Shown: positions 1-59,719 of the stretch, in pieces
Layout of the letters: each line of letters opens with the position of its first letter
Position numbering within the stretch: the stretch's first letter is position 1
Origin: Halorubrum kocurii JCM 14978
GTDB taxonomy: Archaea > Halobacteriota > Halobacteria > Halobacteriales > Haloferacaceae
Assembly (NCBI RefSeq): GCF_000337355.1
Contig: NZ_AOJH01000047.1
Coordinates: 1 to 59,719, forward strand
Direction of reading: 5' to 3'
Length of the DNA: 59,719 nt
Made by a program: the position numbers and the translations under genes
Notes under the pieces: generated by a model
The model's input: only the letters and a program-made list of their open reading frames with translations
Told to the model about the DNA's origin: nothing
Database searches by the model: none

Positions 1-3
1 CAG

Positions 4-22
4 AGATGTGTATAAGAGACAG
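4..22 (+). other. Nextera transposase mosaic-end adapter (artefact)
   Basis: The 19 bases agatgtgtataagagacag are exactly the Tn5/Nextera mosaic end used in library preparation. They stand at the extreme left of the window and abut a coding sequence in mid-gene. This is untrimmed adapter at a contig end, not genomic DNA; bases 1-3 are probably adapter too. Confidence 0.95.
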
Positions 23-166
23 GTCGAGCACTCTGTCTCGGAGGTCCGGGTGAGCCTCTATCAGCGCGTCCAGCGCGTCGCCGACCGTGTCGCCCGGCTC
101 CGCCGCCACGTCGATCTCGCGTCCGCCGGCGATCTCCGCGAGGTCGGCGAACAGCTTCCACTCCAT
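23..166 (-). CDS. samp1: SAMP1-type small archaeal ubiquitin-like modifier (MoaD/ThiS fold), 3' truncated
   Basis: The first 48 codons of a beta-grasp ubiquitin-like protein, beginning MEWKLFADLAEIAGG and continuing DTVGDALDALIEAHPDLRDRV. This closely resembles Haloferax SAMP1, which is conjugated to lysines (sampylation) through the E1-like enzyme UbaA and also takes part in molybdopterin sulfur transfer. The C-terminal half, including the expected diglycine tail, is missing because the sequence runs into sequencing adapter. The truncation is technical, not a pseudogene. No partner genes lie nearby. Confidence 0.85.
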
Positions 167-189
167 ACGCGGATCCCCGCGCGGGCGAC

Positions 190-1509
190 TCAAGAGCGTT
201 GCGCCCGGTCGGCGTCGTCGCTGTCGTTGGATGCGTCGCTGTCGTCCGCGTCGGGATCCTCCTCGTCGTCTCCGTCCGAAGGCGTCGATCCCGCCGCCGC
301 GGCCGCCTCGAACCGGCGGATCGCGTCCGGGCGGCCGACGAGGTACACGAGGTCGCCGGCCTCGAACGTGTACGCGCGCCGGGGGATCGGCTGGACGGAG
401 CCCTTCTTCGGGCGGACCGCGGCGACGACGGTACCCGCCTCTCCGACGGTGCTGCCAGCGAGGTCGCTCCCCGCCCCAACGGTGACGGACGCCATCGTCT
501 CGTCCGCGGTGCGCAGCAGGGAGGCGAACTCGCGGTCCGCCTGCGGCTCCGCGGGGAGCGTCACCAGCCGGTACCCGCCCTCCCCGACCAGCCGCTCGGC
601 GTCCGACTCATCGAGCGCGACGGTGACGGCGTCGTCCGCGATCCCACGGAGCTCGCCGGTCGCGACCCGTTTCGGCTCCGGGTCGTCCCGCCACAGCTGG
701 ACCGTGTCGCCGGCGGTCGCGTTGTTCGGCGGGTCCGTCGCCACCGCGACCGCCGCCGACCCCGGCGCGAGCGTCGGTCCGAGCCCGGCGGCGCGGGAGC
801 CGACCGCGAAGTACTCGACCGTCCCCTCCGCGTCGAGGTCGACGTCGACGTAGCCGACGCCGTACTCATCTTTGAGCCGGGCGACGAGCCGCTCGCGGAG
901 GTCCTCCTCCGAGAGCTTTCGCGCGAAGAGGAGCGTCGTCTCGGCGAGCTCCTCCTTCTTGTCCGGCGAGACGGGGTCGTATGTGTCCATGTCGCCGATC
1001 GCGTCGGCAGACGGGAGCGTCACCGCCGTGAACCGGCCCACCACGCGAACGACGCCGCTCAGCTCGCCTTCGAGCTGCTTGGCGCCGGTGAGCGCGAACA
1101 CGTCGACCGCGAGCCTGTCGCCCGCGTACCGGCCGATCGGTGCCATCACCGCCGCCACGCCGAGGGAGACGAGGTTGAAGAACACGCTCTCGGGCGCTAA
1201 CAGCGCCGGGTTGTCGCCGACCGCGACCGCGCCCAGCGAGGTCGTGTTGAGGTACAGCGCGACGACGGCGACCCCGAGCAGGCCCGTCACCCCGTCGGGG
1301 ATCTCCGTGCGGAAGTACCAGCGGTACGCCAGCGACGCGCTTCCCGCGACGAGCACGGCGAGGACGGCGAACGTGGTGAGGGTGACCGCCGCCTGCCGGG
1401 GTCGGGCGAACCCGACGTCGACGGCGGCGACGACGGCAGTGACGGCGGCGGCGTCCGCACCCGCCCCGCCGACCTCCGCGACGACGACCGCGGCGGTCGC
1501 GAGCGTCAC
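190..1509 (-). CDS. Membrane protein with C-terminal RCK_C (TrkA-C) domain
   Basis: A 439-residue protein read from a GTG whose GTGA overlaps the stop of the upstream gene, so the two are translationally coupled. The N-terminal ~130 residues hold several hydrophobic segments. A soluble region follows, and a RCK_C/TrkA-C-like domain (about residues 330-415, ending in a YLVGRPDAIRRFE motif) is followed by a low-complexity Asp/Ser tail. RCK_C domains bind small ligands that gate cation channels and transporters. I see no pore selectivity filter and no Rossmann RCK_N glycine motif, so it may be a regulatory or atypical transport subunit acting with its partner at 1506-2768. A longer upstream start was rejected because it would run far into the neighbour. 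Confidence 0.7.
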   Translation of the reverse strand: MTLATAAVVVAEVGGAGADAAAVTAVVAAVDVGFARPRQAAVTLTTFAVLAVLVAGSASLAYRWYFRTEIPDGVTGLLGVAVVALYLNTTSLGAVAVGDNPALLAPESVFFNLVSLGVAAVMAPIGRYAGDRLAVDVFALTGAKQLEGELSGVVRVVGRFTAVTLPSADAIGDMDTYDPVSPDKKEELAETTLLFARKLSEEDLRERLVARLKDEYGVGYVDVDLDAEGTVEYFAVGSRAAGLGPTLAPGSAAVAVATDPPNNATAGDTVQLWRDDPEPKRVATGELRGIADDAVTVALDESDAERLVGEGGYRLVTLPAEPQADREFASLLRTADETMASVTVGAGSDLAGSTVGEAGTVVAAVRPKKGSVQPIPRRAYTFEAGDLVYLVGRPDAIRRFEAAAAAGSTPSDGDDEEDPDADDSDASNDSDDADRAQRS

Positions 1510-2768
1510 GCGGCCACCTCCTCGAACCGATCGAGCGCGTCTCGGCTCCCGACGACGAACAGCTCGTCGCCCGCCGAGAGCGGCTGTGACCCGCTCGGCG
1601 CGATCGTCCACGACTCGTGACGCGCCGCGAGGACAGCCACGTCGTACGCCTCTCGGACCTCGACCTCGCCGATGGTGTGGCCGTCCAGCGGTCCGCCCGC
1701 GACGACCGAGACCCTCCGGAACCGCTTGCCAGTCCGCCGCAACAGCGCCGTGAGCTCGTACTCTCGGCGGGTGCCCCGCGACAGCACCAGCACGCGCCCC
1801 CGGTCGGCGCGCAGCAGCGCCGTCGCCTCGGAGCGATCGACGGCGACCGTCACCCGGCCCTCGCCGCCGGTCGTCGTCGGCGCGGTCGCCGCCGGGGGAG
1901 CGGCGACGGCCTCCTCTCCGCCGTCAGTCCGGAGGTCGTCGGCGGCGCCCTCGTCGACGGTCGAGTCGGGGATCGGTGCGGCGCCCGCGCCGGGCTCCGC
2001 CTTTCCGCTCGACCGGGCCGCGAGCACCGCCCCCTCCACGTCGTGGTCAGGGGTGACCACGCGAACGAGGTCGCCCCGGGCGAGGCCGGTCGGCACGAGC
2101 GCCGACAGCGACACCGCGCGCCTCCCGGCCGGGACCCGCTTCGAGAGCGCGCCGGTGGGGGGTGCGGCCGCCACGGTCGCGCGCGCCTGCTCGTCGATGC
2201 GGACCGACACGTCGGCAAGATCGAGCTCGGTCCGTAGCCGCTCCCCGAACCGCTCTTCGAGCTCCGCGAGCGGGAGGTGAGCCGGGAACGTCCAGTCGCC
2301 GTCGAGGATCGCCCGGCGGGTCTCGGCCGGTAGCGGCGGGTACCCCTCCATGTCGCTCACCTCGCCGGTCACCTCCACGGAGACCCGCCCCCGACCGCCG
2401 ACGAGCTCGATCACGTCGGTCGAGAGCGTCCGGTCGCGGAGCTGTCTGAGCGAGATCCGCTTGGGGACGCTGGCGCCGAGGCGGTCCCCCTGCGCGTGGG
2501 CGTACATCGAGAGCATCAACACCACGACGATCGCCGTGAGGACCGCCGGCGCGCGCTCCGACGACCGGATCGTCTCGTCGTTGAGCGCGAGCAGTCCGCC
2601 GTTTATGCCGGCGATCGCGAGCGACAACACGACCACCCCGAGCCCCGGGATCGTCACGTCGGTGACGTACTTGAACACGAACCCGAGGACCCCGGCCACC
2701 AGTGCGGGGACGATCCCGGTGATGACGCCGAGGTAGATCCCGAAGACGATCTCGACCGGCAGTGACAT
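1506..2768 (-). CDS. Membrane protein with C-terminal RCK_C (TrkA-C) domain
   Basis: 420 residues. Three predicted membrane segments (about 8-30, 42-62, 74-92) are followed by a long cytoplasmic part that includes a variable Ala/Pro-rich linker. The last 70 residues form a RCK_C/TrkA-C domain containing GGPLDGHTIGEVEVREAYDV and FVVGSRDALDRFEE. It is the first gene of a two-gene operon with 190-1509. The TATA-like TTTAAA at 2791-2796 lies 26 bases upstream of the ATG. The role is probably ligand-gated cation (K+) transport or its control; this is inferred from the domain only. The pair looks like an ancient duplication that has diverged. Confidence 0.7.
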   Translation of the reverse strand: MSLPVEIVFGIYLGVITGIVPALVAGVLGFVFKYVTDVTIPGLGVVVLSLAIAGINGGLLALNDETIRSSERAPAVLTAIVVVLMLSMYAHAQGDRLGASVPKRISLRQLRDRTLSTDVIELVGGRGRVSVEVTGEVSDMEGYPPLPAETRRAILDGDWTFPAHLPLAELEERFGERLRTELDLADVSVRIDEQARATVAAAPPTGALSKRVPAGRRAVSLSALVPTGLARGDLVRVVTPDHDVEGAVLAARSSGKAEPGAGAAPIPDSTVDEGAADDLRTDGGEEAVAAPPAATAPTTTGGEGRVTVAVDRSEATALLRADRGRVLVLSRGTRREYELTALLRRTGKRFRRVSVVAGGPLDGHTIGEVEVREAYDVAVLAARHESWTIAPSGSQPLSAGDELFVVGSRDALDRFEEVAA

Positions 2769-2790
2769 ACGCCCCTCACTCGGCGGCGGG

Positions 2791-2796
2791 TTTAAA
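2791..2796 (-). promoter_or_regulatory. TATA box for the RCK_C gene pair
   Basis: TTTAAA is centred about 26 bases upstream of the ATG at 2768, the spacing expected for a leaderless haloarchaeal transcript. Confidence 0.6.
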
Positions 2797-2871
2797 CCTG
2801 TGTCGGCGTTGGGAGCGACCCGAAGCGTCTGTCAATCCCTCTCAGGGGCGTCGTCGACGTCGCTCGCGGGG

Positions 2872-2877
2872 TTTAAG
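2872..2877 (+). promoter_or_regulatory. TATA box for the K+ channel gene
   Basis: TTTAAG lies about 26 bases before the ATG at 2901. This and the opposite TATA at 2791-2796 form a divergent promoter region of about 130 bases. Confidence 0.6.
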
Positions 2878-2900
2878 TTCGCCGTCGGCGACCACCTCGC

Positions 2901-4100
2901 ATGGAGTTGACCCGCGATTGGGTGACCGTCAGAGCATCCATTCTCCTGACGTTCGCGGTCGCGGTGCTGTCGATACTCGCCGGGCTCGCCCAGATCGGCG
3001 GGCTCGGGGTCGACGGCCCGCTCTCCCCGTACGTGCCCGTGGTCGTCCGACAGACCGTCGGGTTCACCGGGACGATCACGGGGTTCGCGATGTTCGGAAG
3101 CGGCTTCGCGCTGCGGAACGGCTACCGCGTCGGCTGGTACTCCACGGCGATACTGCTCCCGCTAACCGCCCTCCAAGGCCTGATGCAGGCCTCGGTGTTG
3201 TCGTTCCCGTTGGTGGCGCTGTCGTTCGTGTCGATGCCCGCGCTGGCGTACAACCGCGGGCGGTTCGACAGGAACTTCTCGCCGTCGCCGACCCAACTCG
3301 CGGCGGGCGCCGCGCTCGTGACCGCGGTCTCGTACGGGACGGTCGGGACGTACGCGCTCCGCGACCGGTTCAACGGGGTCGAGACCATCGTCGACGCGTT
3401 CTACTTCACCGTCGTCACCGCCTCCACGGTCGGCTACGGGGACGTGACCCCGGAGACCGGTTCGGCCGCCGACATCGCGCAGCTGTTCGTGCTCTCCTCG
3501 CTCGTCATGAACGTCGCCGCGTTCGCGGTGGCGCTCGGTGTCCTCCTCACCCCGGCCATCGAGGCGCAGCTCTCCAAGGCACTCGGAAAAATGACCGACA
3601 GACAGATAGACCTCCTCGACGACCACGTCCTCGTGCTCGGCTACGGGGACCTGACGGAACCGATTCTCGAAGAGCTCGACGCCCGGGACGGCACCGAGTA
3701 CGCCGTCGTGACGACCGACCAGACCGCCGCCCAGCGGCTCTCCGACCACGAGGTGCCGGTGCTCGTCGCCGATCCCAGCGACGTCGAGCCGCTCGAACGA
3801 GTCAACCTCGAGGGCGCCCGCGCGGTCGTCGTCGCGACCGAGGACGACGCGCGCGACGCGCTCGCAATCCTCACCGCCAGACAGCTCAACCCCGACGTGC
3901 GCATCGTCGCCGCGGTGACTCAGCGGGAGAACATCAACAAGCTCCGTCGGGCCGGCGCAGACCAGGTCATCTCGCCCACGACGCTCGGCGGTCACATCCT
4001 CATCGACTGCGCGTTCGGCGCGGACAGCGGCGACGCGACGACCAACCTCCTCGGCGACGCCATCGACGACGTGGAGGACCTCGACGACCCGGCCGACTGA
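2901..4100 (+). CDS. Two-pore-segment K+ channel with RCK_N (TrkA-N) NAD-binding domain
   Basis: 399 residues. There are four or more hydrophobic segments in residues 10-120, then a pore module with the K+ selectivity filter TVGYGD at residues 176-181 and a following helix (190-220). A cytoplasmic RCK_N Rossmann domain begins at HVLVLGYGD (about 242-250). The typical VIC-family layout is pore plus RCK gating domain. The protein ends soon after RCK_N without a clear RCK_C domain. The divergent neighbours at 190-2768 carry RCK_C without RCK_N, so complementary assembly is conceivable but speculative. It probably mediates K+ flux, important for a salt-in halophile. Confidence 0.85.
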   Translation: MELTRDWVTVRASILLTFAVAVLSILAGLAQIGGLGVDGPLSPYVPVVVRQTVGFTGTITGFAMFGSGFALRNGYRVGWYSTAILLPLTALQGLMQASVLSFPLVALSFVSMPALAYNRGRFDRNFSPSPTQLAAGAALVTAVSYGTVGTYALRDRFNGVETIVDAFYFTVVTASTVGYGDVTPETGSAADIAQLFVLSSLVMNVAAFAVALGVLLTPAIEAQLSKALGKMTDRQIDLLDDHVLVLGYGDLTEPILEELDARDGTEYAVVTTDQTAAQRLSDHEVPVLVADPSDVEPLERVNLEGARAVVVATEDDARDALAILTARQLNPDVRIVAAVTQRENINKLRRAGADQVISPTTLGGHILIDCAFGADSGDATTNLLGDAIDDVEDLDDPAD

Positions 4101-4127
4101 GAGCGAGTCCCGTTCTCCGTCGTCGCT

Positions 4128-4763
4128 TCAGCGGCTCTGACGCCCCTTCGTCTGCCGGTAGTCCCGACTCAACACGTTCTCGCGCATGTGTTCCCGGAAC
4201 GCGTCGGCCTCGGCGTCCGTCATCTCAGTCGGATCTTTCATCGGTACCAGCTCGAAGCCGCGACCGCGGATCGTCGTCGCGTGCTCGGCGTCGAGGTCGA
4301 AGGAGTCCGGCCGCCGGGTGGTGTACTCGATCGCGAGCTCGCGGAGCGGTCGCTCGCCCACGGGTACGATGATCTGCGGGTTTATCATCCGGATCTCGGC
4401 GTTGAGGAACGGCTCGCACGTCTCGACCTCGCGATCGGTCGGCTCGCGGTCGGGGTGCCGACAGCGCGTCAGGTTCGTGAAAAAGACGTTCTGCACGTCG
4501 GGCTCCGTCGCGTCCGGCGCCGACCGGACGAACCCGAGGTCGGCGAAGATCGACTGCACCCGCTCGCCGGCGCCCGCGCCGGTGAAGGGGACGCCGTTGG
4601 CCTCGGCGGCCGCGCTCGGTCGGGTGCCGACCACGAGGAACTCGCCGCCCACGTCGCCGTAGCCGTGAACGACGCGGTCGCGGGGGCCGCACAGCTCGGG
4701 ACAGTTCTCACACTCCGTATCCATCCCGAACGGGTTTCGAAACTCTGTCTGGTTCGCGTCCAC
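4128..4763 (-). CDS. Uracil-DNA glycosylase family protein (Fe-S, family 4/5-like)
   Basis: 211 residues. The N-terminal CENCPELC is a cysteine pattern as in Fe-S-containing thermostable family 4/5 uracil-DNA glycosylases, with further cysteines near TRCRHPDRE and VETCEPF. The segment FLVVGTRPSAAAEANGVPF matches the family's uracil/phosphate-binding region (usual GxxPGxxED), although here the acidic residues are replaced. The normal role is removal of uracil from deaminated cytosine. The altered first motif makes a divergent substrate possible. A TATA-like GTTTAC at 4788-4793 lies 27 bases upstream. Convergent with the K+ channel gene. Confidence 0.75.
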   Translation of the reverse strand: MDANQTEFRNPFGMDTECENCPELCGPRDRVVHGYGDVGGEFLVVGTRPSAAAEANGVPFTGAGAGERVQSIFADLGFVRSAPDATEPDVQNVFFTNLTRCRHPDREPTDREVETCEPFLNAEIRMINPQIIVPVGERPLRELAIEYTTRRPDSFDLDAEHATTIRGRGFELVPMKDPTEMTDAEADAFREHMRENVLSRDYRQTKGRQSR

Positions 4764-4841
4764 GGCCTCACTGCGTTCCGCGGGCTGGTAAACGCTCCGC
4801 TGACCGGGTCGGGGAGCGTCGAGAACGGACCGGTGAGACCG

Positions 4842-5069
4842 TCAGTTCAGCGCGTAGGTGTCGCCGTCGCAGTCGACCATGTCCTCCTTCCGGAGGGTCT
4901 TCAGGATGCTGTACAGCGAGAGCTTCTTCATCCCCAGCGAGTCGCCCATCTCCGAGACGGTCGCGTCGCCGTTCGTCGTCAGGTACAGGTACACGAGCTT
5001 CGCGCGGGGAGACTGCAGCTCCGGCGGCAGTGCCGGCGCCGCGGTGCGTGCGGTCTCTGTCTCTAACAT
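4842..5069 (-). CDS. Small winged-helix (TrmB/MarR-like) transcriptional regulator
   Basis: 75 residues from ATG 5069. Residues about 18-70 form a winged helix: SPRAKLVYLYL, SEMGDSLGMKKLSLYSILKT and VDCDGDTYALN. A longer form starting at 5114 was rejected because an AT-rich TATA (GTTTATTATC, 5093-5102) lies inside it, 29 bases upstream of 5069, which fits a leaderless transcript from 5069. It has no sensor domain. It lies just downstream of and on the same strand as sdhA, but has its own promoter, so a link to succinate dehydrogenase is unproven. Confidence 0.75.
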   Translation of the reverse strand: MLETETARTAAPALPPELQSPRAKLVYLYLTTNGDATVSEMGDSLGMKKLSLYSILKTLRKEDMVDCDGDTYALN

Positions 5070-5092
5070 CTTGTCTGAGACATAGAGTTCGA

Positions 5093-5102
5093 CGATAATA
5101 AA
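5093..5102 (-). promoter_or_regulatory. TATA box of the small winged-helix regulator
   Basis: GTTTATTATC is centred 29 bases upstream of the ATG at 5069. It decides between the two possible starts of this gene. Confidence 0.65.
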
Positions 5103-5291
5103 CCCCCCATTCAACGATCGTCGAAATCACTCGAACAGCCGGTAGCGGGGCGAACACGCCCGATACGCGTCAACTATTGGGTCGAATCGGTGAGCCCACC
5201 GCCGCCGTCCCCGGCCGATCCGCATCGGCTTTCGACCGACGACGGATAGGAAATCGTGAACGATCCGGATCGATCGTCGGCGACTCGCCGC

Positions 5292-7121
5292 TTAGTACGA
5301 CCGGCTCTTCGGCTCGTACGTCTTGTCTTCGCCTTCGAGGATCGTCGGCTTGTACCACAGTTCGGGCTCGCCGTCGTTCCAGGAGACGAGCGTGTGTTTC
5401 AGCCACTCCCCGTCTTTCCGCTCCTGGTGCTCCTTCCGCCAGTGGGCGCCGCGGAACTCCTTGCGCGCGAGCGCGCCCATCGTGAGCGCCTCCGCGATGT
5501 CGAGGATGTTCCGGGTCTCCATCGTGTGGATGAGGTCGGTGTTGAACGTCCGGGACGGGTCCGAGACGGCCACGTCCTTGTACGCCTCTCGCGCCTCGCG
5601 GAGGTCGCCGAGCGTCTCCTCGAGCCGGCCCTCCTCGCGGAACACATTGACGTTATCGGTCATCGTCTGCTGGACCCTCGAGCGGATCTCCGCGTGGTTC
5701 CGGCCCTTCCGCGAGAGCAGTTCCTCGACGCGGGCCTTCGCGCGCTCGACCTCGGCTTCGAGCACCCCGTCGGGGTCCGTCGCCACCGCGCCGCCGTCGG
5801 CCGCCGCGGGGCCCTGTCCGCCGGCCTCGCCGACCTCGACCTCGAACTCGTAGTCGGCGGGCTCCCAGTCTCCCGCTTTACCGGTCGTGATCTCCGCTTC
5901 GCCCATCTCCTCGCCGGCCGCGTGGCGCCCGGCGCGCTTGCCGAAGACAATGAGCTCCGGAAGCGCGTTGCCGCCGAGGCGGTTCGCCCCGTGGACCGAC
6001 GCGCAGGCACACTCGCCGGCCGCGTAGAGACCGCCGATGGCGGTCTCGCCGAACTCGTTCGTCTCGATGCCGCCCATGGCGTAATGTTGGCCGGGCTTGA
6101 CCGGCATCGGTTCGGTGAGCCCGTCGGCGCCCTCGAAGTCCTCCGCGAGGTGGAGGATGTTCTCAAGCCGGTCGAGGATGCGCTCCTCGCCGAGGTGACG
6201 CATGTCGAGGTGGACGTACTCGTCCTCGATGCCGCGCCCCTCGTTGACCTCGGTCAGCTCGGCCCGGGAGACCACGTCGCGGGAGGCGAGCTCGCCGTCG
6301 TTGTTCGCGTAGCCGTGCTCGAACATGAAGCGCTCTCCCTCCTTGTTGTAGAGGATACCCCCCTCGCCGCGGACCCCCTCGGAGATGAGCACGCCCGTCG
6401 ACGGCAGCGTCGTCGGGTGGAACTGGATGAACTCCATGTCCTCCATCGGGACGCCGGCGCGGTACGCCATCGCGACGCCGTCGCCGGTGTTCGCGACCGC
6501 GTTCGTGGTGTGATCGAACACCTGTCCCATCCCGCCGGTCGCGAGAATGACGCCGTTCTCGGCGCGGAAGCCGCTTATCTCGCCGCTCTGAATGTCGTAG
6601 GCGACGACGCCGTGACAGGTCCGGTCGGCGGGGTCCTCCTCGTCGGTGACGGCGAGCTCCATCACGTGCCACTCGTCGTACACCGTGATTCCGCGTTTGA
6701 CCACCTGCTCGTACATCGTGTGGAGCATCTGGTGGCCGGTCTCCGCGCCGGCGTACGTGGTGCGCGGGAACGACAGCCCGCCGAACGGCCGCTGAGAGAC
6801 GCGCCCGTCGTCCTCGCGGGAGAACGGCATCCCCCAGTGTTCGAGCTGGATGACCTCTTCCGGGCTCTCCTGACAGAGGGCCTCGACCGCCGGGGCGTCC
6901 CCGAGGTAGTCGGAGCCCTTCATCGTGTCGTAGGCGTGGTCCTGCCACGAGTCGGCGTCGCGAAGCGCCGCGTTGATCCCGCCCTCGGCCGCGCCCGTGT
7001 GCGATCGGACCGGGTGGAGCTTCGAGACGATGGCCACGTCGGCCCCCGCTTCCTGTGCCGCGATCGCCGCCCGGAGTCCCGCCCCCCCGGCGCCGACAAC
7101 GATAACGTCGTGTTCGTGCAT
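5292..7121 (-). CDS. sdhA: Succinate dehydrogenase flavoprotein subunit
   Basis: 609 residues, the usual size. The N-terminal FAD-binding motif VVGAGGAGLRAA is followed by RSHTGAAEGGINAA, which holds the histidine that covalently binds FAD. Further family motifs include QFHPTTL, EGVRGEGG, RHYAMGG-like QHYAMGGIETNEFGE, and GANRLGGNALPE. It oxidises succinate to fumarate in the TCA cycle and passes electrons to SdhB. It is the last gene of sdhCDBA, 52 bases after sdhB, the widest gap in the operon. Confidence 0.97.
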   Translation of the reverse strand: MHEHDVIVVGAGGAGLRAAIAAQEAGADVAIVSKLHPVRSHTGAAEGGINAALRDADSWQDHAYDTMKGSDYLGDAPAVEALCQESPEEVIQLEHWGMPFSREDDGRVSQRPFGGLSFPRTTYAGAETGHQMLHTMYEQVVKRGITVYDEWHVMELAVTDEEDPADRTCHGVVAYDIQSGEISGFRAENGVILATGGMGQVFDHTTNAVANTGDGVAMAYRAGVPMEDMEFIQFHPTTLPSTGVLISEGVRGEGGILYNKEGERFMFEHGYANNDGELASRDVVSRAELTEVNEGRGIEDEYVHLDMRHLGEERILDRLENILHLAEDFEGADGLTEPMPVKPGQHYAMGGIETNEFGETAIGGLYAAGECACASVHGANRLGGNALPELIVFGKRAGRHAAGEEMGEAEITTGKAGDWEPADYEFEVEVGEAGGQGPAAADGGAVATDPDGVLEAEVERAKARVEELLSRKGRNHAEIRSRVQQTMTDNVNVFREEGRLEETLGDLREAREAYKDVAVSDPSRTFNTDLIHTMETRNILDIAEALTMGALARKEFRGAHWRKEHQERKDGEWLKHTLVSWNDGEPELWYKPTILEGEDKTYEPKSRSY

Positions 7122-7173
7122 TGTTGTATGGTATCTCGTTAGGTTCGAAGTAACTTGAGCGTGTCCACCGTGC

Positions 7174-8064
7174 TCACCAGAACTTCAGGTTGTTCTTGAC
7201 TGCCTCGCGTTTCAGCTCCTGGATGTGCTCGGTGAGCGGGATGTCCTTCGGACACACCTCCGTACAGGAGAACTGCGTCTGACACCGCCAGACGCCGTGT
7301 TCCTGCTCGATGATCTCCAGTCGCTTCTGTTTCATGTCCTCGCCCTCGCGCTCGTCCATCGCGAACCGGTAGGCCTTGTTGATCGCGGCGGGGCCGAGGT
7401 ACTCGTTGTCGCCGGCGGCGATGTTACACGAGGACATACACGCACTACACCAGATACACCGAGTCGACATCTTGATCTTCTCGCGGTTCTCCCGCGTCTG
7501 GCGCTGCTCCTCCAGTTCGCCGTCGGGGTACTCGTTCGTCTGGAAGTACGGCTCGACGGCCTCCATCTGGTCGTAGAAGTGCTCTAAGTCGACGACGAGG
7601 TCCTTCCGCACCTCGGCGTGGGGAAGCGGCTCCACCCGAATCGGCTCTTCGAGGTCCGAGATCTGGGTCTTACACGCCAGCTTCTGGCCGCCGTTGACGA
7701 ACATCGCGTCGGACCCGCAGACCGCCTGTCTGCAGGAGTGCCGGAACGTGAGCGAGGAGTCGTACGTGTCCCGCGAGTACATCAGCGCGTCCAGGACGGT
7801 CATCCCCTTCGTGAACGGGACGTGGAACGTGTCGAACCGCGGCTCCTGTTTCCCCTCGATCTCGGGGTCGTATCGGAACACCTTCAGCTCGACCGTCTCC
7901 TCGTCGGCGGCGGCTTTCTCAGCCTCCTCCGCCTGACGGCGCGCGCGATCCTCGGCGGCGCGCCGTCGCTTCTCGTCTCGACGCTCGTCGCCTTTCGAAG
8001 GCGCCTCCGCCTCGGCGTCGGTGTCGCTCGATTCGTCCGTCTGTTTCGGTATCTGCGTACTCAT
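7174..8064 (-). CDS. sdhB: Succinate dehydrogenase iron-sulfur subunit
   Basis: 296 residues. The [2Fe-2S] motif CRQAVCGSDAMFVNGGQKLA-C has Asp in the third ligand position, as in E. coli SdhB, so it is not a defect. CIWCSACMSSCN and CQTQFSCTEVCP supply the [4Fe-4S] and [3Fe-4S] ligands. Before the core begins at about residue 57 (VELKVFRYDPE) there is an unusually charged, probably helical extension rich in Glu, Lys and Arg. The ATG sits 3 bases after sdhD, which supports this start. It transfers electrons from SdhA to the membrane quinone site. Confidence 0.97.
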   Translation of the reverse strand: MSTQIPKQTDESSDTDAEAEAPSKGDERRDEKRRRAAEDRARRQAEEAEKAAADEETVELKVFRYDPEIEGKQEPRFDTFHVPFTKGMTVLDALMYSRDTYDSSLTFRHSCRQAVCGSDAMFVNGGQKLACKTQISDLEEPIRVEPLPHAEVRKDLVVDLEHFYDQMEAVEPYFQTNEYPDGELEEQRQTRENREKIKMSTRCIWCSACMSSCNIAAGDNEYLGPAAINKAYRFAMDEREGEDMKQKRLEIIEQEHGVWRCQTQFSCTEVCPKDIPLTEHIQELKREAVKNNLKFW

Positions 8065-8067
8065 AGT

Positions 8068-8442
8068 TCAGAGAAGCGGGAAACCGCCCGCCCATGCGTT
8101 TGCCGTCCGAATCCCCTGGAACAGCAGCACGACGCTCGCGGCCACGAGCGACCACTTGACGACCGTGCGCTTGGTCCCGGTCAGCCCCTGGTTGACGAGC
8201 GCGTTGTACACGCCGTTGACCCCGTGGAACGTCGCGGTCACGAGGAACAGTACCATCAGCGAGTAGTAGCTCAGCTGCTCCATCCGCGCCGAGCTGGCCG
8301 CGAGCGTGACCTCGTCGGCGTGGTGGACGAAGTGAAGCAGGAAGAAGTGGAACGCCAGCACGACAAGCAGGAACGCCGCCGTGACGCGCTGGAGCAGCCA
8401 CATCCGCCCGCCAGACTCGAACGAGGAGTAGCGCTCCGCCAT
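8068..8442 (-). CDS. sdhD: Succinate dehydrogenase membrane anchor subunit
   Basis: 124 residues with three hydrophobic helices (about 15-35, 60-82, 98-115). Histidines at FHFFLLHFVHHADEV are candidate haem or quinone-site ligands. It starts one base after sdhC and precedes sdhB by 3 bases, so it is cotranslated. Together with SdhC it anchors the catalytic subunits and reduces menaquinone. Identity rests on operon position and membrane topology more than on strong motifs. Confidence 0.9.
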   Translation of the reverse strand: MAERYSSFESGGRMWLLQRVTAAFLLVVLAFHFFLLHFVHHADEVTLAASSARMEQLSYYSLMVLFLVTATFHGVNGVYNALVNQGLTGTKRTVVKWSLVAASVVLLFQGIRTANAWAGGFPLL

Positions 8443-8443
8443 G

Positions 8444-8872
8444 TCAGAACGCCCCCGCGATGAACGTCGGAACCGACGCGACGGTGATCGCTCCGGTCAA
8501 GATGAGCGACGCGTAGAAGCTCTTGTCTTGTGCCTCCAGTCCGACCCCGAGGTCGACGAGGAGGAGCCGGGTGCCGTTGAGCATGTGGAACACGGCGACT
8601 GCGAGCAGGCCGACCTCAAGGATACGCACTAAAAGCAGCCCTTCGAGGCTGACGATCGTTCCCGTGAACACGTCCGTCTGTGACCCCTGGAACATCATCG
8701 TCGCGCCGTCGGCTGCCGGGATCGCGGTACTCAACACGGCGATGTGAGTGAACAGGTAGCCGATGAGCACCCACCCCGTGAACTTATGAAAGATCCAGGC
8801 CCACATCCCCGCCTCGAACTCCCGCCAGCGGCTGAAGTCCTCGATGAGGCCTCGATTGTACGACTGACTCAT
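8444..8872 (-). CDS. sdhC: Succinate dehydrogenase cytochrome b556 subunit
   Basis: 142 residues. The first part, [20 protein letters not shown], corresponds to the SdhC family's conserved haem-binding region, followed by [15 protein letters not shown] and two more hydrophobic helices (about 75-98, 118-140). It is the first gene of the sdhCDBA operon, preceded by a TATA-like element at 8897-8902. Confidence 0.93.
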
Positions 8873-8896
8873 ACCTAACGGTTCCGCACCGGGGTC

Positions 8897-8902
8897 GTAT
8901 AG
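8897..8902 (-). promoter_or_regulatory. sdhC: Promoter (TATA) of the sdhCDBA operon
   Basis: CTATAC on the minus strand is centred 27-28 bases upstream of the sdhC ATG. It abuts a short inverted repeat TAGTA-GT-TACTA (8900-8911) that could be a regulator site; the latter is weak. The stretch 8903-9137 between the two divergent promoters otherwise shows nothing recognisable. Confidence 0.5.
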
Positions 8903-9137
8903 TAGTTACTAACGTGGCGGAGTCTTCGGGGTATCGACGAGCGGCGTCGCCGGCCTCGTGTTGCGAATCTGTCACCGGCTCGGTGCGCTCGGGGGGCACC
9001 CGAATGGGAGCCGCGAGAGCCGCGGTTTGCGGGGGGATAATCACGTGTGGCGGGCACGGTCGATCGCGGGTCGCGGGCACGGCTCCTAGCGGCCTGTCCG
9101 TGGGGCGGGTTCGCACGCCCGAACCGCTCGCGGAAGC

Positions 9138-9145
9138 CTTTTATG
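9138..9145 (+). promoter_or_regulatory. TATA box of the cold-shock gene
   Basis: CTTTTATG is centred about 29 bases before the ATG at 9171; a leaderless or near-leaderless transcript is expected. Confidence 0.6.
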
Positions 9146-9170
9146 TGCTCCACTCCCCGGTACGAGTGCA

Positions 9171-9365
9171 ATGGCGAAAGGCGAAGTTGACTTCTTCAAC
9201 GACACTGGCGGCTACGGATTTATCGAGACTGACGACGCGGACGAGGACGTGTTCTTCCACATGGAGGACGTCGGCGGCCCGGACCTGGAAGAGGGTCAGG
9301 AAGTCGAGTTCGACATCGAGGAAGCGGACAAGGGTCCGCGCGCGACGAACGTCACCCGCCTGTAA
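9171..9365 (+). CDS. Cold-shock domain protein (CspA family)
   Basis: 64 residues, a complete OB-fold cold-shock domain. RNP1-like GGYGFIE and RNP2-like EDVFFHMED are both present, as is the terminal RATNVTRL. It binds single-stranded RNA/DNA and acts as an RNA chaperone. It is more acidic than bacterial homologues, as expected in a halophile. Monocistronic with its own TATA element; a T-rich stretch (about 9391-9395) follows the stop. Confidence 0.95.
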   Translation: MAKGEVDFFNDTGGYGFIETDDADEDVFFHMEDVGGPDLEEGQEVEFDIEEADKGPRATNVTRL

Positions 9366-9470
9366 CTCCGGCGACGACGTTCTCAGGTGTATCGGCTTTT
9401 CGACTGTCCTACGCTCCTGAGCGACTGCTCCGTCCGCTATCGCGACCGAAACGTCACCGACCGACAGGGA

Positions 9471-9476
9471 TTTACC
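9471..9476 (+). promoter_or_regulatory. TATA-like element of the tetR gene
   Basis: TTTACC lies 27-28 bases before the ATG at 9501. The palindromic operator at 9483-9500 lies directly downstream. Confidence 0.5.
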
Positions 9477-9482
9477 GATTGC

Positions 9483-9500
9483 TGACTGACCGGTCAGTCA
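9483..9500 (+). promoter_or_regulatory. Palindromic TetR-type operator
   Basis: A perfect 18-base palindrome, TGACTGACCGGTCAGTCA, ends at the base before the tetR start codon. It sits between the TATA-like TTTACC and the expected transcription start, where a bound dimer would block transcription. The form is typical of TetR-family sites, so autorepression by the gene it precedes is likely but inferred. Confidence 0.75.
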
Positions 9501-10343
9501 ATGAGCGACGAGCCGAGCGCGGCGGACGAGATCATGGACGGGGTCTACCGCGCGCTCCGCGCACACGGCTACGCCGACGCGACGATGCAAGACATCGCCG
9601 ACGAGTGTTCGAAGAGCAAGTCGCTGCTCCACTACCACTACGACACGAAGGAGGACCTGCTCGTCGCCTTCCTCGATCACGTCATCAGCGACTCGGAGCG
9701 TCGGATCGCGGCCCACGCCGACGACCCGCCGGCGGAGCGGCTCGCGGGGTTCATCGGGTGGTTCGTCTTCGAGCGACAGGCGGTCGACCGGGAGGCGTTC
9801 CACATCGCCCTCCTCGAGCTCCGCACGCAGGGGCCGTTCAACGAGCCGATCCGCGAACAGCTCGTCCGGAGCGACCGGCTGCTCCGCGGGACAGTCGTCG
9901 ACATTCTCGAATCCGGCATCGAGGCGGGGGTCTTCCGCGACGTCGACGTCGAGGAGACGGCCGCCCTCTTGGTGGCGACGCTGGACGGCGCGCGGACGCG
10001 ACAGATAACCTTGAGCGGGGGGGCCGACGACGCCGCCGACGGCGAGGGGTTCGGCCGCGACCGGTCCGACGACTCTTCGCCCGACGACTCTTCGCCCGAC
10101 GACTCCTCGCCCGACGACTCCTCGCCCGACGACTCCTCGCCCGACGACTCCCCGTCCGGAACGTTCGACGCCGCCGACCGTCCCGAGCCGACGTATACGC
10201 GAGCGGTCGCGGAGGCGACCCTCCGCCGGATCGTCGACCCGCTGCTCGCCGAGGGCGTGGAGCTCCCCTCGCTCGAAGTGGGGATCGCTGAGATGGCGCC
10301 GGAGGGCGGGGGGCGGACCGAGAACGGGGACGCGGACGAATGA
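9501..10343 (+). CDS. TetR/AcrR family transcriptional regulator with DDSSP repeat insert
   Basis: 280 residues. The N-terminal TetR helix-turn-helix spans about residues 8-55 (GYADATMQDIADECSKSKSL, then LHYHYDTKEDLL). The C-terminal domain resembles BetI/AcrR ligand-binding regions, about residues 60-180. From about residue 190 a hydrophilic insert of five to six DDSSP repeats is followed by about 60 more residues (TYTRAVAEATLRRIVDPLL). The family represses adjacent transporter genes until an effector binds. The MFS gene starts 57 bases downstream on the same strand, suggesting a self-regulated exporter operon. Confidence 0.9.
   Translation: MSDEPSAADEIMDGVYRALRAHGYADATMQDIADECSKSKSLLHYHYDTKEDLLVAFLDHVISDSERRIAAHADDPPAERLAGFIGWFVFERQAVDREAFHIALLELRTQGPFNEPIREQLVRSDRLLRGTVVDILESGIEAGVFRDVDVEETAALLVATLDGARTRQITLSGGADDAADGEGFGRDRSDDSSPDDSSPDDSSPDDSSPDDSSPDDSPSGTFDAADRPEPTYTRAVAEATLRRIVDPLLAEGVELPSLEVGIAEMAPEGGGRTENGDADE
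10068..10157 (+). repeat. 15-base tandem repeat encoding DDSSP
   Basis: Six consecutive 15-base units, GACGACTCYTCGCCC with a diverged last copy, sit in frame inside the tetR gene. They encode a flexible acidic linker. Two units share a T and three a C at the ninth position, so the array has begun to diverge. Copy number probably varies between strains. Confidence 0.95.
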
Positions 10344-10400
10344 TCGGCGGCCCGGGCCGGAACGGCGTCGACCGCGTCCCCCGCCGCCCGACGAGGCGGG

Positions 10401-11786
10401 GTGGCTGAGGTGGGGCTGCTCGGGTTCGATCGGCCGCCGACCGTGCTGCTCGCGGTGATCGCCAGCACCTTCTTCGTCGGCTTCGGCGGCGGGGTCGTCT
10501 TCCCGATCCTCCCAAACCTCGGCGCGGTCCTCGGCATCTCGGCGTTCATGGTCGGGGTGATCCTCTCGGCGAACCGGTGGGTGCGGCTCGTCGCGAACGC
10601 GCCGGCCGGCGCCTTGGTCGACCGGTACGGAACGCGCACCCCGTTTGTCGTCGGGCTGCTCGTGGAGGGCGTCGCCACCCTCGGGTACGTCGTCGCGCTC
10701 GCGATGCCGCCCGCCGAGTCGCTCCGTCCCCTCGCCGCCTCCCTGCCGACGGTCGCGGCGGGGCCGGTGACGCTCGGCGCGGAGCAGTGGTTCGCTCCGA
10801 TCGGGGTCGCCGTCGCGCCCGAGACGTGGTTTCTGCTCGCGCGGGTCCTCTGGGGGCTCGGGTCCGCCGCGGTGTTCGCGACCGCCTACACCATCGCCGC
10901 CGACCTCTCCGACAGCGGTTCGCGGGGGACGAACATGGGCGTCGTCCGCGGCGGGATCACGATGGGGTTCCCGGCCGGCCTGGTGCTCGGCGGAATCGTC
11001 TCCGCGCTCGCGGGCAACATCGCCGCCTTCGCCGTCGCGGCCGCCTTCGCCCTGACCGCCAGCGTCGTCGCCTACCGCTACGTCCCGGAGACCCACGTCA
11101 CGGGCGACCGGTCGGGCGACGCGATCAATCCGTGGGACGTGGACACCGCCGTCCCCGCCGTGACGGTCGGGCTGGTCAACTTCGGGCTGATGTTCGCGTA
11201 CATCGGCGCGCTGTTCTCCACGCTCGTGCTTTTTCTCGGGGCGAACGACATCTCACTCTTCGGGCTCGCCCCGCAGGGGACCTCCGGGCTGTTCATGGCC
11301 GGCACCGTCCTCTCGGCGTCCTTCTTCATGCTCGTCGGCGGTCGGATATCGGACACTCGAGACTCGCGGACGCCGATACTGCTGACGTTCCTCGTGGTGT
11401 CGTTCGTCGGGTTCCTGCTGCTCGCGCGGGCCGGGTCGGTGGTCTCGCTCGGGCTCGCCTGCGTCTTCATCGGCGCCGGGCAGGGCGGGACGAGCGGTCC
11501 GATGATGGCCCTCCTCGCGGACCTGACCCCCGACGAGCGGATGGGCCGGGCGTCGGGGACGAACAACGTCCTCGGCGACGTGGGCGGCGGCCTCGGGCCC
11601 ATGGTGTCGCTCCCGCTGATCGAGGCGGTCGGGTTCGCGCCCATCTACGCCGCCTGCGCGGTCCTCCCGCTCGCCGCGGGAGTCGCGCTGCTGCTCGGCG
11701 TCCGCCGCGAGACCGGGACGTTCCTCCCCGGGCGCACGGCTCGCGAAGCGGTTCCGGGAGACGGGTCGCCGCCCGCGGAGCCGTGA
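10401..11786 (+). CDS. MFS transporter (probable drug/metabolite exporter)
   Basis: 461 residues from a GTG. About 12 hydrophobic helices. The MFS motif A region is recognisable between helices 2 and 3 as GALVDRYGTRTPFVVG, and a second half-motif is GRISDTRDSRTPIL near residue 315. Two insertions, around residues 105-135 and the central loop, are longer than usual. The substrate cannot be read from sequence. Its position behind tetR suggests an inducible efflux pump. Confidence 0.85.
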   Translation: MAEVGLLGFDRPPTVLLAVIASTFFVGFGGGVVFPILPNLGAVLGISAFMVGVILSANRWVRLVANAPAGALVDRYGTRTPFVVGLLVEGVATLGYVVALAMPPAESLRPLAASLPTVAAGPVTLGAEQWFAPIGVAVAPETWFLLARVLWGLGSAAVFATAYTIAADLSDSGSRGTNMGVVRGGITMGFPAGLVLGGIVSALAGNIAAFAVAAAFALTASVVAYRYVPETHVTGDRSGDAINPWDVDTAVPAVTVGLVNFGLMFAYIGALFSTLVLFLGANDISLFGLAPQGTSGLFMAGTVLSASFFMLVGGRISDTRDSRTPILLTFLVVSFVGFLLLARAGSVVSLGLACVFIGAGQGGTSGPMMALLADLTPDERMGRASGTNNVLGDVGGGLGPMVSLPLIEAVGFAPIYAACAVLPLAAGVALLLGVRRETGTFLPGRTAREAVPGDGSPPAEP

Positions 11787-11832
11787 TCCGCATCGGGTCG
11801 CCGGCGATTCGGTGGCGGTCACCGCGCGGGAG

Positions 11833-11844
11833 CGCTTATAAGCG
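11833..11844. promoter_or_regulatory. Palindromic TATA-containing element CGCTTATAAGCG
   Basis: A perfect 12-base palindrome with TTATAA at its centre lies in the 190-base gap between the MFS gene and rpl11. It could be an upstream promoter giving rpl11 a leader of about 110 bases, or a bidirectional promoter. No ORF follows it directly. Confidence 0.35.
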
Positions 11845-11946
11845 ATCTCCGCGTCCGGAGTGTCCCCCCAAACGACGTAACGGCCGCACCACGGCCGATC
11901 ACAGTGGTGTGCGAACCGCTGGCTCCCGCTGCTCGAAAGAACAACC

Positions 11947-11953
11947 GTTAAAA
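11947..11953 (+). promoter_or_regulatory. rpl11: TATA box of rpl11
   Basis: GTTAAAA is centred 27 bases upstream of the rpl11 ATG. Confidence 0.65.
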
Positions 11954-11976
11954 GTCGCCACCGGGTTCGTACGGAT

Positions 11977-12453
11977 ATGGCTGGAACTATCGAAGCGCTC
12001 GTCCCCGGCGGGCAGGCCACCCCAGGCCCGCCGCTCGGTCCCGAGCTCGGACCGACGCCGGTGGACGTTCAGGACGTCGTGTCGCAGATCAACGACGAGA
12101 CCGCCGCGTTCGACGGCATGGAAGTGCCCGTCACCGTCGAGTACGACGACGACGGCTCCTTCACGATCGAGGTCGGCGTCCCCCCGACGGCCGAACTGAT
12201 CAAAGACGAGGCCGGCTTCGAGACCGGCTCCGGCGAGCCTCAGAAGGACTTCGTCGCGGACATGTCCATCGAACAGGTGAAGAAGGTCGCCGAGCAGAAG
12301 TCGAGCGACCTGCTCGCGTACGACGTGAAAAACGCCGCCAAGGAAGTCGGCGGCACCTGCGCCTCCCTCGGCGTCACCATCGAGGGCGAGGACGCCCGGA
12401 CGTTCGACGACCGCGTCGACGCCGGCGACTACGACGACGTCCTCGACGAGTAA
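11977..12453 (+). CDS. rpl11: 50S ribosomal protein L11 (uL11)
   Basis: 158 residues. The N-terminal VPGGQATPGPPLGPELGPTP is the hallmark of uL11, and the C-terminal rRNA-binding domain is present. L11 forms the GTPase-associated centre with 23S rRNA. In Halobacterium it lies next to the L1-L10-L12 genes, but here the downstream neighbour is a convergent membrane protein, so the cluster is split. A T-tract follows the stop. Confidence 0.97.
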   Translation: MAGTIEALVPGGQATPGPPLGPELGPTPVDVQDVVSQINDETAAFDGMEVPVTVEYDDDGSFTIEVGVPPTAELIKDEAGFETGSGEPQKDFVADMSIEQVKKVAEQKSSDLLAYDVKNAAKEVGGTCASLGVTIEGEDARTFDDRVDAGDYDDVLDE

Positions 12454-12466
12454 CCCTCGCCCGCGG

Positions 12467-12472
12467 CTTTTT
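12467..12472 (+). terminator. T-tract terminator after rpl11
   Basis: CTTTTTC shortly after the stop codon and GC-rich sequence fits the T-rich termination signals of haloarchaea. Weak evidence. Confidence 0.35.
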
Positions 12473-12527
12473 CAGGCGGTCTGTTCCGTTCCCACTGAAC
12501 ACCGGCGAGTCTCGACCGTCCGCCGAC

Positions 12528-13250
12528 TCACACGGCGGGCCGATTCGCGGTGTCGGGTTCCGTCGCGTCGGTCGCGACCGGCCGCACGTCGGTCCACGTC
12601 CAGCCGATGATCGCGGCGGCCGCGACGATCGCGTAGAACTGGACGAACACCCCGGCGATCGTGCCGAGGACCGGGACGACGGAGAGCACGCCGATCGCCA
12701 ACGAGCCGGCGAGCGCCACCGCGATTGCGGTGAGCCACCCGACGGCGTACGCCCGCTTCGAGACGACGCCCCAGAGCGCGCCGAGCGCGAAGCCGTCGCC
12801 GACGCGCCCGGACTCCGCGACCGCGGCCAGCGCCGCCGGCGTCACGTAGACGCCGGCGACCGAGACGGCCAGCGCGGCGACGACGAGCAGCAGCGCCAAC
12901 AGCCCGCCGACCAGCCCGCCGAGGATGCCGCCGGCGCCGTCACCGGAGCCGAGAACGGCCGCGCCGACGCCGAAGACGGCGGCGACCGCCAGGATCGCGA
13001 GCGGCAGCAGCGAATACACGAACGTGACGGCGAACGCCTTCGCTCCCTCGACGAGGAGGTCGCCCCACTCCTCGAAGACCGGCGGTTCGTCGTCGCCGTC
13101 GGCCGTCTGCCGGAGAACCCGTGCGAGATATCCGAGCACGAGGAACGAGGGAATCAGGAGCGGACTCGCGAGCAGCAGTACGCCGCCGATCGCGACCGTC
13201 ACGATGGCGTCGTCGCTGTCGCGGAGGTAGTTTAGGGATTCTGACAACAT
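12528..13250 (-). CDS. DUF4013-type membrane protein
   Basis: 240 residues, strongly hydrophobic, with about six membrane segments. The N-terminal SLNYLRDSDDAIVTVAIGG and following LLIPSFLVLGYLARVLRQT match my recollection of haloarchaeal DUF4013 proteins. Function unknown. A TTAA-containing element at about 13281-13288 lies upstream. Convergent with rpl11 and divergent from 13382-13669. Confidence 0.75.
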   Translation of the reverse strand: MLSESLNYLRDSDDAIVTVAIGGVLLLASPLLIPSFLVLGYLARVLRQTADGDDEPPVFEEWGDLLVEGAKAFAVTFVYSLLPLAILAVAAVFGVGAAVLGSGDGAGGILGGLVGGLLALLLVVAALAVSVAGVYVTPAALAAVAESGRVGDGFALGALWGVVSKRAYAVGWLTAIAVALAGSLAIGVLSVVPVLGTIAGVFVQFYAIVAAAAIIGWTWTDVRPVATDATEPDTANRPAV

Positions 13251-13350
13251 GCGTGATCCCCTGTGTGAACGCGCTGTGAGGACTTAACACCCTACGGTGG
13301 TTTCGACCGGTGAGGCGCGGTCGCCCGTCTCGGCCGCCTTCGGACGGCGG

Positions 13351-13356
13351 TTTTAT
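13351..13356 (+). promoter_or_regulatory. TATA box of gene 13382-13669
   Basis: TTTTAT lies 28 bases before ATG 13382 and excludes the longer reading frame starting at 13310. Confidence 0.6.
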
Positions 13357-13381
13357 TCCCGAATCGCGCGCATGTCCCGGT

Positions 13382-13669
13382 ATGCCCGACCTCAATCCGA
13401 TCGCCAAGCGCATCCACAACGTTCAACCGCGGCCCGTCCGGCTCACCCTCGACGACGGCGAGACCGGGGTCTACGAGTTCTCCTCGACGGAGTTCTTCCA
13501 GCGGGAGTTCCGCGGCGAAGGGGTCCGGACGGACGCCGACGGCGACGCGGCGTTCCGCCTGATCACCGACGACGACTACGAGTCCGTGTTACTCGGGCGC
13601 TCCGGTCCGGACGAGAACGGGTGGACGGTCGTCGGCGAGGTGACCGAGGCGGAGCAGGCTGAAGACTGA
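13382..13669 (+). CDS. Conserved small haloarchaeal protein, unknown function
   Basis: 95 residues beginning MPDLNPIAKRIHNVQPRPV. It is a compact acidic protein with alternating short beta-type segments (VRLTLDDGETGVYEFSSTEF, RLITDDDYESVLLGR, WTVVGEVTEAE). No membrane segment, cysteines or known catalytic motif. The start is fixed by the TATA element. I recognise it as the kind of protein widely kept in haloarchaea but cannot assign a role. Confidence 0.75.
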   Translation: MPDLNPIAKRIHNVQPRPVRLTLDDGETGVYEFSSTEFFQREFRGEGVRTDADGDAAFRLITDDDYESVLLGRSGPDENGWTVVGEVTEAEQAED

Positions 13670-13707
13670 TCCACGTCGCCGCCGGCGCCCCGTTTTAAAT
13701 ACATACC

Positions 13708-14157
13708 TCACCGAACGACCGTCACGGGCACCTCGGCCCGGCGGACCACGCCCTCCGCGACGCTCCCGAGCAGGACCCGGGAGAGCCCGGTCCGCCCCTG
13801 ACTCGCCAGCACGACGTGGTCGAACGGCTCGGCGGGATCGTCCTCGCCGACCGGCTTCTCGCCGCCCGCCACGCCGAGAATCGTCGCCGTCGGCCGCCCC
13901 ACCTCGAGTCTCGTCTCGACCTCGCGGTCGACCGTCGCGGCCGCCTCGCTCAGGACCCGCTCGCCGCGCTGCTTGGCGCTGTCGTACCACTGGTCCGCGG
14001 CGCCCGGGAACCCGCCCTCCGCGCCGGTCGCCGAGTCGGCGGGGTTGATCACGTGCAGGGCCGTCAGCTCGGCGTCGGGCCACTCCGTCGCCGCGAACTG
14101 AAGCGCCTCGGCCGCCTCCGCCGACCCGTCGATCGCAACGAGGATCCGTTTGCCCAT
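13708..14157 (-). CDS. Universal stress protein (UspA family)
   Basis: 149 residues from ATG 14157. It begins GKRILVAIDGSAEAAEAL and ends with the ATP-binding signature HVVLASQGRTGLSRVLLGSV followed by VPVTVVR, covering one complete Usp domain. GxxG near GRTGLSRVLLGS suggests ATP binding. A TATA-like element at 14181-14187 lies 27 bases upstream, so the longer ORF start at 14238 was rejected. Confidence 0.93.
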   Translation of the reverse strand: MGKRILVAIDGSAEAAEALQFAATEWPDAELTALHVINPADSATGAEGGFPGAADQWYDSAKQRGERVLSEAAATVDREVETRLEVGRPTATILGVAGGEKPVGEDDPAEPFDHVVLASQGRTGLSRVLLGSVAEGVVRRAEVPVTVVR

Positions 14158-14268
14158 AGGCCAGTTTCTCAGTCTCGAGGTAAAAAGGCCGGCGGCGGCT
14201 CCGACTCGGCGGCAATCCGGTCGCGATCGAGCTCGCACCGATCCCGACCGGCGCGCGCGCCCGTCCGC

Positions 14269-16128
14269 TCACTCCCCGTGGCGAGTCACGCACTCCGAGA
14301 GCCCGATCAGCTCGACGGGCTCGGAGTTGTCCGGGGAGTAGACCACCATCTGCCCCTTCTCCATGTACGGGACCTTCCCGGCGAGGTTCGCGGGGATGTT
14401 GACGCTGGAGATCGCGTCCTCGTCGCCGAGGTTCAAGACGATCTTCGTGTTCACCTGTTTAAATACCGACTCGGCAACGTCCTGCGGGTCCTGCGTGATC
14501 AGGAAGAGGCCGAGCCGCTCCTTCCTGCCCTGCTTCGCGGCCTCGGTGAACTTCTGGACGACCTTGCGGGCCTGCACCGTGTCGGCGTCCGCGAGGAAGT
14601 TGTGCGCCTCGTCCATCCCGATGAGCAGCGGCGTCTCCTCGATCCGGTCGCTGTCGGGGTCGTTCGAGAGCTTGTCGTCGACGAGCAGGCCCGCGACCGC
14701 GAGCACGACGATCTCCTTCTGCCGAGACGTGGGGAGGTGGTACGTCGGGATCACGGAGAGCCCGCCGGGCCGGACGAGGGTGTGGTCCAGCTCCGTGATC
14801 GGCTTCGCGTCCTGGTCGAAGACACCGCCGGGCACGCCGCGGACCCGCCGTTTGACGGCGTCGAACGTCGCCTCGTGGACCCGACCGCTCTCGTCGAGCT
14901 CCTCTTTGAGCGCCGGGTCGTCGAGGTACGAGAGGAACTGGCTGTAGGTCCCGTCGTCGCCGTAGTCACGGAAGAAGCGGTTGAGCAGGGTCAACAGGGC
15001 GGGATACTGGTTCTCGTTGAGCCCGGAGCCGGCGACGAGCCACGGCATGTCCCGCGCCAGCGAGAAGGGGATCGTGAACTCGACGCGCTCGGCGCGGTGG
15101 CCCTCGCCCGGATACGTCGCGTTCGCGGCCCGCGGCACCAGCGCGACGGTGTCGTCGTGGCCGCCGTGCGCGATCCCCTCGCGGTCCAGCCGGCGCGCGA
15201 AGTCGGCGCCGAGGTCGGGGTTGTCGTCGTGCATCTGCGCGTACTCGTCCTGCGGGTCGAACTGGACGACCGCCATCCGCGACTCCCGGCCGTCGCCGGT
15301 CGGGTACGTGCGGTCCGAGTCGAGGTACTGCCGGAGGACGTTCTTGGAGGCGTGGGTCTTCCCCGACCCGGTCCCGCCGGCGACGAGGGTGTGGCGGAAC
15401 GCGAGCGGGTCGCCGTCCGCGTAGTCGTCCTTCACCCGGTAGTCGACCGTGGGCGGCTCGGCCGCCGTCCGGACCTTCTCGCCGCCGACGGAGAGGTGGC
15501 CGAGGAAGACGCCGTCCTCGGGGATCTTCAGCCCGGTCTTGATCTCGGCGTCGTCGGAGGCCTCTTCGACGACCGCGCCCGGCTTCGGGACCCGGTCGGT
15601 CATCCGTCGTTTCATGTCGTCGCCGGAGCCGTAGACGACGGACATCGGCTCCAGTTCGGCCATGAACTTGTAGTCGCGCTCGGCGAAGTCGTCGCGGCGC
15701 ATCTGCCGGCGGGCGTGGATCTCGGTGGCGTCGTCCGACCGGAACTCCTGTGCGTACTCCAACCCCGTGATCCGACAGAACAGCCGCTCACCGTCCGGAT
15801 ACGGGATCAGGAGGTACTTGCCGAGCCGGACCGACTCGCGGTTCCCGGTCGTGACGAACGCCCGCAGCGTCGTCTCGTCCTCCTCCTCGGCGACTCGGAG
15901 CCCCTGCGAGACGGAGACGACGCCGAGCCCGGCGTCCTCGCCCGCCGGTTCCACGTCGTACGCGGCGAACCCGCCGCCGGCCGCGCCCCCGTCCGACGAC
16001 GCGGTATCGCCGCTCTCACTGTCACCGCGTTCGGCGTCACCGCGCCCGGCGGCCGGGGGGTCGGCGGCGTCGGTATCGCCGCCGTCGCCCTCGTCGCCGC
16101 CGAACTCGGTGAAGTCCTCCAGCGTCAT
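14269..16128 (-). CDS. HerA-like ATPase (DUF87/FtsK superfamily)
   Basis: 619 residues from ATG 16128. An acidic, low-complexity N-terminus (1-60) is followed by a HAS-barrel-like region (about 70-180) and an ATPase core with Walker A GGTGSGKT at 251-258. LLIGMDEAHNFLADA near residue 525 is a Walker B. These proteins form hexameric DNA translocases; HerA normally works with the nuclease NurA in break resection. No NurA, Mre11 or Rad50 gene is close, so its partner is unknown and it may belong to one of the orphan HerA-like groups. GTG 16149 is an alternative start. Confidence 0.85.
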   Translation of the reverse strand: MTLEDFTEFGGDEGDGGDTDAADPPAAGRGDAERGDSESGDTASSDGGAAGGGFAAYDVEPAGEDAGLGVVSVSQGLRVAEEEDETTLRAFVTTGNRESVRLGKYLLIPYPDGERLFCRITGLEYAQEFRSDDATEIHARRQMRRDDFAERDYKFMAELEPMSVVYGSGDDMKRRMTDRVPKPGAVVEEASDDAEIKTGLKIPEDGVFLGHLSVGGEKVRTAAEPPTVDYRVKDDYADGDPLAFRHTLVAGGTGSGKTHASKNVLRQYLDSDRTYPTGDGRESRMAVVQFDPQDEYAQMHDDNPDLGADFARRLDREGIAHGGHDDTVALVPRAANATYPGEGHRAERVEFTIPFSLARDMPWLVAGSGLNENQYPALLTLLNRFFRDYGDDGTYSQFLSYLDDPALKEELDESGRVHEATFDAVKRRVRGVPGGVFDQDAKPITELDHTLVRPGGLSVIPTYHLPTSRQKEIVVLAVAGLLVDDKLSNDPDSDRIEETPLLIGMDEAHNFLADADTVQARKVVQKFTEAAKQGRKERLGLFLITQDPQDVAESVFKQVNTKIVLNLGDEDAISSVNIPANLAGKVPYMEKGQMVVYSPDNSEPVELIGLSECVTRHGE

Positions 16129-16230
16129 GGCAGATCCACCGCCTCCCACGCCGAAAGCGTTTCCCCCTCGTCGCCCGGTTTCGGGACGTTCTCACGGGCC
16201 CCTTTTGAGTCTCCGGACCGTACCGAGGGC

Positions 16231-16566
16231 ATGATACTCGTTCGCGGCAGCGGCGGCGGGACGGAGCTCACCGGAACGGTGTTCGAGCGCGGTGAGGAGC
16301 CGCCCGGTTATAAGGGCGCCCCCGACGAGGACGCCCCTTACGTCTGGGTGTGCGACTCCTTCTACGAGGTCGAGAGCGGCGGGTCGTCCCTCCTCGTCGA
16401 CGACGAGGAGATCCGGGTCGCCTTCGAGGAGCCGATGCCCCGCGGGTTCGACACCCGCGATCAGGCGCTGACCGCGGCGAAAGAGCACGTCAGAACCCAG
16501 TTCGCCCGGATCGGCGTCGACTCCGCCGCCGTCGAGATCGAGGTGACGAAGGAGGATCCGGCCTGA
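16231..16566 (+). CDS. Conserved haloarchaeal protein, unknown function
   Basis: 111 residues, MILVRGSGGGTELTGTVFE onward. It is a soluble protein with a beta-rich first half and a helical end (RDQALTAAKEHVRTQFARIG) and no recognised catalytic motif. CTTTTG at 16202-16207 lies about 26 bases upstream of the ATG, which excludes longer frames that run through the herA-like gene on the other strand. Divergent from that gene, possibly sharing regulation. Confidence 0.7.
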   Translation: MILVRGSGGGTELTGTVFERGEEPPGYKGAPDEDAPYVWVCDSFYEVESGGSSLLVDDEEIRVAFEEPMPRGFDTRDQALTAAKEHVRTQFARIGVDSAAVEIEVTKEDPA

Positions 16567-16585
16567 GCGCGCCCGGGGCGGCGCG

Positions 16586-16804
16586 CTACGCCTCGTCGTC
16601 CCTCGTGTCCTCGTCGTCCTCGCCATCGGCGTCGCACACCCCGAGCGGGAGGCTCTCGGTGCGCGCGGCGTCGGCGTCGAGCCCCTCGTAGGCGTCGTCG
16701 ATGAGCCGGGCCAGTTGCGTCTCGGGGCTCACGCCGCGGGCGGCCGCGAGCGCCGCGAGCCGGTCGTACTGCTCGTCCGGCACGGACACCGTCCCCTCGT
16801 TCAT
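16586..16804 (-). CDS. Small CopG/ribbon-helix-helix-like protein
   Basis: 72 residues. The first 45 residues, EGTVSVPDEQYDRLAALAAA then RGVSPETQLARLIDDAYEGL, have the beta-helix-helix look of ribbon-helix-helix DNA-binding proteins; the rest is an acidic tail. A TATA-like CTTTTGTA at about 16826-16833 fits ATG 16804 and not the longer frame from 16831. Convergent with 16231-16566. Possible small regulator. Confidence 0.6.
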   Translation of the reverse strand: MNEGTVSVPDEQYDRLAALAAARGVSPETQLARLIDDAYEGLDADAARTESLPLGVCDADGEDDEDTRDDEA

Positions 16805-17046
16805 ACGCGCCGGTCCGACCCGGAAGTACAAAAGCGTTGTTCGGAATCCGACGCTACCCCGGGCGCTCGGCGCGATCTTCCCCGGTCGGCGCTGACCCGC
16901 TCTCCCCGGGCAGCCCCCGCTCCTCGAACCGATCGGACAGGGCGTTCATCACCGACGTCAGTACGCGTATGGGCGCCCCGGGGTCCCGGCGTTCAAACGC
17001 GTTCCGACGGCGCGCTTATTGGACCGCGCCGTCAAGGATGACCCGG

Positions 17047-17664
17047 ATGTCCGACCGACCCTCCAACGGCGGCCGCGAAGCGGAGCCTTCGGCCGCGGTC
17101 GACGACGTGTCCGTCGACGGGGCGCCGGCCGAGAGCGCCGACGGGGCGCCGAGCGACGTCGACGACGATGGCGCCGCCGAGGTCGACGATGAGGTGCGGC
17201 GCCGCCTCAGAGAGGCGTACCTCAACGACGCCGAACGCGAACTCGTCGTGACCGGGGTGCGGTCGGCGGGCGACGAGGTCGTCGTGGAGTTCCGGACCCC
17301 GCACGGCGACGCGACCCACGCGGAGCGGTTCCCCGCCCCGCGGAACGGCTCGCTGACGGAATCGGACGCGTTCCTCGCGTTCCTCGAAACGGTCGGGGTC
17401 TCGCCGCTCGACGTCGACGAGCTCGTCGGGGCGCGAGTACCGGCGACGTACGACGGCGACGGGTGGCGGCTCGACGAGTCGTATCTCCCCGGTCCGTCCG
17501 AGGGAGCGGTCGACGGCGACGCGGGGAGCGTCGGTCCTCACCCGGCAGCGGCGTTGGCGCGGTCGAGAGAGTGGATCTGGACCTACCGCTACTGGCTGTT
17601 CGCGGCGGTGCTGATCGGCGGAGAGCTGCTGTTCGTGGCGCTCGTCATCGTTCTGTTCGGCTGA
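17047..17664 (+). CDS. Tail-anchored acidic haloarchaeal protein, unknown function
   Basis: 205 residues. A disordered acidic N-terminus (1-55) is followed by a soluble domain (about 60-165, LREAYLNDAERELVVTGVRS and a WRLDESYLPGP motif) and one C-terminal membrane helix (about 180-203, WLFAAVLIGGELLFVALVIV). It would sit in the cytoplasm anchored by its tail. ATG 17038 is an alternative start; 17047 is nearer 30 bases from the TTATT element at 17016-17020. Unknown role. Confidence 0.65.
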   Translation: MSDRPSNGGREAEPSAAVDDVSVDGAPAESADGAPSDVDDDGAAEVDDEVRRRLREAYLNDAERELVVTGVRSAGDEVVVEFRTPHGDATHAERFPAPRNGSLTESDAFLAFLETVGVSPLDVDELVGARVPATYDGDGWRLDESYLPGPSEGAVDGDAGSVGPHPAAALARSREWIWTYRYWLFAAVLIGGELLFVALVIVLFG

Positions 17665-17691
17665 GTCCCCCCGTCGGGCGACGGGCGTGCG

Positions 17692-19047
17692 TTACTCCTC
17701 CTCTTCGAGGATCTCGCCCGCCTCGTCGCGCTCCGCCTCGTCGGTGTCGGCGCGCCGCCGGACGTCGACGCGGTAGTCGGTGAGGATGTCGCGGCCGAGG
17801 AGGAGGGGGTACTCCATGTGGCCGCGGTCCTCGACGCTGGCGGTGACTGTGTGCTGGTTCCCGCCGATGCCGATCACGAGGTCGACGACGGGGCGGGCCT
17901 TCCCGCCCTTCACGCTCCCCGATTTCACGCGAGTCATGCTCTTTATTGGTCCGGCGCCAATCTCGGCGGCGAGCTGGGTATCGATGCTGGTCCGCGTCGC
18001 GCCCGTGTCCGACTTCGCGAGCGCCTGCGTGGAGCCGGAGGTGCCGGTGACGACGACCTCCTCGATATAGCCGATGTCGGGCTGCTCGGTCGAGGCCGGC
18101 TTCGGCGCGGGCGCACACGAGGGCCGCGAGTCGTCAAGGGTGGCCGCGATGCGCTCGACGGCGTCGTCGTCGACCTCGCCGCCGACCGTCTCGATCGCGA
18201 GTCGCGCGATGTGCGGGGCGGGGCTCGTGCCGGTCGCCTCGAACAGCCCTTTAAATCCGGCCGTCGGGTTCACCTCCAGCACGTACCAGCCGTCGTACCC
18301 CTCGACGAGGTCCACGCCGGCGTAGTCCAGGTCCATCACGTCGGCCGCGTACAGCGCGGTCTCGGCCGCCTCTTCGGGCATGTCGTCGGTGGCGTCCTCG
18401 ACCGCGCCGCCGAGCGCGACGTTCGTCCGCCAGTCGCCTTCGGGCGCGTAGCGGTACATCGAGCCGACGATCTCGTCGCCGACGATGTACACGCGCAGGT
18501 CGCGGTGCTTCTCGTCGTCGCGGTCGATGAGCCGCTGGAGGAACGCCTGTCGGTTCCCGACCTTCGGGTTCACCCGCTCGGTGAGGTCGACCTTCCACGT
18601 CCCGCCGCCGTGGGTGCCGATCGCTGTCTTATAAACGCCGACCTCGCCGAAGCGCTCGCGCCCCTCGTTGAGCCGGTCGTTCGAGAGCGCGAGCAGCGCG
18701 TCGGGCACGCGGATGTTCCAGTCCGCGAGCGTCGCCGCCGTCGCGAACTTGTGGATCGACGCGAGCACGGCGTCGGGCTCGTTCAGCATCGGCCGGATCC
18801 GCTCGAACGTGGTCGCCAGCCCGAGCAGCTCCGCGGGCTGGTCCGTGTTCGAGAGCAGCAGCCGGTTCGCGATCACGTCGACTGGCGGCTCGACCGACAC
18901 GTCGCCGTCCTCGACGCTGATGGCCGCGTTCTCCTCGCGGAGCCACACCGGCTCATGGCCTAGGTCCTCGACCGCGTTGCAGATCGCCTTCGTCTCCTTG
19001 CTGTTGTGCAGCGACAGCACTCCCACCCGTACCGAGTCCGAACTCAT
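17692..19047 (-). CDS. RimK-family ATP-grasp ligase fused to retropepsin-like (RimB/DUF615) domain
   Basis: 451 residues. Residues 1-300 are a RimK/LysX-type ATP-grasp ligase: pre-ATP-grasp region VGVLSLHNSKETKAICNAVE, glycine loop THGGGTW (145-151), DLRVYIVGDEIVGSMYR (183-199), and metal/ATP residues in LEVNPTAGFKGL (257-268). RimK enzymes join amino acids, often glutamate, to carboxyl ends. After a Pro/Ala linker, residues 325-430 form a retropepsin-like domain with the DTG motif at 347-349 and LLGRD at 416-420, as in the DUF615 putative proteases that often accompany RimK. The divergent deacylase gene at 19198 completes the set. CTTTTA at 19071-19076 is the probable TATA element. The substrate is unknown. 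Confidence 0.88.
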   Translation of the reverse strand: MSSDSVRVGVLSLHNSKETKAICNAVEDLGHEPVWLREENAAISVEDGDVSVEPPVDVIANRLLLSNTDQPAELLGLATTFERIRPMLNEPDAVLASIHKFATAATLADWNIRVPDALLALSNDRLNEGRERFGEVGVYKTAIGTHGGGTWKVDLTERVNPKVGNRQAFLQRLIDRDDEKHRDLRVYIVGDEIVGSMYRYAPEGDWRTNVALGGAVEDATDDMPEEAAETALYAADVMDLDYAGVDLVEGYDGWYVLEVNPTAGFKGLFEATGTSPAPHIARLAIETVGGEVDDDAVERIAATLDDSRPSCAPAPKPASTEQPDIGYIEEVVVTGTSGSTQALAKSDTGATRTSIDTQLAAEIGAGPIKSMTRVKSGSVKGGKARPVVDLVIGIGGNQHTVTASVEDRGHMEYPLLLGRDILTDYRVDVRRRADTDEAERDEAGEILEEEE

Positions 19048-19070
19048 GCCCACAACTGCGTGGGCCCACC

Positions 19071-19076
19071 TAAAAG
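19071..19076 (-). promoter_or_regulatory. TATA box of the rimK-like gene
   Basis: CTTTTA on the minus strand lies about 26 bases upstream of ATG 19047 and supports this start over the much longer open frame. Confidence 0.6.
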
Positions 19077-19164
19077 GTCGACCGATCGCTCGATTCGAAA
19101 GCGGCACCGATCGTCGTCGGTCTCCGCCCTCGTCGCTCGACCGGAGCGCGGCCGGCGGGTCGCC

Positions 19165-19173
19165 ATATATATA
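19165..19173 (+). promoter_or_regulatory. TATA box of the succinylglutamate desuccinylase-like gene
   Basis: ATATATATA is centred 28 bases before ATG 19198. It is a very strong box A compared with others in the window. Confidence 0.7.
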
Positions 19174-19197
19174 CCCCCTGCCGTGCTCCGGTCCGAC

Positions 19198-20244
19198 ATG
19201 AGCGACGACCGGGTGTTCACGTACAACGGCGGCGCGGTGCCGCCGGGCGAGACGCAGAACATCCGTTACGGAATCAGCGAGACGTATCTCGGCGATCCCG
19301 TCCGGATCCCGGTGACGATCGTCAACGGCGAACGCGACGGCCCGACGGTGTTCCTCACGGCCGCCGCGCACGGCGACGAGCTCAACGGGATCGAAGTGGT
19401 CCGCGAGGTCGCACACGACTGGGACCTCTCGTCGCTGTGCGGCACGCTCGTCTGCCTCCCCGTGCTCAACGTCCCGGGATTCATCGCGCAGAAGCGATAC
19501 CTCCCGGTGTACGACCGGGACCTCAACCGGTCGTTCCCCGGCGAGCCCGGCTCGACGAGCTCGAAGCGGATGGCCGACCAGATCTACTCGAACTTCATCG
19601 CGCCCTGCGACTTCGGGCTCGACTTCCACACCTCCACCCGCGGCCGGACGAACATGCTCCACGTCCGCGGCGACATGACCGACGACGGGGTCCACCGCCT
19701 CGCGATGGCGTTCGGCTCGAAGGTGATCATCGACAGCGAAGGGCCGAGCGGCACCCTCCGCGGCGAGGCGTCCGCCGACGGCGTCCCCACGATCACGATC
19801 GAGATGGGCGAGGCCCACCGCTTCCAGCGGCCGCTCATCGACGACGCGCTCGCCGGTGTGCGGTCGGTGTTCGCCGAGTACGGGCTGCTCGAAACCGACA
19901 CGGTGCGCTGGCCCGGCTGGCGGACGATCGTCGCTGGCACGGGCGAGAAGACGTGGCTCCGCGCCGACTCCGGCGGCATCGTCGACACGCACTTCGAGAG
20001 CGGGTCGCTCGTCCGCGAGGGCCGGCGCATCGCAACGATCACCAACCCGTTCAAGGAGGACGCCGTGGGGGTTCAGGCGCCCTTCACGGGGCTCCTCATC
20101 GGGCTGTTGGAGAACCCGGTCGTCTACCCCGGTAACCCGCTGTGTCACCTCGTGGAGATCGACGAGTCGACCCGGCGCGCGATCGAGACGGGCGACGCTC
20201 CGAAACCGGTCGGACAGCCGAGCGCGGCGGACCGAGAGCGGTAG
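19198..20244 (+). CDS. Succinylglutamate desuccinylase/aspartoacylase family zinc hydrolase
   Basis: 348 residues. The zinc and substrate motifs of the M14-like AstE/AspA family are present: AAHGDELNGIEVV (His and Glu zinc ligands, about residues 59-62), YDRDLNRSFPGEP, and DFHTSTRGRTNM (third zinc ligand). A beta-rich C-terminal domain follows from about residue 250. The family removes acyl or amino-acid groups from N-acyl amino acids or peptides. The divergent RimK-type ligase with fused protease suggests that this enzyme trims or removes the product made by the ligase; that is inference from gene association. Confidence 0.9.
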   Translation: MSDDRVFTYNGGAVPPGETQNIRYGISETYLGDPVRIPVTIVNGERDGPTVFLTAAAHGDELNGIEVVREVAHDWDLSSLCGTLVCLPVLNVPGFIAQKRYLPVYDRDLNRSFPGEPGSTSSKRMADQIYSNFIAPCDFGLDFHTSTRGRTNMLHVRGDMTDDGVHRLAMAFGSKVIIDSEGPSGTLRGEASADGVPTITIEMGEAHRFQRPLIDDALAGVRSVFAEYGLLETDTVRWPGWRTIVAGTGEKTWLRADSGGIVDTHFESGSLVREGRRIATITNPFKEDAVGVQAPFTGLLIGLLENPVVYPGNPLCHLVEIDESTRRAIETGDAPKPVGQPSAADRER

Positions 20245-20270
20245 GTCGACCGGGGCGGCCGCGCGGCCCT

Positions 20271-20310
20271 CGTTACTCCGGTCCCGCAGCCCGCGTTACT
20301 CCGGCCCCGC
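20271..20310. repeat. Short direct duplication at a gene 3' end
   Basis: CGTTACTCCGGYCCCGC occurs at 20271-20287 and again at 20294-20310, 23 bases apart. The second copy carries the stop codon of the gene at 20296-20814, so the first is a duplicated, now non-coding gene end in the convergent intergenic region. Confidence 0.8.
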
Positions 20311-20814
20311 GCCCGACCGCCCCCTGAGCCCGAGCGCGGCCGCGGCGACCACCGCGAAGAAGCCGACGAGGAACGCGACCGGCTGGACCGCGACCCGCTG
20401 GGCGACGACGGCGCCCGGCTCGCGCTCGACGGTCCGCGTCCAGAACTCGTAGCGCTCGCCCTCGTACGCGACCACGAGGAGCCCGTCGCCGAGGGACGGG
20501 TCCGTCGGGTACGACAGCGAGTCGACGCGGGAAGCGGGGTCTTCGACGCCGAACCCGCCCTCCGCGTCGCGAGCGCGGTCGAACGCCGCGCGGGCCTCGG
20601 GGTCGAGGTCCGCGTAGTCGACGACGCCGTCGGCGGTGTCGACCCCCTCGTCGGGCGCGTCGACCCCGGCGACGGGCGACCCGTCTTCGACCGGCTGAAC
20701 GGTGTGCGTGTAGGCGGGATTGGGCTCACCGACCGGAACGGGGAGGTACAGCGGGTTCACCATCAGGAGGACGCCGACGGCGAGGAGGCCGGCAACCGCG
20801 AGCCGGGTGCGCAT
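20296..20814 (-). CDS. Haloarchaeal membrane-anchored protein, unknown function
   Basis: 172 residues. Membrane helix at 5-20 (LAVAGLLAVGVLLMVNPLYL), a hydrophilic acidic extracellular-type domain (25-135), and a second helix at about 142-165 near the C-terminus. The hairpin-like topology suggests a domain outside the membrane. No family recognised with certainty. Convergent with the deacylase gene. Confidence 0.65.
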   Translation of the reverse strand: MRTRLAVAGLLAVGVLLMVNPLYLPVPVGEPNPAYTHTVQPVEDGSPVAGVDAPDEGVDTADGVVDYADLDPEARAAFDRARDAEGGFGVEDPASRVDSLSYPTDPSLGDGLLVVAYEGERYEFWTRTVEREPGAVVAQRVAVQPVAFLVGFFAVVAAAALGLRGRSGAGPE

Positions 20815-20933
20815 ACGCGGGGTTCGGCGGGGGAGGGTTTGAGGCTTTCCGCGCGGGGACCGAGGGGCGGGCGGGAGGTCCCGCCTGCTCGACGACGGTG
20901 CGAAGGGGCCGCTCGACGGTGCGAGGGGTCCGC

Positions 20934-21479
20934 CTACTCGATGTCTGGCGCCTTCTCGCCCGCGGGAACGACGATCTCCAGCCAGTTCTCCTCGGGCGGG
21001 AGCGGACAGGAGAACGTCTCACTGTACGCGCAGAAGGGGTTGTACGCGAGGTTAAAGTCGATCGTTACCGCGTCGCCGTCGCCGAGCTCGCCGTCGGGTT
21101 CCAGCTCCATGTACCGCCCGTTGTGGTATGTCTGCTGGCCGGTCGTCTTGTCTCGGAAGGGGACGAAGACGGCCCCCTCGTCGCCCTCCTGCCGGTACCC
21201 CGCGAGCGCGTGCTCCTCTCCGCCGACCTCGAACGCGAAGGTGACGACCCGGAGGTACCGAACCGGGTTGCTCGCGGTGGTCTCCATCTCGACCGGCTCG
21301 GGGTCGTCGTGGACGGTGACGGTCGCCTCGACCCGGTAGTCGGGGTTCGGCTCGAAGTAGTCGAGCCCGTCGAACTCGTCGCGGTGTTCGGGCGGGACCG
21401 GCGACTGCGGGTGCTCGGCGAAGAACTCGTCCTTTTCGCGGCGGTTCCCGCGCAGGCGCTCGGCGTAGTCGTCGCTCAT
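20934..21479 (-). CDS. DUF1684 family protein
   Basis: 181 residues. DUF1684 signatures: GLDYFEPNPDYRVEATVTVH, FVPFRDKTTGQQTYHNGRYM, DFNLAYNPFCAYSETFSCPL and PPEENWLEIVVPAGEK. Function unknown; the conserved cysteine/asparagine cluster YNPxCAYxxxxxCPLPPxEN is suggestive of an active or metal site. A paralogue lies at 39191-39769. Confidence 0.9.
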   Translation of the reverse strand: MSDDYAERLRGNRREKDEFFAEHPQSPVPPEHRDEFDGLDYFEPNPDYRVEATVTVHDDPEPVEMETTASNPVRYLRVVTFAFEVGGEEHALAGYRQEGDEGAVFVPFRDKTTGQQTYHNGRYMELEPDGELGDGDAVTIDFNLAYNPFCAYSETFSCPLPPEENWLEIVVPAGEKAPDIE

Positions 21480-21566
21480 GTCCGGAGCGAGGGCGGCCGG
21501 GGGTTTCAGAGTCGCGGTCCGGGCGCGAGCGCGTGCCGAGGCCGACTCACCTCCCCGGTGACCGAC

Positions 21567-22268
21567 TCACAGCGCCTGGAGGTCGGTCAGGCAGTCGTCC
21601 AGATCGCGGGTCGAGGTCGCCAGCGAGAACCCGTCGACCCGCGCCAGGTCGGCGGCGTGGTCCCACAGGTCGCCGTCCTCGATCCCGTGGAGGACGACCG
21701 CGTTCGGCGTCGGGCTCACCACGCGCAGCGCGACCAGCGGCGACTCGCCCCGGGTGACGCGGGTGAACACGAGCGCGCGGTTCGTCGACTGGCCGTACAG
21801 CCGGTAGAACTCCTCGCTCGACAGGCGGGTGATCGCCTCGATGGAGTTGATGACGGTGTGGCCGTTGACGTGGTCCTGCTCGCCGCGGACGACCTCCGTC
21901 GCGCCCATCGCCTCGTAGAACTCCTCGAGCGGGACCGCCGTCGAGTACTCCCGGAGGTCGTGGACGATGTCGCTCTCGAACCCGGCGGAGAGTACCCGCG
22001 CGTACTGGCGGAGCCGGCCGCCGCCGCGCCGCTCGTCGATGTCCAAGAGCCCCTCGACGGTCCGTCGGACCACGCCGATCCCCGGACTCTCGCGGCGCCC
22101 GCTCTCGTAGTCCGAGACGACCGACGAGGAGACGTCGAGCTGGTCGGCCAGCTCCGTCTGGGAGACGTCGAAATCGGTCCGCCACTTCCGGAGGGTCGCT
22201 CCCGGGTCGTCGCTGAGCGTTATCTCGCCGGCGATCCGCCGAGAGAGCTCCTCGCGTGCGTCGCTCAT
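21567..22268 (-). CDS. XRE-type helix-turn-helix regulator with C-terminal archaeal sensor domain
   Basis: 233 residues. An XRE HTH lies at about residues 22-75 (LRKWRTDFDVSQTELADQLD, SSSVVSDYESGRRES). The C-terminal 150 residues (VNGHTVINSIEAITRLSSEE, FTRVTRGESPLVALRVV) are the conserved domain seen in a family of archaeal HTH proteins. CTTTTG at 22294-22299 is about 28 bases upstream. Likely a transcription factor whose effector is unknown. Confidence 0.88.
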   Translation of the reverse strand: MSDAREELSRRIAGEITLSDDPGATLRKWRTDFDVSQTELADQLDVSSSVVSDYESGRRESPGIGVVRRTVEGLLDIDERRGGGRLRQYARVLSAGFESDIVHDLREYSTAVPLEEFYEAMGATEVVRGEQDHVNGHTVINSIEAITRLSSEEFYRLYGQSTNRALVFTRVTRGESPLVALRVVSPTPNAVVLHGIEDGDLWDHAADLARVDGFSLATSTRDLDDCLTDLQAL

Positions 22269-22386
22269 ACCCCGATCCGACGACCGAGCTCCGCAAAAGG
22301 CTACCGAAAACGGGGTTCGTCGAACGTCGACACCGGGTCGGGACGGAGGAGGAGGGTGACGGGAGTACGCGACCGTCTCGCTCGCC

Positions 22387-22665
22387 TCACTCCATCGACA
22401 GCGAGTAGACGATGACGCCGAAGCCGATCGCCGTCAGCAGGCTGTTGATCGCGATCCCGACGGCCAGCGTCGATCCGATGATCTGGTGTGAGACGCCGCC
22501 GATCAGCGCCCCGAAGGTGACGACGCCGAAGCCGATGCCGAGCGCGCGCAGCGAGGGGTTTCCGGTCCGACCGTACGCCCGGAGTGCGTAGTAGGTGATG
22601 CTGCCACCGAGCACCAGGATGGCGGTCTTTGCGACGATGATGAACAGGTTGATGTACGTATTCAT
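22387..22665 (-). CDS. Small multi-pass membrane protein (DUF7521-like)
   Basis: 92 residues with three hydrophobic helices (about 5-27, 39-62, 70-88), including SITYYALRAYGRTGNPSLRA and GFGVVTFGALIGGVSHQIIG. Its ATGA overlaps the stop of the winged-helix gene upstream. This regulator plus small membrane protein pair recurs in haloarchaea; I tentatively place it in DUF7521. Function unknown; it may sense a membrane or redox signal for the regulator. Confidence 0.75.
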   Translation of the reverse strand: MNTYINLFIIVAKTAILVLGGSITYYALRAYGRTGNPSLRALGIGFGVVTFGALIGGVSHQIIGSTLAVGIAINSLLTAIGFGVIVYSLSME

Positions 22666-23045
22666 GTTTCCTCGCGGAGCTCCGACCACAGGTCGGCCAG
22701 CCGTTCGTCCCGGGTGCGTTCCGGGCGCGTGAACTCGATCTCGAACTCGCGGTCGCTCTCCTCGTCGATCGAGACGGTCACCGTCTCGAACGAGACCGCG
22801 TAGCGGGTCGTGTGTTGTCCGTCGCGGCGGATGTCCGTCGACTCCGACAGGAGGGAGGCCTCGGTGAGCAGCTCCAGCTTCCGGTAGGTCGTCGACAGGG
22901 GGATGTCGCACTCCTCCGAGATGTCGCTGGCCGTCTTCGGCTCGGAGAGCGCCGCCACGATCCGCCGTGCGTCGTCGTCTGCCAGCGCGTTCAGCACGTC
23001 GTCGACGGACGGCGGATCTTTCTCGCGCGACGAGTCCCGCACCAT
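22662..23045 (-). CDS. ArsR-type winged-helix transcriptional regulator
   Basis: 127 residues. The winged helix spans about residues 12-85: VLNALADDDARRIVAALSE, TASDISEECDIPLSTTYRKL and LSESTDIRRDGQHTTRYAVS. The C-terminus is acidic. No metal-binding cysteines are visible. CTTTAAG at 23068-23074 lies about 26 bases upstream. Translationally coupled by ATGA to the small membrane protein. Confidence 0.85.
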   Translation of the reverse strand: MVRDSSREKDPPSVDDVLNALADDDARRIVAALSEPKTASDISEECDIPLSTTYRKLELLTEASLLSESTDIRRDGQHTTRYAVSFETVTVSIDEESDREFEIEFTRPERTRDERLADLWSELREET

Positions 23046-23145
23046 ACCTGACCGTTCGCCCGCCGGGACTTAAAGCATCGAACTTCCGCCCGCGGCGACG
23101 CCGAACGCGGCCCGTTTTTGTGGGTGGGTCGCGTACGACGGCCCG

Positions 23146-24780
23146 ATGGACTCGTGGAAGCGGCGCGTCGCCGGCTACTCTGCCTTCGTCCTCTTCGTCC
23201 TGATCTTCACCGCGGTCGCCTACCGCTACGGGATGCGGGTGTACGAGGGCGACCCACGGACGATGATCGAAGCGCTGCGCTTCTCGATCGAGATGTTCAC
23301 CACCACGGGGTTCGGCGGGGACTCGCCGTGGGAGAGCCAGGAGCTGAACGCGTTCATCGCCGTGATGGACCTCGTCGGCATGTTACTCCTGATCGGCGCG
23401 CTCCCGGTCGTGGTGACGCCGCTCTTGGAGGAGGCGTTCTCGACGACGGCCCCGACGTCACTGGACGGGGACCGGTCCGGACACGTCGTCGTCTGCTCGG
23501 ACACATCGCGGGCGGCGGCGCTCATCGAGGAGCTCGACTCGCGCGACATCGCGTACACGATCGTCGAGCCGGACGACGACCGGGCGGCGCAGCTGTACGA
23601 GACGGGCCGAAACGTGATCTGCGCGGACCCGGAATCGACGGAGGGGTTGGCGGCCGCGAACCTGACCGCCGCGCGGGCGCTCGTGACCGACGTCTCCGAT
23701 CAGGTGGACGCGAGCATCGTGCTCGCCGCGAAGGAGTTGGCGCCGGACCTGCGCGTCATCAGCGTCGTCGAGGACCCGGACCGCGAGCGGTACCACCGGC
23801 TCGCCGGCGCGGACGAAGTCCTCTCGCCCCGCTCGCTGCTCGGCGAGAGCCTCGCCGCGAAGGTGACGACCGCGCTCCAGACCGACCTCGGGGAGGCGGT
23901 CGCCATCGGCGACTCCCTCCGGCTGTCGGAGGTCTCGGTGCCGCACGGGAGCCCCCTCGCCGGCTCGACGCTGGCCGAAAGCGGGATCCGCGAGCGCGCC
24001 GGCGTCAACGTGATCGGCGCGTGGTTCAACGGCGAGTTCGACGCGGCGCCGCCGCCGGACGCGACGCTGTCGGCCGGGACGGTCCTGCTCGTCTCCGGCC
24101 GGTCGGACCAGTTGGAACGGCTCGTCGATCTGACGAACTCCGGCACGCGCCGGTTCGGCGCGGGCGAGACCGTGGTCATCGGGTACGGACAAGTCGGGCA
24201 GACCGTCACCGAGGCGGTCTCGGACGCCGACCTGCCCGTCACGGTCGTCGACCGGGAGGAGGGCGACGGCGTCGACGTGGTCGGCGACGCGACCGAGCCG
24301 GAGACACTGCGCGACGCCGGCGTCGAAACGGCGCGGACGGTCGTGCTCGCGCTTCCGGACGACACCACGACGGAGTTCACGACGCTCGTGGTCCGCGACC
24401 TGGCGCCGGACACGCAGGTGCTCGCCCGGGTCGACGAGTCCACGAGCGTCCGGAAGATGCACCGGGCGGGCGCCGACTACGTGCTCTCGCTCGCGACGGT
24501 CACCGGCCGGCTGTCCGCCTCGAGCGTCATCGAGGACCGCGACGTGCTGTCGCTCAACCAGCAGATCGAGGTCGTCAGGAGCCGAGTGCCGCGGCTCTCG
24601 GGGCGGACGATGGCCGAGGCGAGCATCCGGGAGGCGACGGGGTGTACCGTCATCGCCGTCGAGCGGGACGACGAGACGGTGACCGACATCGGCCCCGACA
24701 CGCGGATCGCCGCCGCCGACGAGCTCGTCGTCGTCGGCACCGACGAGGGGATCCGGGAGTTCGAGCGCCGGTTCACCTGA
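23146..24780 (+). CDS. K+ channel/TrkA-like protein with tandem RCK domains
   Basis: 544 residues. Two membrane helices (9-28, 68-92) flank the filter TTTGFGGD (52-59), in which F replaces the Y of canonical GYG and which resembles Trk/Ktr or non-selective channel filters. Then RCK_N (HVVVCSDTS, from 113), RCK_C (about 255-335), a second RCK_N (ETVVIGYGQVGQTV, from 344) and a second RCK_C (about 460-544). Predicted cytoplasmic NAD(H)-type regulation of cation flux. It is divergent from the winged-helix regulator, which could control it. Confidence 0.85.
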   Translation: MDSWKRRVAGYSAFVLFVLIFTAVAYRYGMRVYEGDPRTMIEALRFSIEMFTTTGFGGDSPWESQELNAFIAVMDLVGMLLLIGALPVVVTPLLEEAFSTTAPTSLDGDRSGHVVVCSDTSRAAALIEELDSRDIAYTIVEPDDDRAAQLYETGRNVICADPESTEGLAAANLTAARALVTDVSDQVDASIVLAAKELAPDLRVISVVEDPDRERYHRLAGADEVLSPRSLLGESLAAKVTTALQTDLGEAVAIGDSLRLSEVSVPHGSPLAGSTLAESGIRERAGVNVIGAWFNGEFDAAPPPDATLSAGTVLLVSGRSDQLERLVDLTNSGTRRFGAGETVVIGYGQVGQTVTEAVSDADLPVTVVDREEGDGVDVVGDATEPETLRDAGVETARTVVLALPDDTTTEFTTLVVRDLAPDTQVLARVDESTSVRKMHRAGADYVLSLATVTGRLSASSVIEDRDVLSLNQQIEVVRSRVPRLSGRTMAEASIREATGCTVIAVERDDETVTDIGPDTRIAAADELVVVGTDEGIREFERRFT

Positions 24781-24890
24781 CCGGTCGGCGGCGCGAGTCG
24801 GAGCGTCCGGCCGCCTCCGCGCCGGTCTCTCCGGACGTACGACCGACACGAGTCGAACGCTTCAAGTATTCGCTGGGTGTTCTTCCCTGT

Positions 24891-25262
24891 ATGAAAGACC
24901 AGGGACGCTCCACGCGCAAGCGGACGGGCGGCCGACTCAAGCACGCCTCGAACAAGAAGCGCCACCAGCTGGGCCGCGAGCCCGCCGAGACGACCGTCGG
25001 CGAGACGCGGGTCCAGTACATCGACTCCCGCGGCACCGAGAAGAAGGTCCGCGCGCTCTCGACGAACGTCGCGCAGGTCGCCGACGGCGACGAGGTCAGC
25101 GAGGCCGAGATCGAGAACGTCGTCGACAACCCCTCGAACGTCAACTACGCCCGCCGGAACATCGTCACCAAGGGCGCCGTCATCGAGACGTCCGCGGGCC
25201 GCGCCCGCGTCACCTCCCGCCCCGGTCAGACCGGTCAGGTCAACGCGGTCCTGCTCGACTGA
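24891..25262 (+). CDS. rps8e: 30S ribosomal protein S8e
   Basis: 123 residues. KDQGRSTRKRTGGRLKHASN, the basic NKKRHQLGR and the C-terminal RNIVTKGAVIETSAGRARVT are archaeal S8e signatures. It is a basic patch in an otherwise acidic proteome. An AAGTATT element at 24864-24870 lies about 25 bases upstream. Confidence 0.97.
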   Translation: MKDQGRSTRKRTGGRLKHASNKKRHQLGREPAETTVGETRVQYIDSRGTEKKVRALSTNVAQVADGDEVSEAEIENVVDNPSNVNYARRNIVTKGAVIETSAGRARVTSRPGQTGQVNAVLLD

Positions 25263-25302
25263 ACGGCGTTCCGCTCGCCCGCGGCCGACCGCTTTCTGAA
25301 CC

Positions 25303-25310
25303 TATTTATT
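25303..25310 (+). promoter_or_regulatory. rnhB: TATA box of rnhB
   Basis: TATTTATT is centred about 26 bases before GTG 25333 and supports the GTG start. Confidence 0.6.
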
Positions 25311-25332
25311 CGTCCGAGACGACGAGCGACGC

Positions 25333-26049
25333 GTGTACCTCGGCGTCGACGAGGCCGGAAAAGGCCCCGTGCTCGGACCGATGGCGGCCGCGGCGGTGCT
25401 CGCCGACCCGTCGACCCTCCCGGCGGACGTCGACGACTCGAAGCGGCTCACCCCCTCTCGCCGCGAGTCGATCGACGCCGCGCTCCGAGAGGCCGACCGC
25501 GTCGCCGTCGGCGTCGCGTTCGTCGAGCCCGACGAGATCGATCGCCCGGAGACGGACATGAACACGCTCACGGTGCGCGGACAGGCGCGGGCGGTCCGAG
25601 CCGCGCTCGCGGACCGGGCTGCGATCGGCGACCGGGCCGCCGCCGGCCCTCTCGACGAGCCGGTCCGCGTCGTCGCCGACGCGGGCGACACCAGCGAGTC
25701 GCGGTTCGCCCGCCGGCTGGGCGAGTTCGTCGCCGACGGCGACGCCGACGCCGATCTCCCCGAAGTGGACGTGTCGGCCGCCCACGGCGCCGACGAGGAC
25801 GACCCGCTGGTCGGCGCTGCGAGCGTCGTCGCGAAGGTGGCCCGCGACCAGCGGATGGCTGCGGTCGACGCCGACTACGCCGCGTACGACGGGGTCGGGA
25901 GCGGCTATCCGAGCGATCCGACGACGCGATCGTTCCTCCGGGCGTACGTCGACGACCACGGTGACGTGCCAGACTGCGCGCGACGCTCGTGGGCGACCTG
26001 CGACGACGTGTTGGCGGCCGCCGAGCAGTCCGGCTTAGACGACTTTTAA
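25333..26049 (+). CDS. rnhB: Ribonuclease HII
   Basis: 238 residues from GTG. YLGVDEAGKGPVLGPMA carries the paired Asp-Glu of the active site, DSKRLTPSRRE follows, and the downstream VVADAGDTSE and GAASVVAKVARDQ hold the remaining metal ligands. It cleaves RNA in RNA-DNA hybrids, including single ribonucleotides in DNA. An acidic insertion (about 100-150) is longer than in bacterial enzymes. The stop is followed by a TTTTAAAT stretch that may terminate transcription. Confidence 0.95.
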   Translation: MYLGVDEAGKGPVLGPMAAAAVLADPSTLPADVDDSKRLTPSRRESIDAALREADRVAVGVAFVEPDEIDRPETDMNTLTVRGQARAVRAALADRAAIGDRAAAGPLDEPVRVVADAGDTSESRFARRLGEFVADGDADADLPEVDVSAAHGADEDDPLVGAASVVAKVARDQRMAAVDADYAAYDGVGSGYPSDPTTRSFLRAYVDDHGDVPDCARRSWATCDDVLAAAEQSGLDDF

Positions 26050-26084
26050 ATCTGGGCGAGGCGGGTCGAAACGCTCCGGGCGGG

Positions 26085-26822
26085 TCAGACCAACCCGGCG
26101 GCGGCCGCGCCGACGGCGTCGATGAACGTTTCCCAGACGGAGAAGCCGGCCACGATGGAGAGCACGGTGTCGGCGCCGAAGAAGGCGAACAGCGTCGCCG
26201 ACGCGAGGTGCGCCCGCCGCATGTTGACCCGGTGGGCGAAGGTGTGGAAGAAGTACGCGTTCGCGACGCTGATCGGGATGATCGCCAGCATCTCCCCGAC
26301 CCAGATCGCGGAGGTCACCCCGTACTGCACCGCCAGTCCGATCGTGACCAGCTGCGTCTTGTCGCCGAACTCGCCGGTGGCCATGAGCACGAAGATCGGG
26401 AGGAAGCCGCCGAGCGACCCCTCGTACCGGTCGAGCGGACCGGGGAGCGTCACCGAGTCCAGCGCGTCGAGGGTCGCGTCCTCCGGCGTCGGGTCCGCAC
26501 CGGCCGCCGTCGAGTCGCCGTTGGCGGCGGCGCGCTCCGAGTTCCGATCCGGCATCGACCGGTACAGCAAGTACGCGAAGACGAAGAACAGGACCGCGGT
26601 CACGGCGTCGAGCACGACTCCCGGCAACGCCGACTGCAGCGCCTGCCCGAAGGCGATCTCCACCGCCGTCCACCCGGCGAACGCCGACCCCGCTGCGGCG
26701 ACGACCACCTTCGGGTCGTACCGCGTCGACAGCGCGGCGATCATGAACTGCACCTTCTCGCCCGGTAACACGGCTAACTGGGCTACGAACGCGACGATCA
26801 GGATCTCCGCGTACGCGGTCAT
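26085..26822 (-). CDS. GDT1/TMEM165 (UPF0016) family cation exporter
   Basis: 245 residues in two halves, each of about three membrane helices, with an acidic linker (about 95-125). The second repeat has an intact signature, GEFGDKTQLVTIGLA. The first reads LPGEKVQFMIAALSTRY, where the usual E-x-G-D-K-T/S is altered. Family members export Mn2+ or Ca2+ in exchange for H+. No gene lies between it and the palindromes at 26966-26991, which may regulate it from 144 bases upstream. Confidence 0.88.
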   Translation of the reverse strand: MTAYAEILIVAFVAQLAVLPGEKVQFMIAALSTRYDPKVVVAAAGSAFAGWTAVEIAFGQALQSALPGVVLDAVTAVLFFVFAYLLYRSMPDRNSERAAANGDSTAAGADPTPEDATLDALDSVTLPGPLDRYEGSLGGFLPIFVLMATGEFGDKTQLVTIGLAVQYGVTSAIWVGEMLAIIPISVANAYFFHTFAHRVNMRRAHLASATLFAFFGADTVLSIVAGFSVWETFIDAVGAAAAGLV

Positions 26823-26965
26823 GCGGTCCCGCCCTCCACCGCCTCGCCGGCCGCGGTCGACTGTCCGAGTCCGTCCGCCCGTGCGACGACTGTCGCCCGG
26901 ATTCGCGTGTCGATCGGGCCCGTCGATCCTGTCGATCCGCGTCGGTCGTCGGTCGTCACGATCGA

Positions 26966-26991
26966 TTTAGAATGGTCTAAACTAATAGTTT
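26966..26991. promoter_or_regulatory. Overlapping palindromes upstream of the GDT1-family gene
   Basis: TTTAGA-ATGG-TCTAAA (26966-26981, perfect 6-base arms) overlaps AAACTAATAGTTT (26979-26991, perfect 5-base arms). The AT-rich block stands out from very GC-rich flanks and could combine a promoter with a regulator site. The transcript to the GDT1 gene would then have a leader above 100 bases. The rest of the gap 26823-27047 shows nothing recognisable. Confidence 0.5.
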
Positions 26992-27047
26992 GTCGACTCC
27001 GCGGATCTCGCGGGGACAGAGCGACGCGGCGTGCCGCCCGCGTCGCC

Positions 27048-28637
27048 CTACCGGACCGTCAGCAGGCGACGCAGGATGTCCCCGTACGCGGGACGGGTGA
27101 TCAGCACGCCGATCAGCACGCCGAGGATGGTGAAGATCGCGAAGCCGGACAGGTCGCCGAGCGATAGCACCATCAACGGCGACATCGCGATGATCGTCGT
27201 CGCCGCGGCCGCACCGATCACCCAGAAGGCCCGGCGGAACCGGGAGTTGAACACCTTTCGGGAGTTCACCTCGCCCTCGCTCATCACCTCGTCGGCGATG
27301 ATCACGAGGTCGTCGACCCCCGTCCCGACGACCGCGATGAACCCGGCGATCACGGCCAGCTCGATCGGGTAGCTCAACAGCGCGGCGAAGCCGAGCAGCG
27401 CGTACACCTCGGCGAGCGCCGTGACGATCATCGGCAGCGCCACCGCGGGCTCGCGGTAGCGCAGGAACACCATGCCCGCGACCGCGAACACCGCGAGGAT
27501 TCCGGTGAAGAGCGAGTAGTTCTTGTAGTTCTCGCCCTGCGACGCGGAGATGGACCGCGAGGTTCCCTGCCCGCTGATGTCGAGCTCGGCCGGGAGCGCG
27601 CCGGCGCGCAGGTTGATGGAGATCCGCTCCGCCTCGCTGAACTCGCCCGTCGTGAGTCGGAAGCCGCCGTCGGTGGCCCACGAGCCGCTCGCCATGCTGT
27701 CCGCGAGGCCGGGGTCCATCCCGAAGGAGTTGACGACCTCTCCGTCGACGGTGAGCAGGAGGCACGGGTTGCTCACGTCGTCCGGATTCGCGCCGTAGTC
27801 GCACTGGTCGAGGTCGGAGTTGTACGCCTCCGCGAACCCGCGGTCGGCGACCGCCTGCTGGAAGCTGTGGGCGGGCGACTGCTCGCCCTCCGGCGCGGTG
27901 TTCCGGACCGTCACCGGCACGTACGCCCCGGACCCCCGCTCGGCCTGAGCGGCGGATCCCAGCTCTTCGAAGTCGTCCTGCGTCAGCACGTCCTCCTGTA
28001 TCTCGGTCCCGTTGTCGCCCGGATACGCGATGTCGATCGCGACCGTCCCGCGGTCTTCGAGGAGGTCGATCACGCTGCTGCGGTCCTCCCCGGGCACCTC
28101 GACGAGGATGAAGTACTCGCCGGTGAGCGACTGCACCTGCTGGACCGTCCCGCCGGAGAGCCCGGTCTGATCGATCTTGTCCTCGATGATCCCCTCCGCG
28201 ACGTCCCGGGTCTCTTGAGTCACCCCGGACCGGACGTCGCCGTAGGCGTAGCCCGACGCGTCCATCGCCGCGCGGAACTCCGACTCGGTGACCGACGAGT
28301 CGGTCACCTCGACGGCGTTCTCTTCGGGGACCGCACTGACGTCCGTCTCGGACGTGTCGTTCAGCCCCGCCGCGACGGCCTCCGCCACCTCCGGTGCCGG
28401 ATCGCCGCCGAAGTCGACCTCGGTGGCGGTGTAGCCGACCAGCGGGGCGCGGACCCGCGTCCCGCCCGCGAGGTCCAGCCCGTACTGGAGGTTGGTCACG
28501 CCCTGTTGGGCCTCGGAGACGTCCTCGCCGGGAGCGGTCTCCGGGCCGAACTGCGGCGCGAACAGCGCCACGGTCGCGGCGATCACGACGACGACCAGCA
28601 GCAGGATCCGCCAGTTGTTCTTGATGGACTCGAACAT
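27048..28637 (-). CDS. secD: Protein-export membrane protein SecD
   Basis: 529 residues. One N-terminal helix (10-28), the D1-type motif YGLDLAGGTRV, a large extracellular domain (about 60-350), then five C-terminal helices with AGFIAVVGTGVDDLVIIADE. SecDF uses ion gradients to aid Sec translocation. Its ATG overlaps the secF stop by one base (TAATG), so order is secF-secD, as usual in haloarchaea. Confidence 0.96.
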   Translation of the reverse strand: MFESIKNNWRILLLVVVVIAATVALFAPQFGPETAPGEDVSEAQQGVTNLQYGLDLAGGTRVRAPLVGYTATEVDFGGDPAPEVAEAVAAGLNDTSETDVSAVPEENAVEVTDSSVTESEFRAAMDASGYAYGDVRSGVTQETRDVAEGIIEDKIDQTGLSGGTVQQVQSLTGEYFILVEVPGEDRSSVIDLLEDRGTVAIDIAYPGDNGTEIQEDVLTQDDFEELGSAAQAERGSGAYVPVTVRNTAPEGEQSPAHSFQQAVADRGFAEAYNSDLDQCDYGANPDDVSNPCLLLTVDGEVVNSFGMDPGLADSMASGSWATDGGFRLTTGEFSEAERISINLRAGALPAELDISGQGTSRSISASQGENYKNYSLFTGILAVFAVAGMVFLRYREPAVALPMIVTALAEVYALLGFAALLSYPIELAVIAGFIAVVGTGVDDLVIIADEVMSEGEVNSRKVFNSRFRRAFWVIGAAAATTIIAMSPLMVLSLGDLSGFAIFTILGVLIGVLITRPAYGDILRRLLTVR

Positions 28638-29518
28638 TACCGTTTCACCCCCTCGAACTTGTACCAGCGAAGCAGCGAGACGTTCAGCAGGTACGTGTTC
28701 ATCAGGTCGGCACAGAGGCCGACGGAGAGGATGATGCCGATGTTCCGGAGGAGGTCGACTCCGAACAGCGCCGCGACGATCGCCATCACGATCATCGCCG
28801 CCATCGACGTGAGCGTCATCGTGACGCCGGTCCGCGTCGCGCGCCGGACCGACTCGTAGAAGTCACCGGTCCGACGCAGCACGGAGTTGTTCAGCAGGAT
28901 GTCGGAGTCGACGCTGTACCCGATGATCATCAGGAGCGCCGCGATCGTCCCGAGGGTCATCTGGATCCCGAGGAGGTTCATCACCGCGATGGGGATCACC
29001 AGGTCGGAGAACGCCGACGCGACCACCGCGACGGACGGGACGAACGTCCGGAACAGCGCGAACACGAGCACGCTCATCCCGAGGAAGGCGAGCGCCACGC
29101 CGAAGACCGCGGTCCGGGCCGTGTCGGACGCGAAGCTAGGGGACACCTGGTCGATCGCGCTCGTGGACAACCCCGCCTCGTCGGCCTGCGTCGACAGGTC
29201 CTCGGCCAAGCCGCCGGGGTCCTCGTCGGCCGCCCGGAACGTGACCACGTACACGTCGTCCCCGGGGATCGACCGGACCGAGTCGGGCTGCCGCTCGAAC
29301 GCGGTCTCGATCTGCTGTTCTACGTCGCCGCCGTCGTCGGCGATCCGGAGCTCTACGCCGCCCGTGAACTCCAACCCGAGGTTCGCCGGCGCGCCCGTGA
29401 CGAGATACCACCCGCCGATGATCGCGAGCGCGAGAACGAGGACCGCGAGCGGGACCGCCACGAGCTGCCGGTTCGAGTACTCGGTGTAGTTGACCTCCGG
29501 TACCTCGATCGCTACCAT
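28637..29518 (-). CDS. secF: Protein-export membrane protein SecF
   Basis: 293 residues with six predicted helices. LGLEFTGGVELRI is the SecF signature, and GYSVDSDILLNNSVLRR with RATRTGVTMTLTSMAAMIV are the conserved membrane motifs. First gene of secFD. A CTTATTC TATA-like element at about 29543-29549 lies 27 bases upstream. Confidence 0.96.
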   Translation of the reverse strand: MVAIEVPEVNYTEYSNRQLVAVPLAVLVLALAIIGGWYLVTGAPANLGLEFTGGVELRIADDGGDVEQQIETAFERQPDSVRSIPGDDVYVVTFRAADEDPGGLAEDLSTQADEAGLSTSAIDQVSPSFASDTARTAVFGVALAFLGMSVLVFALFRTFVPSVAVVASAFSDLVIPIAVMNLLGIQMTLGTIAALLMIIGYSVDSDILLNNSVLRRTGDFYESVRRATRTGVTMTLTSMAAMIVMAIVAALFGVDLLRNIGIILSVGLCADLMNTYLLNVSLLRWYKFEGVKR

Positions 29519-29665
29519 AAATACCGGTTCCTGCGCGGGCGCGAATAAGCCTTCTTACTCACCCGCGAGCGCGTTCCGCCCCGCGGTCTTCACTCGCATC
29601 CGGTCGGTCGCCGGCCGACGCGTCGCGCCGCAACGGATTAGCCGCCGGGCGACGTAGTCGGTCGC

Positions 29666-30013
29666 ATGAAACCGAGTGCCACGCGCGTCGTCCTCTCGTA
29701 CCCCGAGGGGCTCAGCGACTGGGGCCGCGATCAGGTCGAGACAGACCGCTACCGAGGCTACTTCGCCCGGGTCCTCGACCGCGTCGCGGTCGGCGACACC
29801 TACGAGGAGTTCGTCGACGTCGGCTGTTGCGGCGACAGCCTCGACGTCCCGTTCCGCGTCGAGCGGGTCGAGGTCAACGGCGACCCGGTCGACGCGGCGG
29901 TCGTGAGCGACGCGACGGCCGTCGACTACGAGACGCGGTCCGGCGACGTCGACGGCGGCTGGCGGGTCCAGAGCGCGGCGGGGGCGTCGTGCGCGACCGC
30001 CGACCGGGAGTGA
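29666..30013 (+). CDS. Conserved haloarchaeal protein, unknown function
   Basis: 115 residues, soluble. A conserved-looking core is YPEGLSDWGRDQVETDRYRG and EFVDVGCCGDSLDVPFRVER, with adjacent cysteines CC that might bind metal. No recognised domain. A GATTAG element about 28 bases upstream is a weak TATA. Convergent with 30032-30502. Confidence 0.65.
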   Translation: MKPSATRVVLSYPEGLSDWGRDQVETDRYRGYFARVLDRVAVGDTYEEFVDVGCCGDSLDVPFRVERVEVNGDPVDAAVVSDATAVDYETRSGDVDGGWRVQSAAGASCATADRE

Positions 30014-30031
30014 GCGGGCCTCGCCGAGCGC

Positions 30032-30502
30032 CTACGGCATGTACCGCACGCTGACCACGCCAGGCTCCGATCGGATCTCGACGCGGTTCACGCCGAGCCG
30101 GGCCGCCCGCGAGAGCGTCGCCTCGCGGTCGTCGATCACGTCTGCGACCGCGTCCGTGGTGTCGGCTTCCGGCGGCGTCAAGACGTGTACCTCGCCGACG
30201 CCCGCGCGCTCCTCGCGGGCGAGCTCGCCGGCCTCCGTCTCGGCCGCCAGCTCGCGCTCGTGGACGGTCGGAGGCTCCTCGCTCTCCTCGATCGAGAGGG
30301 AGCGCCGCTCCACGACCTCGACGACCTGGTACGTGACCTCCATCGGCGGGTCGGGCGCGACGGTCGCCTCCACGGCGTCGTCGACCGCCAGCCCGGGGTT
30401 CGAGCTCAGCGTGTGCACCTGCCCGTCGTGAACGTCTTTCAGCACCGCGGAGTCGCTCTCGACGTGCGTGACGAGGAACGTGCTCTCCTTCTCGTCGGTC
30501 AT
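30032..30502 (-). CDS. Conserved haloarchaeal protein (DUF5812-like)
   Basis: 156 residues. The N-terminal half looks like an OB/beta-barrel (STFLVTHVESDSAVLKDVHD, QVHTLSSNPGLAVDDAVEAT) and the C-terminal half is helical with RAARLGVNRVEIRSEPGVVS. I associate this with DUF5812 but cannot verify it. Cytoplasmic, acidic, function unknown. Confidence 0.65.
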   Translation of the reverse strand: MTDEKESTFLVTHVESDSAVLKDVHDGQVHTLSSNPGLAVDDAVEATVAPDPPMEVTYQVVEVVERRSLSIEESEEPPTVHERELAAETEAGELAREERAGVGEVHVLTPPEADTTDAVADVIDDREATLSRAARLGVNRVEIRSEPGVVSVRYMP

Positions 30503-30568
30503 TACCGGTCGTAGGCGGCCGAGCCTTTTCGGGGTTTCGAGCCGCGCTGTTCGGGGTTTCGAGCCGCG

Positions 30569-31324
30569 TCAGTCCCGAACGACGCGCGGGTCGCCGTCTT
30601 CGACGACCACGTCGAGGCCGCGCTCGTGGACGAACGCGGCGGTGTAGTCCGGGACGACGCGTTCGGCGGCGAACCGCGCGCGAAGCAGGGGAACGGCGTC
30701 GAGCAGGTCGTCGCCGTCGACCATCGAGGGAGACGACGGTAAGAACTCCACGTCGAGGTCTGCGTCGGCGCCGCGCGCCGCGAGGGTGGGCAGGCTCGGC
30801 TCCTCGAACGCGCCGTCGAAGTCGATGGGCGCGGTGAAGCCGGCGTAGAAGGTCCGCCCGCGGGTGGAGGGACCGAGGACGACTTCGTTCGTCCGGAGCT
30901 TCATCGCGGCCGAGTCGATGACGGTCCGCGAGAGCAGCGGCGCCTGCGGGGTGACGATCGCGACCGAGTCGGCGTTCTCCTCACGGAGCAGGTGGGTGAC
31001 GGTGTTGCCGGCGCGCGCGCCAAACGAGGAGCCGACCTGCCGCTCGAACCGGACCTCCTCGGTGCCGCCGAGGGTGTCGGCGACGAGGGCGCGCAGCTCC
31101 GCCTCGGGCGCGGTGTCGGTGCGGTGTTCGGCCGGGAGGTCGTCGTCGACCGGGTAGTTCACGAGGAGGTCGCCGCCGGAGCGGTCGACCGCGAGGACGG
31201 CGTCTCGGAACAGCGCCTCGTACAGTTCGGCGGCCTCGGCGGTCGACAGCGGTGTCGACTCCGCGAGCCCGGTCGCGACGAGCCCCTCGCGGGGCGGCTT
31301 CGCAAGCACGGCGACGACGGTCAT
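30569..31324 (-). CDS. DUF2064-like (TIGR04282 / glycosyltransferase-A fold) protein
   Basis: 251 residues beginning MTVVAVLAKPPREGLVATGL. The AKPP..G start and VAIVTPQAPLLSRTVIDSA (where this family usually has G.D.P) suggest a GT-A nucleotidyl or glycosyl transferase-like fold. Several usual acidic metal ligands are replaced, so enzymatic activity is uncertain. ACTTGAAG at about 31348-31355 is a likely promoter element. Confidence 0.65.
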   Translation of the reverse strand: MTVVAVLAKPPREGLVATGLAESTPLSTAEAAELYEALFRDAVLAVDRSGGDLLVNYPVDDDLPAEHRTDTAPEAELRALVADTLGGTEEVRFERQVGSSFGARAGNTVTHLLREENADSVAIVTPQAPLLSRTVIDSAAMKLRTNEVVLGPSTRGRTFYAGFTAPIDFDGAFEEPSLPTLAARGADADLDVEFLPSSPSMVDGDDLLDAVPLLRARFAAERVVPDYTAAFVHERGLDVVVEDGDPRVVRD

Positions 31325-31394
31325 ACCGGACGAAGTGGCCCGCGCATCTTCAAGTCGCCGCTTCGGTCACGGGCACAGGGTCGGCGGCGGTCGC

Positions 31395-31991
31395 CTACGC
31401 GAAGTCGCGCCGCATCGCGATCTCGAACCACGGGCACAGACGGAGCTGCCGGTACAGCGCCGGGTTCTCGTGGAGGTGCTCGTAGTCGGCCCACAGCAGG
31501 CCGCCGATCTCCGCCTCGTCGGGGTCGAGCGAGGTGTCGTCGAGCGTCACCTTCAGCACCGAGCAGACCTCCCACTCGACGCCCTCGTTGGGGTAGTAGC
31601 GCTTGTACTCGAACTTGTCCGTTACGCGGAGGTCGCCGTACTGGTCGGGGGTGATCCCCAGCTCCTCTTCGAGGCGCTGTTCCGTCGCGTCCTCCTGCGA
31701 CTGCCCCTCGACGGGGTGGGAGGCGACCGTCCCGTCCCAATGGCCGTCCCACAGCCGCTTCGTGGGCGCGCGCTGGGCCAGCAGGATCCGGCCGTCGGTG
31801 TCGTACACGAGGCAGGTGAACGCTCGGTGACGGATCCCGTCGCCGGTGTGGGCGTCGAGCCGGTTCACCGTCCCCTGCTCGACGTCGTCGGGATCGACGG
31901 CGATCACGTCCTGCAGCGCGTTCTCGTGGTCCGTGTCGGTGGCGGCCTGCCCGGCGGAGTCACCGGTGGCGGCCGCGTCCTCGGAGCTCAT
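31395..31991 (-). CDS. idi: Isopentenyl-diphosphate delta-isomerase, type I
   Basis: 198 residues from ATG 31991. The Nudix-fold IDI core holds HRAFTCLVYDTDGRILLAQR, WDGTVASHPVEGQ and the Nudix helix EDATEQRLEEELGI, then YNEGVEWE-type PNEGVEWEVC, where Cys and Glu act in catalysis. It interconverts IPP and DMAPP for archaeal lipids and carotenoids. An N-terminal 40-residue acidic extension is typical of haloarchaea. CTTATTAG at 32015-32022 sets this start. Confidence 0.95.
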   Translation of the reverse strand: MSSEDAAATGDSAGQAATDTDHENALQDVIAVDPDDVEQGTVNRLDAHTGDGIRHRAFTCLVYDTDGRILLAQRAPTKRLWDGHWDGTVASHPVEGQSQEDATEQRLEEELGITPDQYGDLRVTDKFEYKRYYPNEGVEWEVCSVLKVTLDDTSLDPDEAEIGGLLWADYEHLHENPALYRQLRLCPWFEIAMRRDFA

Positions 31992-32151
31992 GCGATGTAG
32001 GTCGATCACCAGGGCTAATAAGCGTTCGATACGGCGCCCGCGGACCGGGGCGGCGGCGCCGGCGATCGCCCCGTTCTCGTTCCCCGCTGACGCCGCCGTT
32101 CACGGCCGCGGTTCGACGCGCTTAACCGCCTCCCGCGGTTACTTCGTGCGG

Positions 32152-33558
32152 ATGAGTGACCCGGCGCTCGACGTCGTCGAGTTCGTGTTGACGACGCACC
32201 TCTACACCGAGAACCGCGACCTCGACGAGAACGACCTGCCGCCGCGCTTCCGGCAGGTGTTCTGGTCGGACGACGCCGCCGACGACGCCCCGGTCGGCGT
32301 GGAGCGGCCGCTCAAGCCGACGAGCGAGACGACCCGCACCGCGACCGGCGTCGAGCACCCGTGGGACGCGGTCTCCGACCTGCTCTTCACCCAGCGGACC
32401 GAGTTCTCCGGCGAGATATCGCTGACGCAGCCGGCGATGGCGCTGGAGTGGTACCGCGACCACGCGGACGACGAGCGGATCGCCCAGAACCCGACGATCG
32501 TCGCCGCGCTGGCCGACGCGGACGACCTCGACGCGCCGGTGACCCACGAGGAGGCCCGCGACAGCGTCCGGCCGATCCAGGCCGACCGCGTCTGGATCGA
32601 CGCCCTCCTCGAGGAGTACTTCGACGAGGACGAGGACGCGGAGATGCTCGACCTCGTCAACGTCCGCGCGCCGGAGGAGATCGAGACGACCCTCGCGGAC
32701 CTCGTGCTCACCGGCGACCAGGAGGGCGAGATCCAGAAGATCGTGAAGGCGATCGAGCACCGCGAGTACCTCGCGCAGATCGGGCTCCGCGAGATCGGGA
32801 AGCTGCTGTTCGTCGGCCCGCCGGGGACCGGGAAAACCACCATTTCGCGGGCGCTCGCGCACGAGCTCGGGCTCCCGTTCGTCGAGGTGAAGCTCTCGAT
32901 GATCACGAGCCAGTACCTCGGCGAGACCGCGAAGAACGTCGAGAAGACCTTCGAGGTCGCCAAGCGGCTCTCTCCGTGTATCCTCTTCATCGACGAGTTC
33001 GACTCGGTGGCGAAGACCCGGCGCTCCGACGAGCACGCCGCGCTGAAGCGCGCGGTCAACACCCTCCTCAAATCGATCGACGAGGTGTCGCTGGTGCGCG
33101 ACGAGGTCCTCCTCATCGGCGCGACCAACCACCCGGACCAGCTCGACGCGGCCGCGTGGCGCCGCTTCGACGAGATCGTCAACTTCCCCAAGCCCGACCG
33201 CGACATGCGCGCGGACATCCTCCGCGTGGTCACTCGGGAGATGCAGATCGCCGACTTCGACCCCGAGGAGGTCGCCGACCGGACGACCGGACTCACGGGC
33301 TCCGACCTCCGGATGGTGCTCCGCGAGGCGGTCCTCGGCGCGCTCACGGAGGACCGGATGACGATCACGCAGGAGGACGTAATGGAGGCCGTCGAGGACT
33401 TCGAGGAGCGCGACAACCTCAAGAACATGGACATGATCGACGGCGAGGGCGCGGAGGTGCTCGGCGAGACGGACCCCGACGGGCAGGACCACACGCACGA
33501 CGACGAGGCCGACGACGCGGCCCACGACCACGGCGCGCACAGCCACTCGCACGACTGA
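32152..33558 (+). CDS. AAA+ ATPase with histidine-rich tail
   Basis: 468 residues. A novel-looking acidic N-terminal region of about 205 residues precedes one AAA+ module: Walker A GPPGTGKT (222-229), Walker B ILFIDEFD (277-284), sensor GATNHP (323-328) and arginine residues in WRRFDEIVNFP. The lid ends around 415. The last 25 residues are Asp/His-rich (THDDEADDAAHDHGAHSHSH), a possible metal-binding tail. The core resembles proteasomal/Cdc48-like ATPases but has a single module and no N-domain or HbYX end, so it is not PAN. Role unknown. Confidence 0.85.
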   Translation: MSDPALDVVEFVLTTHLYTENRDLDENDLPPRFRQVFWSDDAADDAPVGVERPLKPTSETTRTATGVEHPWDAVSDLLFTQRTEFSGEISLTQPAMALEWYRDHADDERIAQNPTIVAALADADDLDAPVTHEEARDSVRPIQADRVWIDALLEEYFDEDEDAEMLDLVNVRAPEEIETTLADLVLTGDQEGEIQKIVKAIEHREYLAQIGLREIGKLLFVGPPGTGKTTISRALAHELGLPFVEVKLSMITSQYLGETAKNVEKTFEVAKRLSPCILFIDEFDSVAKTRRSDEHAALKRAVNTLLKSIDEVSLVRDEVLLIGATNHPDQLDAAAWRRFDEIVNFPKPDRDMRADILRVVTREMQIADFDPEEVADRTTGLTGSDLRMVLREAVLGALTEDRMTITQEDVMEAVEDFEERDNLKNMDMIDGEGAEVLGETDPDGQDHTHDDEADDAAHDHGAHSHSHD

Positions 33559-33755
33559 TTCACGCCGGCGCAACGTTTTCCGGCCGTGTCCTCGCCGTCG
33601 GCGGTTGTTTATAACCGATGGCGATGAGAGTTCGAGGACGAGATTGCTAACAGTCCCGTCTGCGGTACCAACGGCGACTCACGGATGAACGCCGACGAGT
33701 GTCTCATTTAAATACAGAACCGAAAACATACATCCTTTCGCGCTCGAATCGTCCC
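33559..33755. other. Lower-GC intergenic region
   Basis: An AT-enriched gap between the AAA+ ATPase and the lipoprotein gene. It includes TGTTTATAACC at about 33604-33614 and ATTTAAATAC at about 33707-33716, both promoter-like. Only the elements around 33726-33733 have the right spacing for the gene at 33756. No ORF or RNA gene recognised. Confidence 0.4.
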
Positions 33756-34172
33756 ATGAAGCGGCGAGCGATTTTGGTCTCTTGCGGCGTTCTCGCCGGG
33801 TTGGGCGGATGTCTGAACCGCAGCGGAGAACCAACCGACAACAGCTCCAACACGACGACACCGAACAGCACCGCAGCCAACAGTTCCACAGCCGACGACA
33901 CCGAAACGGACGGCGGCCGTCCGTCGTACGTGGTCACCGTCTCAAGGGAGGACGTCGATCAGCCAGACAACAGCTGTCACTTCGAGGAACTCCCCGAGGG
34001 GGCACAAGAGGAAGTCGAGAACGCGATAAGGGATCTGGACACCGACTCCGACGATAGGGGAAGCCACGATGTGTACGGAAGTGCGGAATTACTAGATACT
34101 GAGTGTTACAACACGTATCTCGAATACGACGGTCAGTACTATTGGACCTCGATAGACGCGGTCAGCGGCTGA
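33756..34172 (+). CDS. Small lipoprotein, unknown function
   Basis: 138 residues. The N-terminal MKRRAILVSCGVLAGLGGCL has a hydrophobic core and a lipobox (LGGC), the exported lipoprotein pattern of haloarchaea. A Ser/Thr/Asn-rich disordered linker (24-55) leads to a domain with three cysteines (NSCHFEELPEGAQEEVENAI, LDTECYNTYLEYDGQYYW). Codon use is visibly less GC-rich than neighbours (many AAC, ACA, TCC), suggesting recent acquisition or relaxed composition. Confidence 0.75.
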   Translation: MKRRAILVSCGVLAGLGGCLNRSGEPTDNSSNTTTPNSTAANSSTADDTETDGGRPSYVVTVSREDVDQPDNSCHFEELPEGAQEEVENAIRDLDTDSDDRGSHDVYGSAELLDTECYNTYLEYDGQYYWTSIDAVSG

Positions 34173-34221
34173 TCGGCTCTCCGTCCTTGTAATAACTGCC
34201 ACCGACGTCGACGAATTCGAC

Positions 34222-35226
34222 TTACGCGAACGTGTCGACGACCGTCCCGGTGTCCTCGCCGGTGGTGTAGTAGTAGCCGTCGTCCTCCGAGAGCGTCCCC
34301 CAGTCGGCCCAGCTCCCCTCGTAGTTCCGCACGTCCTCGAAGCCGAGCTGGTTGAGGACGAACCAGCCGACCGACGCGCGGATCGCGGTCTGACAGTACG
34401 CCACCGCCGGCTCGTCGGGCGAGAGGTCGGCGTCGTCGATCCACAGCGTCTCTAACTCCTCGGGCGTCCTGAGTCGGCCCGCCTCGTCGTCGATGCTCTG
34501 GACGAAGTTGAGGTTGGTCGCGCCGGTGACGTGACCGAACCGGTCGAGGTCGCCGCGCTCGTCGACGCCCCAGTACTCCGCGGGCGAGCGCATGTCGAGG
34601 ATCGGGACCGCGGCGCCGTCCTCGTCGACATTGTCGGCGACGAACTCCCGGGTCGCCACCACGCCGGTGTCGAGTTCGGCCTCGTAGGTCGCCGCCTGCG
34701 CCTCGGGCGCCTCCGAGACGGTCTCGCCGCCGGCCGCGTCCCAGACCGAGAACCCGCCGTCGAGAAGGCTGACTCGCCCCTCGTGGCCGAGCGCGTTGAG
34801 GGTGTAGATCGCGTACGTCTCCCAGAGGTTCGACTCCGCGCCGTACACCACCACGTCGTCGTCGGGCTCGATCCCCGCCTCCGAGAGCGTCCACGCGATC
34901 GCCTCGGGCGAGGCCTCGAACCCGTCCGGGGTCTCCTCGGCGTAGCTGTCCAGCATCTCGGCGTTCGGGAAGTGGTACGCGCCGGGGATCCGGCTCTCGC
35001 CGAACGCCGCCTCGTCGCGGACGTCGAGCAGGTGCGCGTCGTCGAGGTTCGATTCGAGCCACTGGCCGTCGACGACGCCGTCGAACTCGGCCGCCGCGGG
35101 CGTCGCGTACGCCGCCGGTTCGTCGCCGCCGTCGCTCGACCCGAGGCAGCCGGCCGTCGCCGCGAGCGCCGCGCCAGCCGAGGCCAACACCGATCGTCTG
35201 GAGGTCAGCGTGGAGCTGTCGTCCAT
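34222..35226 (-). CDS. Tat-exported sulfurtransferase (tandem rhodanese domains)
   Basis: 334 residues. The N-terminal SRRSVLASAGAALAATAGCL is a twin-arginine signal with lipobox cysteine. Two rhodanese domains follow: about 45-165 (HLLDVRDEAAFGESRIPGAY, inactive half) and 185-320 (ILDMRSPAEYWG, catalytic Cys in VAYCQTAIRASVGW). Thiosulfate or 3-mercaptopyruvate sulfurtransferases have this layout. It would act outside the cell, lipid-anchored. Convergent with the lipoprotein gene. Confidence 0.92.
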   Translation of the reverse strand: MDDSSTLTSRRSVLASAGAALAATAGCLGSSDGGDEPAAYATPAAAEFDGVVDGQWLESNLDDAHLLDVRDEAAFGESRIPGAYHFPNAEMLDSYAEETPDGFEASPEAIAWTLSEAGIEPDDDVVVYGAESNLWETYAIYTLNALGHEGRVSLLDGGFSVWDAAGGETVSEAPEAQAATYEAELDTGVVATREFVADNVDEDGAAVPILDMRSPAEYWGVDERGDLDRFGHVTGATNLNFVQSIDDEAGRLRTPEELETLWIDDADLSPDEPAVAYCQTAIRASVGWFVLNQLGFEDVRNYEGSWADWGTLSEDDGYYYTTGEDTGTVVDTFA

Positions 35227-35369
35227 TCGGTCGCGAGTTGCGGCGTGAGCGCGATAACCCTGTCAGTGGTGGCCCGTGTTACCGTCGGCTCCGACGGCAG
35301 CGGCGTCGGCGTCCGCGGCACCGGACAGACTTGCGAGGCCGCCCCGCACCGACGCCGTCTCTCACCGAC

Positions 35370-35945
35370 TCACTCCCGCACGCCGACGACCGTGTAGCCG
35401 AACCCGCGGTCGACGACTCGCGGGTCGAACCCGGCGTCGGCGAGCGCGGCGGCGAGGTCGTCCGGCGCCCGGAACCGCGACTCCATGCCGATCGCGTGCT
35501 CGGCCGCGACGAGCGCTCGGCCGAGGGGGTGCGTCGGGTCGAACTCCCGGATCACGAGCGCGCCGCCGGGCGCGATCACGCGCGCGGCCTCCTCGATCGC
35601 GGCCGCTTGGTCCGGCAGGTGGTGGAACGCGTCGACGATCGTCGCGGCGTCGACCGACCCGTCGCGGAACGGGAGCCGCCCCGCGTCTCCGCCGACGGCG
35701 CCGCGGTCGCGGTGCTCCTGAGCGCGCGCCAGCATCACGAGCGAGGCGTCGACGACGGTGATCTCGGGACCGGTCAGCGCGGCCGCCGCGCGCCCGGAGC
35801 CGCCGCCGACGTCGAGCAGCCGGTCGATCGGTCGCGTCGCGTGCGTGAGCCCCGCGGCCAGCGCCTCGCCGTCGGCCGGCGGCATGACGCGGTCGTACAG
35901 CGGGGCGATCCGGTCGAAGAAGCGAACGTCGCCGAGGCCGTACAT
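35370..35945 (-). CDS. SAM-dependent methyltransferase (class I)
   Basis: 191 residues. SAM motif I is LLDVGGGSGRAAAAL; motif II includes VVDASLVMLARAQEH, and LPFRDGSVDAATIVDAFHHL is the post-II region seen in UbiE/MenG-like enzymes. Substrate not predictable. CTTTTAA at 35970-35976 is the TATA element. Divergent from the acetyltransferase at 36029. Confidence 0.9.
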   Translation of the reverse strand: MYGLGDVRFFDRIAPLYDRVMPPADGEALAAGLTHATRPIDRLLDVGGGSGRAAAALTGPEITVVDASLVMLARAQEHRDRGAVGGDAGRLPFRDGSVDAATIVDAFHHLPDQAAAIEEAARVIAPGGALVIREFDPTHPLGRALVAAEHAIGMESRFRAPDDLAAALADAGFDPRVVDRGFGYTVVGVRE

Positions 35946-36028
35946 AGCGAGGATCGGCGGCGGCGGTAGTTAAAAGGCGGTCTCGGCGAGCCCCCGCTCA
36001 TTTACCTGAGTGAGCCGTACCGGGCGCC

Positions 36029-36694
36029 ATGGAGTACGCGCTCGTCGGCGGCCCGGGCTCGGGGGCGACGCTGCGGCTCGACTACCGGGCGTTCGCCTAC
36101 GCCGGCAAGTTCGTCGTCGGCGCGCCGGGCAAGGCGGTGTTGCGGACGCCCGACGGCTCGCCGGCGGTCCCGGAGTGGGAGCCGGACGATCCACTCCCGC
36201 CGACCGTCGAGGCGAGCGAGTTCGATGACGACGTGGTCGCCGCGGTCTCCTTCTCGCCCGACCGGACCGACCCCGACTGCTGTCGCCTCCGGTACGTCAC
36301 CGTCCACGTCGCGCGCCGCGGGGAGGGGCTCGGTCCGCGGCTCGTCGATCGCACGGTCTCCCGGCTCGCGGCCGACGGCTACGACCGCGTGCGGATCGCG
36401 GTCAACAACCCGTTCGCCTACGCGGCGCTTTATAAATGCGGCTTCGCGTACACGGGCGAGCGGACCGGGATCGCCGAACTGGTGTTAGAGCGGCCGGCGG
36501 CCGAGGGCGGCGTGGGGGGCGGCGGGGAGGGCGAACTGAGCGGAGAGAAGGGGGCGGACGGGGATCGGTACCGGGCGGGGCTGCGCGCCTTCCGCGACGG
36601 CGACCGCGACCTCGACCCGGTGGAGCGAGAGTTCGTCGCGGCGCGGCTCGGGGAGGGCGAGGAGCCCGGCGGTCGAGGAACGCGGGAGGAGTGA
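36029..36694 (+). CDS. GNAT family N-acetyltransferase
   Basis: 221 residues. The GNAT acetyl-CoA region is RYVTVHVARRGEGLGPRLVD, followed by VRIAVNNPFAYAALYKCGFA, a typical motif B. The N-terminal 95 residues are less conserved and the last 60 form an acidic/Gly-rich tail. The acceptor substrate is unknown. TTTACC at 36001-36006 is the probable TATA. Confidence 0.85.
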   Translation: MEYALVGGPGSGATLRLDYRAFAYAGKFVVGAPGKAVLRTPDGSPAVPEWEPDDPLPPTVEASEFDDDVVAAVSFSPDRTDPDCCRLRYVTVHVARRGEGLGPRLVDRTVSRLAADGYDRVRIAVNNPFAYAALYKCGFAYTGERTGIAELVLERPAAEGGVGGGGEGELSGEKGADGDRYRAGLRAFRDGDRDLDPVEREFVAARLGEGEEPGGRGTREE

Positions 36695-36715
36695 GGGGCG
36701 GGAGTCGACGGCCCG

Positions 36716-37267
36716 TCAGTTCAGCGCCCAGATCCCGTAGTTGAGCGCGGTCGCGAAGCAGACCCACGCGAGGTACGGGACGAGCAGGAGGGCCGCCCGC
36801 CTGTCGACCCGATCGAACGCGGCGATCGTCGCGACGACGAGCGGGAGCAGGAGCCCGAGGACGACGAGCCCGAGGTCGGGGCGTTCGAGCCCCCAGAAGA
36901 CGGGCGACCACGCGACGTTGACGACGAGCTGGACGCCGAACAGGGCGAGCCCGATCCGGGCGTCTCGGGCGAGCCGCGCCGCTCCGCCGGCGCGCCCCTC
37001 CCCCTCGCGACCGCCGAGGTAGACGAGCGCGGCCGCGGCGCCGATCAGCGCGTACAGGACCGGCCAGACGACGCCGAACGCCCATCCCGGCGGGTAGTAG
37101 GCCGGCAGTTCGAGCCCGGCGAACCACGCGCTCTCGGTGGCGGTGAACGGGACGCCGACCGCGCCGATCAGGTTGACCGCGACCGCGGCGGCGACCACGA
37201 GCAGGGCGTCGCGGCGGTCCGGGAGACGCCCGCGGACGGCGGGCGACGGAGGGTCAGTGGATGCCAT
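36716..37267 (-). CDS. tspO: TspO/MBR family protein
   Basis: 183 residues with five predicted helices. The family signature is visible in LELPAYYPPGWAFGVVWPVL and YALIGAAAALVY, then NVAWSPVFWGLERPDLGLVV and VPYLAWVCFATALNYGIWALN-type ends. TspO binds tetrapyrroles and is linked to stress and pigment regulation. TTTAAAT at 37293-37299 lies 28-29 bases upstream. Confidence 0.93.
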   Translation of the reverse strand: MASTDPPSPAVRGRLPDRRDALLVVAAAVAVNLIGAVGVPFTATESAWFAGLELPAYYPPGWAFGVVWPVLYALIGAAAALVYLGGREGEGRAGGAARLARDARIGLALFGVQLVVNVAWSPVFWGLERPDLGLVVLGLLLPLVVATIAAFDRVDRRAALLLVPYLAWVCFATALNYGIWALN

Positions 37268-37331
37268 CGGACCGATGGTAGGCGCGCGTGGGATTTAAAA
37301 GGTCCTCCGGGGGTCGCTCCGTCGCGCCCCG

Positions 37332-38372
37332 CTAGATCACGTCGTAGTCCTCGCGGAACGTCTCCAGCGTGGCCGCGAGCACCCCGATGACGATCGGGCC
37401 GACGAACAGCCCGGTGAACCCGATGGCGTAGATTCCGCCGAACACCCCGAGGAGGATCACCGCTGGGTTCAGGTGCGCCTGCTGGTCGATGACGATCGGG
37501 CGCGCGTAGTTGTCCACCATCGCGATGACGAGGACCCCGTACACGGCGAGGAACACCCCGGCGGCCACCTCGTCGATCGCGACGAGGTACGCCGCCGCCG
37601 GCCCCCAGACGAAGAACGCCCCGACGAGCGGCACCAGCGCCAACACCGCCATCACGAAGGTCCAGAAGACGACGTTGGGGATCCCGACCGCCCAGAGGCC
37701 GAGCCCCGCGACCAGCGCCTGCAGCAGCGCCACGACGATGTGGCCGATCACGACTCCGCGGGTCATCGCGTCGACGCGGTCGACGAGGTCCGCGGTGACG
37801 TTCGACGGGAGCGGGCTCGTCAGGCGGAGCCACCGCACGAACGCCGGCCCGTCGAGCAGGGTGTAGTAGACCAAGAACAGCGCCAGCGAGAGTCCCACTG
37901 ACGCGCGGATCGCGGTGGTGACGATCCCACCCACCCCGCCGAACAGGGTGTTGGCGAGCACCTGCCCGGCGGTCGCGAGGACCTCGCCGACCTCGACCTG
38001 CTCGCCCGTGAGCGACGCGATCTCTCCCTCGATGGCCGCGACGTCGATGTCGGTGTTCCCTCGGGCGATCTCCGTGAGGTCGCGGACGAACACCCACGAG
38101 ATGTACGCGAGCGGCAGGATGACGGCGACGATCGCCGAGAGAATCAGGAGGAGCGCGGACAGCATGTTGCCCAACCGGTTCGCCAGCGACCGTCGAACGC
38201 GCCCGGCGAGCGACCGGCGAAACCGCCGCGAGAGCCGCACGTGGAACGGGTAGAGGACGTACGCGAGGATCGCGGAGGCGATGACGTACTCGACGAAGGG
38301 GTTGATGACGTACAGCGTCAGGATCGCGACCGACCCGATGAGGAGGAGGAGAAACGATTGCCCGCGGTTCAT
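37332..38372 (-). CDS. AI-2E family transporter (PerM-like permease)
   Basis: 346 residues, about eight helices. VDNYARPIVIDQQAHLNPAV and IGFTGLFVGPIVIGVLAA are diagnostic of the AI-2 exporter/PerM superfamily, some members of which act as Na+/H+ antiporters. Substrate unclear. TTTATAC at 38395-38401 is the likely TATA box. Confidence 0.9.
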   Translation of the reverse strand: MNRGQSFLLLLIGSVAILTLYVINPFVEYVIASAILAYVLYPFHVRLSRRFRRSLAGRVRRSLANRLGNMLSALLLILSAIVAVILPLAYISWVFVRDLTEIARGNTDIDVAAIEGEIASLTGEQVEVGEVLATAGQVLANTLFGGVGGIVTTAIRASVGLSLALFLVYYTLLDGPAFVRWLRLTSPLPSNVTADLVDRVDAMTRGVVIGHIVVALLQALVAGLGLWAVGIPNVVFWTFVMAVLALVPLVGAFFVWGPAAAYLVAIDEVAAGVFLAVYGVLVIAMVDNYARPIVIDQQAHLNPAVILLGVFGGIYAIGFTGLFVGPIVIGVLAATLETFREDYDVI

Positions 38373-38476
38373 GTCGGCCAGTCACGTCGGTGACGTATAA
38401 ACGTGGGCGGCGGCCCGCGATGCGCGGACGGCGGCTCGCGACGCGTCGACGCCGTCGCGGGGGCGCGGCCGTCCGG

Positions 38477-39073
38477 TCAGGCGCTCGCCTCGTCCTCGTC
38501 GAGCCCGGGCGCGACCGATGGATCGACCTCCTCTGGCTCCTCCGTCTCGCCGCCGACGACCGTCTCCCCCTCGTCGGTCTCCACGTACACGTCGTCGGCG
38601 AAGCCGGCCAGCGCGTTCTCGTACTCCGGCGTCTCCAGCTTTTCGGGCGTCTCGGGGGCGTCGACGACGCCGTCGGCGGGCCGGAACCCGCCGAGCGGGT
38701 CGTCGATCGTGATCCCGTGCTCGCCGAAGAAGGACTCGTACCGCCGGTAGTGCGGCTCCAGCTCGTCGCCCGGGATCTCCATCATCTCCGTCCACCCGTG
38801 GTTGAAGAAGTCGAAGTTCGCCTGCACGTGAGTGATCTCACGGGCCTCGGCCTCCGGGAAGCCGGCCTCCAAGGCGGCGACGTAGGTGTCCATCGTCGCG
38901 TCGAAGAAGTCGTCGAGGTGAGCCCGTCGCTCCTCGCGGCGGTCCTCGTCGGCCTTGTTGAGGAAGATGCTCGTGTGGAGGTCGACGAGCTTGTCGTTCG
39001 CAACGTCGCCGACCACCGGAGTCGTCAGCGCCTTCTTGGCGGCCCAATGACGGATGTTCTGCCGGATCTTCAT
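38477..39073 (-). CDS. DUF6149-like conserved haloarchaeal protein
   Basis: 198 residues. The start MKIRQNIRHWAAKKALTTPV and VVGDVANDKLVDLHTSIFLN match my memory of a haloarchaeal family (DUF6149). Mostly helical and soluble with a disordered acidic C-terminus from about residue 150. No catalytic motif recognised. Divergent from the DUF1684 gene. Confidence 0.75.
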   Translation of the reverse strand: MKIRQNIRHWAAKKALTTPVVGDVANDKLVDLHTSIFLNKADEDRREERRAHLDDFFDATMDTYVAALEAGFPEAEAREITHVQANFDFFNHGWTEMMEIPGDELEPHYRRYESFFGEHGITIDDPLGGFRPADGVVDAPETPEKLETPEYENALAGFADDVYVETDEGETVVGGETEEPEEVDPSVAPGLDEDEASA

Positions 39074-39160
39074 AAGCGGTGTTGGTGGGCGACGGCCTTG
39101 AATCTGTGGCGACGCGGCCGCCGCTCGGTCCCCGGAGACGCCGACCGACCCGACGAAAGC

Positions 39161-39190
39161 GTTATTGCATAAAATATACAATATAAAGAC
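39161..39190 (+). promoter_or_regulatory. AT-rich promoter of the DUF1684 gene
   Basis: GTTATTG (39161-39167) is 27 bases before ATG 39191 and continues into CATAAAATATA and AATATAAAG right up to the start. This is an unusually AT-rich block for the window and may be a strong or regulated promoter. Confidence 0.55.
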
Positions 39191-39769
39191 ATGACCGAGA
39201 CGACCCCGGGCGGGGACTGGGCCGCGCAGATCGAGGCGCAGCGACGGGCGAAGATCGAGCGGTTCCGCGACTCGGGGCGGTCGCCGCTCCCGGTCTCGAT
39301 GCGGGGCGACGCCTTCCCCGGGCTGGAGTACTTCGAGCCGGACCCGGCGTACCGGTTCGTCCTCCCGCTTCATGAACACGACGAGAAGGAGACGGTGACG
39401 GTCGAGACGACCGCGGACGGCGAGCAGACGTACCGTCGCTGGGGCGAGTTCCGGTTCGAGGTCGACGGCGAGTCGGTGGCGCTGCAGGCGTACCGGCCGG
39501 CCGACGGCGCCGATCGCTTCTGGGTGCCCTTCCGCGACGAGACCAGCGGCGAGACGACGTACGGCGCGGGTCGGTACCTCGACTTGGAGCCGGAGCGCGA
39601 CCGCGTCGACGGCGAGTGGATACTGGACTTCAACGTCGCGTACAACCCGACGTGCGCGTACAACCACGCGTACGAGTGCCCGCTCATTCCCACGGAGAAC
39701 TGGCTGGACGTCGCGATCGAGGCGGGCGAGAAGGAGTTCCCCGCCGAGCCCGCGGGCGCCGACCACTGA
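39191..39769 (+). CDS. DUF1684 family protein (paralogue of 20934-21479)
   Basis: 192 residues. It shares FVPFRDETSGETTYGAGRYL, DFNVAYNPTCAYNHAYECPL and PTENWLDVAIEAGEKEF with the other copy. The conserved YNPxCAYxxxxxCPLxPxENW core is intact in both, whereas the N-terminal halves differ. Function unknown. Confidence 0.9.
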   Translation: MTETTPGGDWAAQIEAQRRAKIERFRDSGRSPLPVSMRGDAFPGLEYFEPDPAYRFVLPLHEHDEKETVTVETTADGEQTYRRWGEFRFEVDGESVALQAYRPADGADRFWVPFRDETSGETTYGAGRYLDLEPERDRVDGEWILDFNVAYNPTCAYNHAYECPLIPTENWLDVAIEAGEKEFPAEPAGADH

Positions 39770-39866
39770 GGGGGTCGATGGCCCCGTCTGCCGGCATTGC
39801 GTGTGAATCGCACGGTCTCAGGCGTGGATGACAATCCACATTAACCATGAATCCGAACCCCCGCGT

Positions 39867-41108
39867 ATGAGCGATTCGTACGTGATTATCGGTGATGGTA
39901 TCGCGGGCGCGTCCGCGGCCGAGACGCTCCGCGAGGAAGCGCCCGACGCCGAGATCACGGTTCTCACGGACGAGGGGGAGTCCCTCTACAACCGGATCCT
40001 GATCAAGGAGTACGCGAAGGGGAAGCTCCCCGAGGCCCCGATCTCGATCCACCAGGAATCGTGGTACGACGACCACGACGTCGACCTCCGGCTCAACACG
40101 GTCGTCGTCGACATCGACGTCGAGAACGACGCGGTCCACACCCACGAGGGCGAGACGTTCGAGTACGACTCCCTCCTGCTCGCGATCGGCGGCACCCCCC
40201 AGCAGCTCCCGGTCGACAACGCCGACGCCGACGGGATCCACCACTTCTGGACGTTCCAGGACGCCCGCCGGATCAAAGAGAGCGTCGAGGACGCCGAGCG
40301 GGCCGTCATCGTCGGCGCTGGGCTCCTCGGCATCGACTTCGCGGCCATCTGCGGCGCGCAGGACGTCGAGGCGAAGTACCTGATGCGCGGCGACTGCTGG
40401 TGGCGCTACGCCCTCTCGGAGGAGGGCGCCGAGATCATGCACGACGCGATGCGCGAGCGGGGGGTCGAGCCCGTCTTCGACTCCGGAGTCGACCACTTCG
40501 AGGTCGACGACGACGGCCACGTCACGGCCGCGATCGACCCGAACGGCGAGCGCCACGAGTGCGACTTCGCCGGCGTCGCCATCGGGCTCAACTTCAACAC
40601 CGAACTCGTCGAGGACACGCCGCTGGAGACCGAGGACGGGATCGTCGTCGACGAGTTCATGCGCACGAACCTCGACAACGTGTTCGCCGCGGGGGACATC
40701 ACCACGTTCAACGACCTCGTCTTGGGCGAGCGGGCGAAGAACGGCTCGTGGGGGTCGGCCAAGGAACAGGGGACGATCGCGGCCCGCAACATGGTCGAGT
40801 ACGGCAGCGAGGCGTTCGAGTGGGTCTCTTCGTACTCGATCACGCACTTCGACTTCCCGTTCCTCTCCTTCGGTCACCCGACGCTCGGCGACGACTCCGT
40901 CGAGGCCACCACGGCCGAGGGGGAGTGGCGCCGCGTGGCGCTGAAGGACGGCAGGGTCGTCGGCGGCGTGCTTATCGGCGACTTGTCGCCCCAGTCCGCG
41001 TTCAAACAGCTGATGCGCGAGGGCCGCGACGTGAGCGACCAGACGGAGGTCCTGATGGAGCCCGGCTTCTCCGTCGACGACCTCGCGGCGACGACCGAAC
41101 AGCAGTAG
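39867..41108 (+). CDS. FAD-dependent pyridine nucleotide-disulfide oxidoreductase family protein
   Basis: 413 residues from ATG 39867. FAD motif VIIGDGIAGASAAETL, NAD motif VIVGAGLLGIDFA (about 157-169), and second FAD site DNVFAAGDITTFND. Resembles NirB N-terminal/rubredoxin reductase-type enzymes with single-domain electron carriers as partners. ATTAACC at about 39840-39846 lies 24-27 bases upstream, favouring this start over 39828. The stop is followed by a repeat that is open in another frame (see repeat at 41141). Confidence 0.88.
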   Translation: MSDSYVIIGDGIAGASAAETLREEAPDAEITVLTDEGESLYNRILIKEYAKGKLPEAPISIHQESWYDDHDVDLRLNTVVVDIDVENDAVHTHEGETFEYDSLLLAIGGTPQQLPVDNADADGIHHFWTFQDARRIKESVEDAERAVIVGAGLLGIDFAAICGAQDVEAKYLMRGDCWWRYALSEEGAEIMHDAMRERGVEPVFDSGVDHFEVDDDGHVTAAIDPNGERHECDFAGVAIGLNFNTELVEDTPLETEDGIVVDEFMRTNLDNVFAAGDITTFNDLVLGERAKNGSWGSAKEQGTIAARNMVEYGSEAFEWVSSYSITHFDFPFLSFGHPTLGDDSVEATTAEGEWRRVALKDGRVVGGVLIGDLSPQSAFKQLMREGRDVSDQTEVLMEPGFSVDDLAATTEQQ

Positions 41109-41140
41109 CGGACGACCGCGCGTCGGGCGACGAGGACCGC

Positions 41141-41203
41141 GCCTCGGCCGCCGATGACCACGCCTCGGTCGCCGATGACCACGCCTCGGTCGCCGATGAC
41201 TAT
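41141..41203 (+). repeat. 21-base tandem repeat after the oxidoreductase gene
   Basis: Three 21-base units of the form CGCCTCGGYCGCCGATGACCA. In a frame shifted from the oxidoreductase they read as acidic ADDHASV repeats and stay open from inside the gene to 41257. The rest of 41109-41333 shows no gene. Confidence 0.9.
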
Positions 41204-41333
41204 GCGCCCATCGCCGCCGACCCAACGGCGGTCCTCGTCGCCCGAACCGGTCGCTAACCGCCTCTCGGACGCCACGCCCCGGCCGAGGTTCGTTCAGTAG
41301 GTTTTCCCTCTTCGACGCCGTACCGGCGTTTAT

Positions 41334-43553
41334 ATGTCTCGCGGAAACGGCGACGAGGAGACCACGCCGCCGGCCGGCGAGTTCTTTGCGTCCGTCGTCG
41401 AGGAGCACACGGACCCGATCGTCTCGGTCGACGGGGGCGGCGAGATCGTCTACGTCAACCCCGCGGCCGAAGCGGCGCTGGGCCGTGACGCCGCGTCACT
41501 CGTCGACCGCCGGCTCGCGGAGCTGATCCCGGACGCGACCGCCGAGCGGCGCGGCGCCTCGCTCCGCGAGCTGCTCGGCGCGCCGGCGCGGCTCGTCGAC
41601 GCCGGCGACGTTCCGATACCGCTGGCGGCGGCAGGCGGCGAGACGCGCGTCTTTTCGGCGCGGTTTCACGCGCACGAGTCCGGCGGCGAGACCGCGTACA
41701 CCGGCGTGTTCCGCGACGGCGGCCAACCGGCCGGCGACCGCGAGCGGAAACCGTTCCGCAACCTCGTCGAACACGCGGGTCACGCCGTCTACGTGACCGA
41801 CACGAGCGGGACGATCCAGTACGTCAACCCGGCGTTCACCGAACACACCGGCTACGAACCCAGCGACGCGATCGGCGAGACGCCGGCGATACTCAAGTCC
41901 GGGGAGATGTCGGACGAGTACTACGAGTCGCTGTGGGAGACGCTCAGGGCCGGGGACGTGTGGGAGGAGGAGATCGTCGATCAGCGGAAAGACGGGAGCT
42001 ACTACCACGCTCACCAGACGATCGCGCCCGTGACCGACGAACGGGGGACGATCTCGCGGTTCATCGCGATACAGATCGACATCAGCGACCGAAAGGCCGC
42101 GATGGGGCGACTGAAGCAGTACCGCGACATCGTCGAGCAGATCGACGACCCGGTCCTGTTGCAGGATCTCGACGGAGAGATGGAGCTGCTCAACGACGCC
42201 GTCTGCGAGTTCGCCGGCATGCGCCGGGAAGCGCTCTACGGGGCGGACGAGTCCGCGTTCATGGACGACGAGACCGCCGCCGAGATCGAAGCGCACCGAC
42301 GCTCGGTGCTCGAAACGGAGACGGCGGCCGAGTACGAGGTCGCCCCGACCTTCCCGCGGACCGGTCGCGAGCCGAGGTTCAGCACGCAGCGGTACCCGTA
42401 CTACGACGGCGACGGGGAGCTGGCGGGGACGTTCGCGGTCTGCCGCGACGTCACCGAGATCAAGCTCCGCGAGGCGGAACTGGAGCGGTACGAGCGTGCG
42501 GTCGACGGCGCCACCGACCTCATCGCGGCCGTCGACCGCGAAGGTCGATTCCTCTTCGCGAACCGGCAGTACCGTGCGTACCACGGGATCGACACCGCCG
42601 CCGAGATCTCCGAACTGACCCTCGAAGACATCCTGGACGACGGGCAGTACGCCGACGTACGACACCACGTCGACCGGGCCCTCGAAGGGCGGAACGTCGA
42701 GTACCGGACGACGCGGGTCCACTCGGACCGCGGGAAGCGGACGCTCGACGTCCGGTACTACCCCCTCGTGAACCCCGTCGAGGACGACGGCGGGTTCGCC
42801 GGCGTCGTCGGCGTCCTGCGAGACGTGACCGACAGCGAGAGCCGGGCGCGGCAGCTTCGGGTCGTCGATCGGGTGCTCCAGCACAACCTCCGGAACGCGC
42901 TGACGGTGATCCGCGGTCGCGCGGAACAGATCGCGGAACGCGACGCGGCGCGGACCGGCTCCGGGGGGGCGCGGACCGGCTCCGACGCCGAGACCAGCGG
43001 GGAGGTCGCCGACGCCGCCTCGGATATCGTTACCCGGGCCAACGCGCTCCTCTCGACGAGCGAGAAGTCTCACCACATCACCGAGATCCTCGGCGACGCG
43101 GCCGAGCGCGAACCGATCGACGTCGGTCGCGTCGTCGAACACCTCGGCTCGGTGGTCGAGGCGGAGTACCCGGCGGCCGAGCTCTCGATTTCGACGCCGG
43201 ACGATGTCGCGGCGCTCGCCTCGGTGACGACGTGGATCGACCGGGCGCTCGGCGAGCTGATCCGGAACGCGGTCGAACACCACGACCGAGACCGACCGGT
43301 GGTCGAGGTCACGGTGGAGGCGAAGCCGGGCGCGATCGAGGTTCGCGTCGCCGACGACGGGCCCGGACTGACCGACATGGACCGGGACGTGCTCGAGACC
43401 GGACAGGCCGTCGAGGCGCTGTACCACGGGAGCGGACTCGGCCTGTGGCTCGTCTATTGGGTGGTCCAGCAGTCCGGCGGGTCGGCGACCGCCCGCGACG
43501 CGGACCCCCGCGGAACCGTCGTCACGCTCACGCTGCCGCGCGCGGTCCGGTAG
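41334..43553 (+). CDS. Multi-PAS sensor histidine kinase
   Basis: 739 residues, no membrane helices, so a cytoplasmic sensor. Four PAS-type domains: about 14-130, 135-262 (YVTDTSGTIQYVNPAFTEHT), 265-385 and 388-510. The dimerisation/H-box is VLQHNLRNALTVIRGRAEQI with the phospho-acceptor His, followed by N-box ELIRNAVEHHD and G-boxes DDGPGLTD and GSGLGLWLV. Signal and target unknown; no response regulator is adjacent, typical of haloarchaeal kinases. Confidence 0.92.
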   Translation: MSRGNGDEETTPPAGEFFASVVEEHTDPIVSVDGGGEIVYVNPAAEAALGRDAASLVDRRLAELIPDATAERRGASLRELLGAPARLVDAGDVPIPLAAAGGETRVFSARFHAHESGGETAYTGVFRDGGQPAGDRERKPFRNLVEHAGHAVYVTDTSGTIQYVNPAFTEHTGYEPSDAIGETPAILKSGEMSDEYYESLWETLRAGDVWEEEIVDQRKDGSYYHAHQTIAPVTDERGTISRFIAIQIDISDRKAAMGRLKQYRDIVEQIDDPVLLQDLDGEMELLNDAVCEFAGMRREALYGADESAFMDDETAAEIEAHRRSVLETETAAEYEVAPTFPRTGREPRFSTQRYPYYDGDGELAGTFAVCRDVTEIKLREAELERYERAVDGATDLIAAVDREGRFLFANRQYRAYHGIDTAAEISELTLEDILDDGQYADVRHHVDRALEGRNVEYRTTRVHSDRGKRTLDVRYYPLVNPVEDDGGFAGVVGVLRDVTDSESRARQLRVVDRVLQHNLRNALTVIRGRAEQIAERDAARTGSGGARTGSDAETSGEVADAASDIVTRANALLSTSEKSHHITEILGDAAEREPIDVGRVVEHLGSVVEAEYPAAELSISTPDDVAALASVTTWIDRALGELIRNAVEHHDRDRPVVEVTVEAKPGAIEVRVADDGPGLTDMDRDVLETGQAVEALYHGSGLGLWLVYWVVQQSGGSATARDADPRGTVVTLTLPRAVR

Positions 43554-43611
43554 GGTTCGCCCGGGGGGCGAGCCCGCAACGTTTATGATTGATAATGTCA
43601 TATGATACCAC

Positions 43612-43827
43612 ATGCCATTGAGGCAGACAAACAGGCGCATGCGGCTCCGACGCACCGGAATAGTCCCGTCGGACGCGCGGGTCCGCCACTACGACGAGCT
43701 CGAGGAGGAGACGCAGGTGGCCGTCCGCGAGCTCGCGGGGCGGCCGCGGACAGCACCGGAGACCGACGACCTCGACGACGGTGACGTGGTGAAGTTCACC
43801 GACTACTACCAAGTCCGCGCGCGCTGA
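43612..43827 (+). CDS. Small conserved haloarchaeal protein, unknown function
   Basis: 71 residues. A basic N-terminus (PLRQTNRRMRLRRTG) and an acidic C-terminal half (DLDDGDVVKFTDYYQVRAR). TTTATGAT at 43582-43589 lies about 26 bases upstream in an AT-rich promoter containing the palindrome TCATATGA (43598-43605). ATG 43639 is an alternative start. Confidence 0.65.
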   Translation: MPLRQTNRRMRLRRTGIVPSDARVRHYDELEEETQVAVRELAGRPRTAPETDDLDDGDVVKFTDYYQVRAR

Positions 43828-43901
43828 GTCGGTTCCGAGCGCCTCCGGCGGGGCGGTGGCGGAAGCGAAGTTGTTTTCGCCCGCGGCGAGAACGGTTACC
43901 C

Positions 43902-44318
43902 ATGGACAGTGGCGGATCTACCGACATGACGCTGGCGTTCGAGCTGAAGGCGTTGAAGACCCTCGCGGACCCGAACGACGTGTTCAACAACGCCCGGCAG
44001 TGGACGGAGTACGTCGGCGTCGTCAGCGAGAAGCCGACCTACGTCGTCACGAACTTCACCCGAAAGCACCGCGTGCGGCAGGACTTCTTCTCGGGACCGC
44101 GCGGCGTCGAGGAGAGCCTGGAGAACATCGCCCAGCAGTTCGACACGGAGCGCCACGTGTTCGTCGGCGTCGACGAGGAGGACGAGGCGCTCGCCGAGGC
44201 GACGGACTGGGAGTTCCTCCACGTCGAAGACGCGGCCGACGCCGCGGGATGGACCCTCGCCACCGGCGAGGAGGAGACGGAGCCCGCAGAGGAGTCCACG
44301 CGCGACGACTGGCCCTAG
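43902..44318 (+). CDS. Conserved haloarchaeal protein, unknown function
   Basis: 138 residues. A conserved-looking core contains FELKALKTLADPNDVFNNAR, YVGVVSEKPTYVVTNFTRKH and RQDFFSGPRGVEESLENIAQ. An acidic C-terminal tail follows. I recognise the family as widespread in haloarchaea but know no function. TTGTTTTC about 26 bases upstream is a possible TATA. Confidence 0.75.
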   Translation: MDSGGSTDMTLAFELKALKTLADPNDVFNNARQWTEYVGVVSEKPTYVVTNFTRKHRVRQDFFSGPRGVEESLENIAQQFDTERHVFVGVDEEDEALAEATDWEFLHVEDAADAAGWTLATGEEETEPAEESTRDDWP

Positions 44319-44403
44319 GCCCTCTCGCACCGCCGTTCGGTCGACCCTTTCTACTCCGACTGAGACGCGGGGTGTTTTGGCCGTCCCCGCCGAACGACGG
44401 GCC

Positions 44404-45231
44404 ATGAGCGACGACGTCTCACACGAGGACGGTCACGGCGACGACGGCGACGGCCACGATCATCACGTCGACGACGCCGACCACCACGACCACGACGGTC
44501 ACGACGACCACGGCCACCACGACGACCACGGCCACCACGACCACGGCCACCACGACGACCACGGCCACCACGACGACCACGGCCACCACGACGACCACGG
44601 CCACCACGACGACCAGCACGGCCACCACAGTCACGACGCCGACGACGTTGCGATCGCGGTCGTGACGGTATCCTCCTCGCGGTCGCAGGACGACGACCCG
44701 TCCGGCGACTACCTCGTTTCGTCGTTCGAGGAGGCCGGTCACGAGGTGGTCGTCCGCGACCTGGTCCCCGACGAGTACGACAGCGTGCAGGGGACCGTCG
44801 ACCGCCTCGCCCGCCGGAAGGACACCGACGCGGTCGTGACCGCCGGCGGAACGGGGGTGACGCCCGACGACGTGACGCCGGAGGCCGTGCGCGGGCTGTT
44901 CGCCAAGACGCTCCCCGGCTTCGGCGAGCTGTTCCGCCGGCTCTCCTACGAGGAGATCGGGACGCGCACCATCGGCTCGCGGGCGACCGCCGGCGTCGTC
45001 TCCGCCACCCCTGTCTTCTGTCTGCCCGGCTCCGAGAACGCGGTCCGGCTCGGCGTCGACGAGATCGTCCTCCCCGAGATCGGCCACCTCGTCGGGCTCG
45101 CGAGCCGGGGCGTGGAGGACGACGAGGAAGCGGGAGACGGCGACGAGGAAGCGGGAGACGGCGACGCGGAAGCGGGAGACGGCGACGCGGAAGCGGGAGA
45201 CGGCGACGCGGAACCCGACGACGACGCCTGA
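44404..45231 (+). CDS. moaB: MoaB/MogA-family molybdopterin adenylyltransferase with His-rich N-terminal extension
   Basis: 275 residues. Residues 80-235 are a MoaB/Mog domain: DVAIAVVTVSSSRSQDDDPS, AVVTAGGTGVTPDDVTPEAV and FCLPGSENAVRLGVDEIVLP. It binds molybdopterin and helps form the metal cofactor. Residues 7-78 hold about 31 His and many Asp in HHDDHG repeats, a strong potential Ni/Zn/Cu/Co-binding extension. The C-terminus carries EAGDGDA repeats. Start ATG 44404 was chosen because the tail and spacing to TTTTGG (about 44375-44380) fit. Haloarchaeal MoaB copies that I recall lack such a long His tract. Confidence 0.88.
   Translation: MSDDVSHEDGHGDDGDGHDHHVDDADHHDHDGHDDHGHHDDHGHHDHGHHDDHGHHDDHGHHDDHGHHDDQHGHHSHDADDVAIAVVTVSSSRSQDDDPSGDYLVSSFEEAGHEVVVRDLVPDEYDSVQGTVDRLARRKDTDAVVTAGGTGVTPDDVTPEAVRGLFAKTLPGFGELFRRLSYEEIGTRTIGSRATAGVVSATPVFCLPGSENAVRLGVDEIVLPEIGHLVGLASRGVEDDEEAGDGDEEAGDGDAEAGDGDAEAGDGDAEPDDDA
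44503..44628 (+). repeat. 18-base tandem repeat encoding HHDDHG
   Basis: Units of GACGACCACGGCCACCAC occur at 44503-44520, 44521-44538, a shortened 44539-44553, then 44554-44571, 44572-44589, 44590-44607 and a diverged 44608-44628. All are in frame, so copy-number change would alter the His tract by multiples of six residues without breaking the gene. Confidence 0.95.
45124..45207 (+). repeat. 21-base tandem repeat encoding EAGDGDA
   Basis: Four 21-base units (GAGGAAGCGGGAGACGGCGAC, the last two with GCG at the first codon) in frame in the moaB tail. An acidic halophilic tail. Confidence 0.9.
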
Positions 45232-45258
45232 CGGCGGCGACGACGGGGGTGCGCTCTT

Positions 45259-45852
45259 TTAAATCGACGCGAGGAAGTTCCGGATGAGGTCGTGACCGGC
45301 CGCGGTCAGCACGCTCTCGGGGTGGAACTGCACCGCCTCGATCGGGTGGTCGCGGTGGCGGATCCCCATCACGATCTCCTCGCCGTCGTGGTCAGTGGTG
45401 GCGGTCACCGCGAATGCGTGAGGGATCTCGGTGGCGGCGAGCGAGTGGTAGCGCCCCGCGCGGAACCCCTGATCGAGCCCGGCGAACACCCCCTCGCCGT
45501 CGTGGTCGACGGGGAACGCCTTGCCGTGGATCGGCTCGGGCGCGTGGCCGACCGTCCCGCCGTACTCGTAGACGGCGGCTTCGAGGCCGAGGCAGACGCC
45601 GAGCGTCGGGACCTCCGGGGAGAGGTCGCGCAACACGTCCATCGTCACGCCCACGTCGCGCTCGTTCTTCGGGTGGCCGGGGCCGGGACTGATCAGGATC
45701 GCGTCCGGGTCGGCGTCGCGGATCGCCGCGAGCGACGCGGTGTTCTTGAACACCTCCACGTCGACGGGTTCGCCGTCGAGGGGCTGGTCCGAGACGTACT
45801 CGACGAGATTGTAGGTGAACGAGTCGAAGTTGTCGACGACGACGACCTTCAT
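45259..45852 (-). CDS. trpG: Anthranilate synthase glutamine amidotransferase subunit
   Basis: 197 residues. VVVDNFDSFTYNLVEYV start, oxyanion SPGPGHPKNE, nucleophile Cys in LGVCLGLEAAV and His-Glu in AVQFHPESVLT. It supplies ammonia from glutamine to TrpE. The usual LGVCLGHQ is LGVCLGLE here. Its ATGA overlaps the trpE stop; last gene of trpDFEG. A T-rich TTTTAAAT lies in the convergent gap with moaB. Confidence 0.96.
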   Translation of the reverse strand: MKVVVVDNFDSFTYNLVEYVSDQPLDGEPVDVEVFKNTASLAAIRDADPDAILISPGPGHPKNERDVGVTMDVLRDLSPEVPTLGVCLGLEAAVYEYGGTVGHAPEPIHGKAFPVDHDGEGVFAGLDQGFRAGRYHSLAATEIPHAFAVTATTDHDGEEIVMGIRHRDHPIEAVQFHPESVLTAAGHDLIRNFLASI

Positions 45853-47522
45853 TCGTCGACCTCCGTGCCAGCGGGGAGGGGGTCGTCGGAGGAGGCGGAG
45901 TCGTCTTCGGCTTCCGCGCCGCCCACCCGGATCCGGTCGATCGCGGCCAACACGCCGTCCATCTTCTGCTCGGTCTCCTCGTACTCGGCGGCCGGGTCGG
46001 AGTCGGCGACGAGCCCGGCGCCGGCGCGCACGGTCACCGCGGTCTCCTCCGGGCCGCTCGCGTCCGGCGGCGACTCGTCGAGCGTCGCCGTCCGGATCAC
46101 GATGGCGAAGTCGGCGTCGCCGGTCCACGCGTAGTAGCCGACGCCGCCGCCGTACGCCTCCCTGGGGGTCGTCTCCAGCTCCTCGATGATCTCCATCGCG
46201 CGCACCTTCGGGGCGCCGGTGAGCGTGCCCGCGGGGAACGTCGCGCGCGTCGCGTCGAAGGCGTCAGCGTCGCCCGCGAGGGTCCCCGTCACGGTCGACT
46301 CGATGTGCTGGACGTGGCTGTACTTCAGCACGTTCATGAACTCCTCGACGCGGACCGAGCCCGCCTCCGAGACGCGCCGGACGTCGTTGCGCGCGAGGTC
46401 GACGAGCATCGTGTGCTCGGCGCGCTCCTTCGCGTCGGCGAGCATCTCGCCCGCGAGCCGGCGGTCCTCGACCGGGCTCGTCCCGCGGGGGCAGGTGCCC
46501 GCGATCGGGTTCGAGACGATCCGGTCGCCCTGCACCGAGACGAGCGTCTCGGGGCTCGCGCCGACGATGCTCCGGTCGTCGTGGCGCAGGACGTACATGT
46601 ACGGCGAGGGGTTCACCTCGCGCAGCGCCGCGTACAGCCCGAGCGAGTCGACCTCCCCGCGGAGCTCGCGGCTCCGCGAGATCACGCCCTGGTAGATGTC
46701 GCCGTCGAGGACGTGGCGCTTCGCGGTCCGAACCGCCTCCTCGTATTCCTCCCGGGGACCGGCCGACTCCGACGCCACGCGGATCCCGTCGGGCTCCGGC
46801 GGCGCGGCCTCGCGCAGCTCGGCGCCCACCCGCTCCGCCTCGGCGACGAGGTCGTCGTAAACGGCCGCGGGGTCGTCGTCGACCCCGATCACGGGCGTGA
46901 AGACGATGTCGGCGGTCCCCTCTTTCTCGTCGAAGACGACGGTCCGCGTCGTCAGCGCGAACTCGGCGTCCGGAAACTCCGTCCCGGGCCGCTCGACGCC
47001 GACCTCCTCCAGCCAGAGGTCGTAGACGGCCTCGTACGCGAGGAATCCGACGAAGCCGCCCGAGAGGATCTGCCGGTCCGTGTCCGGGAAGCCGCGCAGG
47101 CTCACGTCCGGGAACGCCGCCCGGATCCGGTCGATCGCGTCGCCGGCGTCGGGCCCCAGATCGCTGTCGGGCTCGTCTCCGACGAACTCGGCCGCCGGCC
47201 CGAGCCGCGTCACGTCGGTCCGGTCCGGGTGGACCGAGACGATCGCATCGGGGTCGTAGCCGACGAACGAGTAGCGCGCGTGTTTGTCGGCGTCGCCGTC
47301 GGCGGTGAACGCCCCGTCGGGGTCGCTGGAGGCGACCTTCTCGCCGGACTCCAAGAGGAACCCGTACGGCCCCTCGCCGACCAGCGTCGCGTACGCCGCG
47401 AGCGGGGTCACGTCGGCGTCGAGCGACGCGGACGCGCGGACCACGACCGGCTTCTCGGCGTCGGCCGCGAGGTCGACGAACTCGGCCTTCGAGCGGTCGA
47501 GCGGAGTCGCCGACGCGGTCAT
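45849..47522 (-). CDS. trpE: Anthranilate synthase component I
   Basis: 557 residues. The N-terminal part has the tryptophan feedback motif FLLESGEK; the chorismate-binding half has VNPSPYMYVLRHDD, GASPETLVS, NPIAGTCPRGTSP and TGAPKVRAMEIIEELE. It makes anthranilate from chorismate with TrpG. The start overlaps the trpF stop (ATGA). First committed step of tryptophan synthesis. Confidence 0.97.
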   Translation of the reverse strand: MTASATPLDRSKAEFVDLAADAEKPVVVRASASLDADVTPLAAYATLVGEGPYGFLLESGEKVASSDPDGAFTADGDADKHARYSFVGYDPDAIVSVHPDRTDVTRLGPAAEFVGDEPDSDLGPDAGDAIDRIRAAFPDVSLRGFPDTDRQILSGGFVGFLAYEAVYDLWLEEVGVERPGTEFPDAEFALTTRTVVFDEKEGTADIVFTPVIGVDDDPAAVYDDLVAEAERVGAELREAAPPEPDGIRVASESAGPREEYEEAVRTAKRHVLDGDIYQGVISRSRELRGEVDSLGLYAALREVNPSPYMYVLRHDDRSIVGASPETLVSVQGDRIVSNPIAGTCPRGTSPVEDRRLAGEMLADAKERAEHTMLVDLARNDVRRVSEAGSVRVEEFMNVLKYSHVQHIESTVTGTLAGDADAFDATRATFPAGTLTGAPKVRAMEIIEELETTPREAYGGGVGYYAWTGDADFAIVIRTATLDESPPDASGPEETAVTVRAGAGLVADSDPAAEYEETEQKMDGVLAAIDRIRVGGAEAEDDSASSDDPLPAGTEVDE

Positions 47523-48163
47523 GCCAGCTCCATCTCCCGCCCCGCGTTCGCCACGAAGCGGGCGACCGCGTTGTGGTCCTTGCGCCCGTCGGACAGCTCG
47601 ACGCCCGAGGCCACGTCGACCGCGAACGGGTCGGCGGCGCGAACCGCCTCGGCGACCGTGTCGGCCGTGAGGCCGCCGGCGAGGACCACGGGCGAGGTGA
47701 GCCGGGCGGCGAGGTCGCCGGCCCGCTCCCAGTCGTGGGTCTCGCCGGTGCCGCCCGCGCCGGACTCGTCGGTCGAGTCGATCACGAGCGCGTCGGCGAC
47801 CGCGTCGAACTCCTCGGCGCGCGCCGGGTCGTCCGCGTCGACCGCGAGCAGCACCTTCCGCTCCGTCTCGGCGCGGATGTACCGGATCTCGTCGGGCGTC
47901 CACTCGCCGTGGAGCTGGACGGCGTCCGGCGTGACCGTCCGCAGGAGCTCGACCGCGCGCTCGGCCGACTCGGGCATCGTGACGAGCGTCGCGGTGACGA
48001 ACGGCGGCACGTCGGCGAGCAGCTCCGCCGCCGTCGCCGGGTCGACCTCGCGGGGGGAGTCGACCGGGATCTCCGAGATGACGCCCACCGCGTCGGCGCC
48101 GGCGTCGACCGCGGCGCGGAGGTCGGCGCCCCGCGTCAGCCCACAGATCTTCACCCGCGCCAT
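47519..48163 (-). CDS. trpF: Phosphoribosylanthranilate isomerase
   Basis: 214 residues of a TIM-barrel. ARVKICGLTRGADLRAAVDA carries the catalytic Cys, VQLHGEWTPDEIRYI the conserved QLHG, and VVLAGGLTADTVAEAVR and VDVASGVELSDGRKD the phosphate and catalytic Asp region. It isomerises PRA to CdRP. One base of its ATG overlaps the trpD stop (TGATG). Confidence 0.96.
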   Translation of the reverse strand: MARVKICGLTRGADLRAAVDAGADAVGVISEIPVDSPREVDPATAAELLADVPPFVTATLVTMPESAERAVELLRTVTPDAVQLHGEWTPDEIRYIRAETERKVLLAVDADDPARAEEFDAVADALVIDSTDESGAGGTGETHDWERAGDLAARLTSPVVLAGGLTADTVAEAVRAADPFAVDVASGVELSDGRKDHNAVARFVANAGREMELA

Positions 48164-49242
48164 CAGTCTTCCTCCGGGGCGGCGGTCTTCGAGGCCGCCG
48201 CCTCGGCGTCCCCGGCCGACTCGCCCTCGACCGATCCGGCGGTGTCGCCGCAGAGGGCCGCGAACTTCGCCGCGGCCGCGCCGGAGTCGATCGCCTCGGC
48301 CGCGCGCTCGACGCCCGCCGCGAGCGTGTCGGCCTCGCCGGCCACGTAGATCGCGGCGCCAGCGTTGGCGAGGACGAGGTCGCGCTTTGGGCCGGTGACG
48401 GAGCCGTCGACGATGCCGCGGAGGTCGGCCGCGTTCTCCTCGGGGGTCCCGCCCGCGACGGCTTCGATCGGGGCGCGGTCGAGACCCAGGTCCTCGGGGG
48501 TGATGGTGAACTCCCGCACCTCGTCGCCGGTGACCTCGGCGGCCACCGTCTCGTCGTGGATCCCGATCTCGTCCATCCCGGCGCCGTGGACGACCAAGGC
48601 GTTCTCGACGGGCATGTGCGCGAGCGACCGGGCGATCGTGGGGACCAGCTCCGGGTCGTACACGCCGAGCACCTGCGCGTCGGCGCCGGCCGGGTTGGTG
48701 AGCGGGCCGAGGACGTTGAAGATCGTCCGCATCCCGAGCTCCTTGCGCGGGCCGATGACGGCCTTCATCGCCGGGTGGAACACCGGGGCGAGCATGAAGC
48801 CGATCCCGTCGTCCTCGATGGCGCCCTCCACCGCCGGCGGCTCGGCCTCCACGTCGGCGCCCGCGACCTCCAGCACGTCGGCGCTCCCCGACGAGGAGGA
48901 CACCGAGTAGTTGCCGTGCTTGGCGATCGGGACGCCGGCGCCCGCCGCGACGATCGCGGCCGTCGTCGAGACGTTGATCGTGTCGTAGTCGTCGCCGCCG
49001 GTCCCGCAGGTGTCGACGAGCGGCTCGCGCTCGGGCTCGATCGTCCGGGCGGCGTCGCGCATCCCCTGCGCGAACCCCGCGATCTCCGCCTCGGTCTCCC
49101 CCTTCGCGCGGAGCGCGGCGAGCAAGGCGCCGATCTGCGCCTCGGTCGCCTCCTCGAAGACCAGCCGCGCGGCCTCGCGCGCCTCGTCGACCGTCAGGTC
49201 TGTCCCCTCCGTCACGCGTTCGACCGTGTCGTTGATATTCAT
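48163..49242 (-). CDS. trpD: Anthranilate phosphoribosyltransferase
   Basis: 359 residues from ATG 49242. Motifs: DTCGTGGDDYDTINVSTTAA, KHGNYSVSSSSGSADVLE, and APVFHPAMKAVIGPRKELGM, then NVLGPLTNPAG. It adds PRPP to anthranilate. First gene of the operon, downstream of TGTACA boxes and a TATA box at 49292-49300. The longer ORF from 49329 was rejected because it would cross these promoter elements. Confidence 0.97.
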   Translation of the reverse strand: MNINDTVERVTEGTDLTVDEAREAARLVFEEATEAQIGALLAALRAKGETEAEIAGFAQGMRDAARTIEPEREPLVDTCGTGGDDYDTINVSTTAAIVAAGAGVPIAKHGNYSVSSSSGSADVLEVAGADVEAEPPAVEGAIEDDGIGFMLAPVFHPAMKAVIGPRKELGMRTIFNVLGPLTNPAGADAQVLGVYDPELVPTIARSLAHMPVENALVVHGAGMDEIGIHDETVAAEVTGDEVREFTITPEDLGLDRAPIEAVAGGTPEENAADLRGIVDGSVTGPKRDLVLANAGAAIYVAGEADTLAAGVERAAEAIDSGAAAAKFAALCGDTAGSVEGESAGDAEAAASKTAAPEED

Positions 49243-49244
49243 TG

Positions 49245-49290
49245 TGTACACCGATGTAGTGTTTCGCGTTGTGATGTACAAGTATGTACA
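49245..49290 (-). promoter_or_regulatory. Candidate trp operator: three TGTACA boxes
   Basis: TGTACA, itself a palindrome, occurs at 49245-49250, 49275-49280 and 49285-49290. The last two lie inside a perfect inverted repeat GATGTACA-AGTA-TGTACATC (49273-49292). The first box is followed by CCGATGTA, giving two TGTACA-N4-TGTA units 30 bases apart. They cover the region from the TATA box to just before the trpD ATG, where a bound regulator would block initiation. TGTACA is also the TRP-box consensus reported for TrpY in Methanothermobacter, as I recall. Confidence 0.75.
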
Positions 49291-49291
49291 T

Positions 49292-49300
49292 CGGTATAAC
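49292..49300 (-). promoter_or_regulatory. trpD: TATA box of the trpDFEG operon
   Basis: GTTATACCG on the minus strand, about 54 bases upstream of the trpD ATG, predicts transcription start near 49269 and a leader of about 25-30 bases. Confidence 0.55.
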
Positions 49301-49389
49301 GCTGTCGCCGGGCTGAGAACCGATAGCACGCGTTGAGGAGCGGGGGAGGACGTTGGAGGTGAGAGGGGAAGCGGAATCGCGGGGCCGGA

Positions 49390-51852
49390 TCAGTCGTCCG
49401 CGGCTGCGGGCGCGGGCTCCCGTTCGGGAGCGGCCGGCGCCTCGGGGTCAGCCGCGGCCGGGTCGGACGCGGCCGGTTCGGGCGCGGGCCGCCACTCCAT
49501 GTCGCGCTCGTACTCGAACGCGCGGTGCTCCTGGGTCGGGTCGACGACGGTCAGCGAGAGCCAGTCGTTGTCCAGCAGTTGGACGACCGCCTCGTGGTCG
49601 GCGAGCGCCTCGGCGACGCGCTCGACGGGCGCGTGGACGACCGTCGAGAGGCGGAGCGGCTGGTGGTACGGCTCGTCGTCGGCCGCCATCAGCGACTGGA
49701 GCGGGAGCCCGGTCATCAGGTCGCCGCCGTTGCCCTGATAGACGCCGACGTTCCCGACCGGGTTGTGGGTCACCTTCGACCCGCTCCCGTAGACCGCGTT
49801 GTCGACGGTCGAGAAGTAGTACTGGGCGTTGATCCACTGGGTGACGACCATCGGCCCCGTGAGGATCGCCTCCAGCGCGTCGCCGTCGGGGTCGGTCGAC
49901 CAGTCGTACGAGTGGAGGAAGGCGCGCCCGTCGAGGTCGAGGTCGCTCGTCAGTTCGCGGGGGCCGACGACGAAGCCGGCGTTGCCAGCCAGTCCCCACT
50001 CGGGACGCGTCTCGGCCCAGTCGGCGGCGCGGCGCTCGGTCTCGTCGACGCTCGCCGCCGCGTCGCCCCCCATCGACGAGGCGCGCTCGGCGGTCGCGTC
50101 CTCGCGGGCGGCGGCGAGGTCAGCGCGCAGCCCCTCGAGGTCGTCCGCGTGGCTCTCGGGCACGTCGCCGTAGAGCTCGATCTCGTCGGTCGTCGTGTTG
50201 TGCTCGCCGGCGAGGAAGACGGTGTCCTCGGGGATCTCGAAGCCGCGGTCGCGCAGCGCCGCCCGCACGTCGGGGTCGGCGCAGATCTCGGCCAGGACGC
50301 GGGCGTTCGGCCCGCCGGGGTTGCCCGCGCACGCGCCGCAGTCCAGGCTGGAGTCGTAGGGGTTGTTCGTCGTCTCGCTCGCGTGCCCGACGAAGGCGAC
50401 GAGCCGACCGAACTCCGTCCACCCCATCAGCTCGAAGGCGGTGGCGGCGTACTCGACCCGCTCCTCGCGGGTCAGGCCCACCGGGAGGTCGCCGGCGTGA
50501 GTGTGTTGGTGCCGAACGATCTGGTCGCAGAACTCGTGGTCGTCCGGGACCGCCGCGTCGGCCGTGTCCAAGAGGCCGTGGACGCGGCCGGGTATGAGCG
50601 TGCGGGCCGCGAGCGCTAGGCCGTAACCGCTCCCGGCGTTCTCGACGAAGCCGAAGGCGCTGGCGGGGTTCGTCTTCAGCTTCTTGACGACCTCGCCCGC
50701 GACCTCGCGGACGCTCGACCACCGGTTGTGGCGGTCCTTGGCTTCCCCGTCGGTCGGGACCTCGCTGATGCGGTGTTGCGCGTCGAGGATGGGCGGACAG
50801 GCGTCCACCGACACCTCGGCGTCGTACCCCCGGTACTCCATCGGGATGCCGAAGAAGCCGGCGTAGCCGTGCGTCTCGTACTCGCCCGCGGCCTCGATGT
50901 GACGGCGGATCACTTCCGAGCGGGTGTCGATACAGAAGACCAGCTGCGCGTCGGGGCGCTCGGACGGGTCGCTCTCGGCCCGCTTCCGGCTCTCGGCGGA
51001 GACCCGGTCGACGACCGCCGAGCGGTAGCTGGCCTCCCACGCGCTCAGGAACGCCTCAGCGACCTCGTCGGTCGGGTCGGCGTCGGGGGCGTCGGGACCG
51101 GTGGACGGCTCGACGTCGACGCCGAACCCGTCGAGGAGCGCGAGGCGGACGGCGAGGTACCCCGCGAGCGTGATCGGACACGCAGACTGCCACGCCCCTC
51201 CGTCGGCCGCGCGCTGCTTGATGAGGCCGGTCCACCCCGGGAGCGCGGCCAGCTGCTCCTCGAAGATGGGCACCCACTGCCCCTCCGGATACGGCTCCAG
51301 AACGGCCTCGATGGTCTCGACCGGCGTGTCGGGCAGCGACGCGAGGACCCCCGAATCGGGGATTTCGCCGTCGTGCGGGGCCAGCTCGCGGAAGGCGGCG
51401 TAGAACCCGTCCTCGCGGTTCGGCATCGACCACGTGGCGTGCCCCTCGTCGAGGAAGGCCGACAGCCACTTCGCCAGCACGGTGTCGACCCGCTCGGCGG
51501 CGGTGTCGGACTCGTCGGCGTCTGACTCGTCGGTCCGCGCCCCCGACTCGGCGCCGGCGTCCACGCGTTCGAGCAGCGTTTCCGGGTCGGCGTCGTAGCC
51601 GCGGTCGGCGAGCGCCGACTCGAGCCGCTCCGGGTCGATCCGGCCGTCGTCGAGGGCCATGCGGAACGTCTCCCGACTCGGGTAGCCGCGGCCGCCGAGC
51701 AGGTCGGTCGCCTGCGTCACCGCCTCGCCGAACGTCATGTCTTCGAACCCCGAGAGGGGGTTGGCGGTCACGAACGAGTGGATCGGCCAGACCGACCCGA
51801 CCGTCGTCGCCGCGTCGTCGATACCGTCTTCGATGGTGGAGTGAGTGCTCAT
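49390..51852 (-). CDS. dabA: DabA-type inorganic carbon transport subunit (DUF2309/UPF0753)
   Basis: 820 residues. The beta-carbonic-anhydrase-like metal site is visible: FCIDTRSE gives Cys307 and Asp309, FVGHASETTNNPYDSSLDCG gives His490 and Cys505. The H-to-C spacing of 15 and C-to-D of 2 match the zinc/active residues described for Halothiobacillus DabA (C351, D353, H524, C539). DabA with the membrane subunit DabB uses an ion gradient to hydrate CO2 to bicarbonate. The C-terminus ends in an Ala/Pro/Glu tail. Its ATGA overlaps the dabB stop. Confidence 0.93.
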   Translation of the reverse strand: MSTHSTIEDGIDDAATTVGSVWPIHSFVTANPLSGFEDMTFGEAVTQATDLLGGRGYPSRETFRMALDDGRIDPERLESALADRGYDADPETLLERVDAGAESGARTDESDADESDTAAERVDTVLAKWLSAFLDEGHATWSMPNREDGFYAAFRELAPHDGEIPDSGVLASLPDTPVETIEAVLEPYPEGQWVPIFEEQLAALPGWTGLIKQRAADGGAWQSACPITLAGYLAVRLALLDGFGVDVEPSTGPDAPDADPTDEVAEAFLSAWEASYRSAVVDRVSAESRKRAESDPSERPDAQLVFCIDTRSEVIRRHIEAAGEYETHGYAGFFGIPMEYRGYDAEVSVDACPPILDAQHRISEVPTDGEAKDRHNRWSSVREVAGEVVKKLKTNPASAFGFVENAGSGYGLALAARTLIPGRVHGLLDTADAAVPDDHEFCDQIVRHQHTHAGDLPVGLTREERVEYAATAFELMGWTEFGRLVAFVGHASETTNNPYDSSLDCGACAGNPGGPNARVLAEICADPDVRAALRDRGFEIPEDTVFLAGEHNTTTDEIELYGDVPESHADDLEGLRADLAAAREDATAERASSMGGDAAASVDETERRAADWAETRPEWGLAGNAGFVVGPRELTSDLDLDGRAFLHSYDWSTDPDGDALEAILTGPMVVTQWINAQYYFSTVDNAVYGSGSKVTHNPVGNVGVYQGNGGDLMTGLPLQSLMAADDEPYHQPLRLSTVVHAPVERVAEALADHEAVVQLLDNDWLSLTVVDPTQEHRAFEYERDMEWRPAPEPAASDPAAADPEAPAAPEREPAPAAADD

Positions 51853-53351
51853 TGTGCGCCTCCGTTGTCGTACTCGTTCGCGTTCGTCAGCACGGTGCCC
51901 GGCGAGGGTTGGCCGGCGTTCAGGAGCGCGACGTAGAGCCGCCGGCTGCGCTCGTGGACGCCCGCCTCGATCGCGACGTACGCGGCGAGGAAGGCGACGG
52001 CCACGAGGCCGTGGAGCGCGGTCAGCTCGGTCGGCGCCGAGGCGACCGGGACCCCGGTCAGGAGCCCCGAGACCCCCTTATAAACGAGCGCGTACACGGT
52101 GATCGCCGGGAGGAAGACCAGCGGGATCGCCCCGTAGCGGACCGACGCCGGCAGCGACACATGCCGGACCGCGCTCCGCGCCGCGTGGAGGGTGGTGAAC
52201 ACCACGAACAGGACGAGCAGGAGCCCGCTGTCGACGCTCGTTCCCTTCCCCGTCAGCAGCACGAACGCGGCGCCGCCGGCCAGCCCGGTCAGGAGCATCA
52301 CGGCGACGTCGGCGACGCCGGAACCGCCCGTCGCGCGCCGCGCCTTCTTCTCCGGACTCGTCCGCTCGACCAGCTGTCCCGAGCCGAGGAACTGGTACGC
52401 CTTATAAAACCCGTGCAGCACGAGGTGGGTGATCGCGGCCCCGAAGAAGCCGAGGCCGGCCTGCATGATCATGAATCCCATCTGTCCCGACGTCGAGCAG
52501 GCCAGTTTGCTCTTGACGTCCGCCCGGACGGACTTGAGGAGCTTCCCGAGCAGGGCGCTGGCCGCGCCGACCGCGACGATCGCGAGCATGAGGCGCTCGT
52601 CGACCGTGACGACCGGCGCGAAGCGGAGCAGCAGGACGCCGCCCGCGTTGACGAACCCGGCGTGCATCAGCGCCGACGCCGGCGTGGGGGCGGTCATCGA
52701 GGAGAGCAGCCAGCCGTGGAACGGGACGAGCGCGGACTGGATCATCGCGGCGAGGACGAGGGCGACGGCGGCGAGGAGCCACACCGGGCCGCCGAGCGCG
52801 TCGGCGCTCGCGGCGATGCCCGAAACCGTCGTCGCGCCCGTCGCCCACCAGAGCGCCGCCAGCGCGACGCCGAGGAGCGCGCTGCTCGCGAGGAAGGAGC
52901 GCCGGGCGACCGCCGCGGCGGCCCGCGCCTGCTCCCACCCGCTGACGACGCCGATCAGCTTCGCCATCAGCAGTCCCATCGCGAGCCACAGGGCCCCGAA
53001 CAGGGCGACGTGGTCCGCGGCGACGAGCGCCATCACGGCGATCGAGAACCCGAACACGGCGAGGAAGAACTCCGTCTCGTTGGCGCTTCCAGCCATATAC
53101 CGGCGCGAATAGCTGTGAACGATGCCGCTGAAGAAGGCGACGACCACCCACATCAGGACGGTGAGGCCGTCGACGGCGACCACGCCGGGGACCTCCGGCG
53201 CGAAACCGAGTCGGACTCGACCGAAGAGGGCCGCGAGGCTCGCGGCGAACAGCGACCACGTGAGCCACGTGAGTGCGACGGGCACGAACGGCGAGTCCGT
53301 CGTCGTGTCCGGTAGCGCTCCGACCGTCTGTTTCGGGGTAGAGCCTGACAT
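51849..53351 (-). CDS. dabB: DabB-type NuoL-like membrane subunit (proton-conducting transporter family)
   Basis: 500 residues with about 13 helices. NuoL/MrpA-like motifs: FFSGIVHSYSRRYM, PFHGWLLSSMTAPTPASALM, HAGFVNAGGVLLLRFAP and KLACSTSGQMGFMIMQAGLG. In the DAB complex this subunit couples cation flow to DabA. Coupled translation with dabA (ATGA). Respiratory complex I and Mrp genes are absent nearby, supporting the DAB assignment. Confidence 0.92.
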   Translation of the reverse strand: MSGSTPKQTVGALPDTTTDSPFVPVALTWLTWSLFAASLAALFGRVRLGFAPEVPGVVAVDGLTVLMWVVVAFFSGIVHSYSRRYMAGSANETEFFLAVFGFSIAVMALVAADHVALFGALWLAMGLLMAKLIGVVSGWEQARAAAAVARRSFLASSALLGVALAALWWATGATTVSGIAASADALGGPVWLLAAVALVLAAMIQSALVPFHGWLLSSMTAPTPASALMHAGFVNAGGVLLLRFAPVVTVDERLMLAIVAVGAASALLGKLLKSVRADVKSKLACSTSGQMGFMIMQAGLGFFGAAITHLVLHGFYKAYQFLGSGQLVERTSPEKKARRATGGSGVADVAVMLLTGLAGGAAFVLLTGKGTSVDSGLLLVLFVVFTTLHAARSAVRHVSLPASVRYGAIPLVFLPAITVYALVYKGVSGLLTGVPVASAPTELTALHGLVAVAFLAAYVAIEAGVHERSRRLYVALLNAGQPSPGTVLTNANEYDNGGAQ

Positions 53352-53716
53352 CGTTCAGTCCAGCCGACCACTCTCGGCGGCCGACGCGAGGTCGACGAAC
53401 CGGTACTGGTCGTCTTCACTCGTCTTGGAGAACAGATTGCCTATTAAATCTATGTATTTTCACAATACGTTCGATACAACTACATTATAGAACATTATGG
53501 TTATTATCGGGGCGACGAGGACCGCCGGCGGCGGCCCCCGAACCGCCGCGTTTGCGGGCCTCGGGCGGGCGACGACTCGATCACCCGATCACCCACTCGC
53601 TCCCTCACTCTTCTCCCTCGCAGTGACCGATCCGGCACCGCAGACCGGTTCAGTTCCCGAACCGTTCGAGCTGCGCGTTCAGAAAGCCATATCGGTATCC
53701 GATCCGGAGTGTCGGT
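53352..53716. other. 365-base intergenic region with AT-rich divergent promoter core
   Basis: Separates dabBA (minus) from the amidohydrolase (plus). Its AT-rich centre, about 53436-53510, contains ATTAAAT (53440-53450), GTATT-TTCAC-AATAC (about 53455-53469) and the direct repeat CATTAT at 53483-53488 and 53493-53498, ten bases apart. CCATATCGG at 53688-53696 is a probable TATA for the gene at 53717. A 75-residue frame at 53497-53724 lacks support. No RNA gene recognised. Confidence 0.55.
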
Positions 53717-54733
53717 ATGGATGAAGTCACGGGAACCGTCCTCGCCGGTGAGTCGTACGAGCCGATTCGCGGCCGGCTCGTCGTCGAGGACGGCCGGATC
53801 GAGGCCGTCGAGGAGACCGACACCGAGTCGACGGACATCGTCGTCCCGGCGTTCGTCAACGCGCACACTCACCTCGGGGACTCCGTCGCGAAGGAGGCGG
53901 CCGTCGGGCTCTCCCTCGACGAGGCGGTGGCCCCGCCGGGGAGCCTGAAACACCGGCGGCTGGCGGCCGCCGACCGGGCCGAGCTCGTGTCGGCCATGCG
54001 CCGGACGCTCCGGTTCATGCGGCGGACGGGCACGGTCTCCTGTCTGGACTTCCGGGAGAACGGGGAGTACGGGGCGCGGGCGCTCCGCGAGGCGGCGGCA
54101 CCGGTCGACGTCGACCCGTTCGTCTTCGGAAGTGACGACCCCGCCGTCCTCGACGTCGCCGACGGGTACGGCGCCTCCGGCGCGAACGACGACCGGTTCG
54201 ACGAGGAGCGGGCCGCGTGCGACGCCCGCGGCGTCCCCTTCGCCATCCACGCCGGCGAGCCGGACGCGACCGACATCCACCCGGCGCTCGACTTGGACCC
54301 GGACCTGCTCGTCCACATGGTTCACGCCGAGCGAGCGCACCTCGACCGCGTCGCGGAGCAGTCGGTCCCCATCGCCGTGTGCCCGCGCGCGAACACCGTC
54401 CTCGGCGTCGGCGACGCGCCCCTCCGGGAGCTGCTCGACCACACGACGGTCGCGCTCGGCACGGACAACGTGATGTTGAACGCCCCGTCGATGTTCCGCG
54501 AGATGGCGTACGCGGCGAAGCGATTCGACGTGTCGTCACGGGAGGTGCTCCGGATGGCGACCGCCGCGGGCGCCGAGATCGCGGGGCTCGACTGCGGGGT
54601 CATCGAACCCGGTCGCCGGGCGGCGCTCGTCGTCCTCGACGGCGCCTCCGACAACTTGGCCGACACCGAGGACCCGGTGCGGGCGGTCGTCCGACGCGCG
54701 AGCGCGCTCGACGTGAAGCGCGTCGTGGGATAG
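53717..54733 (+). CDS. Amidohydrolase family metal-dependent hydrolase
   Basis: 338 residues. Metal-binding HxH in FVNAHTHLGDS, further ligands in FAIHAGEPDATD and LLVHMVHAE, and the catalytic-metal Asp in VALGTDNVMLNAPSM. The barrel is flanked by small beta segments (GRLVVEDGRIEAVEE and RRAALVVLDG). Related to nucleoside/guanine-type deaminases; substrate unknown. Divergent from the Dab genes and convergent with an Lrp regulator. Confidence 0.88.
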   Translation: MDEVTGTVLAGESYEPIRGRLVVEDGRIEAVEETDTESTDIVVPAFVNAHTHLGDSVAKEAAVGLSLDEAVAPPGSLKHRRLAAADRAELVSAMRRTLRFMRRTGTVSCLDFRENGEYGARALREAAAPVDVDPFVFGSDDPAVLDVADGYGASGANDDRFDEERAACDARGVPFAIHAGEPDATDIHPALDLDPDLLVHMVHAERAHLDRVAEQSVPIAVCPRANTVLGVGDAPLRELLDHTTVALGTDNVMLNAPSMFREMAYAAKRFDVSSREVLRMATAAGAEIAGLDCGVIEPGRRAALVVLDGASDNLADTEDPVRAVVRRASALDVKRVVG

Positions 54734-54787
54734 GCAGCGGTTCCGAGCGCGTCGAGGGACAGGCGGCGGCTCCGAGCGCGCCGCCGA

Positions 54788-55261
54788 TCAGTCGTCCGTC
54801 TCGCCGTTGAACTTGCCGAAGGGCGTCGTCTCGTGGCTTCGAACGAGGACCTCGTCGGCGACCGTGAGCCCCATGTCGAGGAGCTCCTGTGCGACGGGCG
54901 TGATGTCGCTGTCCGACTCTCCGACCACCGTCACGAGGAGGTTCTGTTCGCCGGTGACCAGCTCCTGGACCGAGACGACGCCGTCGATCGCGAGGATCTC
55001 CGGGAGCAGCTCGCCCCGCTCTGGTATCGACGCGGTGCAGTAGAGCAGCATCCGGAGCGGATACCCCGACTTCTGGTAATCGACGTCGGCGCTGTAGCCC
55101 TTGATCACGCCGTCGGACTCGAGGCGTTGGATACGCTTGCGGACGGTGCTGTCGGACGTCCCGGTCCGCTCCGCGATGTCCCCGGACGACATGTTTCGAG
55201 CGTCTTCTTGTAACGCGTACAGGATCGCCCCGTCCACGTCGTCTATCGCGTCGTCGGCCAT
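54788..55261 (-). CDS. Lrp/AsnC family transcriptional regulator
   Basis: 157 residues from ATG 55261. Winged HTH: DDVDGAILYALQEDARNMSS, GDIAERTGTSDSTVRKRIQR and LESDGVIKGYSADVDYQKSG; then the RAM-type effector domain. A C-terminal ETTPFGKFNGETDD tail follows. It probably responds to an amino acid. Strong AT-rich TATA at 55286-55298. Confidence 0.93.
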   Translation of the reverse strand: MADDAIDDVDGAILYALQEDARNMSSGDIAERTGTSDSTVRKRIQRLESDGVIKGYSADVDYQKSGYPLRMLLYCTASIPERGELLPEILAIDGVVSVQELVTGEQNLLVTVVGESDSDITPVAQELLDMGLTVADEVLVRSHETTPFGKFNGETDD

Positions 55262-55285
55262 ACGAACCGTCCGTGGCACGGCTAC

Positions 55286-55298
55286 TTTATATTTATAT
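55286..55298 (-). promoter_or_regulatory. TATA box of the lrp-like gene
   Basis: ATATAAATATAAA on the minus strand, 25-37 bases upstream of ATG 55261; fits the leaderless start and excludes ATG 55279. Confidence 0.7.
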
Positions 55299-55360
55299 CT
55301 CGAATTCGCGACCGAGAGCGACGCGCCGCTGCCGGCGGTTCGCGCGCGGTCCGATGTGCC

Positions 55361-55435
55361 TCACGCGGGCGGCGCGGGCGGCGCGGTCCACGCGGTCGGC
55401 GCGGTCCACGCGGGCGGCGCGGACGGCGCGGCCTA
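55361..55435 (-). repeat. In-frame Pro/Ala/Trp repeat tail after a UspA stop codon
   Basis: On the minus strand the TAG stop of the stress protein (55433-55435) is followed in the same frame by 23 open codons encoding APSAPPAWTAPTAWTAP-like repeats, then TGA at 55361-55363. The repeat units are multiples of three, the mark of former coding sequence. Confidence 0.75.
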
Positions 55436-56113
55436 CGCGACGTCGAGCGCCGTCTCCCCGTCCGCCTCGACGACGACCACGGGCACCTCGGCGTCGTCGA
55501 CCACGGTGTCGGTCGTGGAGCCGAACACGAAGCGCCCGACAGTCCCCGTCGTGGGGGCGCCGACGACCACGAGGTCGTAGTACGGCGACTGCTCGACGAT
55601 CGCGCCCGCGGCCGACCGGTCCTCCACGAGCCAGCGGTCGACCCGGTCGAACTCCCCGAGGCGGTCGCGGGCGGCGTCGAGCAGCCCCTCGCCGGTCGCT
55701 GCGTAGGCGTCGCGCTCGCCGCGTCCGCCCCCCGACGCGTCCGCCACCGCGTCGCTCCCGTCGGCCCCCGCCGGCGCGTCGGCGAGTGCGGCGTCAGTGG
55801 GGACGACGTGGAACAGCTCGAGCCACGCGTCGGTCGCGTCCGCGATCCCCCGGGCTACGTCGACGGTCGCCCCCGAGTGCGGCCCCGGGCCGACGGCGAC
55901 GAGGACCGAGGAGATCCGGTCCCGGCGCGACGCGCGGTCGAGCCCCTGGAGCGTCGCGTCCGCCGGGGCCGACGCGGCCGCCTCCGACACGGCCGACTCG
56001 ACGATCGGCTCGCCGACGCGCGGGGCGTCCCCGCCCGCGCTCGGTCTCTCGTCGGCCCTCGAGTCCGTCGCTCCGCCGCCCCCGCTCCCACCGTCGGCGT
56101 CGCTCCCGTTCAT
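55433..56113 (-). CDS. Universal stress protein (UspA family), possibly tail-truncated
   Basis: 226 residues. A disordered acidic N-terminus (1-60) precedes one Usp domain (about 65-222): ISSVLVAVGPGPHSGATVDV, LELFHVVPTD, and YYDLVVVGAPTTGTVGRFVF then GSTTDTVVDDAEVPVVVVEA. A Gly/Asp insertion (about 115-135) interrupts it. The ATP-binding GxxG region is partly kept. Stop TAG seems recent (see repeat at 55361). TTTATCA at 56137-56143 is 27 bases upstream. Confidence 0.88.
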   Translation of the reverse strand: MNGSDADGGSGGGGATDSRADERPSAGGDAPRVGEPIVESAVSEAAASAPADATLQGLDRASRRDRISSVLVAVGPGPHSGATVDVARGIADATDAWLELFHVVPTDAALADAPAGADGSDAVADASGGGRGERDAYAATGEGLLDAARDRLGEFDRVDRWLVEDRSAAGAIVEQSPYYDLVVVGAPTTGTVGRFVFGSTTDTVVDDAEVPVVVVEADGETALDVA

Positions 56114-56122
56114 GGCTTACCG

Positions 56123-56138
56123 TCAGACGTGCGTCTGA
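56123..56138. promoter_or_regulatory. Palindrome in the promoter of the second uspA gene
   Basis: TCAGACG-TG-CGTCTGA is a perfect 7-base-arm inverted repeat that lies between the TATA box (56137-56143) and the ATG at 56113, the position expected for a repressor site. Confidence 0.5.
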
Positions 56139-56167
56139 TAAATCCCGTTGGTCGCGAATCCGACGTG

Positions 56168-57451
56168 TCAGTCCCGGAAGAACTCCTCGCGCTCGAACGG
56201 CTCGTCCTCGCCCTCGACGGCGACCACGTCGAGCGCGGTGACCTCGGCGCCGACGCCGAGCAGCCCCGCGAGGCTCGGCTCCGTTCGCCCCTCGTCGCCG
56301 GAGATGAGCTCCTTGATGTACAGCCCGCCCTCACCGTGGATCTCGACGGTCGCGCGGCGGGCGTCGTCGACCTCCGCGGTGGCCTCGTACACATCGCGCT
56401 CGCGGGTGATGCTCGCCCGGCGGTGGTCCACCCGGTTCGGCGTGTACTGCTCGACGGTCGTCCCCTCCAGCTCCTCGATCGCGGCCGCGAGCGCGTCGGC
56501 GTCGACGTCGGCGTCGAACGCCACCTGCGCGCGGTAGCGCTTCGCCGCGTCGTGCTCCTTCACGCGCTCCACCATGTCGTAGGTCGCGAGACGGAGCCCC
56601 TCGACCTCCACGGCGCCGTCGGCGAAGGCGTTGATGTCGCTCTGCAGTCGCTCGACGTCGACCCGGCGGCGACGCGGCTCCTCCACCTCGATCACGAACG
56701 GGCGTCCGGTGCCGAGCATCAGCGCGTCCACGTCCTCCCGGCCCGCGCCGTGGAACGTGGCCTCGGTGCCGTCCATCACGTCCTCGACGACGGGTGCGGT
56801 GTACTCCTCGACGCTGTCGTCGTAGAGGTAGCCGGAGCCGCCGCAGTGGTCGCACGGGTCCGGGCCCTTCCGGCCCGAGCCCTTGCACTCGCGGCAGGGC
56901 CACTCGGTCTGGGGGATGTCGCGTTCCAGCTTCCGGTATCGACCGTAGACGAACGTCGAGTTCACCTTCGCGTCGATCTCGTCCTCGGCCAGATCGATCG
57001 TGAACTGCACGTCCGGGCGGTCGAACGACACCTCCGCGCCGGTGAGCCGGCCGAACCGCTTGCCGACCTCGCGGTTGAACTCCGATTTGAACGGTTCGCC
57101 CGCGTCGTCGTCGAGGCCGGCCTCCTCGCGGAGCAGCGCCTCGTTCTCCTCGATCAGCGGCGGCGGGCGCGTGCCGACGTTGTAGGTGGCGAACTCCGTC
57201 CCCTCGGCCGCCTCGGCGGCCCGTTCGGCCCACTCGTTGAACTCGGTGCAGCGCCCCTCGCACACCCAACAGGCCCCCGTGTCGACCGGCTCGTGGTCCT
57301 CGTCGTCGCGCAGCGCGAGCGCCGTGCGCAGCGCCGACCCGCGCTCGGCGTTCGACAGCCCGAAGCTCCGGTCGGCGACGAGCCGGCCGAGACACGCGTC
57401 GCACACCGGTCCCGTCGCGGTCGCCCGCGCCGCGACCTCGAGTACGTCCAT
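56168..57451 (-). CDS. pus10: tRNA pseudouridine(54/55) synthase Pus10
   Basis: 427 residues. N-terminal zinc motif CDACLGRL with CWVCEGRC; THUMP-like region; then NSTFVYGRYRKLERDIPQT, the zinc CRECKGSGRKGPDPC-DHC-GGSGY and the catalytic loop AGREDVDALMLGTGRPFVIE with the active Asp. Pus10 makes pseudouridine 54 and 55 in archaeal tRNA T-loops. The C-terminus (GLYIKELISGDEGRTEPSLA) is complete. Start ATG 57451. Confidence 0.97.
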   Translation of the reverse strand: MDVLEVAARATATGPVCDACLGRLVADRSFGLSNAERGSALRTALALRDDEDHEPVDTGACWVCEGRCTEFNEWAERAAEAAEGTEFATYNVGTRPPPLIEENEALLREEAGLDDDAGEPFKSEFNREVGKRFGRLTGAEVSFDRPDVQFTIDLAEDEIDAKVNSTFVYGRYRKLERDIPQTEWPCRECKGSGRKGPDPCDHCGGSGYLYDDSVEEYTAPVVEDVMDGTEATFHGAGREDVDALMLGTGRPFVIEVEEPRRRRVDVERLQSDINAFADGAVEVEGLRLATYDMVERVKEHDAAKRYRAQVAFDADVDADALAAAIEELEGTTVEQYTPNRVDHRRASITRERDVYEATAEVDDARRATVEIHGEGGLYIKELISGDEGRTEPSLAGLLGVGAEVTALDVVAVEGEDEPFEREEFFRD

Positions 57452-57565
57452 ACGGTCCCCAGCGCCCCCCGTGATAACTGTCTTACTACATGGCGGGGCG
57501 CGCTCGCGGCGCGCGGCGAGGTCACTCGCCCCGACCGGGCCAACCGCGGCGCCGCTTCCCGGCCG

Positions 57566-57572
57566 ACTTAAG
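57566..57572 (+). promoter_or_regulatory. TATA box of the gene at 57597
   Basis: ACTTAAG, 28 bases before GTG 57597, identifies the non-ATG start. Confidence 0.6.
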
Positions 57573-57596
57573 ACGGTCGGCGTCGTTTCGCCGAGC

Positions 57597-57995
57597 GTGA
57601 ACGAGCCGGCCTCGCGCGAGGAGAAGCTGGAGCTCGGCGTCGAGCTGTTGGCCCACCTCGAACACGAGGAGCTGGCGCTGCCGGATGCGATCGACCGGAT
57701 CGAGACGGTGACGACGAGCCCCTCGCTCACCCGCGAGATCCTCGACGCCGCCGAGAAGCGCGGCGTCGTCGAGCGCGAGAACGCCCGCCTCCGGGTCCGG
57801 CGCGGCGGGACGTACGTGAACTACGAGAGCCAGGTGACCCGCCGCGAGGGGGAGTTCGAGTGCCGCCGCTGCGGGACGACGATCACGACCGGCCACTTCG
57901 TGACGCTGGACGCCGGCGAGCTCGGCCCCTTCGGCTCCTCGTGCATTCGGAAAGTGACCGGACGGGACAGCGAGGCGGACGACTCCGAGACGTAG
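57597..57995 (+). CDS. Conserved haloarchaeal protein with C-terminal zinc ribbon (DUF5830-like)
   Basis: 132 residues from GTG. Helical N-terminal domain ELGVELLAHLEHEELALPDA with IETVTTSPSLTREILDAAEK resembling a helix-turn-helix, then FECRRCGTTITTGHFVTLDA and SSCIRKVTG with three cysteines and a histidine that may bind zinc. I tentatively call it DUF5830. Possible DNA- or RNA-binding role. Confidence 0.7.
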   Translation: MNEPASREEKLELGVELLAHLEHEELALPDAIDRIETVTTSPSLTREILDAAEKRGVVERENARLRVRRGGTYVNYESQVTRREGEFECRRCGTTITTGHFVTLDAGELGPFGSSCIRKVTGRDSEADDSET

Positions 57996-58081
57996 CTGGC
58001 GGCGTCACGCGGGGTTCACGCGCCGCGTGGACAGAGGTGCGAGCCGCTCGGTACGAGGAACGAAGGCAGCACGGGGGAGCG

Positions 58082-58324
58082 CTACTTCGTCCACCTGATC
58101 TCGTACTCGAGCTCGTACCGCTGGTCGCCGGTTTCCGAATCCGTGAGCCGTTCGAGTTCGACCTCGAATCGCGGGCTCTCCGGGACGGACACGGTCCGGT
58201 CTTCCGTATCGCTCGCGAGTCGGACGCTGCCGGAGTCGAGCTGGTCCGCGGCATCGCGTAACGCATCCGCGACGTCCGCTCTCGTGACCCGTTCTTCGGT
58301 CTTGAACAGTGTCTCTTCTGGCAT
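58082..58324 (-). CDS. Amphi-Trp domain-containing protein
   Basis: 80 residues. The terminal YELEYEIRWTK and the repeated Glu/Trp alternation match the amphi-Trp domain, found in small haloarchaeal and bacterial proteins. Six bases downstream of the CBS gene, so probably an operon. Function unknown. Confidence 0.8.
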   Translation of the reverse strand: MPEETLFKTEERVTRADVADALRDAADQLDSGSVRLASDTEDRTVSVPESPRFEVELERLTDSETGDQRYELEYEIRWTK

Positions 58325-58330
58325 CGGTTA

Positions 58331-58750
58331 TCAGTATTCGGGCCGCTGCGCGCGGATGATGTCTCCGAGCATCTGTTGTTCGTCGGCGAGCAGTTCGGTG
58401 ACGTCGTCCGCGGTGATGATGCCGACGAGAGTGTCCCCGTCGCTGACCGGGAGCCGTCGGATCCCGTGGTCAGCCATCATGGAGGCCGCCTCGTGGAACC
58501 CGGCGTCGGGCTCGGCCGTGCGGAGATCGTCGGTCATCACGTCTTCGGCGGTCTGCTCGGTCGGGTCGAGCCCCGCTCCGAGGACGCGGACGGTCAGATC
58601 CCGATCCGTGACGATGCCCACGGGAGTCTCGTCGACCGTGATCACGACGCTCCCGACGCTCTCCTCCTCCATGGTCGCCGCGAGGTCGGCGACGGGCGCT
58701 TCGGGATCGGCTGTGACGGCATCGCTTCGAGCGAGGTCTTCGATTGGCAT
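58331..58750 (-). CDS. Tandem CBS domain protein
   Basis: 139 residues from ATG 58750. Two CBS motifs: VSDLAATMEEESVGSVVITV-like with TPVGIVTDRDLTVRVL, and AASMMADHGIRRLPVSDGDT with LVGIITADDVTELL. Such pairs bind adenosyl compounds (AMP, ATP, SAM) and regulate a partner. TTTTATGTATA at 58783-58793 is the likely promoter. Confidence 0.92.
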   Translation of the reverse strand: MPIEDLARSDAVTADPEAPVADLAATMEEESVGSVVITVDETPVGIVTDRDLTVRVLGAGLDPTEQTAEDVMTDDLRTAEPDAGFHEAASMMADHGIRRLPVSDGDTLVGIITADDVTELLADEQQMLGDIIRAQRPEY

Positions 58751-58893
58751 AGTGGCTCTCCCGGCTAGAAAATGTGAACGAATATACATAAAACGGCACT
58801 CGCGCTCCCGCTCCGTGAGAACCAGTCGCCGCAGTCACCACGCAGACCCGGTCTCGCCTCGGAGCCTCGTCAGTCGGAGTCTCGCTAGTCGGA

Positions 58894-58924
<31 letters not shown>

Positions 58925-58986
58925 CCGGCCTTGCATCTATGTGAAGCCGGACCTTCCGAACGGGCCCGTGGCGCCCGCAGCCGTTG

Positions 58987-58993
58987 TTTATAA
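58987..58993 (+). promoter_or_regulatory. TATA box of the TatD-like gene
   Basis: TTTATAA, 26-32 bases before ATG 59019. Confidence 0.6.
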
Positions 58994-59018
58994 GCGTCGG
59001 CCGACCGCTTTCTCAGCC

Positions 59019-59719
59019 ATGACCGACGACCTCGACACGCCGGTGCTCGACAACCACCTCCACCTCGACCCGCGTCACGGCCGCGGGATCGACGCCGTCG
59101 AGGACTTCGTCCGGCTCGGCGGCACCCACCTGCTCGTGGTGAACAAGCCGTCGTGGCACCTCGGCGTCGAGCCCGACGCGCCGGCCGACTTCCGGCCCGT
59201 CTTCGAGGAGACGCTCGACGCGGTCGCGGCCGCGAACGACGTGCTGCCGGGGCGCGCGTGGCCCGTCCTCGGCGTTCACCCGGGACTGATAAGCCGGCTC
59301 GTCGACGAGCGGGACTTCTCGCCCGCGGACGCCCGCGACCTGATGTGCGGCGGGCTGGAGATCGCGAGCGAGTTCGTCGCCGACGACCGGGCGCTCGCGC
59401 TGAAGTCCGGGCGCCCCCACTACGACGTGAGCGACGCGGTCTGGGACGCCTCGAACGCGGTGACTCGGCGCGCGTTCGAACTCGGCGCAGCCCTCGACTG
59501 CGCCGTCCAACTGCACACTGAGGCCAGCGAGGACCTCACCGATCTGGCCGCCGTTGCCGAGGAGTCCGGCCTCGATCCGACGAAGGTCGTGAAACACTAC
59601 GCCGAGGGCCGACTCGCGGGCCCGACCCCGAGCGTGATGAGCGAGAAGGACCGGCTCGAACGCGCCGCCGAGGCGGGCGAGCCGTTCCTGATGGAGACCG
59701 ACTTCGTCGACGACCCCGA
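59019..59719 (+). CDS. TatD-related metal-dependent hydrolase, cut at the right edge
   Basis: The first 233 codons, with no stop before the window end. PVLDNHLHLDPRHGRGIDAV gives the paired His metal ligands (HLH), the later PVLGVHPGLISRLVDERDF has another His, and VQLHTEASEDLTDLA and VVKHYAEG hold further ligands; FLMETDF is the last catalytic Asp region of the TatD/PHP-like TIM-barrel. It is similar to archaeal TatD-like proteins of unknown substrate (nuclease or amidohydrolase). Confidence 0.85.
   Translation, partial: MTDDLDTPVLDNHLHLDPRHGRGIDAVEDFVRLGGTHLLVVNKPSWHLGVEPDAPADFRPVFEETLDAVAAANDVLPGRAWPVLGVHPGLISRLVDERDFSPADARDLMCGGLEIASEFVADDRALALKSGRPHYDVSDAVWDASNAVTRRAFELGAALDCAVQLHTEASEDLTDLAAVAEESGLDPTKVVKHYAEGRLAGPTPSVMSEKDRLERAAEAGEPFLMETDFVDDP

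Follow-up and report, generated by a model that had tools for sequence, protein, structure and literature searches.

TGTACA operator arrays at the trp promoters of haloarchaea and a TrpY-family protein as their candidate regulator

The window, that is, the whole 59,719-nucleotide stretch of Halorubrum kocurii JCM 14978 DNA analyzed here, carries trpD, trpF, trpE, and trpG on the minus strand, in the order that the earlier note had rightly given (Table 1). Upstream of trpD, positions 49390-53351 hold two further minus-strand genes, for an 820-aa protein and a NuoL-like membrane protein. The former, which has no NCBIfam match, resembles DabA, and the pair may form an inorganic carbon transporter of the DabAB type. 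Positions 44377-45231 encode a MoaB-type molybdenum cofactor protein, and its long N-terminal His/Asp/Gly-rich repeat (HDDHGHH) possibly binds metal. The window also contains an Lrp/AsnC-type regulator (54788-55279), located 5.5 kb from trpD, for which no named NCBIfam Lrp model reaches its cut-off.

Table 1. Genes and promoter features of the trpDFEG locus (window positions)
Feature	Positions	Strand	Basis or remark
trpG, haloarchaeal anthranilate synthase component II	45259-45852	-	NF041322, above cut-off
trpE	45849-47522	-	Assigned by sequence resemblance
trpF	47519-48163	-	Assigned by sequence resemblance
trpD, anthranilate phosphoribosyltransferase	48163-49242	-	TIGR01245, 410.9 bits
Operator unit 2, degenerate TGTACA-N4-TGTA	49245-49260	-	Centre 30 bp from unit 1
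Conserved spacer, predicted transcription start (~49270) and column-42 C	49265-49275	-	Alignment
Operator unit 1, TGTACA-N4-TGTACA	49275-49290	-	Flanks stretch the palindrome to 49273-49292
BRE/TATA region of the trpDFEG promoter, CGACAGCGTTATAC	49294-49307	-	Alignment columns 1-14 (70 genomes, no gaps)

The promoter has TGTACA at 49245-49250, 49275-49280, and 49285-49290, all of them between the trpD ATG (49242) and the TATA box, which spans approximately 49294-49299 on the minus strand. Two of them form part of GATGTACA-AGTA-TGTACATC, an inverted repeat that is perfect and has 4 bp between its arms; the other opens the sequence TGTACA-CCGA-TGTAGT, and the centres of the two units are exactly 30 bp apart. 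The earlier note had described three TGTACA boxes from TATA to ATG, two of them in perfect inverted repeat, and two TGTACA-N4-TGTA units 30 bases apart. The coordinates confirm both descriptions, with the second unit being degenerate. The trpD transcription start was derived solely from the TATA spacing and falls near column 38 of the alignment described below; consequently, unit 1 would fall in the interval from TATA to start, and the leader would contain unit 2. In DNA of roughly 72% G+C, the window contains seven TGTACA hexamers against 1.2 expected, a count that none of 100 dinucleotide shuffles reached, and none of 300 shuffled windows had three TGTACA inside 46 bp or any TGTACA-N4-TGTACA. 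Across the whole 3.6-Mb genome, TGTACA-N4-TGTA occurs at the trpD promoter only, and a reversed control pattern gave zero matches. A chance origin of the cluster is ruled out by the shuffles together with this genome-wide uniqueness.

The trpD gene was found in 193 of 194 haloarchaeal genomes, and its upstream DNA was compared in 70 genomes from 49 genera and 9 families. A 65-bp block aligned without gaps in all 70, so the boxes, whose absence from trpD of related species would have spoken against the earlier note, are a shared feature of these genomes. The block reads CGACA-N3-TTAA (BRE/TATA), TGTACR-N4-TGTACA, a spacer with a near-invariant A and C, and then CRTACATTGGTGTNCA, which is the second unit seen on the other strand. 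Positions A5, T9, and T10 are near-invariant, and A38 and C42 are kept at 99%. The C at the fifth base recurs at columns 22, 32, 42, 52, and 62 in strict 10-bp phase, the spacer C at column 42 thus being in phase with the half-sites. Information content averages 1.36 bits per column over the BRE/TATA columns 1-12, 1.37 in unit 1, and 1.09 in unit 2; the flank upstream of the block has 0.04-0.14, and the opening 40 nt of the coding region have 0.39. The mean match to TGTACA over the 70 genomes is 5.24 and 5.54 of 6 for the half-sites of unit 1 and 4.47 and 3.81 for those of unit 2, against a background of 1.34. Among 15 congeners, the exact 16-bp palindrome occurs about once per genome (twice in G203 and in G199), and it sits at trpD in nearly all congener loci read. 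One genome (G031) carries another trpD-like gene (L280:438-1439), which has a TGTACA array to itself and lies on a contig other than that of the main trpD. A further genome (G001, L314), whose assembly is 86% complete, gave no match for trpD or for the TrpY-like gene discussed below but still has a trpC with a degenerate array, and it was not taken as evidence that the two genes were lost together.

A related array lies upstream of trpC, the first gene of trpCBA, which in the window genome is on contig C88, apart from trpD on C47. The consensus of 70 genomes, CGCAAG-N-CTTA-TGTACA-N4-NGTNCR-N4-TGTACA-NTA-ATG, contains three TGTACA-like half-sites at 10-bp steps that extend from the TATA box to the ATG in all but about one of the 70. 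Their mean matches are 5.59, 3.99, and 5.49 of 6, with other offsets averaging 1.39; one genome (L129) has lost most of the first half-site. The window genome has TGAACA-N4-CGTGCA-N4-TGTACA at this place. The earlier note had pointed to trpCBA and to a TrpY-like gene as further places for the boxes, and at trpCBA this expectation holds, in the same genome and in its relatives; upstream of the TrpY-like gene, the boxes are absent in haloarchaea.

The genome-wide specificity of the trpC array was explored with a sequence profile of it (R1) in 59 genomes. In every genome with listed trpC coordinates (59 of 59), the best match was at trpC, and trpD was the next to recur. The few other recurrent matches fell at a methyltransferase-like gene family and at L280, the second trpD paralogue of G031. 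The single-genome matches L282, L283, L285, L286, and L293 shared no common gene and were treated as chance. The methyltransferase-like family, which has no Pfam or NCBIfam match, was found with strong matches in 13 of 98 genomes; the promoter array is present in five of these (L299-L303), which come from several families, and absent in eight. Three-half-site arrays stand at such genes in L279 (1397-1429), L284 (1513-1535), L292 (1541-1560), L302, and L303. The family may belong to the trp regulon as an accessory member.

Judging from these alignments and searches, the boxes almost certainly serve as the operator of a trp regulon that is conserved in haloarchaea. A different explanation for the conserved block would be an element of the trpD mRNA leader that controls translation or attenuation. 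In its favor, the predicted start precedes unit 2 and part of the spacer, which would therefore be transcribed. However, unit 1 lies upstream of that start, the trpC array reaches the ATG and leaves almost no leader, and what is conserved are palindromic half-sites in 10-bp phase. An Rfam search of the block returned no family match, its sole hit being far under the gathering score, and the RNA element, to which we give hardly any credence, was set aside.

For an operator on DNA, the position of the sites bears on the sign of the control. Archaeal repressors usually sit between the TATA box and the start, whereas activators usually sit upstream of the BRE; the haloarchaeal sites overlap the TATA-to-start region in trpC and the gap between TATA and start in trpD. 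This placement argues against an activator needed when tryptophan is scarce, a reading that we consider improbable. The example for such an activator is Tar (TK0271) of Thermococcus kodakarensis, which, like the regulator proposed here, would be matched to aromatic amino acid operons of an archaeon by half-sites of the TGNACA type; in Thermococcus, Tar activates the trp, aro, and tyr-phe operons via TGGACA-N8-TGTCCA (PMC6737238). The half-site is related, but the N8 spacing differs, the tar gene lies within aro operons of Thermococcales, and outside this order homologues have been reported from just a few genomes (PMC6737238). In Halobacterium salinarum, withholding aromatic amino acids induces all seven open reading frames of trpCBA and trpD1FE1G1 in parallel, and the co-transcribed OE1472F rises 12.5-fold (PMC4162585). 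Such induction suits either sign. By analogy with Methanothermobacter, and given sites over TATA and start as well as the published induction, we infer that the action is repression and that tryptophan is the co-repressor.

The identity of the regulator is approached through the methanogens. Methanothermobacter TRP boxes read TGTACA, and the earlier note had linked the haloarchaeal hexamers to TrpY on this ground. This link has gained support. The TrpY query was taken from Methanobacteriaceae as the gene divergent from trpE, and the trpY-trpE intergenic regions of 10 of 10 methanogens contain a TGTACA-N4-TGTACA pair with at most one mismatch (two in one case), immediately upstream of the trpE TATA box; only 0-1% of shuffles contain one. 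Where trpE has no adjoining trpY, the pair is missing from most upstream regions, and a few have a match with two mismatches. In haloarchaea, the same query finds exactly one full-length homologue per genome in 193 of 194 genomes.

In the window genome (G000), this homologue (L212) is encoded at C23:17825-18319 and is unlinked to the trp genes on C47 and C88. With 230.2 bits, it passes the NCBIfam TrpY_fam model NF053754, whose cut-off is 180. The protein is predicted to consist of an N-terminal helix-turn-helix and a C-terminal ACT domain. Pfam places ACT above its cut-off and reports no helix-turn-helix, a call that rests instead on the AlphaFold2 model (pLDDT 87.6, helices 44-51 and 55-67, ACT fold from residue 94) and on the VDRR motif of the putative recognition helix, which nearly all TrpY-family members keep; the ACT signature is also conserved in the alignment. 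The matches in the PDB are amino-acid-sensing ACT domains, and no solved structure with full-length sequence homology was found there.

The comparison with the Methanothermobacter thermautotrophicus system of TrpY and TRP boxes (trpEGCFBAD) shows likenesses and differences. In both, TGTACA half-sites are paired at 10 bp in a trp promoter, and the haloarchaeal genome encodes a TrpY-family protein of the helix-turn-helix and ACT type above the curated cut-off. In contrast to the single Methanothermobacter operon, haloarchaea have two separate operons, with the three-half-site array at trpC and, at trpD, two units whose centres are 30 bp apart. Furthermore, trpY of Methanothermobacter is autoregulated and divergent from the trp operon, whereas the haloarchaeal gene is unlinked and has no array of its own. 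No array was found upstream of it in 30 genomes from across the class (median score -15.0, maximum 6.3; trpC median 38.1), nor was one seen in 12 congeners, so autoregulation through the boxes was rejected.

Homology alone is a weak argument for TrpY, since the TrpY homologue of T. kodakarensis, which shares 42% identity with the Methanothermobacter protein, neither binds nor regulates its trp promoter, and the functions of the haloarchaeal homologues cannot be estimated according to the same 2019 paper (PMC6737238). This homologue, the missing array at the trpY-like gene, and the proposal of LrpA2 as regulator speak against a TrpY circuit. The main competing explanation is that another protein uses the same operator, an Lrp/AsnC protein such as LrpA2 binding the palindromes and controlling both trp operons. 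Lrp proteins often bind short palindromes, at times in phased arrays, and the Lrp-like gene of the window is close to trpD. In H. salinarum, LrpA2 (OE2776F, trh1) rises 14.9-fold without aromatic amino acids and was proposed as a haloarchaeal regulator of their biosynthesis in the 2014 paper, which left open the regulator of these genes (PMC4162585). However, this induction, the sole basis of the proposal, may be indirect according to its authors (PMC4162585). The 16-bp unit, moreover, marks methanogen trp promoters whose divergent neighbor is trpY and not an Lrp gene. The trpD neighborhoods in four other genera share no regulator gene; therefore, the Lrp of the window is not a conserved neighbor of trpD, and the idea of a regulator linked to trpD was dropped. 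Overall, control by an Lrp protein seems unlikely to us.

On the other hand, two distant groups of archaea share the operator word together with the pathway and the protein family, and for this reason the TrpY-family protein is likely to be the haloarchaeal trp regulator. With nearly the same confidence, we propose a class-wide regulon in which a dimer of this single-copy protein would bind TGTACA-N4-TGTACA and sense tryptophan through its ACT domain. At trpD, the regulator would occupy the two units on the same helix face, first in the gap between TATA and start and then in the leader; at trpC, it would cover the three phased half-sites from the TATA box to the ATG. Once bound, it would shut out TBP, TFB, and RNA polymerase, so that trpDFEG and trpCBA would be repressed jointly when tryptophan is plentiful. 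The parallel induction of the trp genes in H. salinarum is consistent with this circuit, and the trpD and trpC sites offer the cis element that it was missing.

It is also conceivable, with chances that we place a little short of even, that TRP box and TrpY, rather than being shared through transfer or convergence, are the ancestral trp control of Methanobacteriaceae and haloarchaea, in which TGTACA-N4-TGTACA was kept despite changes in operons, G+C content, and gene order, and which in some haloarchaeal lineages captured an unrelated methyltransferase-like gene. The analysis names a candidate regulator and supplies a concrete operator and a regulon of two operons, all of which can be tested in Haloferax volcanii. 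If the circuit is true, it would represent a rare archaeal pair of operator and regulator apparently conserved between distant phyla, and it would provide a natural tryptophan-repressed promoter.
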